Below are positions 1-64,000 of a stretch of DNA of 64,000 bases, piece after piece. Numbering within the stretch: the stretch's first letter is position 1; every line of letters begins with the position of its first letter. Origin of the DNA: Bizionia myxarmorum (GTDB taxonomy: Bacteria > Bacteroidota > Bacteroidia > Flavobacteriales > Flavobacteriaceae); assembly GCF_008086205.1 (NCBI RefSeq), contig NZ_VSKK01000005.1, forward strand, positions 62,001-126,000, in the 5' to 3' direction. The notes under the pieces are model-generated. The model did no database searches, was not told where the DNA came from, and was given only the letters and a program-made list of their open reading frames with translations. Position numbers and translations under genes: made by a program.

Positions 1-2
1 GC

Positions 3-221
3 ACTTCCGACATAGATGGTCATAAAAATAGTGCATCCGTTTTAATGGCATCTAGTTGGTTTGCCAATCAGAAATTCGGGAATGAATCGTGCTTATTTTT
101 CTCCTTTACAGAAGATGAAAATATTCATTCACTATTCGATTTAATAAAAGAGTTTAATACCAATTTAGAAACAAACAATCCTATAAAAGCGGTTGTCGTT
201 CCTATTGAAAAATTTATATAA
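3..221 (+). CDS. C-terminal fragment of a small protein, possibly PII-like
   Basis: An open frame enters from the left edge and stops at TAA 219-221, leaving 72 residues that end in KAVVVPIEKFI. The start lies outside the window. The small alpha/beta pattern with a terminal hydrophobic strand would suit a PII-like or ferredoxin-like fold, but this is only an impression from the pattern. It lies 18 bases upstream of the DUF2892 gene on the same strand, so the two are probably cotranscribed. Function unknown. Confidence 0.6.
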   Translation, partial: TSDIDGHKNSASVLMASSWFANQKFGNESCLFFSFTEDENIHSLFDLIKEFNTNLETNNPIKAVVVPIEKFI

Positions 222-239
222 CCTTAAAATTTACTAGCT

Positions 240-467
240 ATGTTAAACACATATTTCAGAATTATCGTTGGCACAATGGTGCTAATAAGTGTATTATTAA
301 CGCAATATGTAGATCCTAATTGGATGTGGTTTACCATATTTATAGGCGTTAATTTAATACAATCAGCCTTTACCAGATGGTGTTTATTAGAAACTATCTT
401 GATGAAACTAGGCCTTAAAAAAGGAGAAGACATTAGTTGTTCAGCCCCAATAAAACGTAAAGCATAG
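240..467 (+). CDS. DUF2892 (YgaP transmembrane-like) membrane protein
   Basis: A 75-aa protein with two hydrophobic helices (about residues 6-24 and 28-45). It has the DUF2892 pattern: a first helix opening with FRIIVGTMVL, then WMWFTIFIGVNLIQSAFTRWC and a short segment giving ILMKLGLKK. In other bacteria this domain occurs alone or fused to rhodanese domains and is thought to be a membrane anchor or dimerisation module in sulfur or redox stress contexts. The ATG at 240 gives a typical family length. The gene is followed by a strong inverted-repeat terminator shared with the convergent nhaA. No specific substrate can be assigned. Confidence 0.8.
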   Translation: MLNTYFRIIVGTMVLISVLLTQYVDPNWMWFTIFIGVNLIQSAFTRWCLLETILMKLGLKKGEDISCSAPIKRKA

Positions 468-474
468 TTTAAAA

Positions 475-543
475 TAATATATCACATAAAAAAAAACCCT
501 AATAAAATTAAGTTATTAGGGTTTTTTTTATGTGATATATTAA
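475..543. terminator. Bidirectional terminator between DUF2892 and nhaA
   Basis: A nearly perfect inverted repeat of about 29 bp per arm surrounds a short AATTAAG loop. The arms contain ATATATCACAT, an A8-9 tract and CCCTAATAA, mirrored on the other side with one A bulged. Each strand presents a GC-containing core followed by a T-run, so it can terminate the plus-strand DUF2892 transcript and the minus-strand nhaA transcript. Confidence 0.85.
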
Positions 544-558
544 TATTTGTATTAAACT

Positions 559-1887
559 TTAATCTTCGATAATCGGCTCATTTTCATAACCTTCTTTCAG
601 TGGACTCAATCGAAGCATGACGTATCCTAAAATAGCGGCAATCAGCGAAGCAATCAAAATCCCAATTTTCGCCGAATCAATATATTCTGGAGAACTAGCA
701 AAAGCCAAACTTGTAATAAAAATGGCCATGGTAAAACCAATCCCCGCTAAAAACGAAACACCTATAATTTGCATTTTCGTAATACTTTCAGGTATGGTTA
801 TTAGTTTAAATTTCTTCGCTAAAAACACAATCAATGGAATACCTATTCCTTTACCAAGCACTAAAGCAATGATAATATGAACAGTTAAGGCGACATCTAA
901 TTCTACATCACTACTAATCATAACGCCTGCATTAGCTAACGCGAAAACAGGAATAATAAAATAGGCCACCCAACCATGTAAACTATGCTCTAACTTCTGC
1001 AATGGAGATTTGAATTTACTAGACCAATCATCCAAGGTATGAACTTGCCTAAGTTGCTGTTTGGATAGAATTGGTTTAGATAACACATTCGCGTCCTTTA
1101 TATTGCGGTATACATCTTCCAGATTCTTTAAAAATGTTTCTGTATGAATTTTTTGCCTAACAGGCACTGAAAACGCTAATAGAATTCCAGCGACGGTAGG
1201 ATGAATTCCCGCTTTTAAAAATAAGAACCATACCGCTATTCCTACTATAATAAGGAAGACTGGTGAATAATAACCTTTATAAGAAATAAAATATACAAGT
1301 GCTAATAAAGCCGCCGCAATTAGCAGCAGTGTTAAGTTAATGGTGCCACTATAAAAAATAGCAATTACTAAAACAGCTCCTATATCATCGACAATTGCAA
1401 AGGCTGTTAAAAATATTTTAAGACTTAATGGTACGCGGTTTCCAAGTACATTTAAAACGGCTAATGAAAACGCAATATCTGTAGCCATTGGTATTCCCCA
1501 ACCTTTTAAAGTCTCTGGGTTTTCATTCATTAAAACGAAAAATAATACCGGTACAATCATACCACCCAAAGCACCAAATAGCGGAAATGCTATTTTCTTC
1601 ATGGAGTTTAATTCACCAATAAGTAATTCACGTTTAATTTCAAGACCAATTAGAAAGAAGAATATGGCCATTAAACCATCATTGATCCATAGAATCAGCG
1701 GTTTTTTGAATTCAAAGCTTTCCGTAACAATTCCTAAATCATATTGCCAAAGTTGCTGATAACTTGAACTGAAACCGGAATTTGCCCAAATAAGAGCCAC
1801 TACTGTAGACATTAGAAGTAAAATACCACTAAAACTTTCTATTTTAATAAACTTTTGAAGTGGGGTTAGCAGTACTTTTTTAAGCAT
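559..1887 (-). CDS. nhaA: Na+/H+ antiporter NhaA
   Basis: A 442-aa inner-membrane antiporter that exchanges cytoplasmic Na+ (or Li+) for external H+, important for pH and salt homeostasis in marine bacteria. Visible family marks are GLEIKRELLIGEL at about 81-93, the ATDIAFSLAVL segment with Asp137, and AIVDDIGAVLVIA with the paired Asp167/Asp168 corresponding to the ion-binding aspartates of the E. coli protein. About twelve hydrophobic segments are present. It is longer than E. coli NhaA (388 aa), mainly through a hydrophilic loop at about 245-290 and a charged C-terminus. A TATCTTTG box sits 32-39 bases upstream of the start. The gene looks monocistronic. Confidence 0.95.
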   Translation of the reverse strand: MLKKVLLTPLQKFIKIESFSGILLLMSTVVALIWANSGFSSSYQQLWQYDLGIVTESFEFKKPLILWINDGLMAIFFFLIGLEIKRELLIGELNSMKKIAFPLFGALGGMIVPVLFFVLMNENPETLKGWGIPMATDIAFSLAVLNVLGNRVPLSLKIFLTAFAIVDDIGAVLVIAIFYSGTINLTLLLIAAALLALVYFISYKGYYSPVFLIIVGIAVWFLFLKAGIHPTVAGILLAFSVPVRQKIHTETFLKNLEDVYRNIKDANVLSKPILSKQQLRQVHTLDDWSSKFKSPLQKLEHSLHGWVAYFIIPVFALANAGVMISSDVELDVALTVHIIIALVLGKGIGIPLIVFLAKKFKLITIPESITKMQIIGVSFLAGIGFTMAIFITSLAFASSPEYIDSAKIGILIASLIAAILGYVMLRLSPLKEGYENEPIIED

Positions 1888-1918
1888 ACGTTGGGTTTTG
1901 GTGAATATTTATTGATTT

Positions 1919-1926
1919 CAAAGATA
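1919..1926 (-). promoter_or_regulatory. -7 box of the nhaA promoter
   Basis: Minus-strand TATCTTTG matches the Bacteroidota -7 consensus TAnnTTTG exactly and lies just over 30 bases before the nhaA start. No clear -33 TTG is visible at the right spacing. Confidence 0.5.
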
Positions 1927-2098
1927 AAGTATTGAATTTTCTTAAAAGAAAAAATGCGTCTATTTTAATATATATTTAAGAAATAAATCTCGAAAAGCTT
2001 TTATACATAAAGAGTTTTAGATTATTAAACGCTAAAATGAAACGATTTTTGCAAAAACACAATCATTTGACAACTTTTTGGAAAGAATAAGGTATAAA

Positions 2099-3265
2099 TT
2101 ATAAGATCGTTTTCTTGTGAAATAATAAATGCACAACAGCAATGGCAACACTTAATGCAATTCCTAAAATAGAAACGCCTGTCCAACCATAATACTGCCA
2201 AGCTACAGCACCCAAACTAGTACCAGCAGAGCCGCCAATAAAGAAACTAACCATGTATATAGTATTTACACGATTTCTAGCCTCTTCGTTCTTGGAGAAA
2301 ATGATATTTTGATTTGTAATATGCAAGCCTTGCATTCCTAAATCAATTAAAATAACGCCAATAACTAATCCAATAATAGAATGTGGCGAAACCAAAAAGA
2401 TACCCCAAGAAATAATCATTAAAACGATACCAAAGAGGATTAGTTTATTCTTACTGACTTTATTGTTCAATTTACCAATAACAGTTGCTCCTAAAGCGCC
2501 CACAATACCAAAAAGACCGAAAAGCCCGGTAATGCTGCTTCCGTATCCAAAGGAATCCTCCATTAAAAAAACCAAGGTTGTCCAGAATACACTTAAAGCG
2601 CCAAATGCTAAAGCACCCCGCAAAGAAGCCAAACGCAATGCGGGTTCTGTTTTAAAATAAAACCATAAGGATTTCATTAAAGTGCTATAACTATCTTTAT
2701 ATGTAGGTTTAATTTTAGGTAGTTTCCATTTTAAAATCACGAATAGGATAATCATCATAACAGCGGCTCCATAGTATACAACACGCCAGCCAAATTGCTC
2801 ACCAATAAAGCCACTTAAAACCCGACTTCCTAAAATACCAATTAAAAGACCGCTCATAACAATTCCAATAGCGCGACCTCTCCCCTCTTTATCAGATAAT
2901 TGTGCAGCTAAAGGCACAAAAAGCTGCGGAATTGAAGATGTAAATCCAATAGCAAAACTACTTATAATTAGCAACCACAACGCATTTGAAAGTGCTGCGG
3001 CAAACAAAGAAACAACCAAAATTAAAAAATCTATTTGCAGAATTTTGTGATTGGAAATTTTATCACCCAAAGGAATTATAAATAATAAACCAAAAGCATA
3101 GCCCAATTGCGTGGTCAACGCCACATTGCTAACCGCCGATTCGGTGACGTTGAAAGTAACCGAAATCAAATGCAATAACGGCTGATTATAATATAGATTT
3201 GCAACGACAAGTCCTGCCGAAATACTCATTAAATATAAAACAGAATTTGATAGAGATGACTTCAT
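2099..3265 (-). CDS. MFS transporter
   Basis: A 388-aa major facilitator superfamily protein with about twelve transmembrane segments in two halves. The opening LVVANLYYNQPLLHLI is typical of the drug/arabinose-efflux-like MFS group common in Bacteroidota. The loop between helices 2 and 3 contains the IPLGDKISNHK motif, a version of the MFS signature G-x-x-x-D-[R/K]. The substrate cannot be read from the sequence. Efflux is more likely than uptake given the group. The gene sits alone between yeiH and nhaA on the minus strand with gaps of over 100 bases on both sides, so it is probably transcribed separately. A perfect 22-bp palindrome lies about 90-110 bases upstream. Confidence 0.85.
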   Translation of the reverse strand: MKSSLSNSVLYLMSISAGLVVANLYYNQPLLHLISVTFNVTESAVSNVALTTQLGYAFGLLFIIPLGDKISNHKILQIDFLILVVSLFAAALSNALWLLIISSFAIGFTSSIPQLFVPLAAQLSDKEGRGRAIGIVMSGLLIGILGSRVLSGFIGEQFGWRVVYYGAAVMMIILFVILKWKLPKIKPTYKDSYSTLMKSLWFYFKTEPALRLASLRGALAFGALSVFWTTLVFLMEDSFGYGSSITGLFGLFGIVGALGATVIGKLNNKVSKNKLILFGIVLMIISWGIFLVSPHSIIGLVIGVILIDLGMQGLHITNQNIIFSKNEEARNRVNTIYMVSFFIGGSAGTSLGAVAWQYYGWTGVSILGIALSVAIAVVHLLFHKKTIL

Positions 3266-3351
3266 TTAATATACTAGTAATTAATTGATTATATGTATTA
3301 ATTTTATGAATTTGAGCTACAGTAATGTTTATGATATCCTAAAGGATCTTT

Positions 3352-3373
3352 ATTATTAATCTAGATTAATAAT
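3352..3373. repeat. Perfect 22-bp palindrome upstream of the MFS gene
   Basis: Two arms ATTATTAAT and ATTAATAAT flank a central CTAG, giving a fully self-complementary 22-bp sequence with no loop. It lies between the yeiH stop and the MFS start. With no loop and no adjacent T-run it looks more like a binding site for a dimeric regulator than a terminator. This is an inference. Confidence 0.5.
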
Positions 3374-3381
3374 TTTGAGTT

Positions 3382-4293
3382 TTAGTTGTTCATTATAAAT
3401 GTTAGGGAACTGATTGAAATGAAAATCCACAGAATTATACCCAAAGCAAATGGTTTAAATCCTGTTTGCTTTATTTCTGAAATGGATAACGTTGTTCCAA
3501 CCAAAAACAAAGTCACTATTAATAATCGTTTTGAAAGCATAGTAATCCTGGTAGTTAAAAACTCTGGCAATGGTAAATAACTGTTTAATAAAATGGCTGT
3601 AATAAAAAATAGAATAAACCATGGAATTTTTATTTTCCCATCCTTGGATTTAAACATAAACATGGATAAAATAGAAACTGGAATAATCCATAATGTTCGT
3701 GCTAATTTTACAGTAGTGGCAATACGTAAAGCTTCATCTCCATATGATAAAGCAGCTCCAACCACGGAACTCGTATCATGAATAGCGATGGCAGCCCATA
3801 AGCCAAATTGATTTTGAGTTAATTCAAAAAAATGACCAATACTTGGGAAAATAAATAAGGCTACAGAATTTAATAAAAAAACCACGCCCAACGCTACCGA
3901 AATAATTTTTGGTTTAGCCTGGATTACAGGAGCCACGGCAGCAATGGCACTTCCGCCGCAAATGGAAGTCCCGGTGGAAATTAAATGACCCAATTTTAAA
4001 TCAATTTTTAGTAGACGGGTTAAAATCCATCCCAATCCTAATGTAGCAATAATAGATAATACAGTTAATATTAAACCTTCTCGTCCTGTTTTTAAGGTTT
4101 CCATGAAAAACATGCCGAAACCAAGGCCAACAACAGAAATTTTGAGTAAATACTGAATGCCTAATTGTTTTAATTTTTCAAAAACGTTACCAAAAACTAA
4201 TGTAAAAATAAAACCTAAAATGAGAGCAAACGGACTGCTTAAATAGCCACTTAAACATAGCGCAATACAGAGTCCGAAAACTACTTTTTTCAT
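3382..4293 (-). CDS. yeiH: YeiH-family (UPF0324) putative sulfate exporter
   Basis: A 303-aa polytopic membrane protein of the YeiH/UPF0324 (conserved hypothetical protein 698) family. It shows the family's central TSICGGSAIAAVAPVIQAK and AIHDTSSVVGAALSYG segments, the second containing the strongly conserved His-Asp. About ten hydrophobic helices are visible. Family members are annotated as putative sulfate exporters and are often linked to LysR regulators; transport has rarely been shown directly. No LysR gene is next to it here. A TACCTTTG -7 box lies about 32 bases upstream. Confidence 0.85.
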   Translation of the reverse strand: MKKVVFGLCIALCLSGYLSSPFALILGFIFTLVFGNVFEKLKQLGIQYLLKISVVGLGFGMFFMETLKTGREGLILTVLSIIATLGLGWILTRLLKIDLKLGHLISTGTSICGGSAIAAVAPVIQAKPKIISVALGVVFLLNSVALFIFPSIGHFFELTQNQFGLWAAIAIHDTSSVVGAALSYGDEALRIATTVKLARTLWIIPVSILSMFMFKSKDGKIKIPWFILFFITAILLNSYLPLPEFLTTRITMLSKRLLIVTLFLVGTTLSISEIKQTGFKPFALGIILWIFISISSLTFIMNN

Positions 4294-4600
4294 CTTATTT
4301 CTAAAATTATAAGGATTTATCGGACAAAGGTATTCAGTTTTGTGGAGCTGAACGTTATTTTACCTTCAAGATTATTTAAACTTTAATGTTCATTTGTCTA
4401 AATTAAATGAGAAACTATTCTTTTAAAATGTATAATTAGCAAACAAAATTTCAAAAAATCAGGAAATAGATTTTTAGTTAGTAAATAGTGATTATTCTAA
4501 ATTAATTACTAATTCGTGAAATTTCGAATTAATAAAAATCACAGAAATAAGTTTTCCAGCCCCTTTAAAAATTCGAAATGATTAAAATATAAAATATGCC
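4294..4600. other. 307-bp intergenic region with the yeiH promoter
   Basis: A gap between the 3' end of the universal stress gene and yeiH, both on the minus strand. It contains minus-strand TACCTTTG at 4325-4332, a good -7 box for yeiH. The rest is AT-rich with no open frame of note, no tRNA-like fold and no clear hairpin terminator. I see nothing else in it. Confidence 0.5.
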
Positions 4601-5443
4601 TTAATCTTTAAAGGCCAACATTAAAAATGGCACTTTAATGTTATAAGCAATTTGCTCTGTTTTATGATTTAGAAATAAATGTTCTAAAAAGCTATGCTGT
4701 TTGCGCATCATGCTAAATAATTCAATATCATTTTCTTCAATATAACTTGTTACCGTTTTCAAATAGTTAGCACCCGTTTTAAAAACAAATTGGTGATTTA
4801 TATTTCTAAAAAAAGTCTCCAATTCTTCTTGAACAACTTTCTGTTTGGCATCCATTTGTTCTTTTTCGGTAACATGAAGCACATCTAGCTTATAATCGTA
4901 ATGTTCGGCTAGGTCAATTAAAATCCCTAAATCTTCTAATTTGTAAGTCGATTGATATTTAGTAGTAAAAAGCACATTTTTAATGCGTTTAACGCCACAA
5001 TCAGCAGGAATAGCCAAAACAGAAACATGACAGCGCTGAAAAACGCGTAGCGTATTACTCCCAAAAATTATTTTCTCCAAATTGGTGGCACCTTTAGTAC
5101 CCATAATAATAAGGTCTATTTTATTTAATTCCACCGTTTGATTGATAGCTGCAACCAAATTATCATAATCTACAACTGGTTTAAAACTATGAAGAAGGTT
5201 GTGATGTTTATTTTCTAAAGTGCTGATTAGTTTTTCCACTTCCGTGTTTGACGATGCAATTAACTCTGAATACAAGGATTCTCCGGGCTTGCTTTGCATG
5301 AGATTGTCAGAGATAAATGTGGAGGATTTAACGACGTGCAGCAAATGAAACTCGCATTCGGTATAAGTAAATAATTCTAATGCATAATTGATAGCATGAA
5401 TAGAATTTTCTGAAAAGTCGGTGGTCAATAATATATGTCTCAT
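4601..5443 (-). CDS. Tandem universal stress protein (UspA family)
   Basis: A 280-aa cytoplasmic protein made of two UspA-like domains, about residues 1-145 and 150-280. The first has the nucleotide-binding pattern G-T-K-G-A-T-N...-F-G-S-N at 115-130, which fits the ATP-binding G-2x-G-9x-G(S/T) motif. The second half (YKLDVLHV, then IELFSMMRKQHSFLEHLFL) lacks the glycines and is probably degenerate. Such tandem proteins are common in Bacteroidota and respond to starvation or respiratory stress. No partner gene is adjacent. The gene is divergent from the gliding operon. Confidence 0.85.
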   Translation of the reverse strand: MRHILLTTDFSENSIHAINYALELFTYTECEFHLLHVVKSSTFISDNLMQSKPGESLYSELIASSNTEVEKLISTLENKHHNLLHSFKPVVDYDNLVAAINQTVELNKIDLIIMGTKGATNLEKIIFGSNTLRVFQRCHVSVLAIPADCGVKRIKNVLFTTKYQSTYKLEDLGILIDLAEHYDYKLDVLHVTEKEQMDAKQKVVQEELETFFRNINHQFVFKTGANYLKTVTSYIEENDIELFSMMRKQHSFLEHLFLNHKTEQIAYNIKVPFLMLAFKD

Positions 5444-5780
5444 TTTCTGCTTTTATTTAAAAAATTACAAGATAGCATTTGAGAGTCATATTTAAAATGA
5501 CAATTATCATTTTATTTTCTTAAAAATATTTTAACAAAAGTAATTATTTTCTTACAGAATAAAATTTTTTTTATTGCATTTCATCGATTAAAGTCATTTT
5601 TCTTTGATGAATTGCTATTTTTCGTATACGTTTGTTTAATCGAAATGTTAAAATTAACACATGAAACAACTTTAAATTATCAACTATTTGAAGCTGAATG
5701 AAAAAACAAATCCCAAATCACGTTTTTTCTGAAATCTGAAAATATCATAGCCTTAAACTAGCTATTTACCTATTAAAAAA
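5444..5780. other. 337-bp divergent intergenic region
   Basis: It separates the minus-strand universal stress gene from the plus-strand sprC-like gene. It is very AT-rich. The only convincing element is the plus-strand promoter at 5603-5634. The following stretch of about 140 bases would be an untranslated leader of the large operon. I found no open frame or riboswitch-like fold by eye. Confidence 0.5.
5603..5634 (+). promoter_or_regulatory. Promoter of the sprC-D-B-F-like operon
   Basis: A -33 TTTG at 5603-5606, 20 bases of spacer, then TACGTTTG at 5627-5634, a full match to the Bacteroidota consensus. Transcription would begin near 5641, leaving a 5' leader of about 140 bases before the ATG at 5781. 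Confidence 0.55.
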
Positions 5781-8700
5781 ATGAAACCACTTAACCTACT
5801 ACATAAAAATAGTAATTATGTTATATGCCTAATGTTGGCATTCATAATGGTGTCGTGGGTTTCTAACGCTCAAATTACTATTTTAAAACCCAATATTGGT
5901 TTTCCACAAGCTTGTGCATCCCAGAGTTTTAATACTTACAATTTTACCTTTTCGTTTTATCCTACTCAAAATTTAGGTTCTGGCAATCAATTTATAATTG
6001 AAATGTCTGATGCTTCAGGAAGTTTCAGCAGTGCTACAACCGTTCAAACCTTAACAAACAATACATCGCCTATTTCAGGAAGCTTTGCAATTCCCACAGA
6101 TACTTCTGGCGAAAACTATAAAATACGCGTTCGTAGTACAAATCCCGTTCAAACAAGTCCGCCTAGTAACGTGTTTTCCGCATACTACGCTATTCACAAT
6201 CAACCTTATGCCATAAACAATTATAACAGTTCTGTTAATTTATGCGAAGGAGAATCCTTTTTAATTGAAGTGGATGATACCGGAACATCAAGTTCGCCCG
6301 TTTTTTATCCAGACTTAAATTATATTTGGTATAAAAATTTTGTTGAAATTTCCGGAGAAACAAGTTCTTCTCTTTCAGTCACCCAATCCGGTTCCTATTA
6401 TAGTATAGTAGATTATGGCTCCTGTGTTATGGATTCTTATTCCAACATTGTAACTGTTAATGTAGCACCAGAAATTACCCCAACCATCCAAACTGCAGAT
6501 GGTTTTTCTACGATATGTCCTGGAAGTACAAAAACTTTAATTAGTGTTTTGCAAAATCCAAATTACACCTATACCTGGTTTAAAGATAACATCGCTATTA
6601 CAGGTAGTAATGCACCAACTTATATAGCTTCTTTGGAAGGTATTTATCATTTAGAAATAGAAAATGGTGGCTGCGTATTTACATCTAATGCTATTTTTCT
6701 AGAAGTAACGGATGTCGATTTATATTTAGATGTTATTTCAAACATGATGTTGGTTCCAGGCGAATCTCTTACTGTAACCGCAACTACAGATGCACAAACA
6801 CCTACCATGCAATGGTATAAAGATAATATAGCCATTTCTGGAGCTACTAATTTAAACTATACTATAATCCAGCCAGGTGCTTATAAAATTGTGGTATCTC
6901 AAATAGTTCCTTGCGTTATTCAAAAAGAAGCGAGCGTAATTGTTATTTTTCCAGACACCATGAATATTGTTATCAATCCTGATGCCTCTTATGTAGCTTG
7001 TTCAAGTACTGCGACCAATTTATCGGCAACTGTTTTTGAAGCGATTTCGGTTTTAGAAACGCTGAACATTTTAAATAACAGTTTAGGTTATATTTATCAG
7101 TGGTATTATTATGGTTCACCAATTTCGGGAGCAGAATCTACAAATTATAATGTTTCAGGTCCTGAAGAAAATGGTCCTTACTTTTTAGAAGTTACCATTC
7201 CTGGTTTTGGTGTTATTTATTCAAATAATATTAATGTGAATTTAGGAATAGATGCTATAACCATTGGTAATGATCAAGATTTATGCAATGGACAAACCGT
7301 AACTTTTTCAAGTAATATAAACGCGCCAGAACATACGTATCAATGGTATAAAGATGGAATTGCTATTTCTGGTGCTACCCAAACAACTTATGCTACCTCG
7401 GATTCTGGAATATATTATTTAGAAGTTATAAATGGTACGTGTCAAAACACATCTAATTACATTAGCATTTCTAGTTCTAGCATTACCGTTACGCCAACTG
7501 CCGCTTTAATAGACCTAATTATTCCGGGTCAAACCAGAACTTTAAGTGTTTTAACTTCAGCAGCTACACCTACTTATACTTGGTTTAGAAATAGTGTATT
7601 AATTTCTGGTGCAACAAACGCTAACTATAATGCAACTTTAGATGGAAGTTATAAAGTAGTTGTGAGTCAATCAGGTGCCTGTTCTTTACAGGAAGAAGTT
7701 ACATTTCAATTGGATTATCCTACAGGTTTTGATATTCAAATAACTGCCGATGCTTCTTATACTGATTGTTCTAGCACTTCTGCCCTACTAACTATTAACC
7801 AATTTTTAGCACAAACCAATGGTGCACCAATAAATATTCTTAATAACACGTATAGTTACGGCTACAAATGGTTTAAAAATGGCATCGCTGTTTCAGGTGC
7901 AACGGCAACGAGTTTAACTGTTAATAATGCCAGCGATAATGGTATTTATAAATTAGAAGTTACTATTCCAGATTTTGGAATAATTTCTACAAACACAGTA
8001 ATTGTTAATTTAGCATTGGCTCCTATTACAATTGAAAATAGCGGTTCACTTTGTCCAGGGCAGTCCACAACACTTTCGGCTAACGTTTCAAGTGCAAGTT
8101 TTGCATACCAATGGTTTGTTGATGGCACCGTAATTTCAGGAGCTACTTCTCCTATATATGTTACAAATTTAGAAGGAACTTATCACCTAGAGGTTCAAAA
8201 CGGAAGTTGTAATTCAACATCTAATAGCTTATCACTTGTTTTTGGTCAAATTAATATTTTTAGCTCCAATCCAGTTGCTGATGTTATTCTACCTGGCGAA
8301 AGCAAAATAATTACTGTTACTACAGATGCTTCAAACCCAGCTTACGAGTGGTTCCATAATAATGTACTTATTACCGGAGAAACTTCGGCAACATTCACTG
8401 CTGTAGAATCTGGTGATTATAAAGTAGTTGCTAGCCAAACTGTAGATTGTACGCTATATGCTGAAAAAAACTTCTTATTAGAAGATCCTATTAATTATAA
8501 TATTGTAATTGCCATAGATCCGACTTATGATTCTTGCACAAGCAATAGTATGCCTATTCAACTAACCGTTTTTGAAGCAATTACTAATACGGGAACTATA
8601 GATATTATAAACAATCCAGACATCACTTTTACGGCGCAGTGGTTTAAAAATAGCACGAGTGTTTCTGGAGAGACCAACACTAGCATTAATTTATCGGATA

Positions 8701-10289
8701 ACACAGATAATGGTAACTATTACTTACAATTAACAATTGCAGCCTTCGGAACTGTTAATTCCAATACTATTGCAGCAAACCTGAATACTAACCAACCATT
8801 AATTATTACATCTAGCGGCTTATTTTGTACTGGAAGTCCACAATTAGACATTAATAGTAATATAAACAATAGCCTTTACACCTATTCTTGGTACCATAAT
8901 GGAGTTTTATTAACTACTAATAATAACGCCACATTAACGATTACTGAAATAGGAAGCTACAAATTGATATTGGATACAGGAAGCTGTATAAAAGAATCTA
9001 ATAATCTGGTAATTGAAGAATCCTTTATCACCGTAACGCCAGTAACGGCATTAAACGTAACAGTTGTTCCAGGAAGCACAACCGATTTAACGGTAACGAC
9101 CAACGCGCTTCAACCTAACTTTCAGTGGTATAGAAACGGTACCATACTTCCTGGTGCTAATATGGCAACATATACTGTAGATATTTCAGGAAGCTACCAA
9201 GTAATTGTAACCCAAACTATAGGTTGCATTATGGAGGCTGATGTTACCTTTACAGTTAGTCACCCAACTAATTTCCAATCGCTTATTTCTGCAGATGTTT
9301 TCCAAGATTGTGTTAGTTTAAATACAACCTTACGCCTTTCTGATTTTACAGCGGATGCTGCTAACGGCTTAATTGATTTAACTAACAATCCTTACAATTA
9401 CGCATTCCAATGGTTTAAAAATGGTTTGCTAATGTCTGGTGAAACAGCATCAACTATTTCATTAGCGGACTATAATGCTAATGGCGATTATTATTTAGAA
9501 ATTGATGTGCCAAATATGGGAGCTGTTCAATCCAATACCATCAGCATTAATTTAGGATTTTTAGATGCTGTTACTATTAGTTCATCTGATATTTTATGTG
9601 AAACCAATTCCGTAGCAACTATCTATTCCGATGTTACCGATCCACAATTTACCTACCAATGGTTTAATGCGGAAGACAATTCTACTTTAGGTACTGCAAC
9701 CGAACAAGTGGTTACAGATGCCGGCAGTTATTACTTAGAAATTTATTTTGGAGAATGTTTAGTAAGGTCCAATACTATTGGCATCTCCGTTTTAAATGGT
9801 GACGATATAACTTTAAGCCATCCAGATGCCATTAACCTTATAGAAAACACAACTATTATAGTTACTGCTGAAGGTGCTGATAATTTTGAATGGTTTTTAA
9901 ATGGTATTTCTGTTGGCATAACTAATTCACTAGTAATTTCTCAAGCAGGAACGTATACGCTAGTTGCACAAATTGGTAATTGTGAAGTAACAAAAACAAT
10001 TGTAGTAACTGAAGTTGAAAATAATGCTGTTGCCATCCCGAATGTGGTAACCTTAAACAATGATGGAATAAATGACACTTGGGGATTACCTAACAAGTAT
10101 GTAGCTAAAGAAAATGTGGATGTAATTATTTACGGTCCTAAAGGAGAAATCGTTTTCAGACAACGCAATTATATGAACAACTGGCCAGCAGCTGATTTTG
10201 AATTCTCTAATAAGCAACCTGTTTACTATTACACCATTTTAGAAGATAATATTATCACTGAAAAAGGTGCTATAACACTAATTAAATAA
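5781..10289 (+). CDS. sprC: SprC-like secreted Ig-repeat protein with T9SS type B sorting domain
   Basis: A 1502-aa secreted protein. Residues 1-30 form a signal peptide ending SNAQ. The body is a chain of Ig-like beta domains marked by recurring (Y/F)xWYKDGxxISGAT and GxYxLEVxNGxC. From residue 401 four long units repeat at 256, 256 and 259 residues, each opening with a DASYxxCSS-type motif. The last about 85 residues (IPNVVTLNNDGINDTWGLPN onward) are a gliding-motility-associated/T9SS type B sorting domain, so the protein is expected to be exported by T9SS to the surface. The next gene starts one base after the stop. Position upstream of a PorP/SprF gene and a SprB-type gene matches Flavobacterium sprC, which is the basis for the symbol. 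Its exact role in gliding is inferred. Confidence 0.7.
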   Translation: MKPLNLLHKNSNYVICLMLAFIMVSWVSNAQITILKPNIGFPQACASQSFNTYNFTFSFYPTQNLGSGNQFIIEMSDASGSFSSATTVQTLTNNTSPISGSFAIPTDTSGENYKIRVRSTNPVQTSPPSNVFSAYYAIHNQPYAINNYNSSVNLCEGESFLIEVDDTGTSSSPVFYPDLNYIWYKNFVEISGETSSSLSVTQSGSYYSIVDYGSCVMDSYSNIVTVNVAPEITPTIQTADGFSTICPGSTKTLISVLQNPNYTYTWFKDNIAITGSNAPTYIASLEGIYHLEIENGGCVFTSNAIFLEVTDVDLYLDVISNMMLVPGESLTVTATTDAQTPTMQWYKDNIAISGATNLNYTIIQPGAYKIVVSQIVPCVIQKEASVIVIFPDTMNIVINPDASYVACSSTATNLSATVFEAISVLETLNILNNSLGYIYQWYYYGSPISGAESTNYNVSGPEENGPYFLEVTIPGFGVIYSNNINVNLGIDAITIGNDQDLCNGQTVTFSSNINAPEHTYQWYKDGIAISGATQTTYATSDSGIYYLEVINGTCQNTSNYISISSSSITVTPTAALIDLIIPGQTRTLSVLTSAATPTYTWFRNSVLISGATNANYNATLDGSYKVVVSQSGACSLQEEVTFQLDYPTGFDIQITADASYTDCSSTSALLTINQFLAQTNGAPINILNNTYSYGYKWFKNGIAVSGATATSLTVNNASDNGIYKLEVTIPDFGIISTNTVIVNLALAPITIENSGSLCPGQSTTLSANVSSASFAYQWFVDGTVISGATSPIYVTNLEGTYHLEVQNGSCNSTSNSLSLVFGQINIFSSNPVADVILPGESKIITVTTDASNPAYEWFHNNVLITGETSATFTAVESGDYKVVASQTVDCTLYAEKNFLLEDPINYNIVIAIDPTYDSCTSNSMPIQLTVFEAITNTGTIDIINNPDITFTAQWFKNSTSVSGETNTSINLSDNTDNGNYYLQLTIAAFGTVNSNTIAANLNTNQPLIITSSGLFCTGSPQLDINSNINNSLYTYSWYHNGVLLTTNNNATLTITEIGSYKLILDTGSCIKESNNLVIEESFITVTPVTALNVTVVPGSTTDLTVTTNALQPNFQWYRNGTILPGANMATYTVDISGSYQVIVTQTIGCIMEADVTFTVSHPTNFQSLISADVFQDCVSLNTTLRLSDFTADAANGLIDLTNNPYNYAFQWFKNGLLMSGETASTISLADYNANGDYYLEIDVPNMGAVQSNTISINLGFLDAVTISSSDILCETNSVATIYSDVTDPQFTYQWFNAEDNSTLGTATEQVVTDAGSYYLEIYFGECLVRSNTIGISVLNGDDITLSHPDAINLIENTTIIVTAEGADNFEWFLNGISVGITNSLVISQAGTYTLVAQIGNCEVTKTIVVTEVENNAVAIPNVVTLNNDGINDTWGLPNKYVAKENVDVIIYGPKGEIVFRQRNYMNNWPAADFEFSNKQPVYYYTILEDNIITEKGAITLIK
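6981..10010 (+). repeat. Four ~256-aa super-repeats in the SprC-like protein
   Basis: The opening motif Asp-x-Ser-Tyr-x-x-Cys-Ser occurs at nucleotide 6981, 7749, 8517 and, in diverged form, 9294. The spacings are 768, 768 and 777 bases (256, 256 and 259 codons). Each unit holds three Ig-like modules, the first with an ILNN...WFKNG pattern and ending in a TIPxFGxIxSN strand. Coordinates of the last copy's end are approximate. Confidence 0.75.
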
Positions 10290-10290
10290 T

Positions 10291-12564
10291 ATGGTAAAAA
10301 ACTACTTTTTTTTACTTCCTATTTTTTTATTAGTCGCTTTTTCAACCTTAAAAGCGCAAGAAATGCCTGTGTTAAGTTTTAGCATACCAACACAAAACCA
10401 AATTAAGTTTAACCGCTTTATACAAAACCCAACCTACTCATTTGTAGGAGAAGACAATACTTATATTTCCATGTACCACAGGAACCAATGGATAGAATTT
10501 AACGATTCACCAAAAGCTTATATGTTAAGTTATACCGGCCGTTTTAATGAAAAAACGGGTTTAGGTATTGGTATCTATCAACAAAACACTGGTGTCATCA
10601 CTAGTTTTGGTGCTATTGGAAACTTTGCTCAAAATATCCGATTAAATGACAATATGAATTTAACACTCGGTTTCAATTTAGCGTATTATAGCAGTGGTGT
10701 GGACAACAACCGCACAATTACGGCTGAAGATGATCCGTTATTATTATCCTTCCGAAATACCTCTTTAGTAACTATAAAACCGGGACTTAATATTTCATAT
10801 AAACAATTTGATTTAGGTGTTTATGCCGAAAATTTAGTGGATTACGATTTTAAAACCAGCCAAATGGCTTCGGAATATATAGATCGTACCTACTCTTCTC
10901 AATTAATGTATACGCACGATTTTAATGCAGCTACTGGTTTGTTTGAAGGCACCGATATGCGTTTAGCTATAAAAGCTGAAATGACGGAAACCTTCGGAAC
11001 CGGTTTTGGAGGCTCCATTTTAACCAACTTTCCAAGAATGGGTTGGATTCAGTTAGGAGTTGATAATTATTACGGAATTGGCGCTGGTGCTGGCGTTCAT
11101 ATTAGCAAACGTTTATCCATAGGTTACACTTATGAGCGCACTATCAAAGAAGGTTTGGTAAATTTAGGTCCTACGCATGAAGTAAATATTGTTTTTGCTA
11201 TTCAAGATGCTAGAACATCTCAAAAACCTGCAAAATCTGTAACGAAAACTAAAGCAACTAAAAGAATAACACCTGTAGTTTCTGAAACTGTAACAACTGG
11301 AATGGATGAAACAACTACAGTTACCACTACAACACAAACCACGCAAACCAAAACACAAACAAGTTCCAGCCAATCTGAAACAAATGGTCATGATAACGGA
11401 TTAGAATCTCTTCGTAAAACGCAGCAAGAGCGAATTGCTCAATTACAAGCCCAATTAAAGGATGAAAATCAGTATTTATTGGATATTCTATTACAAGAAA
11501 ATGAACTTAATAAATTAAAAAAGGCTGATTTAGAAACACGTATTCGTAATTTAGAAATGTATGTACAACGTCAGCAACAATCTATTTTAATTCCTGTTGA
11601 AGACATTCAGACTATAGTATTACGCTCCGCCAATCCGGTTACTATAAAAATTGACCCAAGAACTATGGACGATTTAAAATCTGCTAGAAACGGGTACTAC
11701 TTGGTTTCAAAACCAAAAAATAGCACATCGAATAAAGATTTTAAAATCATTAATGGTTTCAGCCAATTGCCAGATGCTGTTTTAGCTTATAATATAAAAT
11801 ATGCTGAAGCTAAAAATGAGGATTTATATATTATCCACGTGGACAATCCGGAGTTTACAAATGCACCAACTAATTTTAGAGACCAACAAGTTTCAAATGC
11901 TTTAGCGGGCAATGCATCTGCTAATCCTCACTCTGACAATGTAACCTTTAGTGGTTTAGGTGAATTAACACCTCGTGCAACAAAAAGCAATGCAGGTACC
12001 GATGGAAATTCGCCCCGCCAAGAAGATGCTATTTCAAGAGATAAAGTTTTGGGTACACGTTTAATAACCACTTTACCGATTAATCAAGATAATTTGAATC
12101 AACTACCTGAAGTATCGCAAGATCCAATTGCGGTTACCGAAAAACCTACAATAAAAGAAAACCCTGAAACTACAAAGGAGAATACGATTAAAAAACTCTC
12201 TAACACCATTAAAAATGAAGAACCTAAAAGCCCACCTAAACCTAAAAAGGTTATCAAGCAGTACGATGATGATTATGATTTGGAAACACGCCGAAATACA
12301 ATTAACCTAACATTATTAGGTGTGGAACCTGGTTATTATATAGTAGCCAATGTGTTTTCGCAATTTAGTAATGCTGAAAACTTTTTAGAGGATTTAAAGT
12401 CTCAAGGACTAGATCCATCCTATTTCAAAAACCCAAGAAACAAATATACCTACGTTTATTTAAAACATTTTAATGAATGGCGAGAAGCATCAAAGTCTTT
12501 TCACTCTAAATTAAATAAATCTTACGCCGGTAAAATTTGGATAATGAGTATCAATATTGATTAA
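10291..12564 (+). CDS. sprD: SprD-like PorP/SprF outer-membrane protein with SPOR domain
   Basis: A 757-aa protein. A signal peptide (to about LKAQE) is followed by a PorP/SprF-type beta-barrel at about 25-310, with the family's FNRFIQNPTYSFVGEDNT opening and alternating strands. Next come a Thr/Ser-rich linker (about 312-365), a coiled coil (about 370-440), a Lys/Pro-rich segment, and a C-terminal SPOR-like domain (about 675-757: PGYYIVANVFSQFSNAENFL ... TYVYLKHFNE). PorP/SprF proteins help present T9SS adhesins at the surface, and SPOR domains bind denuded peptidoglycan. The protein could therefore tie an outer-membrane adhesin port to the cell wall. It lies between the sprC-like and sprB-like genes, as sprD does in Flavobacterium. 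Confidence 0.7.
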   Translation: MVKNYFFLLPIFLLVAFSTLKAQEMPVLSFSIPTQNQIKFNRFIQNPTYSFVGEDNTYISMYHRNQWIEFNDSPKAYMLSYTGRFNEKTGLGIGIYQQNTGVITSFGAIGNFAQNIRLNDNMNLTLGFNLAYYSSGVDNNRTITAEDDPLLLSFRNTSLVTIKPGLNISYKQFDLGVYAENLVDYDFKTSQMASEYIDRTYSSQLMYTHDFNAATGLFEGTDMRLAIKAEMTETFGTGFGGSILTNFPRMGWIQLGVDNYYGIGAGAGVHISKRLSIGYTYERTIKEGLVNLGPTHEVNIVFAIQDARTSQKPAKSVTKTKATKRITPVVSETVTTGMDETTTVTTTTQTTQTKTQTSSSQSETNGHDNGLESLRKTQQERIAQLQAQLKDENQYLLDILLQENELNKLKKADLETRIRNLEMYVQRQQQSILIPVEDIQTIVLRSANPVTIKIDPRTMDDLKSARNGYYLVSKPKNSTSNKDFKIINGFSQLPDAVLAYNIKYAEAKNEDLYIIHVDNPEFTNAPTNFRDQQVSNALAGNASANPHSDNVTFSGLGELTPRATKSNAGTDGNSPRQEDAISRDKVLGTRLITTLPINQDNLNQLPEVSQDPIAVTEKPTIKENPETTKENTIKKLSNTIKNEEPKSPPKPKKVIKQYDDDYDLETRRNTINLTLLGVEPGYYIVANVFSQFSNAENFLEDLKSQGLDPSYFKNPRNKYTYVYLKHFNEWREASKSFHSKLNKSYAGKIWIMSINID

Positions 12565-12581
12565 TTAATTATGACTAAATA

Positions 12582-12598
12582 AGCATGCCCCAAATGCT
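12582..12598 (+). repeat. Small hairpin in the sprD-sprB gap
   Basis: AGCAT and ATGCT flank a 7-base loop (GCCCCAA), just upstream of the sprB-like start at 12614. It is too short for a confident terminator. It may affect mRNA processing or translation of the giant gene. Confidence 0.3.
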
Positions 12599-12613
12599 AC
12601 AAAGCCTACAGTT

Positions 12614-15600
12614 ATGAAAAACCCTATGTACCTCAAAATAACATTAAGTGTGTTATTTGCTATGTTCTACTTTACCAGTATAGCACAAAATTACGAACCT
12701 TTTACGCCACGTTTTGATGCGGATACTAAAGGTGATATTCTATTAATTGGAAACAACATCGTTAATAGGAGTACAAACTCTTATGGCCCAAATGTTCCTT
12801 ATAACGGAACCAATAATTACAATTCCGATTATAGTATGCAGTATATTGATATTGATGGTGATCCTACCACCTTCAGTTCAAGTAGTGCCAATTTGGAAGC
12901 GCCTGGAAGTTGCTACAGCATTTTATATGCTGGTTTATATTGGGGGGCCATTTACCAAGAATCGGATAGAAGTCCTATTAATCAACTTAAATTTAAAATG
13001 CCGGGAGGTACTTATAGTGATATTACGGGGGAAATAATTTACGATGCCGCTACAACCCCTATAGGTGGTGATAACTCTAAACCATATGCGTGTTATGCGG
13101 ATGTAACGGGCTTGTTACAAAGTTTAGCAGATCCTGCAGGAACTTATACTGTAGGAAACATGACCTCTAGTTTAGGTTATCACGGTGGAACAGGTTTATG
13201 TGGTGGATGGTCACTATTTGTGGTTTATGAAGATCCAGCATTACCAGGAAAAGCTATTGTGTCCTTTGACGGATTTAGTGCTATTGGTGGTACGACAACT
13301 CTAGATGTGCCAGTTTCAGGATTTAGAACAATTCCTGTGGGACCGGTTCGTGCTAAGTTTGCTTTTTCAGCTTTAGAAGGTGATTTTAAAATTACTGGAG
13401 ATCGCTTGCGTATTAATGGAATTTCCATGAATACACCAGAAAGACCAGCTAATAACTTTTTCAATAGTAAGATTACAAATTTAGCTGGGGAATTTACGAA
13501 TAGAGAGCCAAATAGTTTAAATACATTAGGCTTCGATGCAGGTATCTTGAATGTACCAAATGGTGGAAATAGCGTTATAAACAATGGTGACACTGCAGCA
13601 ACCATACGATTAGCGAGTACAGGAGATGTCTATTTTTATTATTTCAATGCCTTTGCTGTTGATATTATTCAACCAAATATAACCTTAACAAAAAACGTTG
13701 AAAATACCGCAGGAGTTAATATCAATGACGGCGATGTGACGCTGGGGCAAGAATTAGATTATATCCTATCTTTTGAAAATATAGGGAATGATGACGCTAT
13801 AAACTACACCATTACAGATGTTTTACCAATTAATGTAGATTTAATGTCTGTTAATTTAACCGGTGCGCCAGGTGTAACATACACCTATGATGCCGTGACG
13901 CATGCATTAACTTTTACAATTCCTAATAATTTAATAAACGAAGGTGATCCAACTTATACCATCAGAATTCGAGTAAAAGTAATTGAAGACTGCAACCAAT
14001 TACGAGATGCTTGTTCTAATATAATTCAAAATCAAGCCTATCAAACCTATAGTAGTTTTAACTCTGGAAATGTAGTTGCTAATCAAGTACCGAGTGTTTC
14101 TGATATTGATGTTTGTGGTTTTCCAACACCAGGATCCACCAACTTTTTAGTAAATGTTGATGGTTGTACTTTTATTAGAGATGAAGTGCTTTGTGGAAGC
14201 AGTATTCAGCTTACCGCTGGAAGTGGCTATACAGCATACCAATGGTACCAAGGTGATGAAATGACAGGAACTCCAATTGGAGCAACTCAAACTATAACAA
14301 TTACAACACCTGGTGTTTATACCAGTGTAAATACGGCAGCACAACCTTGCGTTTCTATCGTTGAAACTGTTAATGTCATTTTGTTTGGTGCAGATTTGCC
14401 AAATCCAATAACACCTTACGCAAACCAAGTGGTTATTTGCCCTATAAATGAAAAAGAATTACCAGAAATTTTCCTTTGTGGAGCTGGTGATGCGCAACTA
14501 TTAGAAACCAATATCACGGATGCCATTAGTATTTCTTGGGCACTTTTAGATGAAGGAAGTTGTGGCGAAGCGCCAGCTAATTGTCCTAATACAAGTGCAT
14601 CATGTACTTGGAACCAAGTTGCAACAGGACCTACTTATAATCTTATTGCTGCAGGACAATACCAATTAACGATTACTTATCAAAATGGTTGCTTTAGAAA
14701 ATTCTATTTCAATGTATATCAGAATTTATTCACACCTACAGAAGTTCACCGCGATATTGTGTGTTCAACTGATGGTGAAATTACCATTAATGGCGTTCCT
14801 GCAAGTTATGAATACAGCATTAACGGTGTGGGCGGTCCATACCAAATTAGCAATGTTTTTCCTATAACAGTTGCAGGTGATTATACTGTTCATATCAGAC
14901 CAATTGGTATTACTAATCCATGTATCTTCACAATAATAAATATTCCAATTCGTGCAAGAAATTTCACGGTAGATGTTATACCAAATCAACCCTTATGTTC
15001 TGGTGATAAAGGCGGCATAACAGTTCAAATGAATGATGTTACTGCTCAATATTACTATGAAATTTTACAAGGTGGTACCATTATTAGTGCAGCTGGACCA
15101 ATTGCCGAAAGCGACTATACCTTCCCCGATTTAAACCCAGGGACTTATACTGTTAACGCATCAAATGACGCCGGTTGCACTTACACTGAAACGATAACGC
15201 TTGTAGAACCAGATCCTATAACTTTAACTGCCAATTTAACCCAACCGTTAACGTGTACAGATGGTGAAATTACTATTGTTGCTAATGGTGGCACACCTCC
15301 TTACTTCTACTATATTAACAGTACAACAGAATTCCAAACCGTTCCAGAATATGAAGTACTTACGGCAGGAACTTATGATATTACCGTTATAGATTTTAAT
15401 AACTGTACGCAAACAACGCAAATAATAGTGGAAGCTTTAGAGCCGCCAACTTTTAACGTAACACACACGGATGTTTTATGTTATGGAGATGAATCTGCCG
15501 AAATTAATTTTAATGTTACCGGTTCTAATGGTTATACGTTAGCTTTTAGTATTGACGGTGGCAATACATATAGTAGTAATCCTATTATATCCAATTTACC

Positions 15601-18600
15601 AGCTGGAACTTATGAAACTTTAGTTCAGTATTCTATAAATGGTGAAGATTGTTTAACCACTGCTGAAACGGTTGTTATAACGCAACCAGATACGGCATTA
15701 TCTGCTTCTGGAGGCGTTTCGGCTTTAGCAGGTTGTGGTCCTAATGGCGAAGGTGAAGTGCGTATTACAAACCCACAAGGAGGTATTGCACCATATCAAT
15801 ACAGTTTTGATAATGGTGTTACTTACGGTTCTGCAAATTCAGCTTATGTAGCACCTGGAACTTACACCTTATATATTCGTGATGTCAATGGTTGTATTTT
15901 CCCAATGGAAGTAACTATTAGCCCAGCTCCAACTGCCCCAACTATTGATATTAGTGATACAGATTTTAATTGTGATGGTTCAGGAAACTCGACAGTTACC
16001 GTAAATAACAATGGTGGAAACTTTGCATATACTTACGTTATGGATGGTGTTGAAAATACCAACGTACCGGACAATGTATTCGTAAATGTTCCAAGCGGAA
16101 ACCATACAATTACCGTTCAATATGAAAACTTAAACATTCCTACCTATAGTAATTTGTTGTTTGAAGATTTTGGTCGTGGTGGAAACACTACAACTCCAGG
16201 AATTGCAGCTGCTTATTGCTTCCATGATCAAACTATATCACCATCACCTTGTGGACCAAGTGATTTGTTACAGGACAACCAATATGCTGTAACAAATAGA
16301 ATTTTCCCTATTTACGGAACGTGGTTTGACTACCGCGATCACACATCAGGAGGTTCAGACCCTCAAGGTCGTTTTCTTGCTGTAAATATTGGTTCGGCAG
16401 CCGGTCCTTATGGCATTTTATATAGTAAACCTATTAATAATGTTTTACCAGGTCAAGATGTTATTGTAGACTTATATTTAGCCAACTTATTAAGTGTTGG
16501 TAGTGCCGGTGGTGCACCAGATTTTATTTTGGAATTAGTAGATGGTTCTGGAAACGTAATTGCTTCGGAAGCAACTGGCCCTATCTTGAATACTGTAAAT
16601 GCATGGCAATTAAAATCAGTTCAATTAAACCCAGGAGCAAATACCGAATTAATCTTTAATATTCGATCTGGAAGTGTTGTATACAACGGAAATGATGCGG
16701 TTATTGATGATATTAATGTGTACCAAATTCCAAGAGTTTGTATCACGGAAGTAGAATTCCCAATTGTTATTGACTCCAATCAAGCATTTTCAGCGCAAGT
16801 TTTAAATGCATTTGATGTAAGCTGTTCTGGAGCTGCTGATGGGCAAATAACTATTGCAGCTAATAACTTTCAATTACCATATGGTTTTGATTACTCCACT
16901 GATGGTGGAACTACTTGGATAAATTCTGCTACATCGCCAGTGATAATTACAGGATTAGCGGGCGCTACATACGATGTTCAAATTCGTTACGACGATACAG
17001 CTGCAACCTGTAGTTTTTCATTTACCCAACCCGTATTAGAACCTAATGCTTTAATTGCAGGTGCTGTTATAGCAAGTCCTGCAACCTGTTTAAGCGGTGC
17101 CACTATTGAAGCTTCCGCTTCAAATGGAACCCCTAATTACACATTTCAATTAGAAAATTCAGTTGGGACCGTAATTGTACCATTCCAATCGGGAAATACG
17201 TTTAGTAACGTTATTCCAGGTGATTATATAGTGGTGGTTCAAGACGCTAATGGCTGTCAAGACCCAATAGATACTGCATTAACTATTGCAGCACCTACTA
17301 CTCCAATTGCAAGTATTGATGCATCATCAGATATTTGTTATGATGCTGGAAACCTAGCAACTATTGTTGTAGGGGTATCAGATGGAACTGCACCTTATAC
17401 CTATAGTATAAATGGCGGTACATTCCAATCCAATAATACATTTACCAACTTAACGCCAGGAACTTATTCCGTAATTGTTCGGGATGCTTACGGTTGTGAG
17501 TCAGACGCTATTTCGCAAACCATTGGTGGGGCATTAATTGGAACTGCCATATTAACCAAAAATTTAGATTGTCGCACGAATCCAAATGCGTCTATCCTTA
17601 CAACTATTGCAGGCGGTATTGCACCTTATACATATGATGTATCGTATAACGGTGGACCATTTGCCGGAAATACAACCGTTGTTGGAAATGCCTTTGTTTA
17701 TTCAACAGGAACCGATGGCACTTACACGTTTCTAATTACAGATTCATTAGGTTGTACCACTCAAACTTCGGTTATCAATATTATTCCTTTACCATTATTA
17801 GATGCACCAACGGTTACCGTTACGCAAAATAATTTATGTTTTGGGGATAACTCGGGAGCTATAACGGTTGTACCTTCTGGTGGATTATCACCTTATACTA
17901 TTTTAGTTGAAAACACGACTACAGGAACTAATTATGGTTCTCAAACTACAGGTTTGGAAGCTGGTGTTTACACTATTACAGTAACGGATGCCAATACCTG
18001 TTCTATAACTGAAACAGCAACTATTACACAACCTGATGCCATTGCGTATGATGTTGTTAAAGTAGATATAACCTGTGATGTATCAGGAGGAACTTCTACT
18101 GGAACTATTACAGTAGAAAATGTTTCAGGAGGAACTCCAGAATACACATATTATGTGTCTAATAACTTTGGTTATTCGGCTAGTTACCCAACAACCTCTG
18201 GCGGGGAAGACCATACATTTACCATAATAGATTATGGTATTTATACCGTAGATGTCGTAGATGCTAATGGTTGCTCGCTTGTAACACAAAACATTACAAT
18301 AGCATCTCCTCCAGGTAGTTTAGTTATTGATATTACGACACTTACCTCCGATTGTAGTACAGGGGGAACTGCTGTTATTACGGTGACGCCTGTAGTTAGT
18401 AGCGGAAACTATGAATTTGCTGTTCTGGAATATAATACAATTCCATACTCAAACAATTATCAAAATGCTGATTCAGGAACACCAGAAACATCAACTTTCA
18501 CAGGTTTAACGCCAGGTGTTACCTACACTTTTGTAGTGCATGATATGTCAAACGATTGTTATTATTTTGAAACTGCAACAGGACCAATTGATTCATTATC

Positions 18601-21600
18601 CAATTTATCAGTGGTCTCTTATGATGTAAACAATGTAACCTGTACAGGTAATGGCGATGGAAGTGTGTCCTTTACTATTGATAATTATGATACAGGAGCC
18701 ACAGGTGTTGCTTATGAAATATTTAATTTTCAATCAAATGTATCAACGGGAATTACAGGTACAATTTCTCCCCTATCAGGCGGTGCAGAAACGGTATCCA
18801 ACGTTGGGCCTTTAGCATCTGGACAGTATTATATTTTACTATCAGAAATTGGTGGCGCTTATAATGATTGTTCCGCTGCTACTTCTGATTTTAATATTAC
18901 GGAATCATCCAATTTATTAGCAATTTCAGCAAATCTTACAGCTAGTGATAACTGTAATGTTGATGCAGGTGTTATTACAGCAACTGGACAATTTGGAACA
19001 CCGCCTTATGAATTTCAATTAAATGTAGCAGGTGATCCAGCTCCAGATACAGCAACATGGACAGGAGCTTCAACAAACATTTTTAATGTGGAAGGTGGGA
19101 ACTGGGATGTGTATGTGCAAGATGCCTATGGTTGTATTCAAATGGCTTCAGTTTTCGTGCCAACGGATACACCACCGGCTATTACTTTAGCTATTGATGC
19201 CACTACAACTTGTAATGTTGAAGGAAACTTCAGTATGGTAATAACACGAGATAATACAGTTGGTGTCGCACCTTTCACCTACAGTGTTGATGGCTCTGCG
19301 TTTAATACGTATACCGAAGATGCTTCAAACTCTTTCACTATTACTGGATTAAACTCGGGTGCACATACGGTAACTGTTCAAGATGCAAATGGTTGTACAG
19401 ACATCCAAAATATAATCATTTTAACCCCTATTTCTGGTTTATCAGCAACTAGTATTTCTGCTTCTCCTGATTGTGGAGCTTCAGACGGTATTATTACTAT
19501 GACTGTTGATGGTGGTTCTGGAGTCTATGCCTATACTATTTTACCTAACGATCCTAGCATCACTTTAACAGGAAATATTTTTGAAAATGTGCCTGCTGGA
19601 GATTACACTATTACAATTACGGATTCTGGAACTTCATGTTCTATTGATGTTCCTGCTTCTATACAAGTGCCGGTTGCACCAAGTATAGCACCAGTTGCAA
19701 CAGATGTTACTTGTAATGGAGGAACCAATGGTACTATTACAGTTAACCTAACAGGAACGAATGCAGATCCTGTATATTCTTATGAAATCACATCTCCTAT
19801 TATCGTAGGTCCTCAAAGCACTAATACGTTTACAGGTTTAGCTGCTGGTGTTTATACCGTAGCAGTAACTTCTGGTCGTGGATGTGTGACTTCTGAAACT
19901 ATTACTATTAATGAACCAGCTGTTATTGCAATAGCCACTACAACAGTTGTAGACTTTGCGTGTATAGTAGATACAAACACTGTTAACAATGCAACTATTA
20001 CAATTAGCGGTGTTACGGGCGGTTCTGGAACTTATATAAACTATGAGTTTATTCAAGGTGCCACTACCCTACAATTTGGAACTAACAATGTTTATAACGA
20101 AACCAATCCTTTAGGTGGAACCTATACCATAAATGTATATGATAATAATGGTTGCGTTGGAACAACAACAGCCACAATTAATCCGTACACTGAATTATTA
20201 ACGTCTACAATTAATATTGATAGCCCAATTGACTGTAATACTGGTGAAACCATAACAATTACAGCTAATTTTAACGGTGGAATACCTGCCATATTAAATT
20301 ATACAGTAATTGGATTAAATGGAAACCCTTATAACCTAACACAAACAACGCCAACCTTCACAGATTTGACTGTAGGAAACTATAGTATAATTGTTGAAAA
20401 TCCAGTTACGGGTTGTCAAGTTGAAACAGTTCATTATGTTTCTGACCCGAATACATTTGATGTGCTAGCGACAGTAGTTTCAAATGTTACCTGTTTTGGA
20501 GTTGCAAATGGAATTGTGCAAATTACATTTATAGATCAAAATACAACGCCAACAGATGACGCTGGCCCTTTTTACTATGTAATTCTTGATAATACAGGAA
20601 CATCTGTTCAAACTGGATCAAGTCCAACTGCAGGCCCATTAACTATTACTAGTTTAGCAAGTGGCATTTATACTTTTGAAGCCACTTTAACAAACAACCC
20701 GTTCTGTCCTGCAAGTATTAATTTCACCATTACAGGGCCATCGGCAGCTTTAATGCTACAAATAAACAGTGCTCCTGTTACTTGTGTTCTTTCTGCCAAT
20801 GATGGAAGTATTTCAGCATCGGCTAGTTTGGGTTGGGGCGCTCCTTATGAGTACCAATTAGAATTAGGCGCTACAGTTATTTCACCGTGGTCCGCAACCA
20901 ATATATTTAATGGTTTATCTGCTGGAACTTATTTAGTAAGTGTTCGTGATGCTAATGGTTGTGTGGTTTCAGCTAATGAAACTCTAGTAGTTCCAACATC
21001 AATCAGTGGAACTTTAACTGCAAATCCTACAGATCTTGCCTGTTTCAATGATGCCAATGCAACATTAACAGTAAGTGCTATTTCAGGCGGCGCCGGTTCA
21101 GGATATTTATACACCTTAATTAATGAAGTGACTGGTGCTACTTCAGGACCACAAACAAGTCCTATTTTCACAGGAATTCCTGCTGGGACCTATCATGTTG
21201 ATATTAGCGATGCATGGACTTGTAGCAATCCAACAAATATCGTAATCATTACACAACCTTTAGATATTGCAACGGGGATTGTTTCCTATGTAAATACCGC
21301 TACGTGTAATAATGATGCTGAAATTCACATTGAAGTATCAGGTGGAACACCGCCATACACGTACAGTACAGATGGCGTAAACTTTACGATTTTAAGTCCT
21401 ACAAACTCATTTTTTGTAACAGCTGGAACCTATCAATATTACATTCAAGATTCCAATGGTTGTGATATAACATTAACGAATTCAATTACGGTAAACCCAG
21501 TAATACCTGTATTTGTTAATCTTGATTTATCAGGTTCAACTATAAACTGTAGCGGTGGTACAAACGGGACAATTTTTGCAACGGCTACCGATGGTTTAGG

Positions 21601-24600
21601 TAACTATTCTTATGAATTAATTGATACAGTTACTAACACTACTGTTCAAGGTCCACAAGCTAGCGGAACTTTTATAGGTATTGGCGCTGGAAACTACCAA
21701 GTGAATGTTTCAAGTGGAATAGATTGTACTGGAGTATCAGAACCTATAATTATTACAGATCCAGATCCGCTTATCGTTTCAACGCCTAAAACTGATATTA
21801 GCTGTTTCGGATTAACAGATGGTAGCATTACTATTGACGCTTCTGGAGGAACTGGAACTTTCCAATATGCTATATCTCCAAATTTAGATCAATTTCATAA
21901 TTCAAATGTATTCGACAATTTACCAGCGGGTATCTATACCGTTGTTGCACAAGATGCAAATGGTTGTTTTGAAAGTTTCGAAATAGAAATTATCGAGCCA
22001 GATCCATTGCAAGCAACATTCGGAACCATTGGTAACGAGTTATGCTTAAATGATGGAAATGGAACCATTACCATCAATATTACAGGTGGTTCAGGAAGTT
22101 ATTTAGTGAGTTTGGATAATACCAACTTCACACCGGTTGTTGGAAGTGAATATACTTTTACCGATTTAAGTGGAGATACGTTTTATCAAATATTCATCGT
22201 AGATTCTAACAATTGTTATGTGAATCCGCCTTTAGAATATTATATGCCACCTGCTGTTGAGGTTATTCCTAGTGTTGTAATTGATGTAACATGTATCAGC
22301 AACACACCAGGAAATATAGTTACTTTAAGTGTTAATCCAGAAGTAGATGGTGACGTTCAATATAGTACGGATTATATAACATTCAGCGCAACTAATGTCT
22401 TTACAGATTTAGCGCCAGGTATTTATACCTATTATGTGCAGCATACTAATGGATGTACTAAAGAAATTGAATTTACAATTCAGGACTTGGATCCAATCAC
22501 AGCAAGCGCAGATGTTAGCGCAGATGTATTATGTTTTGGTGAAGCAACTGGAAGTATTACAGTTACTGCAACAGGCGGAACAGGGACTTTAGAGTATGCT
22601 ATTTCACCTAGTTTCACATTCCAAACTGATAATATCTTTACAGGTTTAGAAGCTGGATCATATGACGTAATTGTGAGAGACACCATTACTTGTGAATTAA
22701 CTATCTCTAATCTAATTATTTCGCAACCCGTTGCTGAACTTTCAGCTACCATTTCTGGAACAGTTGAAACTTGTTTAAACGCAGCCGATGGAACTATAAA
22801 CGTTGTGGTATCGGGCGGAACACCGCCATACTTTACCAGTACGGATGGTATTAACTTTACGCAAGATGTGTTTGATTTTACGGGTCTTGCCGGTAATCAA
22901 ACCTATACCATTTATGTAAAAGACGCTAATGATTGTGAAATCCTACCACTAACTTACTTCATTGATGAAGGTGTGGATATTCAAGGTGCTGTGGTTATTG
23001 TTGATAATTGTACAAATAATGTTGTTGGCAACGACGTAACCGTTACGTTTAACGCAACTTTGGCTGGCGACTTACAATTTAGTACAGACGGTGTAAACTA
23101 TGTAACAGGAAATGTATTTACAGACTTTGCTTCTGGTAACCATACCATTTATGTACAACACACAAATGGTTGTATTCAAGAAATTGATTTTACAATTGAT
23201 AACCTGGTTCCAATTACAGCTTCTGTAGGATCTACAGTAGATGTTTTATGTTTTGGTGAAGCAACTGGAAGTATTACAGTTTCGGCAACAGGCGGAACAG
23301 GGACTTTAGAGTATGCTATTTCTCCTGACTATGATTACCAAACTAGTAATACATTTGATATTTTACCAGCAGGAACCTATGACATAATTGTTAGAGATAC
23401 CATTACTTGTGAAGTAACACTATCTTCAATAGTTATTGCAGAACCTGCAACCGCAATTACCGCAACAATTCAGGCAACTGTGCCAGAAACGTGTATTAAT
23501 GCAGCCGATGGTGAAATAACCATTACAGTGTCTGGTGGAACAGCACCGTATTACACAAGTTTAGATGGTATAAACTTTACACAAGATTTACTAACTTTTA
23601 CGGGTCTTAATGGTGGACAAACCTATACCATTTATGTAAAAGATGATAGTGATTGTGAAATAGTACCACTTACCTACACCATTGTTAATGGTGTGGATAT
23701 TCAAGGTGCTGTAGTTATTGTTGATAATTGTACGGCTAACGTGGTTGGTAATGAAGTAACTGTTACCTTTAACGCTGCTTTAGCTGGCGATTTACAATTT
23801 AGCACAGACGGTGTAACCTATGGTGCAGGCAATGTTTTTACAGATTTTGCTCCAGGAAACCATACTATTTATGTGCAACACACCAATGGTTGTATTCAGG
23901 AAATCGATTTTAACATTGATAACTTGCTTCCCATAACCGCTTCTGTAGGGTCTACAGTAGATGTGTTGTGTTTTGGTGAAGCAACTGGAAGTATTACAGT
24001 TACTGCCACAGGCGGAACAGGTACTTTAGAGTATGCTATTTCTCCTGACTATGATTACCAAGCTAGTAATACGTTTGATGATTTACCTGCCGGAACCTAT
24101 GACATAATTGTTAGAGATACCATTACTTGTGAAGTAACTATCAGTAGTGTTATTATTTCGCAGCCTGCTGCTGAACTTTCAGCTATCATTTCTGGAACAG
24201 CAGAAACCTGCTTGAATGCAGCCGATGGAACCATAAATTTAGTGGTATCTGGCGGAACACCTCCATACTTTACAAGTACGGATGGTATTAACTTTACGCA
24301 AGATGTATTTGATTTCACTGGTCTTGCCGGCGGACAAACCTATACCATTCACGTAAAAGATGCTAATGATTGTGAAATTCTACCACTAACCTATACAATT
24401 GAAGCTGGTTTTGATATTCAAGCAAGCGTTTCTATTGTAGATACATGTGTAAACAATGTTAACAGTAACGAAATTACTATAAATGTCAGTTCAACAGTAG
24501 TTGGCAATGTGCAGTATAGTTTAGATGGTATTTCATACGGAAACTCTAATGTCTTTACAGGTTTAGCTGATGGAAATTACACGGCTTATGTTCAGCACAT

Positions 24601-25828
24601 CAATGGTTGTATAGACACGGCAGCATTTACCGTTACAAGTTTAGCAGCCATAACCATGAACTTAACTCCTACCAACGTTTTATGTAATGGTGAAGACTCT
24701 GGAAGTATTTTAGTTAGTGCAAGTGGCGGAACAAATAATTTAACCTACGCGCTTTCTCCAAACTATGTACAAACAGCAAGTAACGTTTTCAATGATTTAG
24801 TAGCTGGAAACTATACAATTCGTGTGTATGATGAAACAGGGTGCTATATAGAAGACAGTACTACTATTTCTCAACCAAATGCACTTCTAGCAACTTTAAT
24901 TTCTACTTATGAAGAAATATGTGTTGAAGATGATAATGGTGAAATTGAGATAAGCATTCCTGCAGGTGCTGGAACAGCTCCTTATTTTACGAGTTTAAAT
25001 AATGAAAACAACTATGTTCAAGACCAGTATATTTTTGATGGTCTAGATGGTGGTCAAACCTATACTATTTACATTAAGGATGGGAATGATTGTACAACTA
25101 CTCTAGATGTAACATTACAAGCACCAACTTTTATTGATGCTTCTCCAGAGGTTATCTATACCTGTGATGACAATGTGGTTACTATCAATGTAGATCCAAG
25201 TGTCGCTAATGATGTGATGTACTTTTTAGATGGTGGAATCGGACAAGCTAGTAATGTTTATAACGGCCTGTCTGCAGGAAATCACAGTGTAGAAATTATA
25301 CATGCAGCATCAGGTTGTTCAGAAACTGTTCCGTTCTTTATAAACACCGTTATTCCTTTAGGTTTAACAGTGGTTGAAACAGGAATTAATCAAGTTACGG
25401 CAACAGCTTCAGGTGGATCTGGTGGATATACCTACTTCTTTAACGGTTATGATAATGGAAGTAACAATGTTTTCACCTACTACGAATCTGGAACTATTGT
25501 AGTTCGCGTGGTAGACCAGAACGGTTGTGAAATTACACAAACCCTACAAGTTGTATTTGTAGATATTGAAATTCCTAATGTATTTACACCAGATGGAAAT
25601 GGTCAGAATGATGAATGGGGTCCTGGAAAAACTGAAAATTATCCAGATATCCGCACACTTATTTATGACAGACATGGTCGTGTTGTAGGCACCTTAAGAC
25701 AAGGACAAACTTGGAATGGTGAGTATAACGGAAATCCATTACCAACAGGTGATTACTGGTATGTTATCAATTTAGGAAGCGCTAAAGATAACCGTGAATT
25801 TGTTGGACACTTTACATTATATAGATAA
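12614..25828 (+). CDS. sprB: SprB-type giant gliding adhesin with T9SS type B sorting domain
   Basis: A 4404-aa secreted surface protein. Residues 1-25 are a signal peptide ending SIAQ. Residues about 30-350 form an N-terminal head domain (YAGLYWGAIYQE, GGWSLFVVYEDP). About 355-480 is DUF11-like (LTKNVENTAG...LDYILSFENIGNDDA). An Ig-like stretch with YQWYQG follows. From about 700 on there are tens of SprB repeats with the pattern CxGxxxGxIxVxxxGGxxPYxYSxDG...AGxYxVxVxDxNGC. About 1181-1375 is an unrelated sandwich-like insert. The end (about 4315-4404: IPNVFTPDGNGQNDEWGPGK ...) is a type B sorting domain. SprB filaments are the mobile adhesins of flavobacterial gliding, driven by T9SS. It is shorter than F. 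johnsoniae SprB (about 6500 aa). A PorP/SprF gene follows, as expected. Confidence 0.85.
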   Translation: MKNPMYLKITLSVLFAMFYFTSIAQNYEPFTPRFDADTKGDILLIGNNIVNRSTNSYGPNVPYNGTNNYNSDYSMQYIDIDGDPTTFSSSSANLEAPGSCYSILYAGLYWGAIYQESDRSPINQLKFKMPGGTYSDITGEIIYDAATTPIGGDNSKPYACYADVTGLLQSLADPAGTYTVGNMTSSLGYHGGTGLCGGWSLFVVYEDPALPGKAIVSFDGFSAIGGTTTLDVPVSGFRTIPVGPVRAKFAFSALEGDFKITGDRLRINGISMNTPERPANNFFNSKITNLAGEFTNREPNSLNTLGFDAGILNVPNGGNSVINNGDTAATIRLASTGDVYFYYFNAFAVDIIQPNITLTKNVENTAGVNINDGDVTLGQELDYILSFENIGNDDAINYTITDVLPINVDLMSVNLTGAPGVTYTYDAVTHALTFTIPNNLINEGDPTYTIRIRVKVIEDCNQLRDACSNIIQNQAYQTYSSFNSGNVVANQVPSVSDIDVCGFPTPGSTNFLVNVDGCTFIRDEVLCGSSIQLTAGSGYTAYQWYQGDEMTGTPIGATQTITITTPGVYTSVNTAAQPCVSIVETVNVILFGADLPNPITPYANQVVICPINEKELPEIFLCGAGDAQLLETNITDAISISWALLDEGSCGEAPANCPNTSASCTWNQVATGPTYNLIAAGQYQLTITYQNGCFRKFYFNVYQNLFTPTEVHRDIVCSTDGEITINGVPASYEYSINGVGGPYQISNVFPITVAGDYTVHIRPIGITNPCIFTIINIPIRARNFTVDVIPNQPLCSGDKGGITVQMNDVTAQYYYEILQGGTIISAAGPIAESDYTFPDLNPGTYTVNASNDAGCTYTETITLVEPDPITLTANLTQPLTCTDGEITIVANGGTPPYFYYINSTTEFQTVPEYEVLTAGTYDITVIDFNNCTQTTQIIVEALEPPTFNVTHTDVLCYGDESAEINFNVTGSNGYTLAFSIDGGNTYSSNPIISNLPAGTYETLVQYSINGEDCLTTAETVVITQPDTALSASGGVSALAGCGPNGEGEVRITNPQGGIAPYQYSFDNGVTYGSANSAYVAPGTYTLYIRDVNGCIFPMEVTISPAPTAPTIDISDTDFNCDGSGNSTVTVNNNGGNFAYTYVMDGVENTNVPDNVFVNVPSGNHTITVQYENLNIPTYSNLLFEDFGRGGNTTTPGIAAAYCFHDQTISPSPCGPSDLLQDNQYAVTNRIFPIYGTWFDYRDHTSGGSDPQGRFLAVNIGSAAGPYGILYSKPINNVLPGQDVIVDLYLANLLSVGSAGGAPDFILELVDGSGNVIASEATGPILNTVNAWQLKSVQLNPGANTELIFNIRSGSVVYNGNDAVIDDINVYQIPRVCITEVEFPIVIDSNQAFSAQVLNAFDVSCSGAADGQITIAANNFQLPYGFDYSTDGGTTWINSATSPVIITGLAGATYDVQIRYDDTAATCSFSFTQPVLEPNALIAGAVIASPATCLSGATIEASASNGTPNYTFQLENSVGTVIVPFQSGNTFSNVIPGDYIVVVQDANGCQDPIDTALTIAAPTTPIASIDASSDICYDAGNLATIVVGVSDGTAPYTYSINGGTFQSNNTFTNLTPGTYSVIVRDAYGCESDAISQTIGGALIGTAILTKNLDCRTNPNASILTTIAGGIAPYTYDVSYNGGPFAGNTTVVGNAFVYSTGTDGTYTFLITDSLGCTTQTSVINIIPLPLLDAPTVTVTQNNLCFGDNSGAITVVPSGGLSPYTILVENTTTGTNYGSQTTGLEAGVYTITVTDANTCSITETATITQPDAIAYDVVKVDITCDVSGGTSTGTITVENVSGGTPEYTYYVSNNFGYSASYPTTSGGEDHTFTIIDYGIYTVDVVDANGCSLVTQNITIASPPGSLVIDITTLTSDCSTGGTAVITVTPVVSSGNYEFAVLEYNTIPYSNNYQNADSGTPETSTFTGLTPGVTYTFVVHDMSNDCYYFETATGPIDSLSNLSVVSYDVNNVTCTGNGDGSVSFTIDNYDTGATGVAYEIFNFQSNVSTGITGTISPLSGGAETVSNVGPLASGQYYILLSEIGGAYNDCSAATSDFNITESSNLLAISANLTASDNCNVDAGVITATGQFGTPPYEFQLNVAGDPAPDTATWTGASTNIFNVEGGNWDVYVQDAYGCIQMASVFVPTDTPPAITLAIDATTTCNVEGNFSMVITRDNTVGVAPFTYSVDGSAFNTYTEDASNSFTITGLNSGAHTVTVQDANGCTDIQNIIILTPISGLSATSISASPDCGASDGIITMTVDGGSGVYAYTILPNDPSITLTGNIFENVPAGDYTITITDSGTSCSIDVPASIQVPVAPSIAPVATDVTCNGGTNGTITVNLTGTNADPVYSYEITSPIIVGPQSTNTFTGLAAGVYTVAVTSGRGCVTSETITINEPAVIAIATTTVVDFACIVDTNTVNNATITISGVTGGSGTYINYEFIQGATTLQFGTNNVYNETNPLGGTYTINVYDNNGCVGTTTATINPYTELLTSTINIDSPIDCNTGETITITANFNGGIPAILNYTVIGLNGNPYNLTQTTPTFTDLTVGNYSIIVENPVTGCQVETVHYVSDPNTFDVLATVVSNVTCFGVANGIVQITFIDQNTTPTDDAGPFYYVILDNTGTSVQTGSSPTAGPLTITSLASGIYTFEATLTNNPFCPASINFTITGPSAALMLQINSAPVTCVLSANDGSISASASLGWGAPYEYQLELGATVISPWSATNIFNGLSAGTYLVSVRDANGCVVSANETLVVPTSISGTLTANPTDLACFNDANATLTVSAISGGAGSGYLYTLINEVTGATSGPQTSPIFTGIPAGTYHVDISDAWTCSNPTNIVIITQPLDIATGIVSYVNTATCNNDAEIHIEVSGGTPPYTYSTDGVNFTILSPTNSFFVTAGTYQYYIQDSNGCDITLTNSITVNPVIPVFVNLDLSGSTINCSGGTNGTIFATATDGLGNYSYELIDTVTNTTVQGPQASGTFIGIGAGNYQVNVSSGIDCTGVSEPIIITDPDPLIVSTPKTDISCFGLTDGSITIDASGGTGTFQYAISPNLDQFHNSNVFDNLPAGIYTVVAQDANGCFESFEIEIIEPDPLQATFGTIGNELCLNDGNGTITINITGGSGSYLVSLDNTNFTPVVGSEYTFTDLSGDTFYQIFIVDSNNCYVNPPLEYYMPPAVEVIPSVVIDVTCISNTPGNIVTLSVNPEVDGDVQYSTDYITFSATNVFTDLAPGIYTYYVQHTNGCTKEIEFTIQDLDPITASADVSADVLCFGEATGSITVTATGGTGTLEYAISPSFTFQTDNIFTGLEAGSYDVIVRDTITCELTISNLIISQPVAELSATISGTVETCLNAADGTINVVVSGGTPPYFTSTDGINFTQDVFDFTGLAGNQTYTIYVKDANDCEILPLTYFIDEGVDIQGAVVIVDNCTNNVVGNDVTVTFNATLAGDLQFSTDGVNYVTGNVFTDFASGNHTIYVQHTNGCIQEIDFTIDNLVPITASVGSTVDVLCFGEATGSITVSATGGTGTLEYAISPDYDYQTSNTFDILPAGTYDIIVRDTITCEVTLSSIVIAEPATAITATIQATVPETCINAADGEITITVSGGTAPYYTSLDGINFTQDLLTFTGLNGGQTYTIYVKDDSDCEIVPLTYTIVNGVDIQGAVVIVDNCTANVVGNEVTVTFNAALAGDLQFSTDGVTYGAGNVFTDFAPGNHTIYVQHTNGCIQEIDFNIDNLLPITASVGSTVDVLCFGEATGSITVTATGGTGTLEYAISPDYDYQASNTFDDLPAGTYDIIVRDTITCEVTISSVIISQPAAELSAIISGTAETCLNAADGTINLVVSGGTPPYFTSTDGINFTQDVFDFTGLAGGQTYTIHVKDANDCEILPLTYTIEAGFDIQASVSIVDTCVNNVNSNEITINVSSTVVGNVQYSLDGISYGNSNVFTGLADGNYTAYVQHINGCIDTAAFTVTSLAAITMNLTPTNVLCNGEDSGSILVSASGGTNNLTYALSPNYVQTASNVFNDLVAGNYTIRVYDETGCYIEDSTTISQPNALLATLISTYEEICVEDDNGEIEISIPAGAGTAPYFTSLNNENNYVQDQYIFDGLDGGQTYTIYIKDGNDCTTTLDVTLQAPTFIDASPEVIYTCDDNVVTINVDPSVANDVMYFLDGGIGQASNVYNGLSAGNHSVEIIHAASGCSETVPFFINTVIPLGLTVVETGINQVTATASGGSGGYTYFFNGYDNGSNNVFTYYESGTIVVRVVDQNGCEITQTLQVVFVDIEIPNVFTPDGNGQNDEWGPGKTENYPDIRTLIYDRHGRVVGTLRQGQTWNGEYNGNPLPTGDYWYVINLGSAKDNREFVGHFTLYR
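16155..16737 (+). other. Beta-sandwich-like domain inserted in the SprB repeats
   Basis: Residues about 1181-1375 of the giant adhesin break the SprB repeat pattern. The segment opens LLFEDFGRGG, contains two closely spaced Cys (YCFHD...SPCGPS), and continues with DVIVDLYLANLL, DFILELVDGSGNVI and AVIDDINVYQIP. This strand-rich layout resembles jelly-roll or galactose-binding-like carbohydrate modules. It is a pattern-level impression, not a confirmed family match. Confidence 0.5.
21804..25100 (+). repeat. Long tandem ~239-240-aa modules near the SprB C-terminus
   Basis: The segment GTTTTGGTGAAGCAACTGGA recurs at 22533, 23250 and 23970 (spacing 717 and 720 bases, 239 and 240 codons). More diverged copies start near 21804 and 24684. 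Copies 2 and 3 are closest in their first halves, while copies 1 and 3 are closest in the half starting near 22725 and 24165. Each module contains three SprB-type beta units. Confidence 0.75.
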
Positions 25829-25838
25829 ACACTAAATC

Positions 25839-25870
25839 ATGCCACAACTACCCCCAAACGGTTGTGGCAT
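25839..25870 (+). repeat. 10-bp perfect hairpin between sprB and sprF
   Basis: ATGCCACAAC (25839-25848) and GTTGTGGCAT (25861-25870) enclose a 12-base loop. No T-run follows. It may act as an RNA processing or 3'-end stabilising hairpin that sets different levels of the adhesin and its SprF partner, rather than a full terminator. Function is inferred. Confidence 0.5.
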
Positions 25871-25899
25871 AATAAAACAAAGTTTTTAAAACGATACCT

Positions 25900-26844
25900 A
25901 TGAAAAACTTATACCTACTTACTGCCTTGCTCCTTTGCTCCATTTTTGGATACAGTCAGGAATTAACAATACCTACTTATACGCAATACTTGGCTGATAA
26001 CCCGTTTATTATTTCACCTGCTTATGCTGGTATTGGCGATTATGTGAAAATTAGAGCCAATGGTCTTACCCAATGGGTTGGCATCAAGGACGCACCAGAT
26101 ATGCAATCTCTAGCTGCCGATATGCGTTTAGGCGAACGCTCTGGTGTGGGCTTATTTCTATATAATGATAAAAATGGTTTTACAGAACAACGCGGATTTA
26201 GAGCCTCATTTGCACATCATTTAACGTTGGATAAAGGTCGTGATCAATTTGTTTCCTTCGGAATGTCCTATAACATGAATATCTTTCAATTGGATATTTC
26301 TAAATATAATGTTTCGGATATTTCAATAGAAAATGATCGAAAAATGATAAATCATAACTTTGATGTTGCCGCTTTATATCGTTTGGAATCTTTTTATGCT
26401 AGTTTCACTGCTAGTAACATCTTGGATAAAGATTTAGATAAATTCGGGATTAATGAGCCAGGTAAACTTCGAAATTACCAATTATACACCGGTTATGTTT
26501 TTAATAGAAGTCGAAATAGCGATTATGAAATAGAACCTTCACTTTACATTCAGTATTTTGAAGGTGATGGAAGATCAACTACCGATTTAAACCTAAAGTA
26601 TAGAAGATTATTAAAAAATGACAACTATTTTTGGGCGGGACTAAGCTATCGTTTTTTAAATGATCAGATAATGGAACCTTTAAATATTGGTCCTATGGCG
26701 GGCGTTAAAGTATCTAATTTTTACTTTGCTTACTCCTACCAAATTATTACCAATGAGTTAATTAATAATAACAGTGGCACGCACATGGTTACCATTGGTC
26801 TTGATATTTTCCAAGGCGTCAGTAACTGTCGTTGTACCTTATAG
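25900..26844 (+). CDS. sprF: SprF-like PorP/SprF outer-membrane protein
   Basis: A 314-aa PorP/SprF family protein. The signal peptide ends SIFGYSQE. The family opening PTYTQYLADNPFIISPAYAG is at about 25-44, followed by the usual beta-barrel strands and RASFAHHLTL, YRLESFYASFTASNIL and a C-terminal strand ending GLDIFQGVSNCRCTL. In F. johnsoniae SprF is needed for secretion of SprB to the surface but not for T9SS in general. The location directly downstream of the SprB-type gene supports the same partner role. A strong terminator follows, so this is the last gene of the operon. Confidence 0.85.
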   Translation: MKNLYLLTALLLCSIFGYSQELTIPTYTQYLADNPFIISPAYAGIGDYVKIRANGLTQWVGIKDAPDMQSLAADMRLGERSGVGLFLYNDKNGFTEQRGFRASFAHHLTLDKGRDQFVSFGMSYNMNIFQLDISKYNVSDISIENDRKMINHNFDVAALYRLESFYASFTASNILDKDLDKFGINEPGKLRNYQLYTGYVFNRSRNSDYEIEPSLYIQYFEGDGRSTTDLNLKYRRLLKNDNYFWAGLSYRFLNDQIMEPLNIGPMAGVKVSNFYFAYSYQIITNELINNNSGTHMVTIGLDIFQGVSNCRCTL

Positions 26845-26867
26845 GTATTTGGAAATCTTTGTTTTCT

Positions 26868-26899
26868 AGCCATAAAGTTATGCTTTATGGCTTTTTTTT
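26868..26899 (+). terminator. Rho-independent terminator after sprF
   Basis: A perfect 10-bp stem AGCCATAAAG / CTTTATGGCT with a 5-base loop (TTATG), followed directly by a T-run. It ends the spr operon. Confidence 0.92.
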
Positions 26900-26994
26900 A
26901 TCCACTAATCATATTATTAGTATAATTTTACAGTCCAAAATATTTACGGCACAATAAATGCAACATCAGCCGTTATATAACCTAATTTTTAACT

Positions 26995-27774
26995 ATGCGC
27001 TATTTATTAATTATTTTAAGTTTGGTGTTTTGCCAAATGGGCTTTGCTCAAAATACAGCCGTTTCAACTAATGAAACTTTAAAATTCACGGCAGCTTATA
27101 ACATGTCTGGTATTATGACGGATTTGGCTGAAGTTTCTATGGAAACTGGTTTGGTAAAAACCTCCAAAGCCACCTTATTACGATTGAGATTAACGGCGAC
27201 AACTTACAGTAAATGGGATAGCTTTTTTAAAATACGCGATTTATATGAAAGTTATGTAAGCCCAACTACCCTAACGCCATATTTGCATAAACGTGATATT
27301 AATGAAGGTGGCTATTATAAATTTATGCAATATAAATTTCAACATAAATCTAAAACCATTGCTAGTACCAAGAAAAAACGTCGTGGAGATGGCACTATTT
27401 GGGAGGAAAATAAAAGTCTTTCTGTTGGAAGTTCTACCAATGATATTGTTACCAGCATTTATAAAATTAGAAACTTAAATTTAGATGAAGCTGTTAAAGG
27501 AAAAACCTTTCCTATGACTATTATTTTTGATAATAAAGAATTTAAAGCGTCAGTTGTTTATTTAGGAACTGAAACCATAAGTACAGGAATTGGTAAAAAA
27601 TTATGTCATAAATTAGCTATTTCTGTTAATAATAGTACTGTTTTAAAAGGTTCTAATGACAATTTATTGTGGTTAACGGCCGATGCTAACAAAATACCTG
27701 TTCATGCCAAATTTAAAATTGCAGTTGGTAATGGAGAATTAAAAATCAAATCGGCTTCTGGTTTAAAAAACTAA
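26995..27774 (+). CDS. DUF3108 domain periplasmic protein
   Basis: A 259-aa exported protein with a signal peptide (MRYLLIILSLVFCQMGFAQ). The body matches the DUF3108 pattern of Bacteroidota: an opening NETLKFTAAYNMSGIMTDLAEVS-type strand pair, RLRLTATTYSKWDSFFKIRD, a conserved central YKIRNLNLDEAVKGKTFPMT, then a final WLTADANKIPVHAKFKIAVG hairpin. These proteins are thought to have an all-beta, lipid-binding-like fold; their role is not established. It is 7 bases upstream of the acidic-tail membrane protein, so the two are probably cotranscribed. Confidence 0.75.
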   Translation: MRYLLIILSLVFCQMGFAQNTAVSTNETLKFTAAYNMSGIMTDLAEVSMETGLVKTSKATLLRLRLTATTYSKWDSFFKIRDLYESYVSPTTLTPYLHKRDINEGGYYKFMQYKFQHKSKTIASTKKKRRGDGTIWEENKSLSVGSSTNDIVTSIYKIRNLNLDEAVKGKTFPMTIIFDNKEFKASVVYLGTETISTGIGKKLCHKLAISVNNSTVLKGSNDNLLWLTADANKIPVHAKFKIAVGNGELKIKSASGLKN

Positions 27775-27781
27775 TTATTTT

Positions 27782-28216
27782 ATGAGAATTCTTTTTATAA
27801 TTTTAAGTGTTATTTCAGCGGTATTAGCGGTTATTCTAGCTGTTTTACCACTATCTAATTTGGCTTTTATTCCGGCTTTATTAGCACTCATTTTTGGCGT
27901 TTTGGCATTCTATTTATCCAATAAACAGGAAAAACCGAAGCACACCATTAAATTGGCTTTCTTATTAACACTAATTGCAATTTCTTTTTCTACTTATAAA
28001 GCTATTTTTAATACCTCTGAAGTTGGAAATATTGAAAAGCTTGAAGAAACCCAGAAAAAATCGGAAGCTGAAGCTATTGAAGAATTGGAAGATTTGGATT
28101 TAGAAGATTTCGATTTGGAGGAACTTGAGATAGAAGAAATAGACATTGAAGAAATTGAGATAGAAGAAATAGATATACAAGATATAGACTTGGAAGATAT
28201 TGATATAGAAATATAA
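27782..28216 (+). CDS. Membrane protein with acidic pentad-repeat tail
   Basis: A 144-aa protein. Residues 1-48 hold two hydrophobic helices (about 2-22 and 28-46), and a third lies at about 57-76. Residues 102-144 are eight consecutive five-residue units of the form (L/I)-(E/Q)-(E/D)-(L/I/F)-(D/E), such as LEDLD, IEEID and IQDID, with a partial ninth. The tail has no basic residues and alternates acid and hydrophobic positions. The membrane part resembles small uncharacterised membrane proteins of Flavobacteriaceae. No function is assigned. It follows the DUF3108 gene closely and ends before a hairpin terminator. Confidence 0.7.
   Translation: MRILFIILSVISAVLAVILAVLPLSNLAFIPALLALIFGVLAFYLSNKQEKPKHTIKLAFLLTLIAISFSTYKAIFNTSEVGNIEKLEETQKKSEAEAIEELEDLDLEDFDLEELEIEEIDIEEIEIEEIDIQDIDLEDIDIEI
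28085..28213 (+). repeat. Tandem acidic 15-bp/5-aa repeats
   Basis: Eight pentads plus three residues, at residues 102-144 of the membrane protein. Codons vary between units (GAA/GAT/GAG, ATA/ATT/TTG), so the repeat is held at protein level rather than being a recent slippage product. Confidence 0.75.
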
Positions 28217-28238
28217 AGATCATAGGTTTCAATCATTT

Positions 28239-28272
28239 AAAAAAGATAATACGTTGGTAATATCTTTTTTTT
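28239..28272 (+). terminator. Terminator after the DUF3108 operon
   Basis: AAAAAAGATA and its complement TATCTTTTTT form the stem, with a short inner TAC/GTA pairing and one mismatch. The 3' arm runs into a T8 tract. It lies directly before the first M28 peptidase gene. Confidence 0.7.
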
Positions 28273-28300
28273 GTTTAATTTGAATGTAAAATTGCTATTA

Positions 28301-29338
28301 ATGAAAGGACTTTTTATTGCTTCGGCATTGGCATTGGTTGGATCTTGTGCCAATACGCGCTATTCAACAAAAATTGAAAATATAAAAAACAATATCCAAC
28401 TTTCGGATAGTACAACCGTTATGCGGTATGCCCAAACTATTACGTCCAGTGAATTAAAAACGCATCTTTACGCCTTTGCCTCGGAAGATTTTCAAGGTCG
28501 AAAAACAGGTGAACTTGGGCAAAAAAAGGCATCCGATTTTATAAAAAACTTTTACATTTCACAAGGAATTACTTCACCTATAAACGATAGTTTATATTTT
28601 CAAACCATTCCAAAAAATTTCTTACCAAATAATATAAATGCTTCTGAAAATGTTTTGGCATTCATAAAAGGATCTGAAAATCCAGAAGAAGTCCTTATTA
28701 TTTCGGCACATTTAGATCATTTAGGTCTTGAAAATGATGAGATATTTAAAGGAGCAGATGATAATGGCTCTGGAACAACGGCTTTAATGGAAATGGCACA
28801 AGCCTTTAAAATGGCTGAAAAAGATGGTTTTTCTCCAAAAAGAAGTATCCTTTTTTTACACCTAACGGGTGAAGAAATTGGCTTGTATGGATGCGAATAT
28901 TATATAGCAAATCCTATTTTCGACCTTAAAAAAACCATCGCTAATTTAAATATTGATATGATTGGTCGTGTGGATAACAAACATAAAAACAATCCAGATT
29001 ATCTCTATGTTATTGGTGCGGATAGAATTAGTAAGGAATTGCATTTTATCTCTGAAAAAGTTAACGAGGCCTATTTCAACATAAATTTAGATTATACTTA
29101 TAATAATGAAGAAGATCCTAATAAATTTTACTTTAGATCGGATCATTATAAATTCGCATTAAAAGATATTCCTGTTATTTTTTATTTCAATGGTGAACAC
29201 GAAGATTACCATAAGGTTTCAGATACGCCAGACAAAATTGATTATGATTTATTAACCAGAAGAACCCAACTTATATTTGCTACCGCTTGGCATTTGGCCA
29301 ATCAAGAAAATCCCTTAATCCGCAACGAGAACATCTAA
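28301..29338 (+). CDS. M28-family zinc peptidase lipoprotein (short form)
   Basis: A 345-aa protein. The ATG at 28301 is chosen over a TTG at 28271 because that TTG lies in the terminator T-run and because MKGLFIASALALVGSC is a complete lipoprotein signal with the Cys at 16. The catalytic domain shows the M28 zinc ligands: SAHLDH, GADDNGSG, LTGEEIG, NIDMIGR and HEDYHKVSDTPDK. M28 enzymes are di-zinc amino- or carboxypeptidases. Compared with the paralogue just downstream it lacks the PA-type insert, going directly from an N-terminal helical region to ENVLAFIKGSENPEE. It is probably anchored in the periplasm or on the outer membrane. Confidence 0.85.
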   Translation: MKGLFIASALALVGSCANTRYSTKIENIKNNIQLSDSTTVMRYAQTITSSELKTHLYAFASEDFQGRKTGELGQKKASDFIKNFYISQGITSPINDSLYFQTIPKNFLPNNINASENVLAFIKGSENPEEVLIISAHLDHLGLENDEIFKGADDNGSGTTALMEMAQAFKMAEKDGFSPKRSILFLHLTGEEIGLYGCEYYIANPIFDLKKTIANLNIDMIGRVDNKHKNNPDYLYVIGADRISKELHFISEKVNEAYFNINLDYTYNNEEDPNKFYFRSDHYKFALKDIPVIFYFNGEHEDYHKVSDTPDKIDYDLLTRRTQLIFATAWHLANQENPLIRNENI

Positions 29339-29454
29339 TCACTTGTTAAAGTTTGTTAAATGTAAATGCGGTATCCATTGAAATGCTAGGTTTTTTCGTA
29401 ATATCGCATATTACACTAAAGTTATTTATATATTAACATTACTTACAAATAATT

Positions 29455-31008
29455 ATGAAAAAATCTGTCATTCTATTAAGTGCTACCCTACTAGCATTTA
29501 GTTGTGGTTCCACACAGGAAAAACAAACTACAGCAAAAACTCCAGAACCTGCAAATCCTATTGAGTATGGAAACACCATTACATCAGCCGAATTAAAGGA
29601 AATGCTATACATCTATGCTTCAGATGAGTTTGAAGGCAGACTTACAGGTGCAAAAGGTCAAAAAATGGCTGTAGAATATTTAAAGCAACAGTATATTAAT
29701 ATGGATGTAAAAGCTGCCAAAGCGGACGGTAATTACTTCCAAGATGTACCATTAGAAATAATGGAAGCTCCAAAAGTAAACTTTACGGTTAATGGAAAAA
29801 CTTTTACAATGGTAGATGATTACGTTTCGGCTTCATCTTCTAAAAATGGTTCTGTTTCTGTTAATGAAATTGTCTTTGCCGATTATGGTATTGACGATGA
29901 AAAATATGATAGTTACGCTAGTTTAGACGTAAAAGGTAAAGTGGTTTTAATTAGATCTGGTGAGCCAAAAAGCGCTGATGGAAACTATGTAATTAGTGGT
30001 ACAGATGAAAGCTCAAGCTGGTCTAATTTCAGACAAGAATATTCTGCAAAACGTGACGCAGCTGAAAAGCGCGGTGCAGCAGCCGTTTTATTTTATTACC
30101 CAGAAGTATACGAAATGGCTTCTAAACGTTTTGGAGGTTCAAATGGTCGTATGTCATTAAAAGGCGAAGGTGAGAGTATGTATTATTTCTTAATCAATAC
30201 AGATTTAGCCAAAGCTATTATGCCAAGTATTGAAACAGCTACTAAATCTAAAACTATTTCAGTTCCTATGAATATGGAGTATGTAAATTCTGCAAATGAA
30301 TTTATGTCTGAAAACGTAGCGGCATTTATTAAAGGATCCGAAAAGCCAGATGAAATTATAGTTATCTCTGCGCATTTAGATCATGAAGGTATTAAAGATG
30401 GCGAAATTTACAATGGCGCTGATGATGATGGTTCTGGTACCGTAGCTATAGTTGAAATTGCTGAAGCTTTTAAAACAGCCGTTAAAAATGGACATAGACC
30501 TAAGCGTTCAATTTTATTCTTGCACGTTACTGGTGAAGAAAAAGGACTTTTAGGTTCTCAATATTATACCGATATGGAACCACTTTTCCCATTGGCAAAT
30601 ACCGTTGCAAACTTAAATATTGATATGATTGGTCGTACGGATCCAAAACGTACGGGTGCAGATAATTATATTTATTTAATTGGAAGTGATAAATTAAGTA
30701 CAGAGTTGCATAACATTTCAGAAGAAATGAATGAAACGTACATGAATATTGAATTAGATTATACGTTTAATGATGATAATGATCCTAACCGTTTTTACTA
30801 CCGTTCTGATCATTATAACTTTGCTAAAAACAATATTCCTGTTATTTTCTACTTCAACGGAACACATGATGATTATCACCAGCCAAGTGATACACCAGAC
30901 AAAATTCGTTATGATTTATTAGAAAACAGAACACGTTTAGTATTTTATACGGCTTGGGAATTAGCCAACCGTGAAAATAGAATCAAAGTGGATAAGGCAG
31001 TAAAATAA
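29455..31008 (+). CDS. M28-family zinc peptidase lipoprotein with PA domain
   Basis: A 517-aa lipoprotein with lipobox LAFSC at about 13-17. The order is signal, an N-terminal region (ELKEMLYIYASDEFEGRLTG), a PA-type insert at about 120-270 (YDSYASLDVKGKVVLIRSGE ... AEKRGAAAVLFYYP), then the M28 catalytic domain with ligands SAHLDH, GADDDGSG, VTGEEKG, NIDMIGR and HDDYHQPSDTPDK. It probably trims peptides outside the cytoplasm. It is a paralogue of the preceding gene. A rho-independent terminator follows, convergent with tRNA-His. Confidence 0.9.
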   Translation: MKKSVILLSATLLAFSCGSTQEKQTTAKTPEPANPIEYGNTITSAELKEMLYIYASDEFEGRLTGAKGQKMAVEYLKQQYINMDVKAAKADGNYFQDVPLEIMEAPKVNFTVNGKTFTMVDDYVSASSSKNGSVSVNEIVFADYGIDDEKYDSYASLDVKGKVVLIRSGEPKSADGNYVISGTDESSSWSNFRQEYSAKRDAAEKRGAAAVLFYYPEVYEMASKRFGGSNGRMSLKGEGESMYYFLINTDLAKAIMPSIETATKSKTISVPMNMEYVNSANEFMSENVAAFIKGSEKPDEIIVISAHLDHEGIKDGEIYNGADDDGSGTVAIVEIAEAFKTAVKNGHRPKRSILFLHVTGEEKGLLGSQYYTDMEPLFPLANTVANLNIDMIGRTDPKRTGADNYIYLIGSDKLSTELHNISEEMNETYMNIELDYTFNDDNDPNRFYYRSDHYNFAKNNIPVIFYFNGTHDDYHQPSDTPDKIRYDLLENRTRLVFYTAWELANRENRIKVDKAVK

Positions 31009-31030
31009 TTTACCACTCAATAATTTATAA

Positions 31031-31072
31031 AGCCTAATACGGAGAGCCATCTCTGCATTAGGCTTTTTTTTT
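31031..31072 (+). terminator. Terminator of the M28 peptidase gene
   Basis: AGCCTAAT and ATTAGGCT pair at the base, with an inner GGAGA/TCTC pairing, followed by a T9 run on the plus strand. Confidence 0.85.
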
Positions 31073-31111
31073 GCTGAAGTATTTGCAGGTCGAACCATGA
31101 CCGAACTGCAC

Positions 31112-31144
31112 AAAAAAAGCCTTCCAGAATTCTGAAAGGCTTTT
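31112..31144 (-). terminator. Terminator of tRNA-His
   Basis: On the minus strand, AAAAGCCTTTCAGAA pairs with TTCTGGAAGGCTTTTTTT, with one offset base, and ends in a T-run. It begins about 8 bases after the tRNA 3' end. Confidence 0.8.
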
Positions 31145-31152
31145 CAATTTTG

Positions 31153-31227
31153 GGTGGAAGACGGGATTCGAACCCGCGACCCTTGGTACCACAAACCAAT
31201 GCTCTAACCAACTGAGCTACAACCACC
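31153..31227 (-). tRNA. tRNA-His (GTG anticodon)
   Basis: The minus strand folds as a cloverleaf: D-arm AGCTCAGTTGGTTAGAGC, anticodon stem TTGGT/ACCAA around loop TTGTGGT (anticodon GTG), and T-arm GCGGGTTCGAATCCCGT. The acceptor 5' GTGGTTG pairs with 3' CTTCCAC, leaving two adjacent U-U oppositions (5:68 and 6:67). The extra 5' G (G-1) opposite C73 is the histidine identity element. CCA is not fully encoded. It is followed by its own terminator. Confidence 0.95.
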
Positions 31228-31288
31228 ATTTTAAATAGGTCTGCAAATGTAATTCTTTTCCTATTTGTTACAAACTATTTTTGAAAAA

Positions 31289-32011
31289 TTATTTTAAATC
31301 AAATAAACTATTTACAGCCGGATACCGCTCCACGGTAAACCCTTCAGCGTAATTAACACCAACTATCCGCCCTAAATCTCGAGCCCTATAGTCCACACTA
31401 TCAGTGAAATTCTTACTAGAAATAGGGGTTTCTGGCTCGGTACTTTTAGCGTCATAAAATTGGGTTTTATAAGCATAAACAGCCGCTATTTTCTTTTCCA
31501 TAAAACCAGAAATATCTACTACAAAGTCCGGTTCCAGGTATTTCCATTGAATATAATGATAAACTTGCTTCGGTCGCCATGGTTTTTGCGGCGTATCAGA
31601 ACCGTCTAAAGTGGTTTTCACTTTAATCAAACCACTTAAAAAGCACGCATCACTTACGGCACTACTCCCCTTTCCATGATCAATATGTCGATCAGTAATA
31701 GCGTTACACAAAATTATTTCGGGTTGGTATTTACGAATGACTTTAATAATTTCAAGTTGATGGGCTTTATCGTTACTAAAAAAACCATCGGCGAAGCCTA
31801 AATTTTCCCGTACAGAAACGCCTAAAATGCGCGCTGCTTCTGTGGATTCCGCGTCCCGCGTTTCTGCAGTTCCACGGGTTCCTAATTCACCACGGGTTAA
31901 ATCAATAATGCCTACTGTTTTACCTTGGGCAATTTCTTTCGCTATAGTACCACCACAACCCAATTCTACATCATCAGGATGGGCGCCAATTGCTAAAATA
32001 TCTAGTTTCAT
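31289..32011 (-). CDS. bshB1: Bacillithiol biosynthesis deacetylase BshB1
   Basis: A 240-aa PIG-L/LmbE-family zinc hydrolase. It removes the acetyl group from GlcNAc-malate in the second step of bacillithiol synthesis. The zinc-binding AHPDD motif is at 10-14 and the third ligand is His112 in DRHIDHGKGSS. The opening MKLDILAIGAHPDDVELGCGG and the overall length match the BshB1 family of Bacteroidota. It is 11 bases downstream of a cystathionine gamma-synthase-like gene on the same strand. This link to cysteine supply is sensible, because cysteine is the last building block of bacillithiol. Confidence 0.92.
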   Translation of the reverse strand: MKLDILAIGAHPDDVELGCGGTIAKEIAQGKTVGIIDLTRGELGTRGTAETRDAESTEAARILGVSVRENLGFADGFFSNDKAHQLEIIKVIRKYQPEIILCNAITDRHIDHGKGSSAVSDACFLSGLIKVKTTLDGSDTPQKPWRPKQVYHYIQWKYLEPDFVVDISGFMEKKIAAVYAYKTQFYDAKSTEPETPISSKNFTDSVDYRARDLGRIVGVNYAEGFTVERYPAVNSLFDLK

Positions 32012-32022
32012 ATATTAATATA

Positions 32023-33174
32023 TTATGTAATATTTTTAAGAGCTTGTTCAATATCAGCCTTTAAATCCTTTATAGATTCTATTCCTACTGAAAAGCGTAT
32101 AAGTTGATTGCTGATACCTATGGCATCACGTTCTTCCTGCGTTAAAAGTGCATGAGACGTCAAATAAGGCGATAAAACCGTGCTTTCTACACCAGCTAAA
32201 CTCATAGAAGATTTAATTAGCTGTAATTGCTTTTGAAATTTTAAAGATTCAAGTCCGTCGCGCAATACAAAAGACATCATAGCGCCAAAACCGTGCATCT
32301 GTTTTTTAGCTAATTTGTGCTGTGGATGCGCTTTTAAGCCTGGATAATAAACCTGTTTCACATCGGGATGTTTATCCAAGTATTTGGCTAATTTTCTAGC
32401 ATTCTTTGTTTGTACCTTTACACGCAATGCTAATGTTTTCATACTGCGTTCCAACATCCATACAGTAAAGTCACTTAAATTACCTCCAAAGTTTTTAGCT
32501 ACGTGCCAAATTTCACCTATTAATTCATCAGAAGCTGCTAACGCACCAGCTAAAATATCACTATGTCCACCTAAATACTTAGTAGCCGAATGCATCACAA
32601 TATCGATGCCGAAATCTATAGGCGTTTGGTTAATTGGGCTAGCAAAGGTATTATCAATACTGCTTAAAAGATTATGAGCTTTGGCCAATTTAGCAACACC
32701 TTCAATATCTGTTATCGTTAATAAGGGATTTGACGGTGTTTCAATATGAATTAACTTGGTGTTTGGCTGAATTGCAGCTTCAAAATCTGAAACGTCATAA
32801 CCATCTGTAAAGGTAAATTCAATACCATATTTAGGAAATTCCTCCCGTATAAAGTGACTTGCACCACCATATAACGTATTCTGCACTACTAAATGGTCGC
32901 CAGATTTTAAAAAGGTCAAAAACATGGCACTTAAAGCAGCCATACCAGATCCAAAAATTAAAGCGCCTTCTGTATGTTCCAAAGCGGCAATTTTTTTAAC
33001 CAAATGTTCTTGGTTTGGTGTATTAAAATAGCGTGGATAACGCTTGACATCTACACCCTCAAACTCATAAGAAGTAGACAGGTAAATGGGTGATACAGCG
33101 CCTTTAAACTGTTCATCGGTAACTTCACCAACATGGGTGCAAATAGTGTTAATACCGAATTTGGAATGCTTCAT
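32023..33174 (-). CDS. Cystathionine gamma-synthase/lyase-like PLP enzyme
   Basis: A 383-aa trans-sulfuration enzyme of the Cys/Met metabolism PLP family. The start is taken at ATG 33174 (MKHSKFGINTICTHVGE); a TTG three codons upstream is less likely. The PLP lysine lies in SATKYLGGHSDILAGAL (Lys199), with YGG in the substrate region (LYGGASHF) and the conserved IETPSNPLL. It handles sulfur transfer between homocysteine and cysteine; synthase and lyase activities cannot be separated by eye. It is the first gene of a likely operon with bshB1. Confidence 0.85.
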   Translation of the reverse strand: MKHSKFGINTICTHVGEVTDEQFKGAVSPIYLSTSYEFEGVDVKRYPRYFNTPNQEHLVKKIAALEHTEGALIFGSGMAALSAMFLTFLKSGDHLVVQNTLYGGASHFIREEFPKYGIEFTFTDGYDVSDFEAAIQPNTKLIHIETPSNPLLTITDIEGVAKLAKAHNLLSSIDNTFASPINQTPIDFGIDIVMHSATKYLGGHSDILAGALAASDELIGEIWHVAKNFGGNLSDFTVWMLERSMKTLALRVKVQTKNARKLAKYLDKHPDVKQVYYPGLKAHPQHKLAKKQMHGFGAMMSFVLRDGLESLKFQKQLQLIKSSMSLAGVESTVLSPYLTSHALLTQEERDAIGISNQLIRFSVGIESIKDLKADIEQALKNIT

Positions 33175-33365
33175 AAACTTCAATTTTTTGAGTTACTAAA
33201 TTACGAATAATCTACTACTTCAACAACGCATTAATCAGTGCATTTTCAAAAAAGATTGAAATATTGTAGGAATTAATTTTAACGTAAATTAAATATAATA
33301 TTGACTATCAGTCATTTAACATATTATTAAAAAATAATTGTAAAATTATAACTATCTTTACAATT

Positions 33366-33737
33366 ATGACGACAACGGAAAAAACAGAAAGCGCGACCTT
33401 TTTAAAGGAATCCTTAAACTATCTCGAGAATTTAGGTTATGACAACATCAAAGCGGATGTTGAAGGCTATGAATCGCCAAAATCTTATCACAAAAAAGGT
33501 TCTGATATTACCATTACACCTAATATCGTTGCTGAAAAAGCAGGTAGAAAACATTATTTTGAAATCAGTTTAAAATCTGATGAACCTATTCTTCTTAAAT
33601 CAAAATGGCGCTTTTTAGACGTTTTAACACGTATGAAAGATCACCGTTTTAGAATTATAACCCGTCGTGGTCATTATAAATTCACACAAGACATGCTTGA
33701 TGATTTAAATATGGACAAAGATCCTATTAAATTATAA
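33366..33737 (+). CDS. Conserved hypothetical protein, possible nuclease-like fold
   Basis: A 123-aa cytoplasmic protein I do not recognise by name. A helical start (about 8-22) is followed by SDITITPNIVAEKAGRKHYF, EISLKSDEPILLKSKWRFLD and RFRIITRRGHYKF. The arrangement Asp...Tyr-Phe-Glu-Ile-Ser...Lys followed by a helix and a final strand is reminiscent of restriction-endonuclease-like folds, but the usual ExK is not present, so a catalytic role is doubtful. It looks like a single gene. Its last 6 bases overlap the convergent mscL. Confidence 0.6.
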   Translation: MTTTEKTESATFLKESLNYLENLGYDNIKADVEGYESPKSYHKKGSDITITPNIVAEKAGRKHYFEISLKSDEPILLKSKWRFLDVLTRMKDHRFRIITRRGHYKFTQDMLDDLNMDKDPIKL

Positions 33738-34184
33738 GCCCTTACTTTTAGATTTTAATAACGTATTCTGCTCTTCCACCAAATCAGTTAATTTGGTGAG
33801 GAGCTCTATATCTTTAGGCGTAGAAACAGTTTTGTTCTTTGGGTCTTGAGATTTGGTACGTAATCTATTGAGAAATTTCACTATTATAAAAATAGTAAAT
33901 CCTACAATTAAAAAGTCTAAAAGCGCTTCACTGAAGGCGCCATATCCTATAGCCACTTCATCACCAATCTTTTCACCACTACTATTTAAAACCTCTTGAC
34001 GCAGAATAATTCGTTTGTTGGATAAATTAACGCCTTCTACTAATAATGACAAAGGCGGTAAAAACACCTGTTTAACAAGCACATCTACTAGCTTGTTAAA
34101 AGCGGCACCGATAATTATACCGATAGCCATATCCATCATATTACCTTTTACGGCAAACTCTTTGAATTCTCTTAAAAACTTCAC
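33732..34184 (-). CDS. mscL: Large-conductance mechanosensitive channel MscL
   Basis: A 150-aa channel protein forming a pentameric pore in the inner membrane that releases solutes on osmotic downshock. The N-terminal MKFLREFKEFAVKGNMMDMAIGIIIGAAFNKLVD is the classic amphipathic helix plus TM1. TM2 is at about 85-108 (ALLDFLIVGFTIFIIVKFLN), and the C-terminal helix is charged. The start codon is GTG. It lies 12 bases downstream of the ccsBA gene on the same strand and overlaps the convergent hypothetical gene by 6 bases. Confidence 0.95.
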   Translation of the reverse strand: MKFLREFKEFAVKGNMMDMAIGIIIGAAFNKLVDVLVKQVFLPPLSLLVEGVNLSNKRIILRQEVLNSSGEKIGDEVAIGYGAFSEALLDFLIVGFTIFIIVKFLNRLRTKSQDPKNKTVSTPKDIELLTKLTDLVEEQNTLLKSKSKGL

Positions 34185-34196
34185 AGCTATAGCCTT

Positions 34197-37100
34197 TTAT
34201 TTTTTATAGAACTTGGCATATTTTCTATACGCAAGAATTCCTAAAACACCAACAATAGCAAAAGCAATGGCTATAAATTTAACACTCACAATTTGATCTC
34301 CACTAGCATAAGAGTGCAGTCCAGCCAAGTAAAAGTTAACACCAAAATAAGTCATCATGATACTAGAAAACGCGATTATAGAAGCGAAATTAAAGCCAAA
34401 GCGACTACGTAATCCAGGAACTAAACGCATGTGAATTACAAAAGCGTAAATCATAATACTGATTAAGGCCCAAGTTTCTTTTGGGTCCCAACCCCAGTAA
34501 CGTCCCCAACTTTCATTGGCCCACATACCTCCTAAAAAGTTTCCAATCGTTAGTAATACCAATCCAACGGTTAAAGCCATTTCATTAATAATGGTTAATT
34601 CTTTAATGTTGATTAGTAATTTATCCTTATTATCTTTTGTTGTAAAAATCATTAATAATAGCACAACTACACCTAATATCATACCTAATGTGAAGGGTCC
34701 ATAACTAGCAACAATTACGGCTACGTGAATCATTAACCAATAACTATCCAATACAGGTTGTAGGTTGGCAATAGCAGGATCCATCCAGTTCCAGTGCGCC
34801 ACCATTAAAATCATGGCAGTTACAAAAGCAGTTGCTGCAATGGTTAAATCACTACGTTTTCCAAAAGCCAATCCAAAGAACATCGTAGCCCAAGCTACAT
34901 AAATCATAGATTCATAAGCATCACTCCAAGGCGCGTGACCCGAAATATACCAACGTACCGCTAAACCTAAAGTATGCAGCACAAAAAGCAGTACCATGAT
35001 AACTTTGAATACATTTACTGATACATTGATGTACTTATTATTCTCCTTAAAAATTTGAATAATTAAAATAATGAACATCAACGCAGCCGCATACATATAC
35101 CAGCTGTACAGGTTTTTAAAAATATCGTAATGGTTGTATAAGATTTCTGTTTTAACCTTCTGTTCAGAAAGCATAACATCACTTCCGTATTTTTGTTGTG
35201 TTTTAGTAAATGATTCTAATATTTCATCTGCCTGCTTAAAATTTCCTGACTTCTTCGCCATATTTAAGGTCATTAAATAGGCACTAAATCCGTTGTTAAT
35301 AAAGTTTCCGTAAAGCGTATCCTTGATGTTTTCGCGGTGATTATCGCGTCTGAATTCTACAGAAGAAATCCACTTGTTATTATAATCATCTGGAATTGGG
35401 AAAATACGCAAAGCATAACCATCTATCGTGTTGTATAATAAATTTACACGCTGATCTGTTTCTTTAAATTCTTTTTGAAAACCATTCGGAATTTGCGCTT
35501 TGTATGCTTCTTCCAAATAAGGCGCTAATTTATAATCGCCTTCTGGTGTGAAAAAATCTACTAAAGGAATATAATTTTGATCTTTAGGAACGCCAATTAA
35601 GGTTCTTATGGAATCACCTTTTTGAGACTTTAAATATATGATTGGTACATTATACCATAATAATGGACTTTCCTGAATAGAAAGAAATACTTGATTTGCA
35701 TCAAAATCTTCATAAGTATCATGTTTACTTAATTTACGAAGCATTTCTGATGCGAAAGTATTTACAGGCATCATTCGACCTCCAATATCCTGAATAACTA
35801 AATGTCCAAATTTATCGGCATGTTCTTTGGGCGTAATGTTTGCTCTTAAAACCGAATCAATTTGAGTTTTTGTTGGTCTTCCATCATTGTGACCATGTCC
35901 GTCATTTGGTGAATGCTGTTGCGCAAAACCAGTTAAAGTAAAGGCTAAGACTAAAATACTAGCAACTTTAGTTTTCAATCTATTTTTCTTCTTATTTTTT
36001 ATGGCAGTAAGTCGTTTTTCTAAATCGCCAAAACGGGTGTTTTTATCAAATAATATAGCCATTAATCCTAAATATAATAACATGTAACCAATGTAAGTTA
36101 CCCAAGTTCCAAGCATATCATGGTTTACAGAAAGTTTTGTTCCTAATTCATCAGGATCAAAACCAGCTTGGAAAAAGCGGTAACCACGATGATCTAATAT
36201 ATTATTCATAAAAATACGGTAATCAAAATCGCCATTTTCTTTGTCTATTATAGTTACTTCACTCGCAAAGGCAGAATAACTTTTATCTGTTCCTGGATAC
36301 TTATCAGCAATAAAATCGTTTAACTTCACGCTAAAAGGAAGTTCTAAAACTTTAGAACCATATTTTACGGCTATATCTAAACCAGCAATATTAACTTGTT
36401 CAAAAGGTTTACTATAACCTTGACCACCTAAAAGTTTTACACGCTGCGTTTCGCCTCCTGAAGTAATTTTTAAAACCACACCATCTTCATCACCACGAAG
36501 CATTTGCGATTTTTTCACAATATCAAAATCACCTTTAACTACAGGTTTTGGAAATACCATTTGCATATTTCCAATAACGTAACGTGAGCGTAAAATAAGC
36601 GGTTGTAAACTATCTTTAACCAATAGCCCTGTTTTCCCAGTTGCCATGGTCATGTATTCACCTTCAAATGGCGACTCAATAGTTAGGTTACCGTCTTTAT
36701 AGGTAATATTTACCGCACCTTTTTCAGGTTTGTTCAAGGAAAAAAGAACGTTGTGTAAACTTTGAACTTCACCCACTTTTAAAAAGTGATTATGAGGTGC
36801 GCCTCCGCCAGATTCTACTATTTTTAAGTACTCTTCACCTGTTTCATTTGGAACGACATCTAATTCCGCACCACCAACAAATCGTTCTAATTCTAGTTTT
36901 ACTTCTTGACCATTATAATCCGTAGAATATGAAAAATCATTTTCTAAACGCGGAGAAAAATCAACTTCTTCTTCAATAATTTTGCGTTGCGCCATGCCAT
37001 CAACCATAAAATCACCATCTATATAAGCGGTGATATAGGTTTTTTGCGTTAAGAATGAATTTTCAGTATCACCTTCACGAATGGCCATCATGCCTTCAAA

Positions 37101-37409
37101 ACCAACATATCTGGTAATTCCCGCTCCTATAATAATTAATATAAAGGATAAGTGTAGTGTTAAAGTAGCCCACTGATTCCAACGTAATAGACGGTATTTT
37201 TTAATATTACCAATAAAATTGATAGCAAAAATCACCATTATGGCTTCAAACCACCAAGTATTGTAGATTAAATTTCGAGTGTAAGGCGTTGGCGATGTTT
37301 CTTGACCTGCATCCATAAATGTTCCAATAGCCATAGCGGCGGCAAAAACAATAAATAATACAGACGTTAATCGCGTTGAAAAGAGGATTTTGGAGAGTTT
37401 ATTTAGCAT
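34197..37409 (-). CDS. ccsBA: Fused cytochrome c biogenesis protein CcsBA (ResB-CcsA)
   Basis: A 1070-aa protein for system II cytochrome c maturation: it exports haem and attaches it to apocytochrome c. The N-terminal third is ResB/CcsB-like (helices at about 8-100, a long periplasmic region to about 440, then TYIGYMLLYLGLMAILF). A second periplasmic segment follows, and the C-terminal part is CcsA with the tryptophan-rich haem motif WANESWGRYWGWDPKETWAL. The start is ATG 37409 (MLNKLSKILFSTR). An in-frame TTG at 37439 falls inside the TAAATTTG promoter box and is excluded. CcsBA fusions occur in several Bacteroidota and epsilonproteobacteria. Confidence 0.9.
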   Translation of the reverse strand: MLNKLSKILFSTRLTSVLFIVFAAAMAIGTFMDAGQETSPTPYTRNLIYNTWWFEAIMVIFAINFIGNIKKYRLLRWNQWATLTLHLSFILIIIGAGITRYVGFEGMMAIREGDTENSFLTQKTYITAYIDGDFMVDGMAQRKIIEEEVDFSPRLENDFSYSTDYNGQEVKLELERFVGGAELDVVPNETGEEYLKIVESGGGAPHNHFLKVGEVQSLHNVLFSLNKPEKGAVNITYKDGNLTIESPFEGEYMTMATGKTGLLVKDSLQPLILRSRYVIGNMQMVFPKPVVKGDFDIVKKSQMLRGDEDGVVLKITSGGETQRVKLLGGQGYSKPFEQVNIAGLDIAVKYGSKVLELPFSVKLNDFIADKYPGTDKSYSAFASEVTIIDKENGDFDYRIFMNNILDHRGYRFFQAGFDPDELGTKLSVNHDMLGTWVTYIGYMLLYLGLMAILFDKNTRFGDLEKRLTAIKNKKKNRLKTKVASILVLAFTLTGFAQQHSPNDGHGHNDGRPTKTQIDSVLRANITPKEHADKFGHLVIQDIGGRMMPVNTFASEMLRKLSKHDTYEDFDANQVFLSIQESPLLWYNVPIIYLKSQKGDSIRTLIGVPKDQNYIPLVDFFTPEGDYKLAPYLEEAYKAQIPNGFQKEFKETDQRVNLLYNTIDGYALRIFPIPDDYNNKWISSVEFRRDNHRENIKDTLYGNFINNGFSAYLMTLNMAKKSGNFKQADEILESFTKTQQKYGSDVMLSEQKVKTEILYNHYDIFKNLYSWYMYAAALMFIILIIQIFKENNKYINVSVNVFKVIMVLLFVLHTLGLAVRWYISGHAPWSDAYESMIYVAWATMFFGLAFGKRSDLTIAATAFVTAMILMVAHWNWMDPAIANLQPVLDSYWLMIHVAVIVASYGPFTLGMILGVVVLLLMIFTTKDNKDKLLINIKELTIINEMALTVGLVLLTIGNFLGGMWANESWGRYWGWDPKETWALISIMIYAFVIHMRLVPGLRSRFGFNFASIIAFSSIMMTYFGVNFYLAGLHSYASGDQIVSVKFIAIAFAIVGVLGILAYRKYAKFYKK

Positions 37410-37436
37410 AATATGAGACTCAAAAATTGAATTGTG

Positions 37437-37444
37437 CAAATTTA
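37437..37444 (-). promoter_or_regulatory. -7 box of the ccsBA promoter
   Basis: Minus-strand TAAATTTG matches TAnnTTTG and lies about 30 bases before the ATG at 37409. It decides the start codon, because the alternative TTG overlaps it. Confidence 0.55.
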
Positions 37445-37531
37445 AGGCTTTTGTTTTATTTAAAGCAGTAAATAAAACAAGACTTTTTTAGATTACTGTT
37501 AAAACATTTGAAGAAGAGGTTTTGACCACCT

Positions 37532-37936
37532 TTAAGACTTTGATGGTCTGGCTTGAAAGATATTTAAATACATAAAGCTTCCCATTTTTCGAGCGCGATT
37601 TTTTGCGTTTTCAGCAACCTCACCTTCAAAATGTTCATCTAATGTTTGAAACCACAAATTTAACCAAGCGCCAAAATGGTGTTCGGTAATAGCATGGTCA
37701 TTTTCTTTATCTACTTCCACATGAACAGCTAGCGGATTTCCGTAGTATTTTTTCTCTAATTTACGGGTCATGAATAGGCTCGTTTCCCAAAAAGTAGTTA
37801 AACGTTCAATATGGGCTTCCCAATCCGTGATAACGCGGTTAAAAAAAGTCCCTAAAAAATCGTCGGCGCGCACTTTATCATAAAATGTAGATACCAGAAG
37901 ATAAACATCGTCTCGGTTTTCTATTTGTTTTTTCAT
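37532..37936 (-). CDS. Group III truncated haemoglobin
   Basis: A 134-aa globin of the group III (Ctb-like) truncated class. Visible marks are YLLVSTFYDKVRADDFLGTFF, WEAHIERLTTFWETSLF and the proximal-His region ITEHHFGAWLNLWFQTLDEHF. Proteins of this group bind O2 or NO; in Campylobacter the group III globin is controlled by a Crp/Fnr-type nitrosative stress regulator. It is 8 bases downstream of a small membrane protein, and this pair is divergent from a Crp/Fnr gene with an FNR-like palindrome between them. A role in NO or low-oxygen handling is inferred from that context. Confidence 0.9.
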   Translation of the reverse strand: MKKQIENRDDVYLLVSTFYDKVRADDFLGTFFNRVITDWEAHIERLTTFWETSLFMTRKLEKKYYGNPLAVHVEVDKENDHAITEHHFGAWLNLWFQTLDEHFEGEVAENAKNRARKMGSFMYLNIFQARPSKS

Positions 37937-37944
37937 ATTATGTA

Positions 37945-38241
37945 TTAAGATAATTGGTAAACATTAATAATAATTAATAAAACGTTTATAATGATGCTTG
38001 CCAAAAGAATTGGGAATATGATGCGCGTTTTAATTTGTGCAAAAATAAGCCCATTATAACCCATGGCCATTATAACACACAAAGTTAGTTCAAAAAACTT
38101 AAAGGATCCTGTTGGACTATTCATTAAAATATACATGGCTGCAATAGAACCAACGCAACTTTGTAAAATTATAGTTAGCGGAATGTATAAAATATAATTA
38201 GCGTTAAAGTCTGTGATGGCTTGTTTATATAAGGAATTCAT
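37945..38241 (-). CDS. Small four-helix membrane protein upstream of the globin
   Basis: A 98-aa protein with about three to four hydrophobic segments (about 15-40, 45-62 and 70-97). It has no signal peptide or recognisable cofactor motif; a single Cys lies in the first helix (QSCVGSI). It is the first gene of the globin operon and lies under the Crp/Fnr intergenic site. A respiratory or nitrosative stress link is therefore possible, but only by context. Function unknown. Confidence 0.65.
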   Translation of the reverse strand: MNSLYKQAITDFNANYILYIPLTIILQSCVGSIAAMYILMNSPTGSFKFFELTLCVIMAMGYNGLIFAQIKTRIIFPILLASIIINVLLIIINVYQLS

Positions 38242-38257
38242 AATGGTGTATTTTGTG

Positions 38258-38286
38258 TTGTAACAAAATTCTAAAAACTATCTTTG
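38258..38286 (+). promoter_or_regulatory. Promoter of the Crp/Fnr gene
   Basis: TTG at 38258-38260, an 18-base spacer, then TATCTTTG at 38279-38286. Transcription would start near 38293, at the edge of the palindrome 38294-38307. Confidence 0.6.
38264..38273 (-). promoter_or_regulatory. Weak -7-like box of the globin operon
   Basis: Minus-strand TAGAATTTTG resembles TAnnTTTG with two extra bases. It would place the transcript start about 42 bases from the centre of the FNR-like palindrome. That is the classic distance for activation by an Fnr-type protein and would explain the weak box. Confidence 0.4.
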
Positions 38287-38293
38287 TTTCTTT

Positions 38294-38307
38294 ATGATTC
38301 AAATCAT
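38294..38307. promoter_or_regulatory. FNR/CRP-type palindromic operator
   Basis: ATGATTCAAATCAT is a perfect 14-bp palindrome with TGAT/ATCA half-sites and a 4-base centre, the form bound by Crp/Fnr-family dimers. It lies between the Crp/Fnr gene and the divergent membrane protein-globin operon. Confidence 0.65.
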
Positions 38308-38312
38308 ACGCG

Positions 38313-38900
38313 ATGATTCCAATAGCCATTTTAGAAGAATATGAAGCCTCTTTAAAATCATATACTAAAGACCAAGTGGTTTTTAGAGAACATGAACAGG
38401 CTCAATTTTATTACCAGATTAAAACGGGGAAATTAAAAATGTTCAACCATTCGGAAGATGGGAAAGCATTTATCCAAGGTTTTTTTGAATCAGGAAAATC
38501 CTTTGGCGAACCGCCTCTATTTCAAGACTCCAATTATCCGGCATGTGCTCAATGCATTACAGATTGCAGCATTTATATTTTACCAAAAGAACGGTTTTTT
38601 AGTTTGTTGAAAAATCATCCGAAAGAGCATTTGAAGATTACCAAAACATTGAGCAAACGCATGATTTATAAATCAAAAATCATTCAAGAGCTTTCGATAC
38701 ATCCGCCAGAACACCGCATTTTAACCCTCTTAAATCATTTTAAAGAAACGGCAAATAGCACCGATCTTTATGAGGTGCAACTTACCCGCCAACAAATTTC
38801 AGATATGACGGGTTTACGTGTTGAAACGGTTATTAGAACCATCAAACAATTAGAAAAAGACCATAAATTAATCTTGAAACGCCATAAAGTATTTTTATAA
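38313..38900 (+). CDS. Crp/Fnr-family transcription regulator
   Basis: A 195-aa regulator: an N-terminal cyclic-nucleotide-binding-like beta-barrel (about 15-110, QVVFREHEQAQFYYQIKTGK, then FFESGKSFGEPPLF), a long dimer helix, and a C-terminal winged helix at about 140-195 (LTRQQISDMTGLRVETVIRTIKQLEKDHKL). Three cysteines cluster in YPACAQCITDCSIY, but the N-terminal Cys cluster of true FNR is absent, so an FNR-type iron-sulfur sensor is not supported. It probably acts on the adjacent palindrome: repressing itself (site at the transcript start) and activating the divergent globin operon. Confidence 0.85.
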   Translation: MIPIAILEEYEASLKSYTKDQVVFREHEQAQFYYQIKTGKLKMFNHSEDGKAFIQGFFESGKSFGEPPLFQDSNYPACAQCITDCSIYILPKERFFSLLKNHPKEHLKITKTLSKRMIYKSKIIQELSIHPPEHRILTLLNHFKETANSTDLYEVQLTRQQISDMTGLRVETVIRTIKQLEKDHKLILKRHKVFL

Positions 38901-38919
38901 TTATACGTATTTTAGCCCT

Positions 38920-39708
38920 ATGATTACAGTTACTATACTTGGCGCTGGAAATGTTGCCACTCATTTATATAAAGCGTTTAGCGCGGCTAAAACCGTGAAA
39001 GTTGTACAATGGTATAACAGGGATATTAGGAAATTGGCTATGTTTCAAAATGATGTAGAAACTACTGACGATTTATCGCAATTAAAACCCGCGGACATTT
39101 ACATTATTGCGGTTAGTGATGATGCTATTTCAGAATTATCAGAGCAGCTTCCTTTTGAAGATCGCTTTGTGGCGCACACTTCCGGTAGCGTTAGTGTTTA
39201 TGATTTAGATAAAAAAAATAGACGCGGCGTATTTTATCCCCTGCAAACCTTTTCAAAAGATGTGCCTTTAGCTATAGAAACCGTTCCCATTTGTATTGAA
39301 ACTATTGGTAAAAAAGATACCCCTTTATTAAAAGCTTTAGGAAAAAGTATAGGCTGCAAAACGCATAAAGTAAATAGTGACCAACGTCGCGCTTTACATT
39401 TAGCTGCTGTTTTTGTAAATAACTTTAGCAATCAATTGTACCGAGTAGCACATGAAATAACTGAAGCTGAAGGTGTAGAATTTGATATTTTAAAACCACT
39501 TATTTTGGAAACAGCCAACAAAGTTCAGCTAATTTCGCCCTATTTGGCTCAAACAGGACCGGCTAAACGCAACGATAAGAAAACCATTAAAAAGCATTTA
39601 AAGCTTCTAGAAAATGAGCAGCATCAAGCCATTTATAAATTAATGACTTCTGCCATTAAAAAAACACAAGGAGTAGATATGAGACCTGTAAAAAATTCAA
39701 AAAAATAA
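38920..39708 (+). CDS. Rossmann-like/DUF2520 domain protein
   Basis: A 262-aa cytoplasmic protein. A Rossmann nucleotide-binding start (VTILGAGNVATHLYKAF, G-x-G-x-x-A at about 8-13) is followed by a DUF2520 C-terminal helical domain (RRALHLAAVFVNNFSNQLY, LKPLILETANKVQLISPYLAQTGPAKRND). The layout resembles 6-phosphogluconate dehydrogenase-like oxidoreductases and ketopantoate reductase-like enzymes, but the substrate is unknown. It lies 11 bases upstream of kdsC and 19 bases after the Crp/Fnr gene; the pairing with kdsC is common in Flavobacteriaceae. Confidence 0.85.
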   Translation: MITVTILGAGNVATHLYKAFSAAKTVKVVQWYNRDIRKLAMFQNDVETTDDLSQLKPADIYIIAVSDDAISELSEQLPFEDRFVAHTSGSVSVYDLDKKNRRGVFYPLQTFSKDVPLAIETVPICIETIGKKDTPLLKALGKSIGCKTHKVNSDQRRALHLAAVFVNNFSNQLYRVAHEITEAEGVEFDILKPLILETANKVQLISPYLAQTGPAKRNDKKTIKKHLKLLENEQHQAIYKLMTSAIKKTQGVDMRPVKNSKK

Positions 39709-39719
39709 TACAATATATT

Positions 39720-40250
39720 ATGGAAACTAAAAGCTATAAAGAATATTTGGAACATATTACCACCTTTATTTTTGATGTAGATGGCGTTTTAACCGATGGA
39801 AATGTCACCATTTTAACTTCTGGTGAAATGCTCCGACGCATGAATATTAAAGATGGTTATGCCTTAAAAACTGCGATAGATAAAGGTTATAATGTTTGTA
39901 TCATATCTGGTGGATCCAATGAAGGCATTCGTGCGCGTCTGGATGGATTAGGTATTAAGGATGTCTTTTTAAAATCTCATAACAAAATTGAACAACTCCA
40001 TGTTTACTTGGCTCAAAATAAGCTTAAACTTGAAAACGTTCTATATATGGGTGATGATATTCCTGATTATCCTGTTATGAAATTAGTCGGATTACCATGT
40101 TGCCCACAAGATGCTGTACCCGAAATTAAAGCCATTTCAAAATATATTTCACATAAAGATGGCGGTCATGGCGCCGTTCGAGATGTTATTGAGCAGGTCT
40201 TAAAAGTTCAAGACAAATGGAGTGGCAATTTTGATGCGAAATATGATTAA
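39720..40250 (+). CDS. kdsC: KdsC-like HAD phosphatase (KDO-8-phosphate phosphatase)
   Basis: A 176-aa cytoplasmic HAD-superfamily phosphatase, expected to hydrolyse 3-deoxy-D-manno-octulosonate-8-phosphate for lipopolysaccharide synthesis. The nucleophile motif FDVDGVLTDG carries Asp19 and Asp21. Motif II is CIISGGSNEG and motif III/IV is YMGDDIPDYPVM. It has no cap domain, and the length matches the tetrameric KdsC class. The following KDGGHGAVRDVIEQVL is the typical C-terminal signature. Confidence 0.88.
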   Translation: METKSYKEYLEHITTFIFDVDGVLTDGNVTILTSGEMLRRMNIKDGYALKTAIDKGYNVCIISGGSNEGIRARLDGLGIKDVFLKSHNKIEQLHVYLAQNKLKLENVLYMGDDIPDYPVMKLVGLPCCPQDAVPEIKAISKYISHKDGGHGAVRDVIEQVLKVQDKWSGNFDAKYD

Positions 40251-40299
40251 TTCGAAATAATCAAAACACACTAACTACCAAAAACTTTAGTACCCAAAC

Positions 40300-41208
40300 A
40301 TGCAAAGTATATTATCGCTAATACGTTGGAAAAACCTACTCATGATTGCCTTGGTGCAATTGCTTATTAAGTATGCCTTATTGGAACCTTTTGGCGCCAT
40401 AATTACGCTAAACGGATTCGGATTTTCCTTACTAGTTTTGGCAACTGTTTGTATAGCTGCATCTGGTTATATTATAAACGATATTTATGATCAAGAAACA
40501 GATGCTATCAATAAACCAAAGCAGCAAATTATCGGCAAAAGCATTTCCGAAAAAACAGCCTATAACTACTTCATTGGTTTTAATGTAATCGGTGTTTTAC
40601 TTGGGTTTTATATTTCCAATATGGTTGGTCGCAGCGGATTCTTTGCCCTATTTGTGCTAACTTCTGGTTTACTATATATTTACGCTACCTATTTAAAGCA
40701 AATACCAATAGTTGGAACTGTAATCATTTCCTTTTTGGTGGCTTTGAGTCTTATTATTGTTGGACTTTTTGAATTATTACCAGCCATCACCAGTAGAAAT
40801 CAAGAACTTCAATTATTTTATTTTGAAATTATATTGGCTTACGCACTTTTTGCTTTTCTAATCAATTTTATACGAGAACTCATTAAGGACTTGGAAGATA
40901 TTGATGGCGATTATAAAGCGGGAATAAAAACGTTGCCAATTGTTTTAGGAAGAGAACGCACAAACTTCATAGTCTTCTTTTTAACCTTTATCCCATTATT
41001 TGCCATCATATTTTACGTAACCACTAATATGTATAAAAACTTATTTATCGTGGGCTACTTTTTACTTTTAGTTATTGCACCTCTAATTTTAGCACTAATC
41101 TGGATTTTTCAGGCCAAATTAAAAAAAGATTATCACGCTATTAGTACATTACTTAAAGTTATCATGTTGTTTGGCATGCTGTCCATGGTTCTATATCAAT
41201 ATATTTAA
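40300..41208 (+). CDS. UbiA-family prenyltransferase
   Basis: A 302-aa integral membrane prenyltransferase with about eight helices. The two aspartate-rich motifs are NDIYDQETDAINKPKQ (about 60-75) and RELIKDLEDIDGDYKAGIKTLP (about 190-210), which bind the Mg-diphosphate of an isoprenoid donor. Bacteroidota homologues are commonly named geranylgeranylglycerol-phosphate geranylgeranyltransferase because of similarity to archaeal enzymes, but the substrate in this lineage is uncertain. It lies between kdsC and maf in a same-strand run. A menaquinone-type substrate cannot be excluded. Confidence 0.82.
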   Translation: MQSILSLIRWKNLLMIALVQLLIKYALLEPFGAIITLNGFGFSLLVLATVCIAASGYIINDIYDQETDAINKPKQQIIGKSISEKTAYNYFIGFNVIGVLLGFYISNMVGRSGFFALFVLTSGLLYIYATYLKQIPIVGTVIISFLVALSLIIVGLFELLPAITSRNQELQLFYFEIILAYALFAFLINFIRELIKDLEDIDGDYKAGIKTLPIVLGRERTNFIVFFLTFIPLFAIIFYVTTNMYKNLFIVGYFLLLVIAPLILALIWIFQAKLKKDYHAISTLLKVIMLFGMLSMVLYQYI

Positions 41209-41219
41209 AACACGACTCC

Positions 41220-41810
41220 ATGCTGAATGAAAAGCTAAAAAACTTCCGACTTATTCTGGCTTCCGGTTCACCACGAAGACAGCAATTTTTTAAAGAATTA
41301 GGATTAGATTTTGAAGTGATTTTAAAACCGATTGATGAAGTTTTCCCCGAGCATTTAACCCATTTTGAAATTAGCGATTATTTGGCTGAACTTAAAGCCT
41401 TACCTTTTAAAGATGATTTGAAATGGAATGATATTCTTATTACAAGTGATACCATTGTTTGGCATAATAATAGGGCTTTAGGAAAACCAAAAGATGCTGA
41501 TGATGCTTTTAATATGATTAAATCCTTAAGCAACTCCACCCATGAGGTTATTACCTCTGTAAGCTTCACGACAACAAAAAAACAAATAACTGTTAATGCA
41601 GTGACTAAAGTGACTTTCAAAGAATTAACCGACGAAGAAATTACGCACTATATAAGCACCTGTAAACCTTTTGATAAAGCAGGTGCTTATGGCATTCAAG
41701 AATGGATTGGACAAATAGGTATTACGCAAATTGAAGGCTCTTATTTTAATGTAGTTGGGCTTCCAACGCATTTGGTTTACCAAACGTTGCTAACCTTTAT
41801 TTCTTCTTAA
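41220..41810 (+). CDS. maf: Maf-family nucleotide pyrophosphatase
   Basis: A 196-aa cytoplasmic enzyme of the Maf/YhdE family that hydrolyses non-canonical or pyrimidine nucleoside triphosphates (dTTP/UTP type). It has ILASGSPRRQQFFKELGLDF at 12-31, SDTIVWHNNRALGKPKD at about 74-91, and DKAGAYGIQEWIGQIGITQIEGSYFNVVGLP near the end, the full Maf signature set. It starts 11 bases after the UbiA-type gene. Confidence 0.93.
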   Translation: MLNEKLKNFRLILASGSPRRQQFFKELGLDFEVILKPIDEVFPEHLTHFEISDYLAELKALPFKDDLKWNDILITSDTIVWHNNRALGKPKDADDAFNMIKSLSNSTHEVITSVSFTTTKKQITVNAVTKVTFKELTDEEITHYISTCKPFDKAGAYGIQEWIGQIGITQIEGSYFNVVGLPTHLVYQTLLTFISS

Positions 41811-41880
41811 ATAATATATAAATGAAACCTGTTTTCAACCTTTCTACTCTATCTTCGCAGTCTTAATATAATGACAGGTT

Positions 41881-42426
41881 ATGCTTTATTTTGAAACATA
41901 TAAATCGGAATTATTTGCAAGTTTTATATTGCTTTTAATTTTATTAATAATTCGTTTTTTGGCCAAAACACTTATCAAAAAAATTGGTCATAAAGCGGGT
42001 ATTAATGACGCCCGAATTCATTTAATTTCGCGTTATGCTACCGTAACGCTATTCTTAATTTTTTTATTAATTGAAACCATCATTTTTGGCGCACAGTTTA
42101 AAGATTTAGCATTAGTTTTTTCATCTGTATTCGCCGTGATAGGGATTGCGCTTTTCGCTATATGGTCTATTTTGAGCAATATTACTTCAGGAATTATTAT
42201 GTTTTTTAATTTCCCATACAAGGTGGGCGATAAAATCTTGATTCACGATAAAGACTTTCCCATTGAAGCCATTATAGAGGATATTGCTGCGTTCCAATTG
42301 CATTTACGCTTAGATAATGGCGATTTAGTTACTTATCCAAATAACCTAATTCTTCAAAAGCCGGTAACCTTACTTAAAAAGGATGCCATGATTTTCCCAC
42401 AAGACGATGCCACCGATGCGCTATAG
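41881..42426 (+). CDS. Small MscS-family mechanosensitive channel
   Basis: A 181-aa membrane protein with three helices (about 10-28, 48-68 and 75-105) and a beta domain. The pore helix region IWSILSNITSGIIMFFNFPYKVGDKILIHDKD is characteristic of MscS channels. It lacks the C-terminal alpha/beta cage, so it is close to a minimal channel. It follows maf after 70 bases and precedes corA by 33 bases. Confidence 0.85.
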   Translation: MLYFETYKSELFASFILLLILLIIRFLAKTLIKKIGHKAGINDARIHLISRYATVTLFLIFLLIETIIFGAQFKDLALVFSSVFAVIGIALFAIWSILSNITSGIIMFFNFPYKVGDKILIHDKDFPIEAIIEDIAAFQLHLRLDNGDLVTYPNNLILQKPVTLLKKDAMIFPQDDATDAL

Positions 42427-42459
42427 TTCTTTGAATTATTTGTTGTAAATTTCAACATT

Positions 42460-43527
42460 ATGGCAAAAAAAAGAACATCAAAATATAAGAAGCACGTTGG
42501 CAAATCGCCAGGAACATTAACCTATACGGGTTATAAAGATTCACAAAAACTCTTCATTGAATCGTTTGACTACAGTTCGGATTTTATAAACGAGCAAGAA
42601 CTTCAAAATATTGAAGATGCTTTTCAGTATAAATCTACTGATTCCGTTACGTGGATTAATATTAATGGACTAAATCACATTAATGAAATTGAAAAAATAG
42701 GTACGCATTACAATTTGCATCCGCTCGTTTTAGAAGACATTGTCAACATCTCGCAACGTCCAAAAATTGATGAGTATGAAGATTATATATTTGTGTCCTT
42801 AAAAATGCTGTATTATGATGCGGATGAAAATATTACCATTGAACAAGTCAGTTTTGTTTTAGGAAAAAACTACGTGCTCACCTTTCAGGAATCCGAAGGC
42901 GATGTTTTTGACACAGTTCGAGAGCGACTGCGCGGTGGAAAAGGCCGAATTCGTACGTTGGGTTCAGATTACTTACTTTATGCTTTAATGGACGCTGTGG
43001 TAGATCATTATTATATTGTGAGTGAAACCATGGGGAATAAAGTGGAAGATTTAGAAGACATATTGTTTAGTGGCAATGTTAAAGACGATTTAAGCCAGCA
43101 AGTATTAAGCCTTAAAAAAGAGCTTTTAAAAGTCCGACGCTCCATTTTTCCTTTACGCGAAATAATAAGTCGCATACAAAAAAGTGATAGTGATTTGATT
43201 CTTAAAAAAAATCTCCAGTTTTATAATGATGTTTACGATCATATTATTCAACTTTCCGATAGCATTGATATTTTCCGTGAAATGATTTGGAGTTTAATGG
43301 ATATGTACATGACAACCATTAGCAACAAAATGAATGAAGTCATGAAAGTACTAACCATTATTGCTACCATTTTTATTCCATTAACTTTTATTGCTGGTGT
43401 TTATGGAATGAATTTTGACAACATACCCGAACTGCATTATAAAAACAGTTATTTCATTCTTTGGGGCGTTATGTTTTTGATTTTTATTGCTATGCTTTAT
43501 TACTTTAAACGGAAGAAGTGGTTGTGA
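42460..43527 (+). CDS. corA: Magnesium/cobalt transporter CorA
   Basis: A 355-aa inner-membrane divalent cation channel. A large cytoplasmic N-terminal domain (about 1-290, with VLEDIVNISQRPKIDEYEDYIFV) leads to a long stalk helix and two C-terminal helices. The selectivity motif YGMNFDNIPE is between them, and the tail is basic (YYFKRKKWL). It forms a pentamer that imports Mg2+. It is convergent with the next gene, with an 11-base gap and no visible terminator. Confidence 0.93.
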   Translation: MAKKRTSKYKKHVGKSPGTLTYTGYKDSQKLFIESFDYSSDFINEQELQNIEDAFQYKSTDSVTWININGLNHINEIEKIGTHYNLHPLVLEDIVNISQRPKIDEYEDYIFVSLKMLYYDADENITIEQVSFVLGKNYVLTFQESEGDVFDTVRERLRGGKGRIRTLGSDYLLYALMDAVVDHYYIVSETMGNKVEDLEDILFSGNVKDDLSQQVLSLKKELLKVRRSIFPLREIISRIQKSDSDLILKKNLQFYNDVYDHIIQLSDSIDIFREMIWSLMDMYMTTISNKMNEVMKVLTIIATIFIPLTFIAGVYGMNFDNIPELHYKNSYFILWGVMFLIFIAMLYYFKRKKWL

Positions 43528-43538
43528 TTTTAACCCCA

Positions 43539-45269
43539 TTACTTCTCATACCAAAACCAATCATCCGTTAGTTTTTCAACAAAATCATAGCGTTCTTTCA
43601 TAAAACTGTCGTTTGCTGCATCGTTATCTGCTTCATAGGGAAATACTGAAAATTCGCTAAAACTTATTATAAAATCATTTTGGTTGTTAAAGCCAAAACG
43701 AATTTGTTTTAAGGGCTTTTGCAGGTTATCTAAATTACATCCTTTTTCCAGATATAAGTTTCCTTTATAAACAGAGAAGCAAGTTTCACCATTTTTTAAA
43801 ATGGTTTCTAAACCATCTCTATATGCATCATACTCAAATTTTGAATAAGCTGTTTTCCTGATCTCATTTAAATTGGCCCAGCTAGGACTATTACTTTGTT
43901 TACTATGGTAAATCAAAACATAATATCGTGGATATCCACCAATAATATGTTCATTATTTAATGTAACCCCTATTTTCTCTTCGGTTGGAAAACCATGTTC
44001 GCCTATTAGTTCTATTAAGCTTATGTCATTTATTTCAGTGATGGCAACAGCATCTGCATGACTATATTCACCTTTTGCTCGACCAACATAGTATTTTTGG
44101 TCTAAATCTACAATTGCTTTTAATTTTTTAATTAAAACAGTGTCTTGGGTTTTAAGAAAAACCTCATGAAAATCATCAAAATTATTAAGAAAATCCTGCC
44201 ATTCTATTTGTTTTTCAATTCTATTAAAAATAGGCGCTTCAAAATAGGCTAAACCGACACCTTTCGCTACTAATTTTTCACTCCAAATAATAGCTGTTTT
44301 ATAATCTCTGGAAAGGATAGCAGAACGAACAGCATTATGAATATCTCGAGCATACACATAGTGATTACTCGTTAAAAAATTATTATATTCCTTTGCAGCA
44401 GCACCATATTGCTTTCTTAAAATAAACTGCTCTGCTTTATCAATAACCTGGTAATATTCTGGTACAATAATCACTTTAGGTGTTTGCCATAAAACAGCCA
44501 CATTTTTTCTAATAATAGGTGTTGGCTGTTTATCTTTGAATGCTATTGTTTCTAAATTTTTTATTTTTGGTTTATCATTCAAGAAAACCATGTCTCCAAT
44601 ATTAAAAATTTCAGCAAAACTACTTCCTAAACCAAACGCTAATACAGAATTTTCATTAATGGTTGCCTCTATAGAGAATTTTTCAATATATGGTTCGCTT
44701 GTTTCAAAACGAACCGTATTTTTTAAATAAAAAGCTTTAAGTGAGTCAAGTACAAGATCACCTTCAACACGCTCACCATGATAGGTTATGTAATTTTTTT
44801 CTTTAAAAATTGTATGTTCAACATGAACATAAGCTAATGTGTCTTTTACCTCGCCAATTGCTACCTGAATTTGATTATCCACTCCCTGCCATTGCCTATT
44901 AGATTTCACCTTTCCCGAAATTCTTATTTTATTATCATTTTCATCAAAACTACAAGACTCAATTTCAACATGAATATTATTCATCGTGAAATCTTCAATA
45001 AATGTTGTATTTCTCCCATCATGTAAATGAAACTCAACCTCATAGTTTAAAATACCTTTATAGTCTTTTATATCTACAAAATACGGTATAGAATCACCGT
45101 TTTTAAACAGCATATAATCATCCATATCCCACCAAAAATCATAGGTATCTGGTTTCATTTTGTGAGCGTCCAAATCATTTTGACTGAATGTTTTTAAGTT
45201 TTGAGAAGAAACAAATTGAAAAAACATCAATAAAATACTCGAAAGGATAAGCTGGTTAGTTATTTTCAT
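43539..45269 (-). CDS. Secreted protein of unknown function, DUF6624-like C-terminal part
   Basis: A 576-aa protein with a signal peptide (about 1-23, ending FVSSQ). The first half is strand-rich with no recognised domain. A helical segment at about 280-340 (AEQFILRKQYGAAAKEYNNF) looks like one or two TPR-type repeats. The stretch IVDLDQKYYVGRA ... LIELIGEHGFPTEEKIG ... YYVLIYHSKQ resembles the DUF6624 pattern, though not certainly. Expected to be periplasmic or outer-membrane associated. It is divergent from the PIG-L gene and appears to stand alone. Confidence 0.6.
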   Translation of the reverse strand: MKITNQLILSSILLMFFQFVSSQNLKTFSQNDLDAHKMKPDTYDFWWDMDDYMLFKNGDSIPYFVDIKDYKGILNYEVEFHLHDGRNTTFIEDFTMNNIHVEIESCSFDENDNKIRISGKVKSNRQWQGVDNQIQVAIGEVKDTLAYVHVEHTIFKEKNYITYHGERVEGDLVLDSLKAFYLKNTVRFETSEPYIEKFSIEATINENSVLAFGLGSSFAEIFNIGDMVFLNDKPKIKNLETIAFKDKQPTPIIRKNVAVLWQTPKVIIVPEYYQVIDKAEQFILRKQYGAAAKEYNNFLTSNHYVYARDIHNAVRSAILSRDYKTAIIWSEKLVAKGVGLAYFEAPIFNRIEKQIEWQDFLNNFDDFHEVFLKTQDTVLIKKLKAIVDLDQKYYVGRAKGEYSHADAVAITEINDISLIELIGEHGFPTEEKIGVTLNNEHIIGGYPRYYVLIYHSKQSNSPSWANLNEIRKTAYSKFEYDAYRDGLETILKNGETCFSVYKGNLYLEKGCNLDNLQKPLKQIRFGFNNQNDFIISFSEFSVFPYEADNDAANDSFMKERYDFVEKLTDDWFWYEK

Positions 45270-45392
45270 GTTTAAAAATGATTAATAGTTTAATAATGAG
45301 GCGTAAAATTACTTTTATGAAATATTTTACTATCAATTTCCCTGCCAAAAGTTAAAAAACACTTAAATCCAATCATCTTGAAAACTGTTTAT

Positions 45393-45400
45393 TATATTTG
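45393..45400 (+). promoter_or_regulatory. -7 box of the PIG-L gene
   Basis: TATATTTG is a full TAnnTTTG match, about 20 bases before the ATG at 45421. Confidence 0.45.
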
Positions 45401-45420
45401 GTCTTTTAGCAAAATGCACT

Positions 45421-47919
45421 ATGATTAAACAATTACGATACCTCTTTTTTATTGCAATAAGTACCACACTTACCTACGCACAACAACCCAAAAAACCTAA
45501 TACTTCCGAAATTTACGAGTCTATAAAAAAATTGAAATTTTTAGGATCTGTTTTATATGTTGCGGCACATCCTGACGATGAAAATACCCGAATGATTTCA
45601 TATGTGGCTAACGGTGTGAAAGCCCGAACCGCCTATTTATCCTTAACACGAGGCGATGGTGGACAAAATTTAATTGGTTCAGAAATTCGTGAACTTTTAG
45701 GCGTTATTAGAACTCAAGAACTTTTAACGGCCCGCGCTATTGACGGTGGCGAACAGTTTTTTACACGTGCTAACGATTTTGGTTATTCGAAACATCCAGA
45801 TGAAACTTTAGAGATTTGGAATAAAGAAGCCGTTTTATCGGATGTAGTTTTGGCTATTCGTCAATTTCAACCGGATATTATTATCAACCGTTTTGATCAT
45901 AGAAGTCCAGGGAAAACGCACGGTCACCATACCAGTTCTGCCATGTTGAGTTTGGAAGCTTTTGATTTGGCGGGCGATTCAAGCGTTTATCCAAAACAAT
46001 TACAATCTACAGAAACTTGGCAAGCACAACGTATATTTTTCAACACGTCTTGGTGGTTTTACGGTAGTCAAGAAAAATTTGATAAAGCGGATAAAAGCAG
46101 TTTAATTGGTTTAGATACTGGGATTTATTTTCCTTCTAGCGGTTTAAGTAATCCTGAAATTGCAGCTTTAAGCCGAAGCCAGCACAAATCTCAAGGTTTT
46201 GGAAATACAGGAACGCGCGGTAGTGAAATAGAATATATTGAATTAATAAAAGGCACCATGCCCAAAGTTCAATCCAATTTATTTGAAGGGATTGATACCA
46301 CTTGGAATCGCGTTAAAAATGGTGCTACCATTGGCATTATATTAAAAGAGGTTGAAGCAAACTACGATTTTAAAAATCCGTCAGCTTCCCTTCCCAAATT
46401 AGTAGAAGCGTATGCTGCCATTCAAAATCTAGAAAATGGCCATTGGAAAAGGATTAAAACTCAAGAAATTAAAGCCATTATTGAAGCCTGTTCTGGATTA
46501 TATGTAGAAGCTGCCGCGCAAACCAATCAAGCCACAGCCAATGAAACTATAAATCTGAATTTGGAAATCATAAACAGAAGTACTTCCGCCATAATTTTGG
46601 AGTCTTTCATCAATCCGAATGGATTAATGATTGAAAAAAACATGGAGCTAATTAATAATCTATCTATAAATATAAAAGAGACTTTTCATATTCCTAGTCT
46701 GGATAAAGCGCATATTACAACACCTTATTGGCTTACTGAAACCGGAACTTTGGGTATGTACAAAGTATCTGATGCATCTTTAATAGGAAAGCCTGAAACA
46801 CCAGAATATTTTGAGGTTACCTTTAACATAAAAATAGCTGGCATTTCAATTCCGTTTACCAAACCCGTTATTTATAAAACCAATGATCCTGTTAAAGGTG
46901 AAGTTTATAAACCGTTTGAAATTATACCAGAAGCTTCAGCCAGAATTGCCGAAAAAGTCATCATTTTTGAAACGGATAATTCGAAATCAATTCCGGTGAG
47001 TGTTAAAGCTGGCAGAAATGGTTTAGAGGGAACTATGAAATTATCAGTTCCTACAGGTTGGATTGTTTCACCTGAAAATCATAACATTAACATTGTTAAT
47101 AAAGGTGCCCAACAAACTGTTTTATTTACTGTGACACCTCCAAATAATCAAAGCGAAGGCTCTATTAAACCCATCATTTCAGTTAATGGCAACACCTACT
47201 CCAACGAACTTATAGAAATAGATTACGATCATATTCCGTATCAAACGGTATTATTACCTAGTGAAAGTAAAGTGGTGCGATTAGACATTAAAAAGAAAGG
47301 TGAAAATATCGCTTATATTGCTGGTGCTGGCGACGTTGTTCCTGAAAGTTTGCAGCAAATTGGCTACAAAGTAACCACTTTGAGTCCGGATGCCATTACA
47401 CCCGAAAATTTAAGCCGTTTTGATGCCGTAGTTATTGGCATTCGAGCATATAATACAGTTGAAACTTTAAAATTCAAACAAAAAGTGCTTTTCGACTTCG
47501 TAAAAAAAGGTGGAAATATGGTGGTTCAGTATAATACAAGTCGCGGACTAGTGACAGATGAATTAGCACCTTACCAGTTAGAATTATCTAGCGATCGTGT
47601 TACCGATGAATTTGCGGATGTCAAATTTCTAGCGCCAAATCATCCTGTTTTAAATATTCCAAATAAAATTACGGCATCCGATTTTGAAAATTGGACCCAA
47701 GAGCGTGGATTATATTTTCCCGATTCTTGGAGTAAAGACTTCACCCCTATTTTATCTATGCATGATAAAGGCGAATCTGCTAAAAAGGGAAGTTTATTAG
47801 TCGCTAAATATGGCGAAGGCTATTACATCTATACGGGTTTAAGTTTCTTTAGAGAATTTCCAGCTGGTGTTTCCGGCGCATATCGCTTATTTGCAAATAT
47901 CCTATCTTTAGGAAAATAA
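45421..47919 (+). CDS. PIG-L deacetylase with ThuA/GATase-like C-terminal domain
   Basis: An 832-aa exported protein (signal peptide ending TTLTYAQQ). Residues about 38-290 are a PIG-L/LmbE zinc deacetylase domain with the metal motif AAHPDDENTR and the third ligand in RSPGKTHGHHTSS. A middle beta region at about 360-600 resembles NEW3-type Ig-like domains (VSVKAGRNGLEGTMKLSVPTGW). The C-terminal about 630-832 looks like a ThuA/class I glutamine amidotransferase-like fold (FDAVVIGIRAYNTVETL ... GGNMVVQYNTS). It probably deacetylates an N-acetyl sugar outside the cytoplasm. A small membrane peptide and a sodium:solute symporter gene follow at once, suggesting coupled hydrolysis and uptake. Confidence 0.85.
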   Translation: MIKQLRYLFFIAISTTLTYAQQPKKPNTSEIYESIKKLKFLGSVLYVAAHPDDENTRMISYVANGVKARTAYLSLTRGDGGQNLIGSEIRELLGVIRTQELLTARAIDGGEQFFTRANDFGYSKHPDETLEIWNKEAVLSDVVLAIRQFQPDIIINRFDHRSPGKTHGHHTSSAMLSLEAFDLAGDSSVYPKQLQSTETWQAQRIFFNTSWWFYGSQEKFDKADKSSLIGLDTGIYFPSSGLSNPEIAALSRSQHKSQGFGNTGTRGSEIEYIELIKGTMPKVQSNLFEGIDTTWNRVKNGATIGIILKEVEANYDFKNPSASLPKLVEAYAAIQNLENGHWKRIKTQEIKAIIEACSGLYVEAAAQTNQATANETINLNLEIINRSTSAIILESFINPNGLMIEKNMELINNLSINIKETFHIPSLDKAHITTPYWLTETGTLGMYKVSDASLIGKPETPEYFEVTFNIKIAGISIPFTKPVIYKTNDPVKGEVYKPFEIIPEASARIAEKVIIFETDNSKSIPVSVKAGRNGLEGTMKLSVPTGWIVSPENHNINIVNKGAQQTVLFTVTPPNNQSEGSIKPIISVNGNTYSNELIEIDYDHIPYQTVLLPSESKVVRLDIKKKGENIAYIAGAGDVVPESLQQIGYKVTTLSPDAITPENLSRFDAVVIGIRAYNTVETLKFKQKVLFDFVKKGGNMVVQYNTSRGLVTDELAPYQLELSSDRVTDEFADVKFLAPNHPVLNIPNKITASDFENWTQERGLYFPDSWSKDFTPILSMHDKGESAKKGSLLVAKYGEGYYIYTGLSFFREFPAGVSGAYRLFANILSLGK

Positions 47920-47939
47920 CACTAAAAACCTACAACGCC

Positions 47940-48041
47940 ATGAAACCAGAAAAATACAAATGGGAAAGAATGTACACATTCGTGCTGGTGGCTAATGCCA
48001 TCTATTTTATTGTATTTTATTTCATCATGCAAGCCTTTTAA
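47940..48041 (+). CDS. 33-aa single-helix membrane peptide before the symporter
   Basis: ATG 47940 to TAA 48039-48041 encodes a basic and aromatic start (MKPEKYKWERMYTF) followed by one transmembrane helix (VLVANAIYFIVFYFIMQAF). The symporter start codon is 2 bases after its stop, and it starts 20 bases after the PIG-L gene, so translation coupling is likely. The positive-inside start and full-length helix argue that it is a real small protein, perhaps an accessory subunit of the symporter. This is inferred. Confidence 0.65.
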   Translation: MKPEKYKWERMYTFVLVANAIYFIVFYFIMQAF

Positions 48042-48043
48042 CT

Positions 48044-49735
48044 ATGCAAACTCTCGATTGGATTGTATTATCCCTTACCTTATTCACAATTGTCGCTTAT
48101 GGTACCTGGCAAACGCGTGGTAGCAAAAATGTGCAAGATTATTTAAAAGGAGGCAATACCTCTAAATGGTATACCATTGGTTTATCCGTCATGGCAACTC
48201 AAGCTAGTGCTATTACTTTTTTATCTACACCTGGCCAAGCCTTTAATGATGGGATGGGTTTTGTACAATTTTATTTCGGATTACCAATTGCTATGGTGGT
48301 GATTTGTATGGTGTTTATTCCACTCTATCACCGACTTAATGTATATACGGCCTACGAATTTCTTGAAGATCGTTTCGACTTAAAAACGCGCTCTTTAACA
48401 GCCATTCTATTCTTAATTCAACGCGGATTAGCTGCCGGAATCACCATTTTTGCGCCGGCGATTATTTTATCCGTTGTACTGGGTTGGAATCTCTTATTAC
48501 TGAATATAATTATCGGAATACTCGTAATTATATACACGGTTTCCGGCGGAACAAAGGCAGTAAATGTCACACAAAAGCATCAAATGGTGGTGATATTCAC
48601 GGGAATGATTATTGCTTTTATTTTAATTGTGAATAAACTTCCTGAAAACATCACCTTTAGTAATGCATTAGATATTGCTGGCGCGAGCGGCAAAATGGAG
48701 ATATTAGATTTCTCTTTTGATTTGAATAATCGCTACACCTTTTGGAGTGGTATTATTGGTGGAACCTTTTTAATGTTGTCTTACTTCGGAACCGATCAAA
48801 GTCAAGTACAACGTTATTTATCTGGGAAATCTGTTAGAGAAATGCGTTTGGGTCTAATTTTTAACGGACTTTTTAAAGTGCCCATGCAGTTTTTTATTCT
48901 GTTGGTGGGTGTCATGGTTTTCGTGTTTTATCAATTTAATAAAGCACCGATAAACTTTAATCCTGTTGCTTCGGAAATGGTTTTAAATACAGAATATGCG
49001 GATGAATTTGAAGGACTGGAAGCAGAACAAGATCTTATTTTTGATACCAAACAATTGTTAATTGCCGATTTTATTGCCAATAAAAGTGAAGCGTCAATTG
49101 CAGGCGTCGCTTCGGCAAATGCCAAAAATGATAGTATTCGCGCTAGAGCCCGCTATTTAATTGATAAAGCTGGTGAGGTTAAAGGCGTTAAGGTGGAAAG
49201 TAATGATAAGGATTACGTGTTTATCAACTTTATTTTAAACAACTTACCTCGAGGCTTAATTGGGCTTTTATTAGCCGTTATTTTAAGTGCAGCCATGTCT
49301 AGCACCTCTAGTGAATTAAATGCACTGGCATCCACTACTACCATCGATTTATACAAACGGAACACCGCAGAAAAAACAGATGCCGAGATGGTAAAAGTAT
49401 CTCAATGGTTTACTTTAGGCTGGGGCGTTATGGCTATTTTAGTCGCTTGTGTAGCCAATTTAGCGGAAAACTTAATTCAATTAGTAAATATTATTGGATC
49501 CATTTTCTACGGAAATGTGCTTGGTATTTTCTTGTTGGCATTTTTCGTGAAAGCTGTTAAAGGTCGTGCTGTTTTTATTGCAGCTATCATCACGCAAATG
49601 CTAGTAATTAGCCTGTTTCTTTTAGATCAGTACGAATATATTAATCTACCGTTTTTATGGTTGAATTTTGTGGGTTGTGCTATTGTTATGGGTATTGCCA
49701 TCTTGATTCAGTTTACTAGTAGGAAGCCAGAATAA
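48044..49735 (+). CDS. Sodium:solute symporter (SSS family)
   Basis: A 563-aa transporter with about 13-14 helices. It opens with the SSS pattern (GSKNVQDYLKGGNTSKWYTIGLSVMATQASAITFLSTPGQAF) and carries AVILSAAMSSTSSELNALASTTTIDLYKR, where the Ser/Ala-rich helix 8 contributes to the sodium site. A hydrophilic insert at about 310-375 is larger than in PutP. The substrate is unknown. Neighbourhood with a PIG-L/ThuA-like enzyme suggests an amino sugar, sugar or related compound. SSS genes of this group in Bacteroidota are often called sodium:solute symporters without a substrate. Confidence 0.9.
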   Translation: MQTLDWIVLSLTLFTIVAYGTWQTRGSKNVQDYLKGGNTSKWYTIGLSVMATQASAITFLSTPGQAFNDGMGFVQFYFGLPIAMVVICMVFIPLYHRLNVYTAYEFLEDRFDLKTRSLTAILFLIQRGLAAGITIFAPAIILSVVLGWNLLLLNIIIGILVIIYTVSGGTKAVNVTQKHQMVVIFTGMIIAFILIVNKLPENITFSNALDIAGASGKMEILDFSFDLNNRYTFWSGIIGGTFLMLSYFGTDQSQVQRYLSGKSVREMRLGLIFNGLFKVPMQFFILLVGVMVFVFYQFNKAPINFNPVASEMVLNTEYADEFEGLEAEQDLIFDTKQLLIADFIANKSEASIAGVASANAKNDSIRARARYLIDKAGEVKGVKVESNDKDYVFINFILNNLPRGLIGLLLAVILSAAMSSTSSELNALASTTTIDLYKRNTAEKTDAEMVKVSQWFTLGWGVMAILVACVANLAENLIQLVNIIGSIFYGNVLGIFLLAFFVKAVKGRAVFIAAIITQMLVISLFLLDQYEYINLPFLWLNFVGCAIVMGIAILIQFTSRKPE

Positions 49736-49811
49736 AGGTCTTTTCATTTATAATTTTTAAATTTTCAAAAATCTTAAATATCTAGTTTACATAACTTTTT
49801 GTAATATTTAC

Positions 49812-49842
49812 TTGTCTAAATGTAAAGTTTATTTTACATTTG
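49812..49842 (+). promoter_or_regulatory. Promoter with embedded inverted-repeat operator
   Basis: TTG at 49812-49814, a 20-base spacer, then TACATTTG at 49835-49842. A perfect inverted repeat AAATGTAAA (49818-49826) / TTTACATTT (49833-49841) with a 6-base spacer covers the spacer and the -7 box. A protein bound here would block transcription of the membrane protein-Xre pair. Confidence 0.65.
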
Positions 49843-49867
49843 ATAAATTAATTTAAAGTCGACAGTT

Positions 49868-50344
49868 ATGAAAACAAATTTTTTACTACCTCATAAATTC
49901 AAGGTGTTTGGTTGGGTACTTCTTATTCTTGGTTTAATTTTAGGCATATTATTGTACGCTACAGATTTCGAACCAAACATTTTTACAACTAACGTTTTAA
50001 GTGTTTATAATGGTGATAGTCTTTTCACTGGACGTGACGAAGGCTGGTTTAAGATTATTGAAAATGGGATTATTGATGAACTTTCAGCTTTAGCTATTAT
50101 TTTAGGAGGTTTACTAGTAGGTTTTACCAAAGAAAAGGTAGAAGATGAATTTATTTACAAACTCCGAACAGAATCCCTTGTTTGGGCCATTATTGTAAAT
50201 TATACTGTTCTTGCATTGGCTATTATTTTCGTTTATGATATGCTATTTTTTAATATGATGATATTTAATATGTTTACTCCGCTTTTCATCTTTATTATAC
50301 GTTTCAATTTCTTAAAACTAAAATCCTCTACCCATGACGAATAA
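49868..50344 (+). CDS. Four-helix membrane protein paired with an Xre regulator
   Basis: A 158-aa protein with helices at about 14-33, 70-90, 103-123 and 127-147, and a short extracytoplasmic stretch (ATDFEPNIFTTNVLSVYNGD) between the first two. No named domain recognised. It overlaps the start of the following Xre-type gene by 11 bases. Pairs of a small membrane protein and a compact Cro/CI-like regulator recur across bacteria, often as self-regulated sensor-like units, but the signal is unknown. Confidence 0.7.
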   Translation: MKTNFLLPHKFKVFGWVLLILGLILGILLYATDFEPNIFTTNVLSVYNGDSLFTGRDEGWFKIIENGIIDELSALAIILGGLLVGFTKEKVEDEFIYKLRTESLVWAIIVNYTVLALAIIFVYDMLFFNMMIFNMFTPLFIFIIRFNFLKLKSSTHDE

Positions 50345-50534
50345 TCTTAAAGTAGAACGTGCAAGACATAATATGACGCAAGCAGATTTAGCAGAAGCGA
50401 TTGGCGTTTCCCGACAATCCATAAATGCCATGGAAAAAAACAAATATGTACCATCAACAGTTTTAGCATTAAAACTTTCCAGACTTTTTAAAAAACCAGT
50501 GGAAGAACTATTCCAATTAGAAGCTGGAGATTAA
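50334..50534 (+). CDS. Small Xre/Cro-CI-type regulator
   Basis: A 66-aa protein that is almost only a helix-turn-helix domain: VERARHNMTQADLAEAIGVSRQSINAMEKNKYVPSTVLALKLSRLFKKPVEELF. It matches the short YgzD/YozG-like group encoded next to membrane proteins. It starts within the end of the membrane protein gene (ATG in the sequence CCATGACGA), so translation is coupled. Its likely target is the inverted repeat at 49818-49841, giving autorepression. Confidence 0.88.
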   Translation: MTNNLKVERARHNMTQADLAEAIGVSRQSINAMEKNKYVPSTVLALKLSRLFKKPVEELFQLEAGD

Positions 50535-50540
50535 AAATAA

Positions 50541-50575
50541 AAAAAAAAGCGACTCGGTTGTACCAAGTCGCTTTT
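50541..50575. terminator. Terminator between the Xre gene and the DUF2911 gene
   Basis: AAAAGCGACT and AGTCGCTTTT form the stem, with an inner GG/CC pair. The minus strand carries a long T-run after the stem, so it mainly ends the DUF2911 transcript; the plus strand has a short T4 tail. Confidence 0.8.
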
Positions 50576-50598
50576 ACTATTCATAAACAAACTAGTTA

Positions 50599-51447
50599 CT
50601 AGTTAGCTCCCCATTCTTTTAATGATGCCTCATTAAATTTTACATACTGCATGTTACCAGCTTCTTTTGATGCTTCTAACGATTTTTTAGCTAATTCAAT
50701 AGCTCCTTTAGTATCGCCAGCTTTTGCATAAATTAAGGACTGTTGTCTTAATTGATAAAAAGCAGGTTTATCCATCATACTCATAGCTTTATCAATCCAC
50801 TCTTTAGCTTGCTTAATATCTTTACCTTCACTATAATAATAAGCTGCAGATGCATAATAATCACTTGCTTTTGGATTGTTGTTTAAAGCTTCATTGATTG
50901 AAACTAAAACTTTATCATCCGTAGGAACTGTAAAAGGAACACCAACATAAGTATTCTCCCACATCATTTCTAAAGTCGCACCACCAGTTTGAATATTATT
51001 AATATCAATAGTAAACGTTTCTACCGTAAAAGGAATAGTCTCTGCTTTTACTTTAGCAATAGCAGCTACTTTACTATCATCCCATTTTTCTGGAGTTCCC
51101 CAGTTTTCAGTGTCTGTATAGAAATATATTTCCCACATAGATTCTCCTGGCTTGGAAAAAATAGCATAAGAACCTGGCTTTAATGTGTAATTATTAATGG
51201 TTACAGGATCACTAAAAGTAATTATTGTGTTTTTGTTAGCACCAGTTCTCCACATGGTATCGTAAGCTTCAAGGCCTCCAAATATTTTTCTTCCTTTTAC
51301 TCCCGGACGTGCATATTCAATATTTATAGTTGTTAAACCTACCATTTGCTCCACTTTGCTTAATGGACTTGGCTCTGGCGTTGTAACTTGTGCTTGTATG
51401 CTAAAAGCCAATACAAAAGCCGCAAGCGTTAAAAGTGATTTTTTCAT
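50599..51447 (-). CDS. DUF2911 domain secreted protein
   Basis: A 282-aa protein from ATG 51447 (MKKSLLTLAAFVLAFSIQAQ signal peptide); a TTG 20 codons upstream is rejected. The DUF2911 body includes LSKVEQMVGLTTINIEYARPGVKGRKIFGGLEAYDTMWRTGANKNTIITFSDPVTINN-type sequence at about 30-90, with the recurring WRTGANxxT motif. A C-terminal helical part (about 190-282) has TPR-like helices (AYYYSEGKDIKQAKEWIDKA, KAGDTKGAIELAKKSLEAS). Exported, function unknown, common in Bacteroidota. Confidence 0.88.
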   Translation of the reverse strand: MKKSLLTLAAFVLAFSIQAQVTTPEPSPLSKVEQMVGLTTINIEYARPGVKGRKIFGGLEAYDTMWRTGANKNTIITFSDPVTINNYTLKPGSYAIFSKPGESMWEIYFYTDTENWGTPEKWDDSKVAAIAKVKAETIPFTVETFTIDINNIQTGGATLEMMWENTYVGVPFTVPTDDKVLVSINEALNNNPKASDYYASAAYYYSEGKDIKQAKEWIDKAMSMMDKPAFYQLRQQSLIYAKAGDTKGAIELAKKSLEASKEAGNMQYVKFNEASLKEWGAN

Positions 51448-51540
51448 AGTAATACGATTTATTAAGTTGTTTTCTAAGATTTCAAAATTAAGCCGAATCG
51501 GCGTCAAGGCTTGTTAATAAAAGCCTAAATTAAATTATAG

Positions 51541-51975
51541 TTAGTTTTTGATGTATTCAAAATCCCATTTGCTATACACACTGCGTTGAATCTGACCAAA
51601 ATTTTCTAAATGATTCACATATTGATCTGTTGTTAAAATAGTCTTCAATTCGCCATTCATTTTACCCACTAAAAGGTTGAATCTTTCATGAATCTCATCG
51701 CGCGTGTACTTTTTATCAGCATCATTTAATCGGCTCATATCAAATACATATTTGTTTACAATACGATCATAATCATCCCGTAAATCCTCATTTAATTTCA
51801 TGTCATTAACCCGATCGTAAAACCAACGTTGCATATTAGCACGTTCTTCCATAGTATAAAGTGTATCCACTTTAGATTCTTGTAATTCAGTTTCTTTTAG
51901 CGTTTTATTTTGCGCGAAACTGACATGAGCCACCATTAAAAGAAGGCCAATGTGAAAAGTATTCTTTAGTTTCAT
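51541..51975 (-). CDS. Exported hypothetical protein
   Basis: A 144-aa protein with a signal peptide (about 1-21, HVSFAQN) and a helical mature part (MNLED-like helices: LRDDYDRIVNKYVFDMSRLNDADKKYTRDEIHERFNLLVGKMNGELKTI). The pattern resembles small periplasmic helical proteins of the Spy/LTXXQ-like type, but the LTxxQ motif itself is not clear (ILTTDQYVNHL near the end may be a relative). Divergent from the TetR-like gene. Function unknown. Confidence 0.65.
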   Translation of the reverse strand: MKLKNTFHIGLLLMVAHVSFAQNKTLKETELQESKVDTLYTMEERANMQRWFYDRVNDMKLNEDLRDDYDRIVNKYVFDMSRLNDADKKYTRDEIHERFNLLVGKMNGELKTILTTDQYVNHLENFGQIQRSVYSKWDFEYIKN

Positions 51976-52048
51976 TTATTTAAATTTTGAATACGAATAT
52001 AATCAATTTTCCTATTGCTCATGCAATTATACACTATTCCCAAAAATA

Positions 52049-52092
52049 TTGTTTAACTAATAACTGAAATCATTAAACATTTCGTATCTTTG
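52049..52092 (+). promoter_or_regulatory. Promoter/operator P1 of photobiology operon 1
   Basis: The sequence begins TTGTTTAACTAATAACTG and ends with -7 box TATCTTTG (52085-52092). Arms TGTTTAA (52050-52056) and TTAAACA (52073-52079) form an inverted repeat with centres about two helical turns apart. It is 38/44 identical, with no gaps, to the sequence at 60595-60638. The -7 box also rules out the TTG at 52090 as the TetR start. Confidence 0.75.
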
Positions 52093-52110
52093 TACTACAA
52101 TTCAAGCATT

Positions 52111-52755
52111 ATGGCAAAAAAGAAAAACATTACAGACACCAAGCTCATTTCCTTTTATATGGATTACGTTTTAACGCACAATCATGCACCAAAAACAGTG
52201 TATGCCTTTGCAAAAGACAATAATTTTGATGAAGCTGATTTTTATAAAAACTACGCCTCTTTTGACGCTCTAGAGAAATCTATTTTCAAAGTGTTCTTCT
52301 ATAATTCAATTGAAATATTAGAAAAAAGTGAGGAATATCAACATTTTGACGCTAGAAATAAATTATTAAGTTTCTATTTCACATTTTTTGAAAACTTAAC
52401 GGCAAACAGAAGTTATGTGGTTTATGCGCTTAAAGATAAAGGTATGAAATCTTTGAGTTCACTTTCAGAACTGCGTCACGCTTTCAAAAAGTATATTGAT
52501 ATGCTGGATATTGAAACTTTAGATATTAAGGAACCACGAATTGTTAAAATTCAGGATTTTTCCAAGCAAGAATCGTTTTGGATTCAGTTCATGATGATTA
52601 TGAAATTTTGGTTGGATGATACATCGCCTTCCTTTGAAAAAACAGATATATTTATTGAGAAATCTGTGCATGCGGGTTTCGATTTAATGGATATTAAACC
52701 TTTAAAAAGTGTTATCGATTTGGGCAAATTTATCTTTAAAGAAAAGATGCAATAG
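52111..52755 (+). CDS. TetR-like transcription regulator
   Basis: A 214-aa protein from ATG 52111 (MAKKKNITDTKLISFYMDYVL). The N-terminal region has a degenerate TetR helix-turn-helix (TVYAFAKDNNFDEADFYKNYASFDALEKSIF), and the remainder is an all-helical ligand/dimer domain. It heads an operon with a UbiB-type kinase 6 bases downstream and the photolyase genes. As the only regulator in the cluster, it is the leading candidate to bind the twin operators, but a MerR/LitR/CarH-type light regulator elsewhere in the genome could do so. Confidence 0.78.
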   Translation: MAKKKNITDTKLISFYMDYVLTHNHAPKTVYAFAKDNNFDEADFYKNYASFDALEKSIFKVFFYNSIEILEKSEEYQHFDARNKLLSFYFTFFENLTANRSYVVYALKDKGMKSLSSLSELRHAFKKYIDMLDIETLDIKEPRIVKIQDFSKQESFWIQFMMIMKFWLDDTSPSFEKTDIFIEKSVHAGFDLMDIKPLKSVIDLGKFIFKEKMQ

Positions 52756-52761
52756 AAACGT

Positions 52762-54072
52762 ATGAAAACAATTGATAATATTCCGACAAGTAAAATACAA
52801 CGTGCTAGCAAACTGGTAAAAACAGGTGCTAAAGTGGGTGTTAATTACTTGAAATATTATGGTGAAAAACTGACTAAAACAGAGTTGGAAGCCAAAGAAA
52901 ATTTAAATAAAAACAATGCTGAAGATATTTATGATGGCTTAAAGCAATTAAAAGGAAGCGCTCTAAAAGTTGCACAAATGTTGAGCATGGAAAAGAGTAT
53001 TTTACCACAAGCGTATGTGGAAAAATTCTCTTTAGCCCAATTTTCGGTTCCACCTTTATCGCCACCATTGGTTATAAAAACCTTTAAAAAATACTTCGGG
53101 AAAGCACCTGAAGCCATTTTTGATACCTTCAATTCATCGTCAGTTAACGCTGCCAGTATTGGTCAAGTGCATGTTGCCGAAAAAAATGGTAAAAAACTAG
53201 CGGTTAAAATCCAATATCCAGGAATTGCTGAAAGTATCCAATCAGATTTAGCTATGGTTAAGCCCATTGCCATTAAAATGTTCAATATTAAAGGAAAAGA
53301 TTCTGATAAATATTTTAAAGAAGTTGAAAATAAATTGGTCGAAGAAACCAATTACATTTTAGAATTGGAACAAAGCCAAGAAATTGCGGCGGCTTGTGCT
53401 CATATTCCGCATTTAAAATTCCCAGAATATTACCCAGAATTATCATCTGAACGTATTATTACGATGGATTATATGACGGGCGATCATTTATCTGAATTTA
53501 CAGCTAAAAATACGGATCAAGAAATGGCAAACCAAATTGGTCAGTCACTTTGGGATTTCTATATGTTTCAAATTCATAAATTGAAAAAAGTGCATGCGGA
53601 TCCGCATCCTGGAAACTTTCTTATTTCAAAAGAAGGAAATTTAATTGCTTTGGATTTTGGTTGTATGAAAACCATTCCCGAGGATTTCTATGTGCCCTAT
53701 TTTGAATTAGCAGAAGAAGAAAGCATCAATAATCCGGCTATTTTTCGCGAGAAAATGTTTGAATTAGAAATTTTACGCAAGGATGATTCACCGGAAGAAT
53801 TAGAGTTTTTCTCCAATATGTTCCATGAAATGTTAAGTATTTTCACCCAACCGTTTCATTCTGAAATTTTCGATTTTTCAGACCTCTCTTTTTTTGGAAG
53901 AATTGCGGAATTAGGTGAGAAATATTCTAAAAATACAGATTTAAGAAAAATGAACGGGAATCGCGGTTCGGAGCATTTCATTTACATCAACCGAACATTT
54001 TTTGGTTTGTATAATTTAATGTTCGATTTAAAAGCGCAAGGTGTTAAAATCAATAATTTTCATACCTTATGA
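52762..54072 (+). CDS. AarF/ABC1/UbiB-family atypical kinase
   Basis: A 436-aa protein-kinase-like protein. It shows the family alanine-rich/KxGQ-like region (LKGSALKVAQMLS), the second signature AASIGQVHVAEKNGKKLAVKIQYPG, the catalytic VHADPHPGNFLIS and the metal-binding LDFGCMK. Unlike UbiB of E. coli, no C-terminal transmembrane helices are seen. Family members support quinone or isoprenoid lipid metabolism, though mechanisms vary. Its last bases overlap the flavin reductase-like gene. Confidence 0.9.
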   Translation: MKTIDNIPTSKIQRASKLVKTGAKVGVNYLKYYGEKLTKTELEAKENLNKNNAEDIYDGLKQLKGSALKVAQMLSMEKSILPQAYVEKFSLAQFSVPPLSPPLVIKTFKKYFGKAPEAIFDTFNSSSVNAASIGQVHVAEKNGKKLAVKIQYPGIAESIQSDLAMVKPIAIKMFNIKGKDSDKYFKEVENKLVEETNYILELEQSQEIAAACAHIPHLKFPEYYPELSSERIITMDYMTGDHLSEFTAKNTDQEMANQIGQSLWDFYMFQIHKLKKVHADPHPGNFLISKEGNLIALDFGCMKTIPEDFYVPYFELAEEESINNPAIFREKMFELEILRKDDSPEELEFFSNMFHEMLSIFTQPFHSEIFDFSDLSFFGRIAELGEKYSKNTDLRKMNGNRGSEHFIYINRTFFGLYNLMFDLKAQGVKINNFHTL

Positions 54073-54704
54073 TGACGCGGTTTAGTCATCAGGATATTTC
54101 AGAAATGGCATATCTTTATAAAATTAACCTTATTAATAGTTGTTCTGGTTTTAAATCAGCTAATTTAATCGGTACCAAATCTGCTGATGGACTGGAAAAC
54201 GTTGCCATATTTAGTTCGGTGACACATTTTGGATCTAATCCGCCGTTATTAGGCGTTTTTATGAGGCCAACTACAGTAACGCGCGACACCTATGATAATA
54301 TTAAAGAAACGGGTTTTTACACATTGAATCATGTGCATGAAGCTATCATTTCAGAAGCACATCATACATCAGCCAAGTATGATAAACATATTTCCGAATT
54401 TGATATGACGATGTTACAATCTGAATACAAAAACGATATAAACGTACCATTTGTAAGTTCAGCTCCTGTGCAAATGCACATGGAATTTGTTGAAGAATAT
54501 TATATTAAAGCAAATGATACTATTTTACTAATTGGCAAAATAAATGATTTATTTATAAATGCCGATTTATTAGAAGGAGATGGTTTTGTAAATTTATCAA
54601 AAGGTCGCGTGGCCACCATTAACGGGTTAGATGGGTACGCCATTCCTGAATTAAAAACACGCTTGGATTATCAAAGACCAAAAACACAAATAAAAACGCC
54701 ATAA
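54069..54704 (+). CDS. Flavin reductase-like (FMN-binding split barrel) protein
   Basis: A 211-aa cytoplasmic protein of the flavin reductase-like family. Marks are an opening strand (SGFKSANLIGTKSADGLENVAIFSSVTHFGSNPPLLGVFMRP) and TLNHVHEAIISEAHHTSAKYD. It probably binds FMN and reduces it or a substrate with NAD(P)H. It starts within the UbiB stop codon (ATGA overlap) and ends 2 bases before the next gene. In this cluster it could supply reduced flavin or act on light-generated flavin radicals. That is an inference. Confidence 0.85.
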   Translation: MMTRFSHQDISEMAYLYKINLINSCSGFKSANLIGTKSADGLENVAIFSSVTHFGSNPPLLGVFMRPTTVTRDTYDNIKETGFYTLNHVHEAIISEAHHTSAKYDKHISEFDMTMLQSEYKNDINVPFVSSAPVQMHMEFVEEYYIKANDTILLIGKINDLFINADLLEGDGFVNLSKGRVATINGLDGYAIPELKTRLDYQRPKTQIKTP

Positions 54705-54706
54705 AT

Positions 54707-56128
54707 ATGAAAATTCTTGTAACAGGTGCAACAGGTTATATAGGCAAACGCCTGATTCCACTCCTTGTGCAAGATGGGCATCATGTGGTTTGTGTGGTTC
54801 GCGATATTTTAAGAGCAGATGCCACTTATGTAGAAGAACCGCATATTGATTTTATTGAAGGTGATTTTCTAAATTCAGAAACGCTTACTAACATCCCAAA
54901 AGATATTGATGTAGCTTATTACTTAATACATTCCATGTCTAATTCCTCCAAAGATTTTGAAGAATTGGAAGCCAAATGTGCTGAAAATTTCAAAAATGCT
55001 ATTAAAAAAACGGATGTTAAGCAAGTTGTTTATTTAAGTGGCATCACGAACGACAATAATCTTTCCAAGCATTTAAGATCACGTAAACAGGTTGAAGAAA
55101 TTTTAAAAACCGACAGCTATGCGACTACTATTTTTAAAGCCGGCATTATTGTAGGTTCGGGGAGTTCTTCTTTTGAAATTATAAGAGACATCGTAGAAAA
55201 ATTACCGTTTATGATTGCTCCAAAATGGCTTAACACCAAAACGCAACCTTTAGCGGTTCGGGATGTTTTAACCTATTTATCTAAAAGTGCGGGCGACGAG
55301 CGTTTATATAATCAGTCTTACGATATTTTCGGACCTGAAATCCTATCTTATAAAACCATGCTTTATAAGTTCGCTGAAGTTCGCAAACTCAAGCGGTATA
55401 TTTTAACGGTACCTGTAATGACACCGAAATTATCATCCTACTGGTTGTACTTCGTAACCTCTACATCTTATAAATTGGCTTCGACTCTAGTGGACAGTAT
55501 GGGCGTTCAAATTATTGGAAAACCCAGTAATATTAATGAGCTGCTAGGTGTAAAACCCATGTCCTATAAACAAGCCGTTTCGCTAGCTTTTGAGAAAATT
55601 GAACAAAATAGTATTATTTCCAGTTGGAAAGACTCTATGGTTAGTAGTGGCCGACTTAAAAACAGCTTCCACAAGTATGTTAATGTTCCCAAATATGGCT
55701 GTTTTAAGGATTATAAAGAATTACCTATAACAGATCCTGAAGAAACAATTCGTAAAATATGGGCCATTGGTGGTAGCACCGGTTGGTATTATGGTACGTA
55801 TTTATGGCGTATTCGCGGTTATATGGATAAAATGGTTGGCGGTATTGGTTTACGCCGCGGACGAACTAGTCCTATTAATCTTAATGTAGGCGATTCTTTA
55901 GATTTTTGGCGCGTTATATTCGCCGATAAAGAAAAACAGAAGCTCCTACTCTATGCTGAAATGAAATTACCAGGCGAAGCGTGGTTGGAGTTTAAGATTG
56001 AAGATAATATGCTAAAGCAAACGGCCACTTTCAGACCTCGCGGAATTGCTGGAAGACTTTATTGGTATAGCGTTTTGCCTTTTCATGGTTTAATTTTTAG
56101 AGGCATGATTCGTAAAATTGCAACCTAA
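54707..56128 (+). CDS. Atypical SDR/NAD(P)-binding protein with DUF2867 C-terminus
   Basis: A 473-aa protein. The N-terminal Rossmann domain ([22 protein letters not shown]-x-G-Y-I-G) matches the complex I NDUFA9-like atypical SDRs with [17 protein letters not shown] and VYLSGITND. The C-terminal about 310-473 is DUF2867-like ([15 protein letters not shown] ... [32 protein letters not shown]). Such proteins occur next to photolyases in many marine bacteria; the substrate is unknown. Only one base separates it from the DUF2256 gene. Confidence 0.85.
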
Positions 56129-56129
56129 A

Positions 56130-56270
56130 TTGAAAAAATCAGATTTACCCACAAAAACGTGTCCTATTTGTCAATTACCGTTTACATGGCGGAAAAAATG
56201 GCGCAACAATTGGGAGCATGTAACTTATTGTAGTGAACGATGCAGACGACACAAAACCCTTACACTTTAG
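56130..56270 (+). CDS. DUF2256 Cys-rich mini-protein
   Basis: A 46-aa open frame starting at TTG 56130. It encodes a zinc-ribbon-like [30 protein letters not shown], the complete DUF2256 signature with two C-x(2,3)-C pairs (CPIC and CSERC). The start is non-ATG but gives the usual [14 protein letters not shown] beginning. It overlaps the DASH cryptochrome gene by 31 bases in another frame. DUF2256 proteins are commonly encoded next to cryptochromes/photolyases; a role in that system is likely but not known. Confidence 0.88.
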
Positions 56271-57550
56271 TTTGGTTTTCCACAAATTTACGCATTCAAG
56301 ATAATGCTGTTTTAAACCATGCATTACAATTAAATCAACCCGTTATTGCCATTTATTGTTTTGATCCTAGACGTTATAGTGAAATAAAATATGGTTTTAA
56401 AAAAACCGAGAAATATCGCGCTAGGTTTACTATTGAAAGTGTTCAGGATTTAAAACAGCAATTAGCTACTTTAAATATTCCCTTATTCGTCTTTAATGAG
56501 CAACCTGAAATAGCGATTCCTAACCTTTGCTCTATTTATGAAATAACAGATATCTGCTTTCAAAAAGAATTTACTCAAGAAGAATTGGACGTCTGCATGC
56601 ATCTGAAATCTCATGTATCTGAAAACATGAAATGGCATGAAATTTTAGATCAATTTTTATTTCATCCAGATGATGTTCTGACAAAATTTGAGCAGATTCC
56701 AAAAGTTTTTACCAATTTTAGAAAAGTACTGGAAAAACAATCTCACGTGCGGCCTTTGATTTTTTCTAAAAAGCAAACGGCATTTCCAATAGAAAATTAT
56801 ACCAGGATTCCCTCTTTAGAAACTTTAGGGTTTTCTGATTTTGAAACGACTGTGCATTCCGCATTTCCATTTTCTGGTGGTGAAACAGCTGCTCAAAATA
56901 GATTAAATACCTATGTTTTTGAAACTAAAAAAATAGGGTTTTATAAGAAAACACGAAACGGATTATTAGGTGTAGATTATAGTTCTAAATTTTCTACTTG
57001 GTTGGCAAATGGCTGCATCTCTGCGCGGCAAATTTATTGGGCTATCAAAGATTTTGAAACCGAACATTTCAAAAACGAATCGACCTATTGGTTAATTTTT
57101 GAATTAATTTGGCGTGACTTCTTTAAATATATAGCTTGGCAACATGGCAATGCCCTATTTCAAATTGATGGCATTAACAAAAACACCTATGAATGGAAAT
57201 CCGATCCAGAATTAATCCAAAAATGGTGTTCTGGAACAACGGCCGAACCTTTTGTAAACGCCAATATGATAGAACTTAATAAAACGGGTTGGATGAGTAA
57301 TCGTGGGCGTCAAAATGTAGCCTCATATTTTTCAAAAACACTGGAATTAGATTGGCGTATTGGTGCTGCTTATTTTGAATCTTTACTTATTGATTATGAT
57401 GTGCACAGCAATTACGGCAATTGGCTGTACGTGGCTGGCGTTGGAAATGACCCTAGAAATAGAACCTTCAATGTGAAATTGCAAGCAGAACGTTACGACG
57501 GTCACGGCAAATTTCAAAAACGTTGGTTACAAAATACCTTGTTTGAATGA
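56240..57550 (+). CDS. DASH-family cryptochrome
   Basis: A 436-aa FAD-binding photolyase/cryptochrome. It has an N-terminal alpha/beta domain ([23 protein letters not shown]), the FAD region [51 protein letters not shown], and the DASH signature [16 protein letters not shown] ... [24 protein letters not shown] proteins repair pyrimidine dimers in single-stranded DNA or act as blue-light sensors; many carry MTHF as antenna. It overlaps the DUF2256 gene upstream by 31 bases and the next gene by 4. Confidence 0.92.
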
Positions 57551-59079
57551 AAACACTCCGACTCATATTAGGTGATCAATTAAATAGCAAACATCCATGG
57601 TTTAAAACTGTAGATGACACCGTTTTGTATGTCCTTTTTGAAATGCGCCAAGAAACGGATTATGTCACGCATCATATTCAAAAAGTTATCGGGTTTTTTG
57701 CTGCTATGCGCCAATTCGCTTCCCATTTAAAAGCGGCTGGACATCAGGTTATCTATTATAAAATCACTGATAAAAATAATACCCAAGATCTTGCAAAAAA
57801 TCTTCAACAGATTTTAAAAGAGAAAAATTGCTCCTGCTTTGAACACCTCTATCCAGATGAATACCGCTTGGATAAACAATTACAGGATTTTGCAAAAACA
57901 CTTACCATAGAAACAAAGGTTGCTGACACGGCCCATTTTTATACCAAAAGAGCAGATTTAAAAACCTTCTATACTGGTAAAAAGCAATTTGTTATGGAAT
58001 CTTTTTATCGTGACATGCGCAAAAAGCATGATATTTTAATGGTTTATGGCAATCCAGAAGGTGGCAAATGGAACTATGACGCGACAAACAGAAAAAAATG
58101 GAAAAACGATCCTAAAATTCCTGCTTTTAAAAATTTCAATAATGATGTTTCAGAAGTTATTGCCGATATCAATTCAGCAAAAATAAAAACCATGGGGAAA
58201 TGGGATCAGGAAACATTTAGCTATCCTATTTCGCGTGAGGAAGCCTTATCCCAACTTAAATATTTTTGTGAAAACCTTTTAAAACATTTTGGCGATTTTC
58301 AAGACGCCCTGCATACGGATGCTGTCTATTTATTTCATTCGCGTCTATCTTTCGCTTTGAATATTAAATTAATTTCAGCGAAAAATGTTGTTGATACTGT
58401 ATTGAATTATTACAGAAAGCATGATGATAGTATAGATATTTCACAAGTTGAAGGTTTTATTCGTCAAGTCATAGGCTGGCGGGAATATATGCGTGGCATG
58501 TATTGGGCTTTAATGCCCGATTTTAAATCGAAAAACCACTTAAATAACACGAATAAGTTAGCCGATTTCTATTGGACAGGAAACACTAAAATGGCTTGTT
58601 TAAAACATGCTATTACCAATTCTTTGGATAACGCTTATGCGCATCATATTCAGCGTTTAATGATAACGGGGAATTACGCTTTACTTACGCAAACCCATCC
58701 AGATGCCGTGGACGCTTGGTATTTAGGGATTTATGCGGATGCTGTGGAATGGGTGCAATTGCCAAATACGCGTGGCATGAGTCAGTTTGCCGATGGTGGA
58801 AATATAGCTACAAAACCCTATGTATCTTCGGGTTCTTATATTCAGAAAATGAGTAATTATTGTGATGGCTGTCATTATAATTACAAGAAAAAGACCGAAG
58901 AAGATGCTTGCCCGTTTAACAGTTTGTATTGGAATTTTTTAGATGATAAACGCGAACAATTAAAATCCAATTTCCGTAGGAAAATGATGTATCATCATTT
59001 AAATAAAATGGATGCCAAGCAACTTTCTGCCATAAAAGAACGAGCCAACCATATTATAAACAATCAAGATGCTTACTAA
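57547..59079 (+). CDS. FeS-containing cryptochrome/(6-4) photolyase (FeS-BCP)
   Basis: A 510-aa protein of the prokaryotic iron-sulfur photolyase group (PhrB/CryB-type). It opens [19 protein letters not shown], has the FAD-binding helical part (VEGFIRQVIGWREYMRGMYW), and four [4Fe-4S] cysteines in KMACLKHA, YCDGCHYNY and DACPFNSLYW. These proteins repair (6-4) photoproducts or sense light, with 6,7-dimethyl-8-ribityllumazine as the antenna in known members. Its end overlaps the next photolyase by 11 bases. Confidence 0.92.
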   Translation: MKTLRLILGDQLNSKHPWFKTVDDTVLYVLFEMRQETDYVTHHIQKVIGFFAAMRQFASHLKAAGHQVIYYKITDKNNTQDLAKNLQQILKEKNCSCFEHLYPDEYRLDKQLQDFAKTLTIETKVADTAHFYTKRADLKTFYTGKKQFVMESFYRDMRKKHDILMVYGNPEGGKWNYDATNRKKWKNDPKIPAFKNFNNDVSEVIADINSAKIKTMGKWDQETFSYPISREEALSQLKYFCENLLKHFGDFQDALHTDAVYLFHSRLSFALNIKLISAKNVVDTVLNYYRKHDDSIDISQVEGFIRQVIGWREYMRGMYWALMPDFKSKNHLNNTNKLADFYWTGNTKMACLKHAITNSLDNAYAHHIQRLMITGNYALLTQTHPDAVDAWYLGIYADAVEWVQLPNTRGMSQFADGGNIATKPYVSSGSYIQKMSNYCDGCHYNYKKKTEEDACPFNSLYWNFLDDKREQLKSNFRRKMMYHHLNKMDAKQLSAIKERANHIINNQDAY

Positions 59080-60568
59080 TCGTGAACCTATACATATAGT
59101 TTGGTTTAAACGCGATTTGCGCTTGGAAGATCATGAACCTTTGCAATTAGCCCTTCAGCAAAAAGAGCGCGTTTTATGCGTATTTATTTTTGAGCAATTA
59201 CTATTAGAAGATCCACATTACAGCCAACGTCACTGGGATTTTATCAAAGAATCTATTCGCGATTTAAATCAGCAGCTTGAAGTTTATAATACTAAAGTAC
59301 TGACTATAAATTCCGATATAATTTCGGCTTGCAATTTAATTTCCAATACGTTTCAAATTAAAACCGTTTACTCACATCAAGAAACGGGCATTCTAGTAAC
59401 CTTTGATAGAGATAAAAGTTTTAAACGCTACTGTAAAAACAACTTGATTACCTGGAAAGAAAGTATTCATAACGGTGTTGTTCGTGGTTTAATTAATAGA
59501 GAAACTTGGTTTGAAAATTGGAATACCATCATGGCGGAACCTCTTATCACCTTTTCGGCCGCATCTTCAGATTTTCTAGATTTAGAGACTATAAAAACGT
59601 TAGAAACCCAATGTAAAGTGACTAATTTGGAAACTAAAAAAGAAAAGCCATTTCAGCCTGGCGGCACTTCTATAGGTTTAAAATATTTAAATTCGTTCTT
59701 GAAAGACCGCCATAAAAATTATATGTTTCACATTTCAAAACCCGATAAATCACGAAAAAGCTGCAGTCGTCTTTCGCCTTATATTGCTTGGGGCAATATT
59801 TCGGTTCGCCAAGTGTATCAAAGCACTAAAAATGCGCAAACGTCAACGAGCCACAAAAAGCAATTATCTGCATTTCGTTCCCGATTAAGATGGCAGGCTC
59901 ATTTCATTCAAAAGTTTGAAATGGAACATATTATGGAAAGTTCTAGTGTTAATAAAGGCTATCATAAGCTTAAAAAAAATATTTCTGATGAATATCAAAA
60001 AGCGTGGCGTGAAGGACAAACCGGTTTTCCTTTGGTGGACGCCAGTATGCGCTGCTTAAATGAAACAGGTTACGTCAATTTCAGAATGCGCGCTATGTTA
60101 GTTTCATTTTTCACACACATACTTTGGCAACCTTGGCAAGATGCGTCCAAACATTTATCTCAACAGTTTTTGGATTTTGAACCAGGCATTCACTTCCCAC
60201 AATTACAAATGCAAGCTGGTGAAACTGGCATCAATAATTTACGCATTTATAATCCCATTAAAAACAGTTTAGAGCATGACCCAGATGGCGTTTTTATTAA
60301 ATTTTGGGTCCCAGAACTTCGTGCATTAGATTTACCGTTTGTGCATGAACCCTATTTAATGACCACATTAGATCAGCAATTCAATAATTTCGAATTAGGC
60401 GTTCATTATCCCATTCCCATAGTAGATTTAAAACTGAAAAGAAAACGGGCCAGTGATGTGCTATGGAATATGAAAAAAAATAGCACGGTAAGGTCTGAAA
60501 GCCTGCGTATTCTACAAAAACATACACTAAATAACCGTTCCAACTTATTGAAAAACGACGAAGACTAA
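59069..60568 (+). CDS. Third cryptochrome/deoxyribodipyrimidine photolyase family protein
   Basis: A 499-aa FAD-binding protein. The N-terminal domain (IHIVWFKRDLRLEDHEPLQLALQQ) and C-terminal FAD domain (FQPGGTSIGLKYLNSFLKDRHKNY, LSPYIAWGNISVRQVYQ, GFPLVDASMRCLNETGYVNFRMR) follow the photolyase pattern. Its HFPQLQMQAGETGINNLRIYNP region differs from class I CPD photolyases and marks a distinct bacterial subgroup. The function could be CPD repair or signalling; this cannot be decided by eye. It is the last gene of operon 1, and no terminator is visible before P2. Confidence 0.88.
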   Translation: MLTNREPIHIVWFKRDLRLEDHEPLQLALQQKERVLCVFIFEQLLLEDPHYSQRHWDFIKESIRDLNQQLEVYNTKVLTINSDIISACNLISNTFQIKTVYSHQETGILVTFDRDKSFKRYCKNNLITWKESIHNGVVRGLINRETWFENWNTIMAEPLITFSAASSDFLDLETIKTLETQCKVTNLETKKEKPFQPGGTSIGLKYLNSFLKDRHKNYMFHISKPDKSRKSCSRLSPYIAWGNISVRQVYQSTKNAQTSTSHKKQLSAFRSRLRWQAHFIQKFEMEHIMESSSVNKGYHKLKKNISDEYQKAWREGQTGFPLVDASMRCLNETGYVNFRMRAMLVSFFTHILWQPWQDASKHLSQQFLDFEPGIHFPQLQMQAGETGINNLRIYNPIKNSLEHDPDGVFIKFWVPELRALDLPFVHEPYLMTTLDQQFNNFELGVHYPIPIVDLKLKRKRASDVLWNMKKNSTVRSESLRILQKHTLNNRSNLLKNDED

Positions 60569-60594
60569 AAATTTCCCTAAACAAGTGTTAATTT

Positions 60595-60638
60595 TTGTTT
60601 AACTTATCACTGTAATCGTTAAACATTTTGTATATTTG
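60595..60638 (+). promoter_or_regulatory. Promoter/operator P2 of photobiology operon 2
   Basis: It begins TTGTTTAACTTATCACTG and ends in TATATTTG (60631-60638). Arms TGTTTAAC (60596-60603) and GTTAAACA (60618-60625) are a perfect 8-bp inverted repeat. Compared with P1 the alignment has no gaps and 6 differences in 44 bases. In-register alignment puts the start codon of the next gene at TTG 60657, as ATG 52111 follows P1. Confidence 0.75.
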
Positions 60639-60656
60639 ATATCAAATAAGAAAATT

Positions 60657-61085
60657 TTGATATTAAACAGCACTTATAACGACAAAGACCATAAGGAAAT
60701 GATTACCGATTTAATTGGTAAGCCTTATAGCTTTTTTGAAGCCATTCGGTTAGGCGGAATAGGTTCAAAACGCATGATGATTAATGATGTTAGTCCTAAT
60801 TTACAGAGTTATTTAAATTATGTAGACGATTTTAATTATGCCAATATTGAATTACGCTCTGGCGGTATTCTTATTTACATTAATAAAGGACTTAAAAATT
60901 TTACTTGGGTAATCCCTTTTTACCATTTGGTACTTTACAAAACAAATGGTGCTAGTATTCACGCTCAAGGGAAGTTTATAAATTTTAAAAACAATGTAAC
61001 TTTTAGAGAAAACAAAGGATTTTTTAAACGTTTAATGGATATGAAAGTGGCTTATGATGAACGTTTCAATTTTATAGACGTATGA
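60657..61085 (+). CDS. Conserved hypothetical protein, first gene of operon 2
   Basis: A 142-aa protein if started at TTG 60657. An in-frame TTG at 60636 overlaps the -7 box and is excluded; no ATG is near. Features are a helix-rich start (STYNDKDHKEMITDLIGKPYSFFEAIRLGG) and a beta-rich second half (IELRSGGILIYINKGLKNFTWVIPFYHLVLYKTN, then SIHAQGKFINFKNNV). Cytoplasmic, no cofactor motif recognised. It overlaps the TIGR03643 gene by 4 bases. Function unknown. Confidence 0.68.
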   Translation: MILNSTYNDKDHKEMITDLIGKPYSFFEAIRLGGIGSKRMMINDVSPNLQSYLNYVDDFNYANIELRSGGILIYINKGLKNFTWVIPFYHLVLYKTNGASIHAQGKFINFKNNVTFRENKGFFKRLMDMKVAYDERFNFIDV

Positions 61086-61357
61086 GCGAATTATCCATAT
61101 TAGAAATAGACCGAATTATAGAAATGGCCTGGGAAGACCGGACAACTTTTGAAGCCATTTCATTTCAATTTGGATTGCAAGAACAAGACGTAATTAATTT
61201 AATGCGTCGCGAAATGAAACCTAGCAGTTTCAAAATGTGGCGAAAACGCGTTCAAGGTCGGAAGACTAAACATGAAAAATTACGTGTTTTTGAAGAAGGC
61301 CGATTTAAATGTAATAGGCAAAAACAAATTTCTCATAATAAAATTAGTAAACGATAA
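61082..61357 (+). CDS. TIGR03643/DUF2805 family protein
   Basis: A 91-aa protein with the full family pattern ELSILEIDRIIEMAWEDRTTFEAISFQFGLQEQDVINLMRREMKPSSFKMWRKRVQGRKTKHEK-type sequence: an N-terminal helix-turn-helix-like fold and a very basic C-terminal tail. Function is unknown. Family members frequently sit beside photolyase/cryptochrome genes, as here, and a nucleic-acid-binding role is plausible from the basic tail. Confidence 0.9.
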   Translation: MSELSILEIDRIIEMAWEDRTTFEAISFQFGLQEQDVINLMRREMKPSSFKMWRKRVQGRKTKHEKLRVFEEGRFKCNRQKQISHNKISKR

Positions 61358-61408
61358 TAGTGCTTTGACATATTTTAATACTATGGACAGCACAAATAAA
61401 AAGACACA

Positions 61409-62107
61409 ATGAAAGCAGAAGTATTGACAACCGAAAACCAAAACACAAACGTTTTATACGGATTTCCAACTGAAACAATTGGAGACGACCACCTATATAC
61501 TGGATTAGAAACCCCAATGAAAGCAGATGCTTTCAAGTTATCAGATTCAGAAAAAAAACAACGCATAGCCCTATTATTTGAAGAAATAATGGACGTAATG
61601 GGATTAGATTTAACAGATGATTCATTAAAAGGAACACCAGATCGTGTTGCTAAAATGTATATTGATGAAATATTTTCAGGTTTAAATCCTGCTAATAAAC
61701 CGAAAATAGCTTTGTTTGAAAACAAGTATCGTTATAATCAGATGGTTTTAGAAAAAAACATAACCTTTTACTCTAATTGTGAACATCATTTTGTGCCGAT
61801 AATTGGAAAAGCGCATTTGGCTTATATTTCATCTGGAAAAGTTATTGGTTTGTCAAAATTAAACCGAATTGTTCAATATTATGCCAAACGTCCGCAAGTT
61901 CAAGAACGCTTAACAAACCAAATTGCTAACGAATTGAAAATGACGTTAGAAACGGAAGATATTGCAGTAATTATAGATGCCAAACATTTATGCGTATCTT
62001 CGCGAGGAATCAAAGACGATACGTCTGAAACCGTTACAGCATATTATGGTGGTGCTTTTAATACACCTGAAAAAATAGCCGAATTACAAAACTATTTAAA
62101 ACATTAA
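61409..62107 (+). CDS. folE: GTP cyclohydrolase I
   Basis: A 232-aa enzyme converting GTP to 7,8-dihydroneopterin triphosphate, the entry to folate and pterin synthesis. The zinc ligands are in YSNCEHHFVP (Cys and His) and DAKHLCVSSRG. Other marks are LKGTPDRVAKMYIDEIFSGL and GLSKLNRIVQYYAKRPQVQERL. The N-terminal about 45 residues are an extension rich in Thr/Asn. The gene lies in the photolyase cluster rather than with folate genes, suggesting it supplies pterin cofactor (MTHF antenna) or a biopterin-like product on light induction. Confidence 0.93.
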   Translation: MKAEVLTTENQNTNVLYGFPTETIGDDHLYTGLETPMKADAFKLSDSEKKQRIALLFEEIMDVMGLDLTDDSLKGTPDRVAKMYIDEIFSGLNPANKPKIALFENKYRYNQMVLEKNITFYSNCEHHFVPIIGKAHLAYISSGKVIGLSKLNRIVQYYAKRPQVQERLTNQIANELKMTLETEDIAVIIDAKHLCVSSRGIKDDTSETVTAYYGGAFNTPEKIAELQNYLKH

Positions 62108-62110
62108 ATT

Positions 62111-62335
62111 ATGGATACAATAGAACGTGCTCTAGAATTTGAGCAAACCAAACTTAGATCTTTATCAACTAGCGATCGTATTGAAATTTCGAGAGAAGCT
62201 AAACAGCTTATTTTAGATTTAAACCAGATTTATAAAAAGAAGAAGGACGAGAGCATCATGGACATCATGAAACGCTTAACAGCCATTAAACAAAAAGTAG
62301 AAAAGCGTTTAAAAGGCAAGCCTTTAACTGCATAA
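62111..62335 (+). CDS. Small helical protein, unknown
   Basis: A 74-aa highly charged protein (MDTIERALEFEQTKLRSLSTSDRIEISREAKQLILDLNQIYKKKKDES...KVEKRLKGKPLTA). It looks like two or three helices with coiled-coil character. The start is 3 bases after folE and the next gene follows after 9 bases, so it is in the operon. Possibly conserved in Flavobacteriaceae; no function can be read. Confidence 0.7.
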   Translation: MDTIERALEFEQTKLRSLSTSDRIEISREAKQLILDLNQIYKKKKDESIMDIMKRLTAIKQKVEKRLKGKPLTA

Positions 62336-62344
62336 TTACAAAGC

Positions 62345-63028
62345 ATGAAAACCTATATTATTGTTGGCGGTAGCAAAGGCATTGGCCGTGCTATTACCCA
62401 AAACTTATTGGAAAACCATAAAATTGTAAATTTAAGTCGTTCAAAACCAGATTTAGAACATGCAAATTTAACTCACTATTCTGTTGATATTTTAACGGAT
62501 GAACTACCAGATCTTGAACAAGCTGATGGCTTGATTTACTGTCCGGGAAGCATCAACTTAAAACCTATTGGCAGATTGAAATTGGAGGATTTCCGAGCGG
62601 ATTTTGAAATTAATGTTATTGGTGCCGTAAAAGCCATTCAAAAATATCAGGCCATTATTAAAAAAGGAGATAAACCCGCTATGTTATTTTTTAGTACCGT
62701 AGCGGCAAAACTCGGCATGCCTTTTCACACAAGTGTAGCTGCGGCGAAATCTGCTGTAGAAGGTTTGGTTAAATCTGTTGGTGCTGAATTAGCGCCAACT
62801 GTTAGAGTCAATGCCATTGCCCCAACGGTTACCGATACTGAATTAGCATCTAATTTATTGCGGAATGAAAAAATGATTGAGAATATTACCGATCGTCATC
62901 CTCTTAAAAAGTTTTTAAATCCAACGGAAGTTGCTCAAATGGCTGCTTTCCTTTTATCAGATCAGGCAGCATCTATTTCTGGACAAGTTTTTGAAATGGA
63001 TTGTGGTATTGTTTCTTTTAAAATATAA
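62345..63028 (+). CDS. Short-chain dehydrogenase/reductase
   Basis: A 227-aa classical-size SDR. It has a dinucleotide-binding TYIIVGGSKGIGRAITQNLL (G-x-x-x-G-I-G), a NNAG-equivalent LIYCPGSIN, and an active-site region STVAAKLGMPFHTSVAAAKSAVEGLVKS. The catalytic Tyr of the YxxxK motif appears replaced (His-Thr-Ser-Val-Ala-Ala-Ala-Lys), so activity may be altered. The C-terminal DQAASISGQVFEMDCG is typical. Placement after folE suggests a pteridine reductase-like role, an inference. Confidence 0.85.
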   Translation: MKTYIIVGGSKGIGRAITQNLLENHKIVNLSRSKPDLEHANLTHYSVDILTDELPDLEQADGLIYCPGSINLKPIGRLKLEDFRADFEINVIGAVKAIQKYQAIIKKGDKPAMLFFSTVAAKLGMPFHTSVAAAKSAVEGLVKSVGAELAPTVRVNAIAPTVTDTELASNLLRNEKMIENITDRHPLKKFLNPTEVAQMAAFLLSDQAASISGQVFEMDCGIVSFKI

Positions 63029-63031
63029 GTT

Positions 63032-63577
63032 ATGAAACCTATTTTAACCCTTATCATTATGTTCAGTTTATTTAATAAAGCGCAATCCCAAACTTCAGCA
63101 ACCCAGTCTATTTATGACATTGCACTAACAGGTTTGAATGGCGACCCTATTCAATTGTCTGAATTTAAAGGCAAACACATCTTGTTTGTTAATGTCGCAT
63201 CTAAATGTGGTTTTACGGGTCAATATGAAGATCTGCAAAAGCTTTACGATACGTATAAAGATAATTTAATGATTATTGGTGTGCCGTGCAATCAATTTGG
63301 GTCGCAAGAACCTGGAACGGCATCTGATATTCAATCGTTTTGTCAAGCAAATTACGGCGTGACTTTTTTAATGACGGAGAAAGTTGATGTGAAAGGAGAC
63401 AACCAACATCCACTGTACAAATGGTTAACTAACCAGTCTTTAAATGGGTCTTCTAGTTCCACCGTTAAATGGAATTTCCAAAAATATTTGGTGGATGGTA
63501 ATGGTCAATTAGTAAATTATTATTTTTCAGTAACCAGCCCATTAAGCGGAAAAATAACGAAACACTTAAGCATCTAA
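63032..63577 (+). CDS. Glutathione peroxidase-family thiol peroxidase
   Basis: A 181-aa exported or periplasmic protein (hydrophobic start ending NKAQSQ). It has the GPx motif NVASKCGFTGQYEDLQKLY with a Cys at 59 in place of selenocysteine, the second motif GVPCNQFGSQEPG, and WNFQKYLVDGNG. It reduces hydroperoxides using a thiol donor. In this operon it would counter peroxides from light and flavin chemistry. It is 3 bases after the SDR. Confidence 0.92.
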   Translation: MKPILTLIIMFSLFNKAQSQTSATQSIYDIALTGLNGDPIQLSEFKGKHILFVNVASKCGFTGQYEDLQKLYDTYKDNLMIIGVPCNQFGSQEPGTASDIQSFCQANYGVTFLMTEKVDVKGDNQHPLYKWLTNQSLNGSSSSTVKWNFQKYLVDGNGQLVNYYFSVTSPLSGKITKHLSI

Positions 63578-63579
63578 TT

Positions 63580-63750
63580 ATGTTCGGATTATTTAAATCT
63601 AAATCAGAGATTGAAAAACTTCAAAAACAATATGAAGTGATCATGAAAGACTGGCATCGACTATCTTCAACTGATAGAAAAGCGAGTGATTTAAAATATG
63701 CTGAAGCTCAAAAAATTGCTGACAAAATAGAGACTTTACAAAATATGTAA
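63580..63750 (+). CDS. Lacal_2735-type small protein
   Basis: A 56-aa ORF from ATG 63580 to TAA 63748-63750: MFGLFKSKSEIEKLQKQYE at the start, then KDWHRLSSTDRKASDLKYAEA. The charged helical hairpin and the MFGLFK opening match the Lacal_2735 family of Flavobacteriaceae. It lies 2 bases after the peroxidase gene and 2 bases before tspO, which supports a real gene. Confidence 0.82.
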   Translation: MFGLFKSKSEIEKLQKQYEVIMKDWHRLSSTDRKASDLKYAEAQKIADKIETLQNM

Positions 63751-63752
63751 TT

Positions 63753-64000
63753 ATGAAATTTATCCCGCTACTGATCTTGTTTTTAGTCATTAATTTTGGC
63801 AGCCTTGCAGTTGGTAGTTGGCTTATGGGAAACGGCGCTTCATCATCATGGTACACGAATCTAAACAAAGCGCCTTGGACACCTCCAGGCTGGGTTTTTG
63901 GTGCTGCTTGGACTTTAATCATGATCTGTTTTTCCGTGTATTTAACGTATTTGTTTAAAGATTATAAATCCAGCGTGTTAATTGGTGTTTTCGCACTTCA
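63753..64000 (+). CDS. tspO: TspO/MBR family protein (5' part)
   Basis: Open from ATG 63753 to the right edge; 82 residues are seen. The sequence shows TspO marks: an N-terminal helix, SWYTNLNKAPWTPPGWVFGAAWTLI (the WYxxLxKPxWxPP signature) and a second helix (MICFSVYLTYLFKDY). TspO is a membrane protein that binds tetrapyrroles and can degrade protoporphyrin; in Rhodobacter it affects light- and oxygen-dependent gene expression. It fits the light-damage theme of the operon. Confidence 0.9.
   Translation, partial: MKFIPLLILFLVINFGSLAVGSWLMGNGASSSWYTNLNKAPWTPPGWVFGAAWTLIMICFSVYLTYLFKDYKSSVLIGVFAL

Follow-up and report, generated by a model that had tools for sequence, protein, structure and literature searches.

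The window analysed here, a stretch of 64 kb, is part of a 3.36 Mb genome (G000:C16:62001–126000) and carries three closely spaced genes on its forward strand. The first (45421–47919) specifies a PIG-L family deacetylase (PF02585, 51.9 bits against a cut-off of 28.2) with an apparent N-terminal signal peptide, as judged by eye. Its stop codon is followed after 20 nt by the ATG (47940) of a short frame (47940–48041), which ends in a TAA at 48039–48041 and specifies a 33 amino acid, single-helix membrane peptide (MKPEKYKWERMYTFVLVANAIYFIVFYFIMQAF). The third gene (48044–49735) specifies a 563 amino acid SSS (SLC5-type) sodium:solute symporter and begins 2 nt beyond the peptide stop, in a TAA-CT-ATG junction (48039–48046). 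These coordinates agree with the sequence-only reading, which had placed an ATG-to-stop frame between the PIG-L and symporter genes, 2 nt before the symporter ATG. Further downstream, at 49868–50534, lie the genes for a 158 amino acid protein with several hydrophobic segments and for an overlapping 66 amino acid HTH_3 regulator.

The peptide profile revealed a single copy in G000, and a search of annotated plasmid records with the peptide gave as its sole match a partial one at 31% identity. An Rfam scan of nucleotides 45000–50000 returned no match at the gathering threshold, and promoter and terminator scans were near shuffle level (19 found against 19.1 expected; 5 found against 3.5 expected). 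A terminator-like hairpin does occur within the peptide frame (47987–48002); it was considered as an attenuator and rejected, its six pairs being retained in just 5 of 100 family loci.

The symporter was recognized by PF00474 (136.5 bits, cut-off 22.8) and TIGR00813 (235.3 bits, cut-off 184) and was modelled with AlphaFold2 from an alignment of 45 rows (pLDDT 89.4, pTM 0.85). The model has a LeuT-type fold with 13 predicted transmembrane segments by our own helix count, its closest folds being SiaT (Z=43.1, 2.2 Å over 461 residues), SMCT1 (Z=40.2) and an engineered NIS (Z=40.0), with SGLT2-MAP17 structures reaching Z=37.0. In sequence the symporter comes closest, among solved proteins, to SMVT, NIS and SMCT1. 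The last model helix ends at residue 559, and the alignment to SGLT2 stops at residue 549; among 121 complete symporters the distance from the LWLN motif to the C-terminus has a median of 30 residues, with 95% at or below 47 and the longest at 79. A long predicted helical hairpin (residues ~319–380; 48998–49183) lies between the eighth and ninth segments, and PF00474 matches the protein in two stretches flanking it. For the substrate we can offer a guess, an acetylated amino-sugar or its cleavage product, hinted at by the upstream deacetylase.

Of 199 family genomes, 177 have the symporter at E≤1e-100. From 106 of these we read 109 loci; 30 of the genomes were the best matches, 60 were picked from the listing and 16 were taken by handle. 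Leaving out a fragment (L139) and two paralogues at 34–36% (L138 and L140) gave 106 orthologue loci. A homologous single-helix ORF of about 30–45 amino acids lies directly upstream of the symporter in 102 of the 106. The count becomes 103 if L067 is included, where the peptide is found 370 nt upstream with a 122 amino acid ORF intervening. L137, which lies at a contig end, was scored as a miss, since a stop codon breaks the peptide frame close to its start; at L084 and L128 the peptide was not found upstream of the symporter orthologue. The C-terminal signature of PIG-L precedes the peptide in 97 of the 102 loci. The peptide was also present in all 80 of the closest named relatives, many of whose species are already among the genomes above; these are mostly Flavobacteriaceae genera plus some MAGs named only to phylum. 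The ORF inserted at L067 (nucleotides 1132–1500 of the locus; genome G087) sits exactly between peptide and symporter with tight spacing on both sides. In the one assembly of genome G122 (L137, L139), the frame interruption near the peptide start is accompanied by symporter pieces on two contigs.

Searches with peptide profiles extended this picture. In the class, 45 of 295 genomes were matched. The window's own locus was one of 30 that were fetched, and in 29 of these a symporter homologue (46–100% identity) was the next gene. The gene upstream was, by eye, something other than PIG-L in five of the 30 (L148, L151, L157, L165 and L166), the symporter still being next. A wider profile used on the phylum sample matched 102 of 296 genomes with 105 hits, 95 of which precede a symporter orthologue by −1 to 94 nt. 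Conservation of the frame upstream of homologous symporters, the check suggested with the sequence-only reading, thus holds both in the family (102/106) and in the phylum (95 of 105 hits), and that reading is supported. The remaining ten hits comprise five genomes with the symporter 15–108 kb away, one hit beside a symporter remnant and four that are chance-like; the latter were dropped (G709, G546, G298:C24, and G311:C66, which lies inside a 181 amino acid ORF). With the symporter found at E≤1e-110 in 114 of the 296 phylum genomes, the presence table reads 99 with both, 15 with the symporter alone, three with the peptide alone and 179 with neither (Fisher p=7e-58, uncorrected for phylogeny). 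Twelve of the 15 symporter genomes lacking a profile hit were read (all except G702, G717 and G721): eight show a single-helix ORF just upstream, by eye perhaps a divergent relative, and four (L285, L287, L288 and L290) have no single-helix ORF upstream of the symporter. Genome G737 carries two peptide-symporter pairs (G737:C1:21448 and G737:C1:3845703), one with an internal TAG in its symporter.

In several genomes the peptide is kept away from the symporter. Four genomes of genus g374 (G518, G509, G530 and G565) have it about 15 kb from the symporter, the loci having been read in three (L279, L296, L280/L305) and G530 assessed by place only; in G718 the distance is 108 kb. All of these distances come from one assembly each. 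In none of the five was a second copy of the peptide found ahead of the symporter. The gene before the unlinked peptide of G518 is, by eye, not PIG-L. In this genome (L280:621–737) and its relatives the peptide stands beside an opposite-strand gene which by eye resembles a DASS-type transporter. The peptide of G305 (L170) follows PIG-L with no symporter adjoining, the symporter being on another contig. The same separation was seen in its genus mate G395 (peptide at G395:C20:298850–298939), and three other genomes of their family have peptide and symporter adjacent. At L278 (G510) an intact peptide lies between PIG-L and what appears to be a remnant of the symporter, with N- and C-terminal pieces.

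The homologous peptides range from 26 to 54 amino acids (245 peptides, some species being represented twice). Comparison of 61 members shows no variation at Y12 and F26 and very little at W8, N19 and Y22; in a phylum set of 36 members, Y12 never varies and W8 and F26 are almost constant. An ATG start was counted in 98 of 100 loci by a script which prefers ATG, a figure that was not counted as evidence. Among 50 disjoint nearest pairs pS was 0.50 and pN 0.27, with pN below pS in 48 pairs. Using 15 ungapped pairs, pS/pN was 0.49/0.21 in frame, 0.28/0.27 in the +1 frame and 0.18/0.29 in the +2 frame. Because substitution is constrained in frame, unlike in the shifted frames, the frame is very probably translated into a product that matters. 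Judged by this pattern of substitution and by its conserved motif, frame and position, 47940–48041 is a real protein-coding gene kept by selection across the Bacteroidota sample.

Peptide and symporter genes are usually 0–15 nt apart or overlapping. With symporter starts picked by script, the gap is 1 nt in 75, 3 nt in 45 and 2 nt in 18 of 183 family-level loci, and a 4-nt overlap (−4 nt) was seen in 34 of 60 loci of the phylum sample. Such short spacing suggests that translation of the two genes may be coupled by termination-reinitiation. As read from the sequence, the window peptide has a basic start and one hydrophobic helix, features that recur in its relatives: lysine and arginine are in excess before the helix in 241 of 245 homologous peptides (mean K+R 3.2 before and 0.5 after). 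By the positive-inside rule, the peptide is therefore predicted to be oriented N-in/C-out.

Small membrane proteins that partner a transporter are already known, including for SSS transporters (TIGR03647). The TIGR03647 family (Na_symport_sm, 'sodium/substrate symporter small subunit'), which we take to go with TIGR03648 symporters, is like the peptide specified by a gene directly upstream of an SSS gene; its proteins differ in having about 77–86 amino acids, two hydrophobic segments and other SSS partners, as against 33 residues and one segment here. At 20 other PF00474 loci in six genomes (19 over the cut-off) none was found by eye to have the peptide, one place in G168 being unread. Three of the 20 (L104, L105 and L106) have instead an 84–86 amino acid two-segment protein directly upstream, and two of these three were scanned (L104 and L106), giving TIGR03647 at 115 and 126 bits (cut-off 26.05). 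Neither the window peptide nor any of 61 relatives (at E≤1) matched TIGR03647. By profile, size and number of predicted helices, then, the peptide family is separate from TIGR03647.

Against Pfam and NCBIfam, the window peptide and sets of 61 and 36 relatives showed scattered weak matches only. Those to DUF2976 (PF11190)/TIGR03745 involved 11 of 61 members (best E=0.0014) and six of 36 (best E=0.0029) in the Pfam runs, and eight of 61 (best E=0.002) in a further run, with none for the window peptide; they are taken as generic similarity between predicted helices. A profile search of the PDB with the peptide gave two hits at chance level (E=0.28 and 0.31). YjcH/DUF485 with ActP and YhdT/DUF997 with PanF are small membrane proteins encoded beside SSS permeases and are longer than the peptide; neither DUF485 nor DUF997 was among the Pfam matches of the 61 and 36 peptides. 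KdpF is another small bacterial protein acting on a transporter. AcrZ, MgtS, MgtU, MgtR, SgrT and MntS, partners of transporters with about 28–49 amino acids (PMC10710835), are similar in size to the peptide but act on different transporter families, and the sole SSS entry in the available part of that source is SbtA with the PII-type SbtB, which is not a small membrane protein. A literature search found no description of the peptide family. The words accessory, subunit, auxiliary and small protein do not appear in the main text, as available, of a 2021 review of prokaryotic SSS transporters (PMC7918813), nor do the terms sought in the accessible part of PMC10903887.

We propose that, in one Bacteroidota orthologous group of SSS transporters, the peptide acts as a dedicated accessory subunit, aiding folding, stability or activity, and we put the chance of this at roughly two in three. 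Translational coupling would have the peptide synthesized immediately ahead of the symporter; it would then insert as a single helix, the basic N-terminus staying inside, pack laterally against the 13-helix symporter and help it to fold, to remain stable or to keep its activity. Physical binding between the two is most likely, because the helix is encoded just before the transporter, tracks it through the phylum sample and is kept when unlinked. On balance the symporter would be the partner, since in five of 30 class loci another gene takes the place of PIG-L and the symporter is retained, L170 being the sole opposite case. Counting against a subunit are the peptide-less orthologues (L084, L128, L285, L287, L288 and L290) and the peptide of G305, which lies beside PIG-L with the symporter on another contig.

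The closest analogy is with MAP17 (PDZK1IP1), also a protein with one transmembrane helix, which is an auxiliary subunit needed by an SLC5 symporter (human SGLT2). MAP17 is longer, has a PDZ-binding tail and is oriented opposite to the orientation predicted for the peptide. It is eukaryotic and no sequence relation to the peptide was found, no MAP17 family being among the Pfam matches listed for the window peptide and its 61 and 36 relatives. In the part of PMC10803289 available, MAP17 is described as binding TM13 of SGLT2, in a stabilizing, scaffold-like role. The symporter here differs from SGLT2 in having no counterpart of TM13, the alignment ending at residue 549. By analogy, the peptide may have a stabilizing or folding role such as MAP17 has for SGLT2.

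Covariation was examined as a possible pointer to a contact site. Mean-field DCA on 233 peptide-symporter pairs (Neff 110 at 80% identity) placed the pair of peptide M30 and symporter I220 third in the list of couplings counted. This pair, taken by itself in a Pagel-type test, reached an LRT of 50.4; the background for that test, taken from 15 of 548 columns, was itself inflated (median 9.3 for 4 degrees of freedom). With tree-independent contrasts no pair survived correction. For M30, the strongest contrast out of 454 tests was with SSS209 (8 to 0, p=0.008); positions 201, 210 and 227 of the same loop were among the next best, and I220 was outside the best 12; the loop around SSS209 as a whole ranked at 0.116. 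This loss of covariation after tree control counts against claiming a contact site, and we take the signal between M30 and the symporter loop as a hint, not as evidence.

Among the other readings, the peptide could be a regulator of the SgrT, MgtR or MgtS type, one which inhibits symporter activity or directs symporter turnover, and not a constitutive subunit. Regulators of this type are mostly under separate regulation. The constant short spacing to the symporter gene suggests steady co-production and speaks against such a role, while small proteins of this kind are documented for other bacterial transporters in the part of PMC10710835 available; we regard this as possible though unlikely.

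A more specific form of partnership would be an SSS transporter split between two genes, with the peptide supplying the fourteenth helix that the larger chain lacks. TM13 of SGLT-type proteins follows an intracellular loop and runs from inside to outside, an orientation which the predicted N-in/C-out peptide would match, and the symporter itself stops after 13 helices. The SGLT-type relatives have 14, the last being TM13 in the numbering of PMC10803289, as far as that source was available. Against this, the peptide-less orthologue L128 gains no fourteenth helix. Further SSS proteins with 13 helices, SiaT and NIS among them, have been solved as single chains, and we find the idea rather doubtful.

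If the frame were a leader, its translation would only deliver ribosomes by termination-reinitiation or attenuate the mRNA, and the peptide would have no role. The stop-start distance of 2 nt, the frequent 4-nt overlap in the phylum sample and the terminator-like hairpin at 47987–48002 would fit such an arrangement, but the hairpin pairs are rarely kept, the amino acid sequence is under selection and W, Y and F are nearly invariant over the phylum set. The peptide also persists 15–108 kb from the symporter, on another contig or behind an inserted ORF, and this retention without linkage is an argument against a purely cis-acting leader. A leader without a role is thus improbable; translational coupling may be an added function of the peptide gene.

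Finally, the peptide might serve the PIG-L deacetylase as a membrane anchor or export helper, with the symporter merely adjoining. The PIG-L signature directly upstream in most family loci and the G305 arrangement (L170) favour this, but in the five class loci with another gene upstream the symporter still follows, the unlinked peptide of G518 comes (by eye) after a non-PIG-L gene and the tight spacing is to the symporter, so that we think it very improbable. A chance origin of the ORF in the intergenic gap, short ORFs being common (70 of at least 25 amino acids overlap 44000–53000), is refuted by the conservation of motif, frame and position and by the in-frame purifying selection.

An SSS transporter is generally regarded as a machine built from a single polypeptide. 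A one-helix partner over the Bacteroidota sample, as the accessory-subunit reading has it, would be a genetically tractable bacterial model for assembly of the SGLT2-MAP17 type; were the peptide instead a fourteenth helix, the phylum would have kept a two-gene SSS transporter. In either case the peptide profile (A3, 36 members) is ready for a gene group that has no matching Pfam or NCBIfam model.
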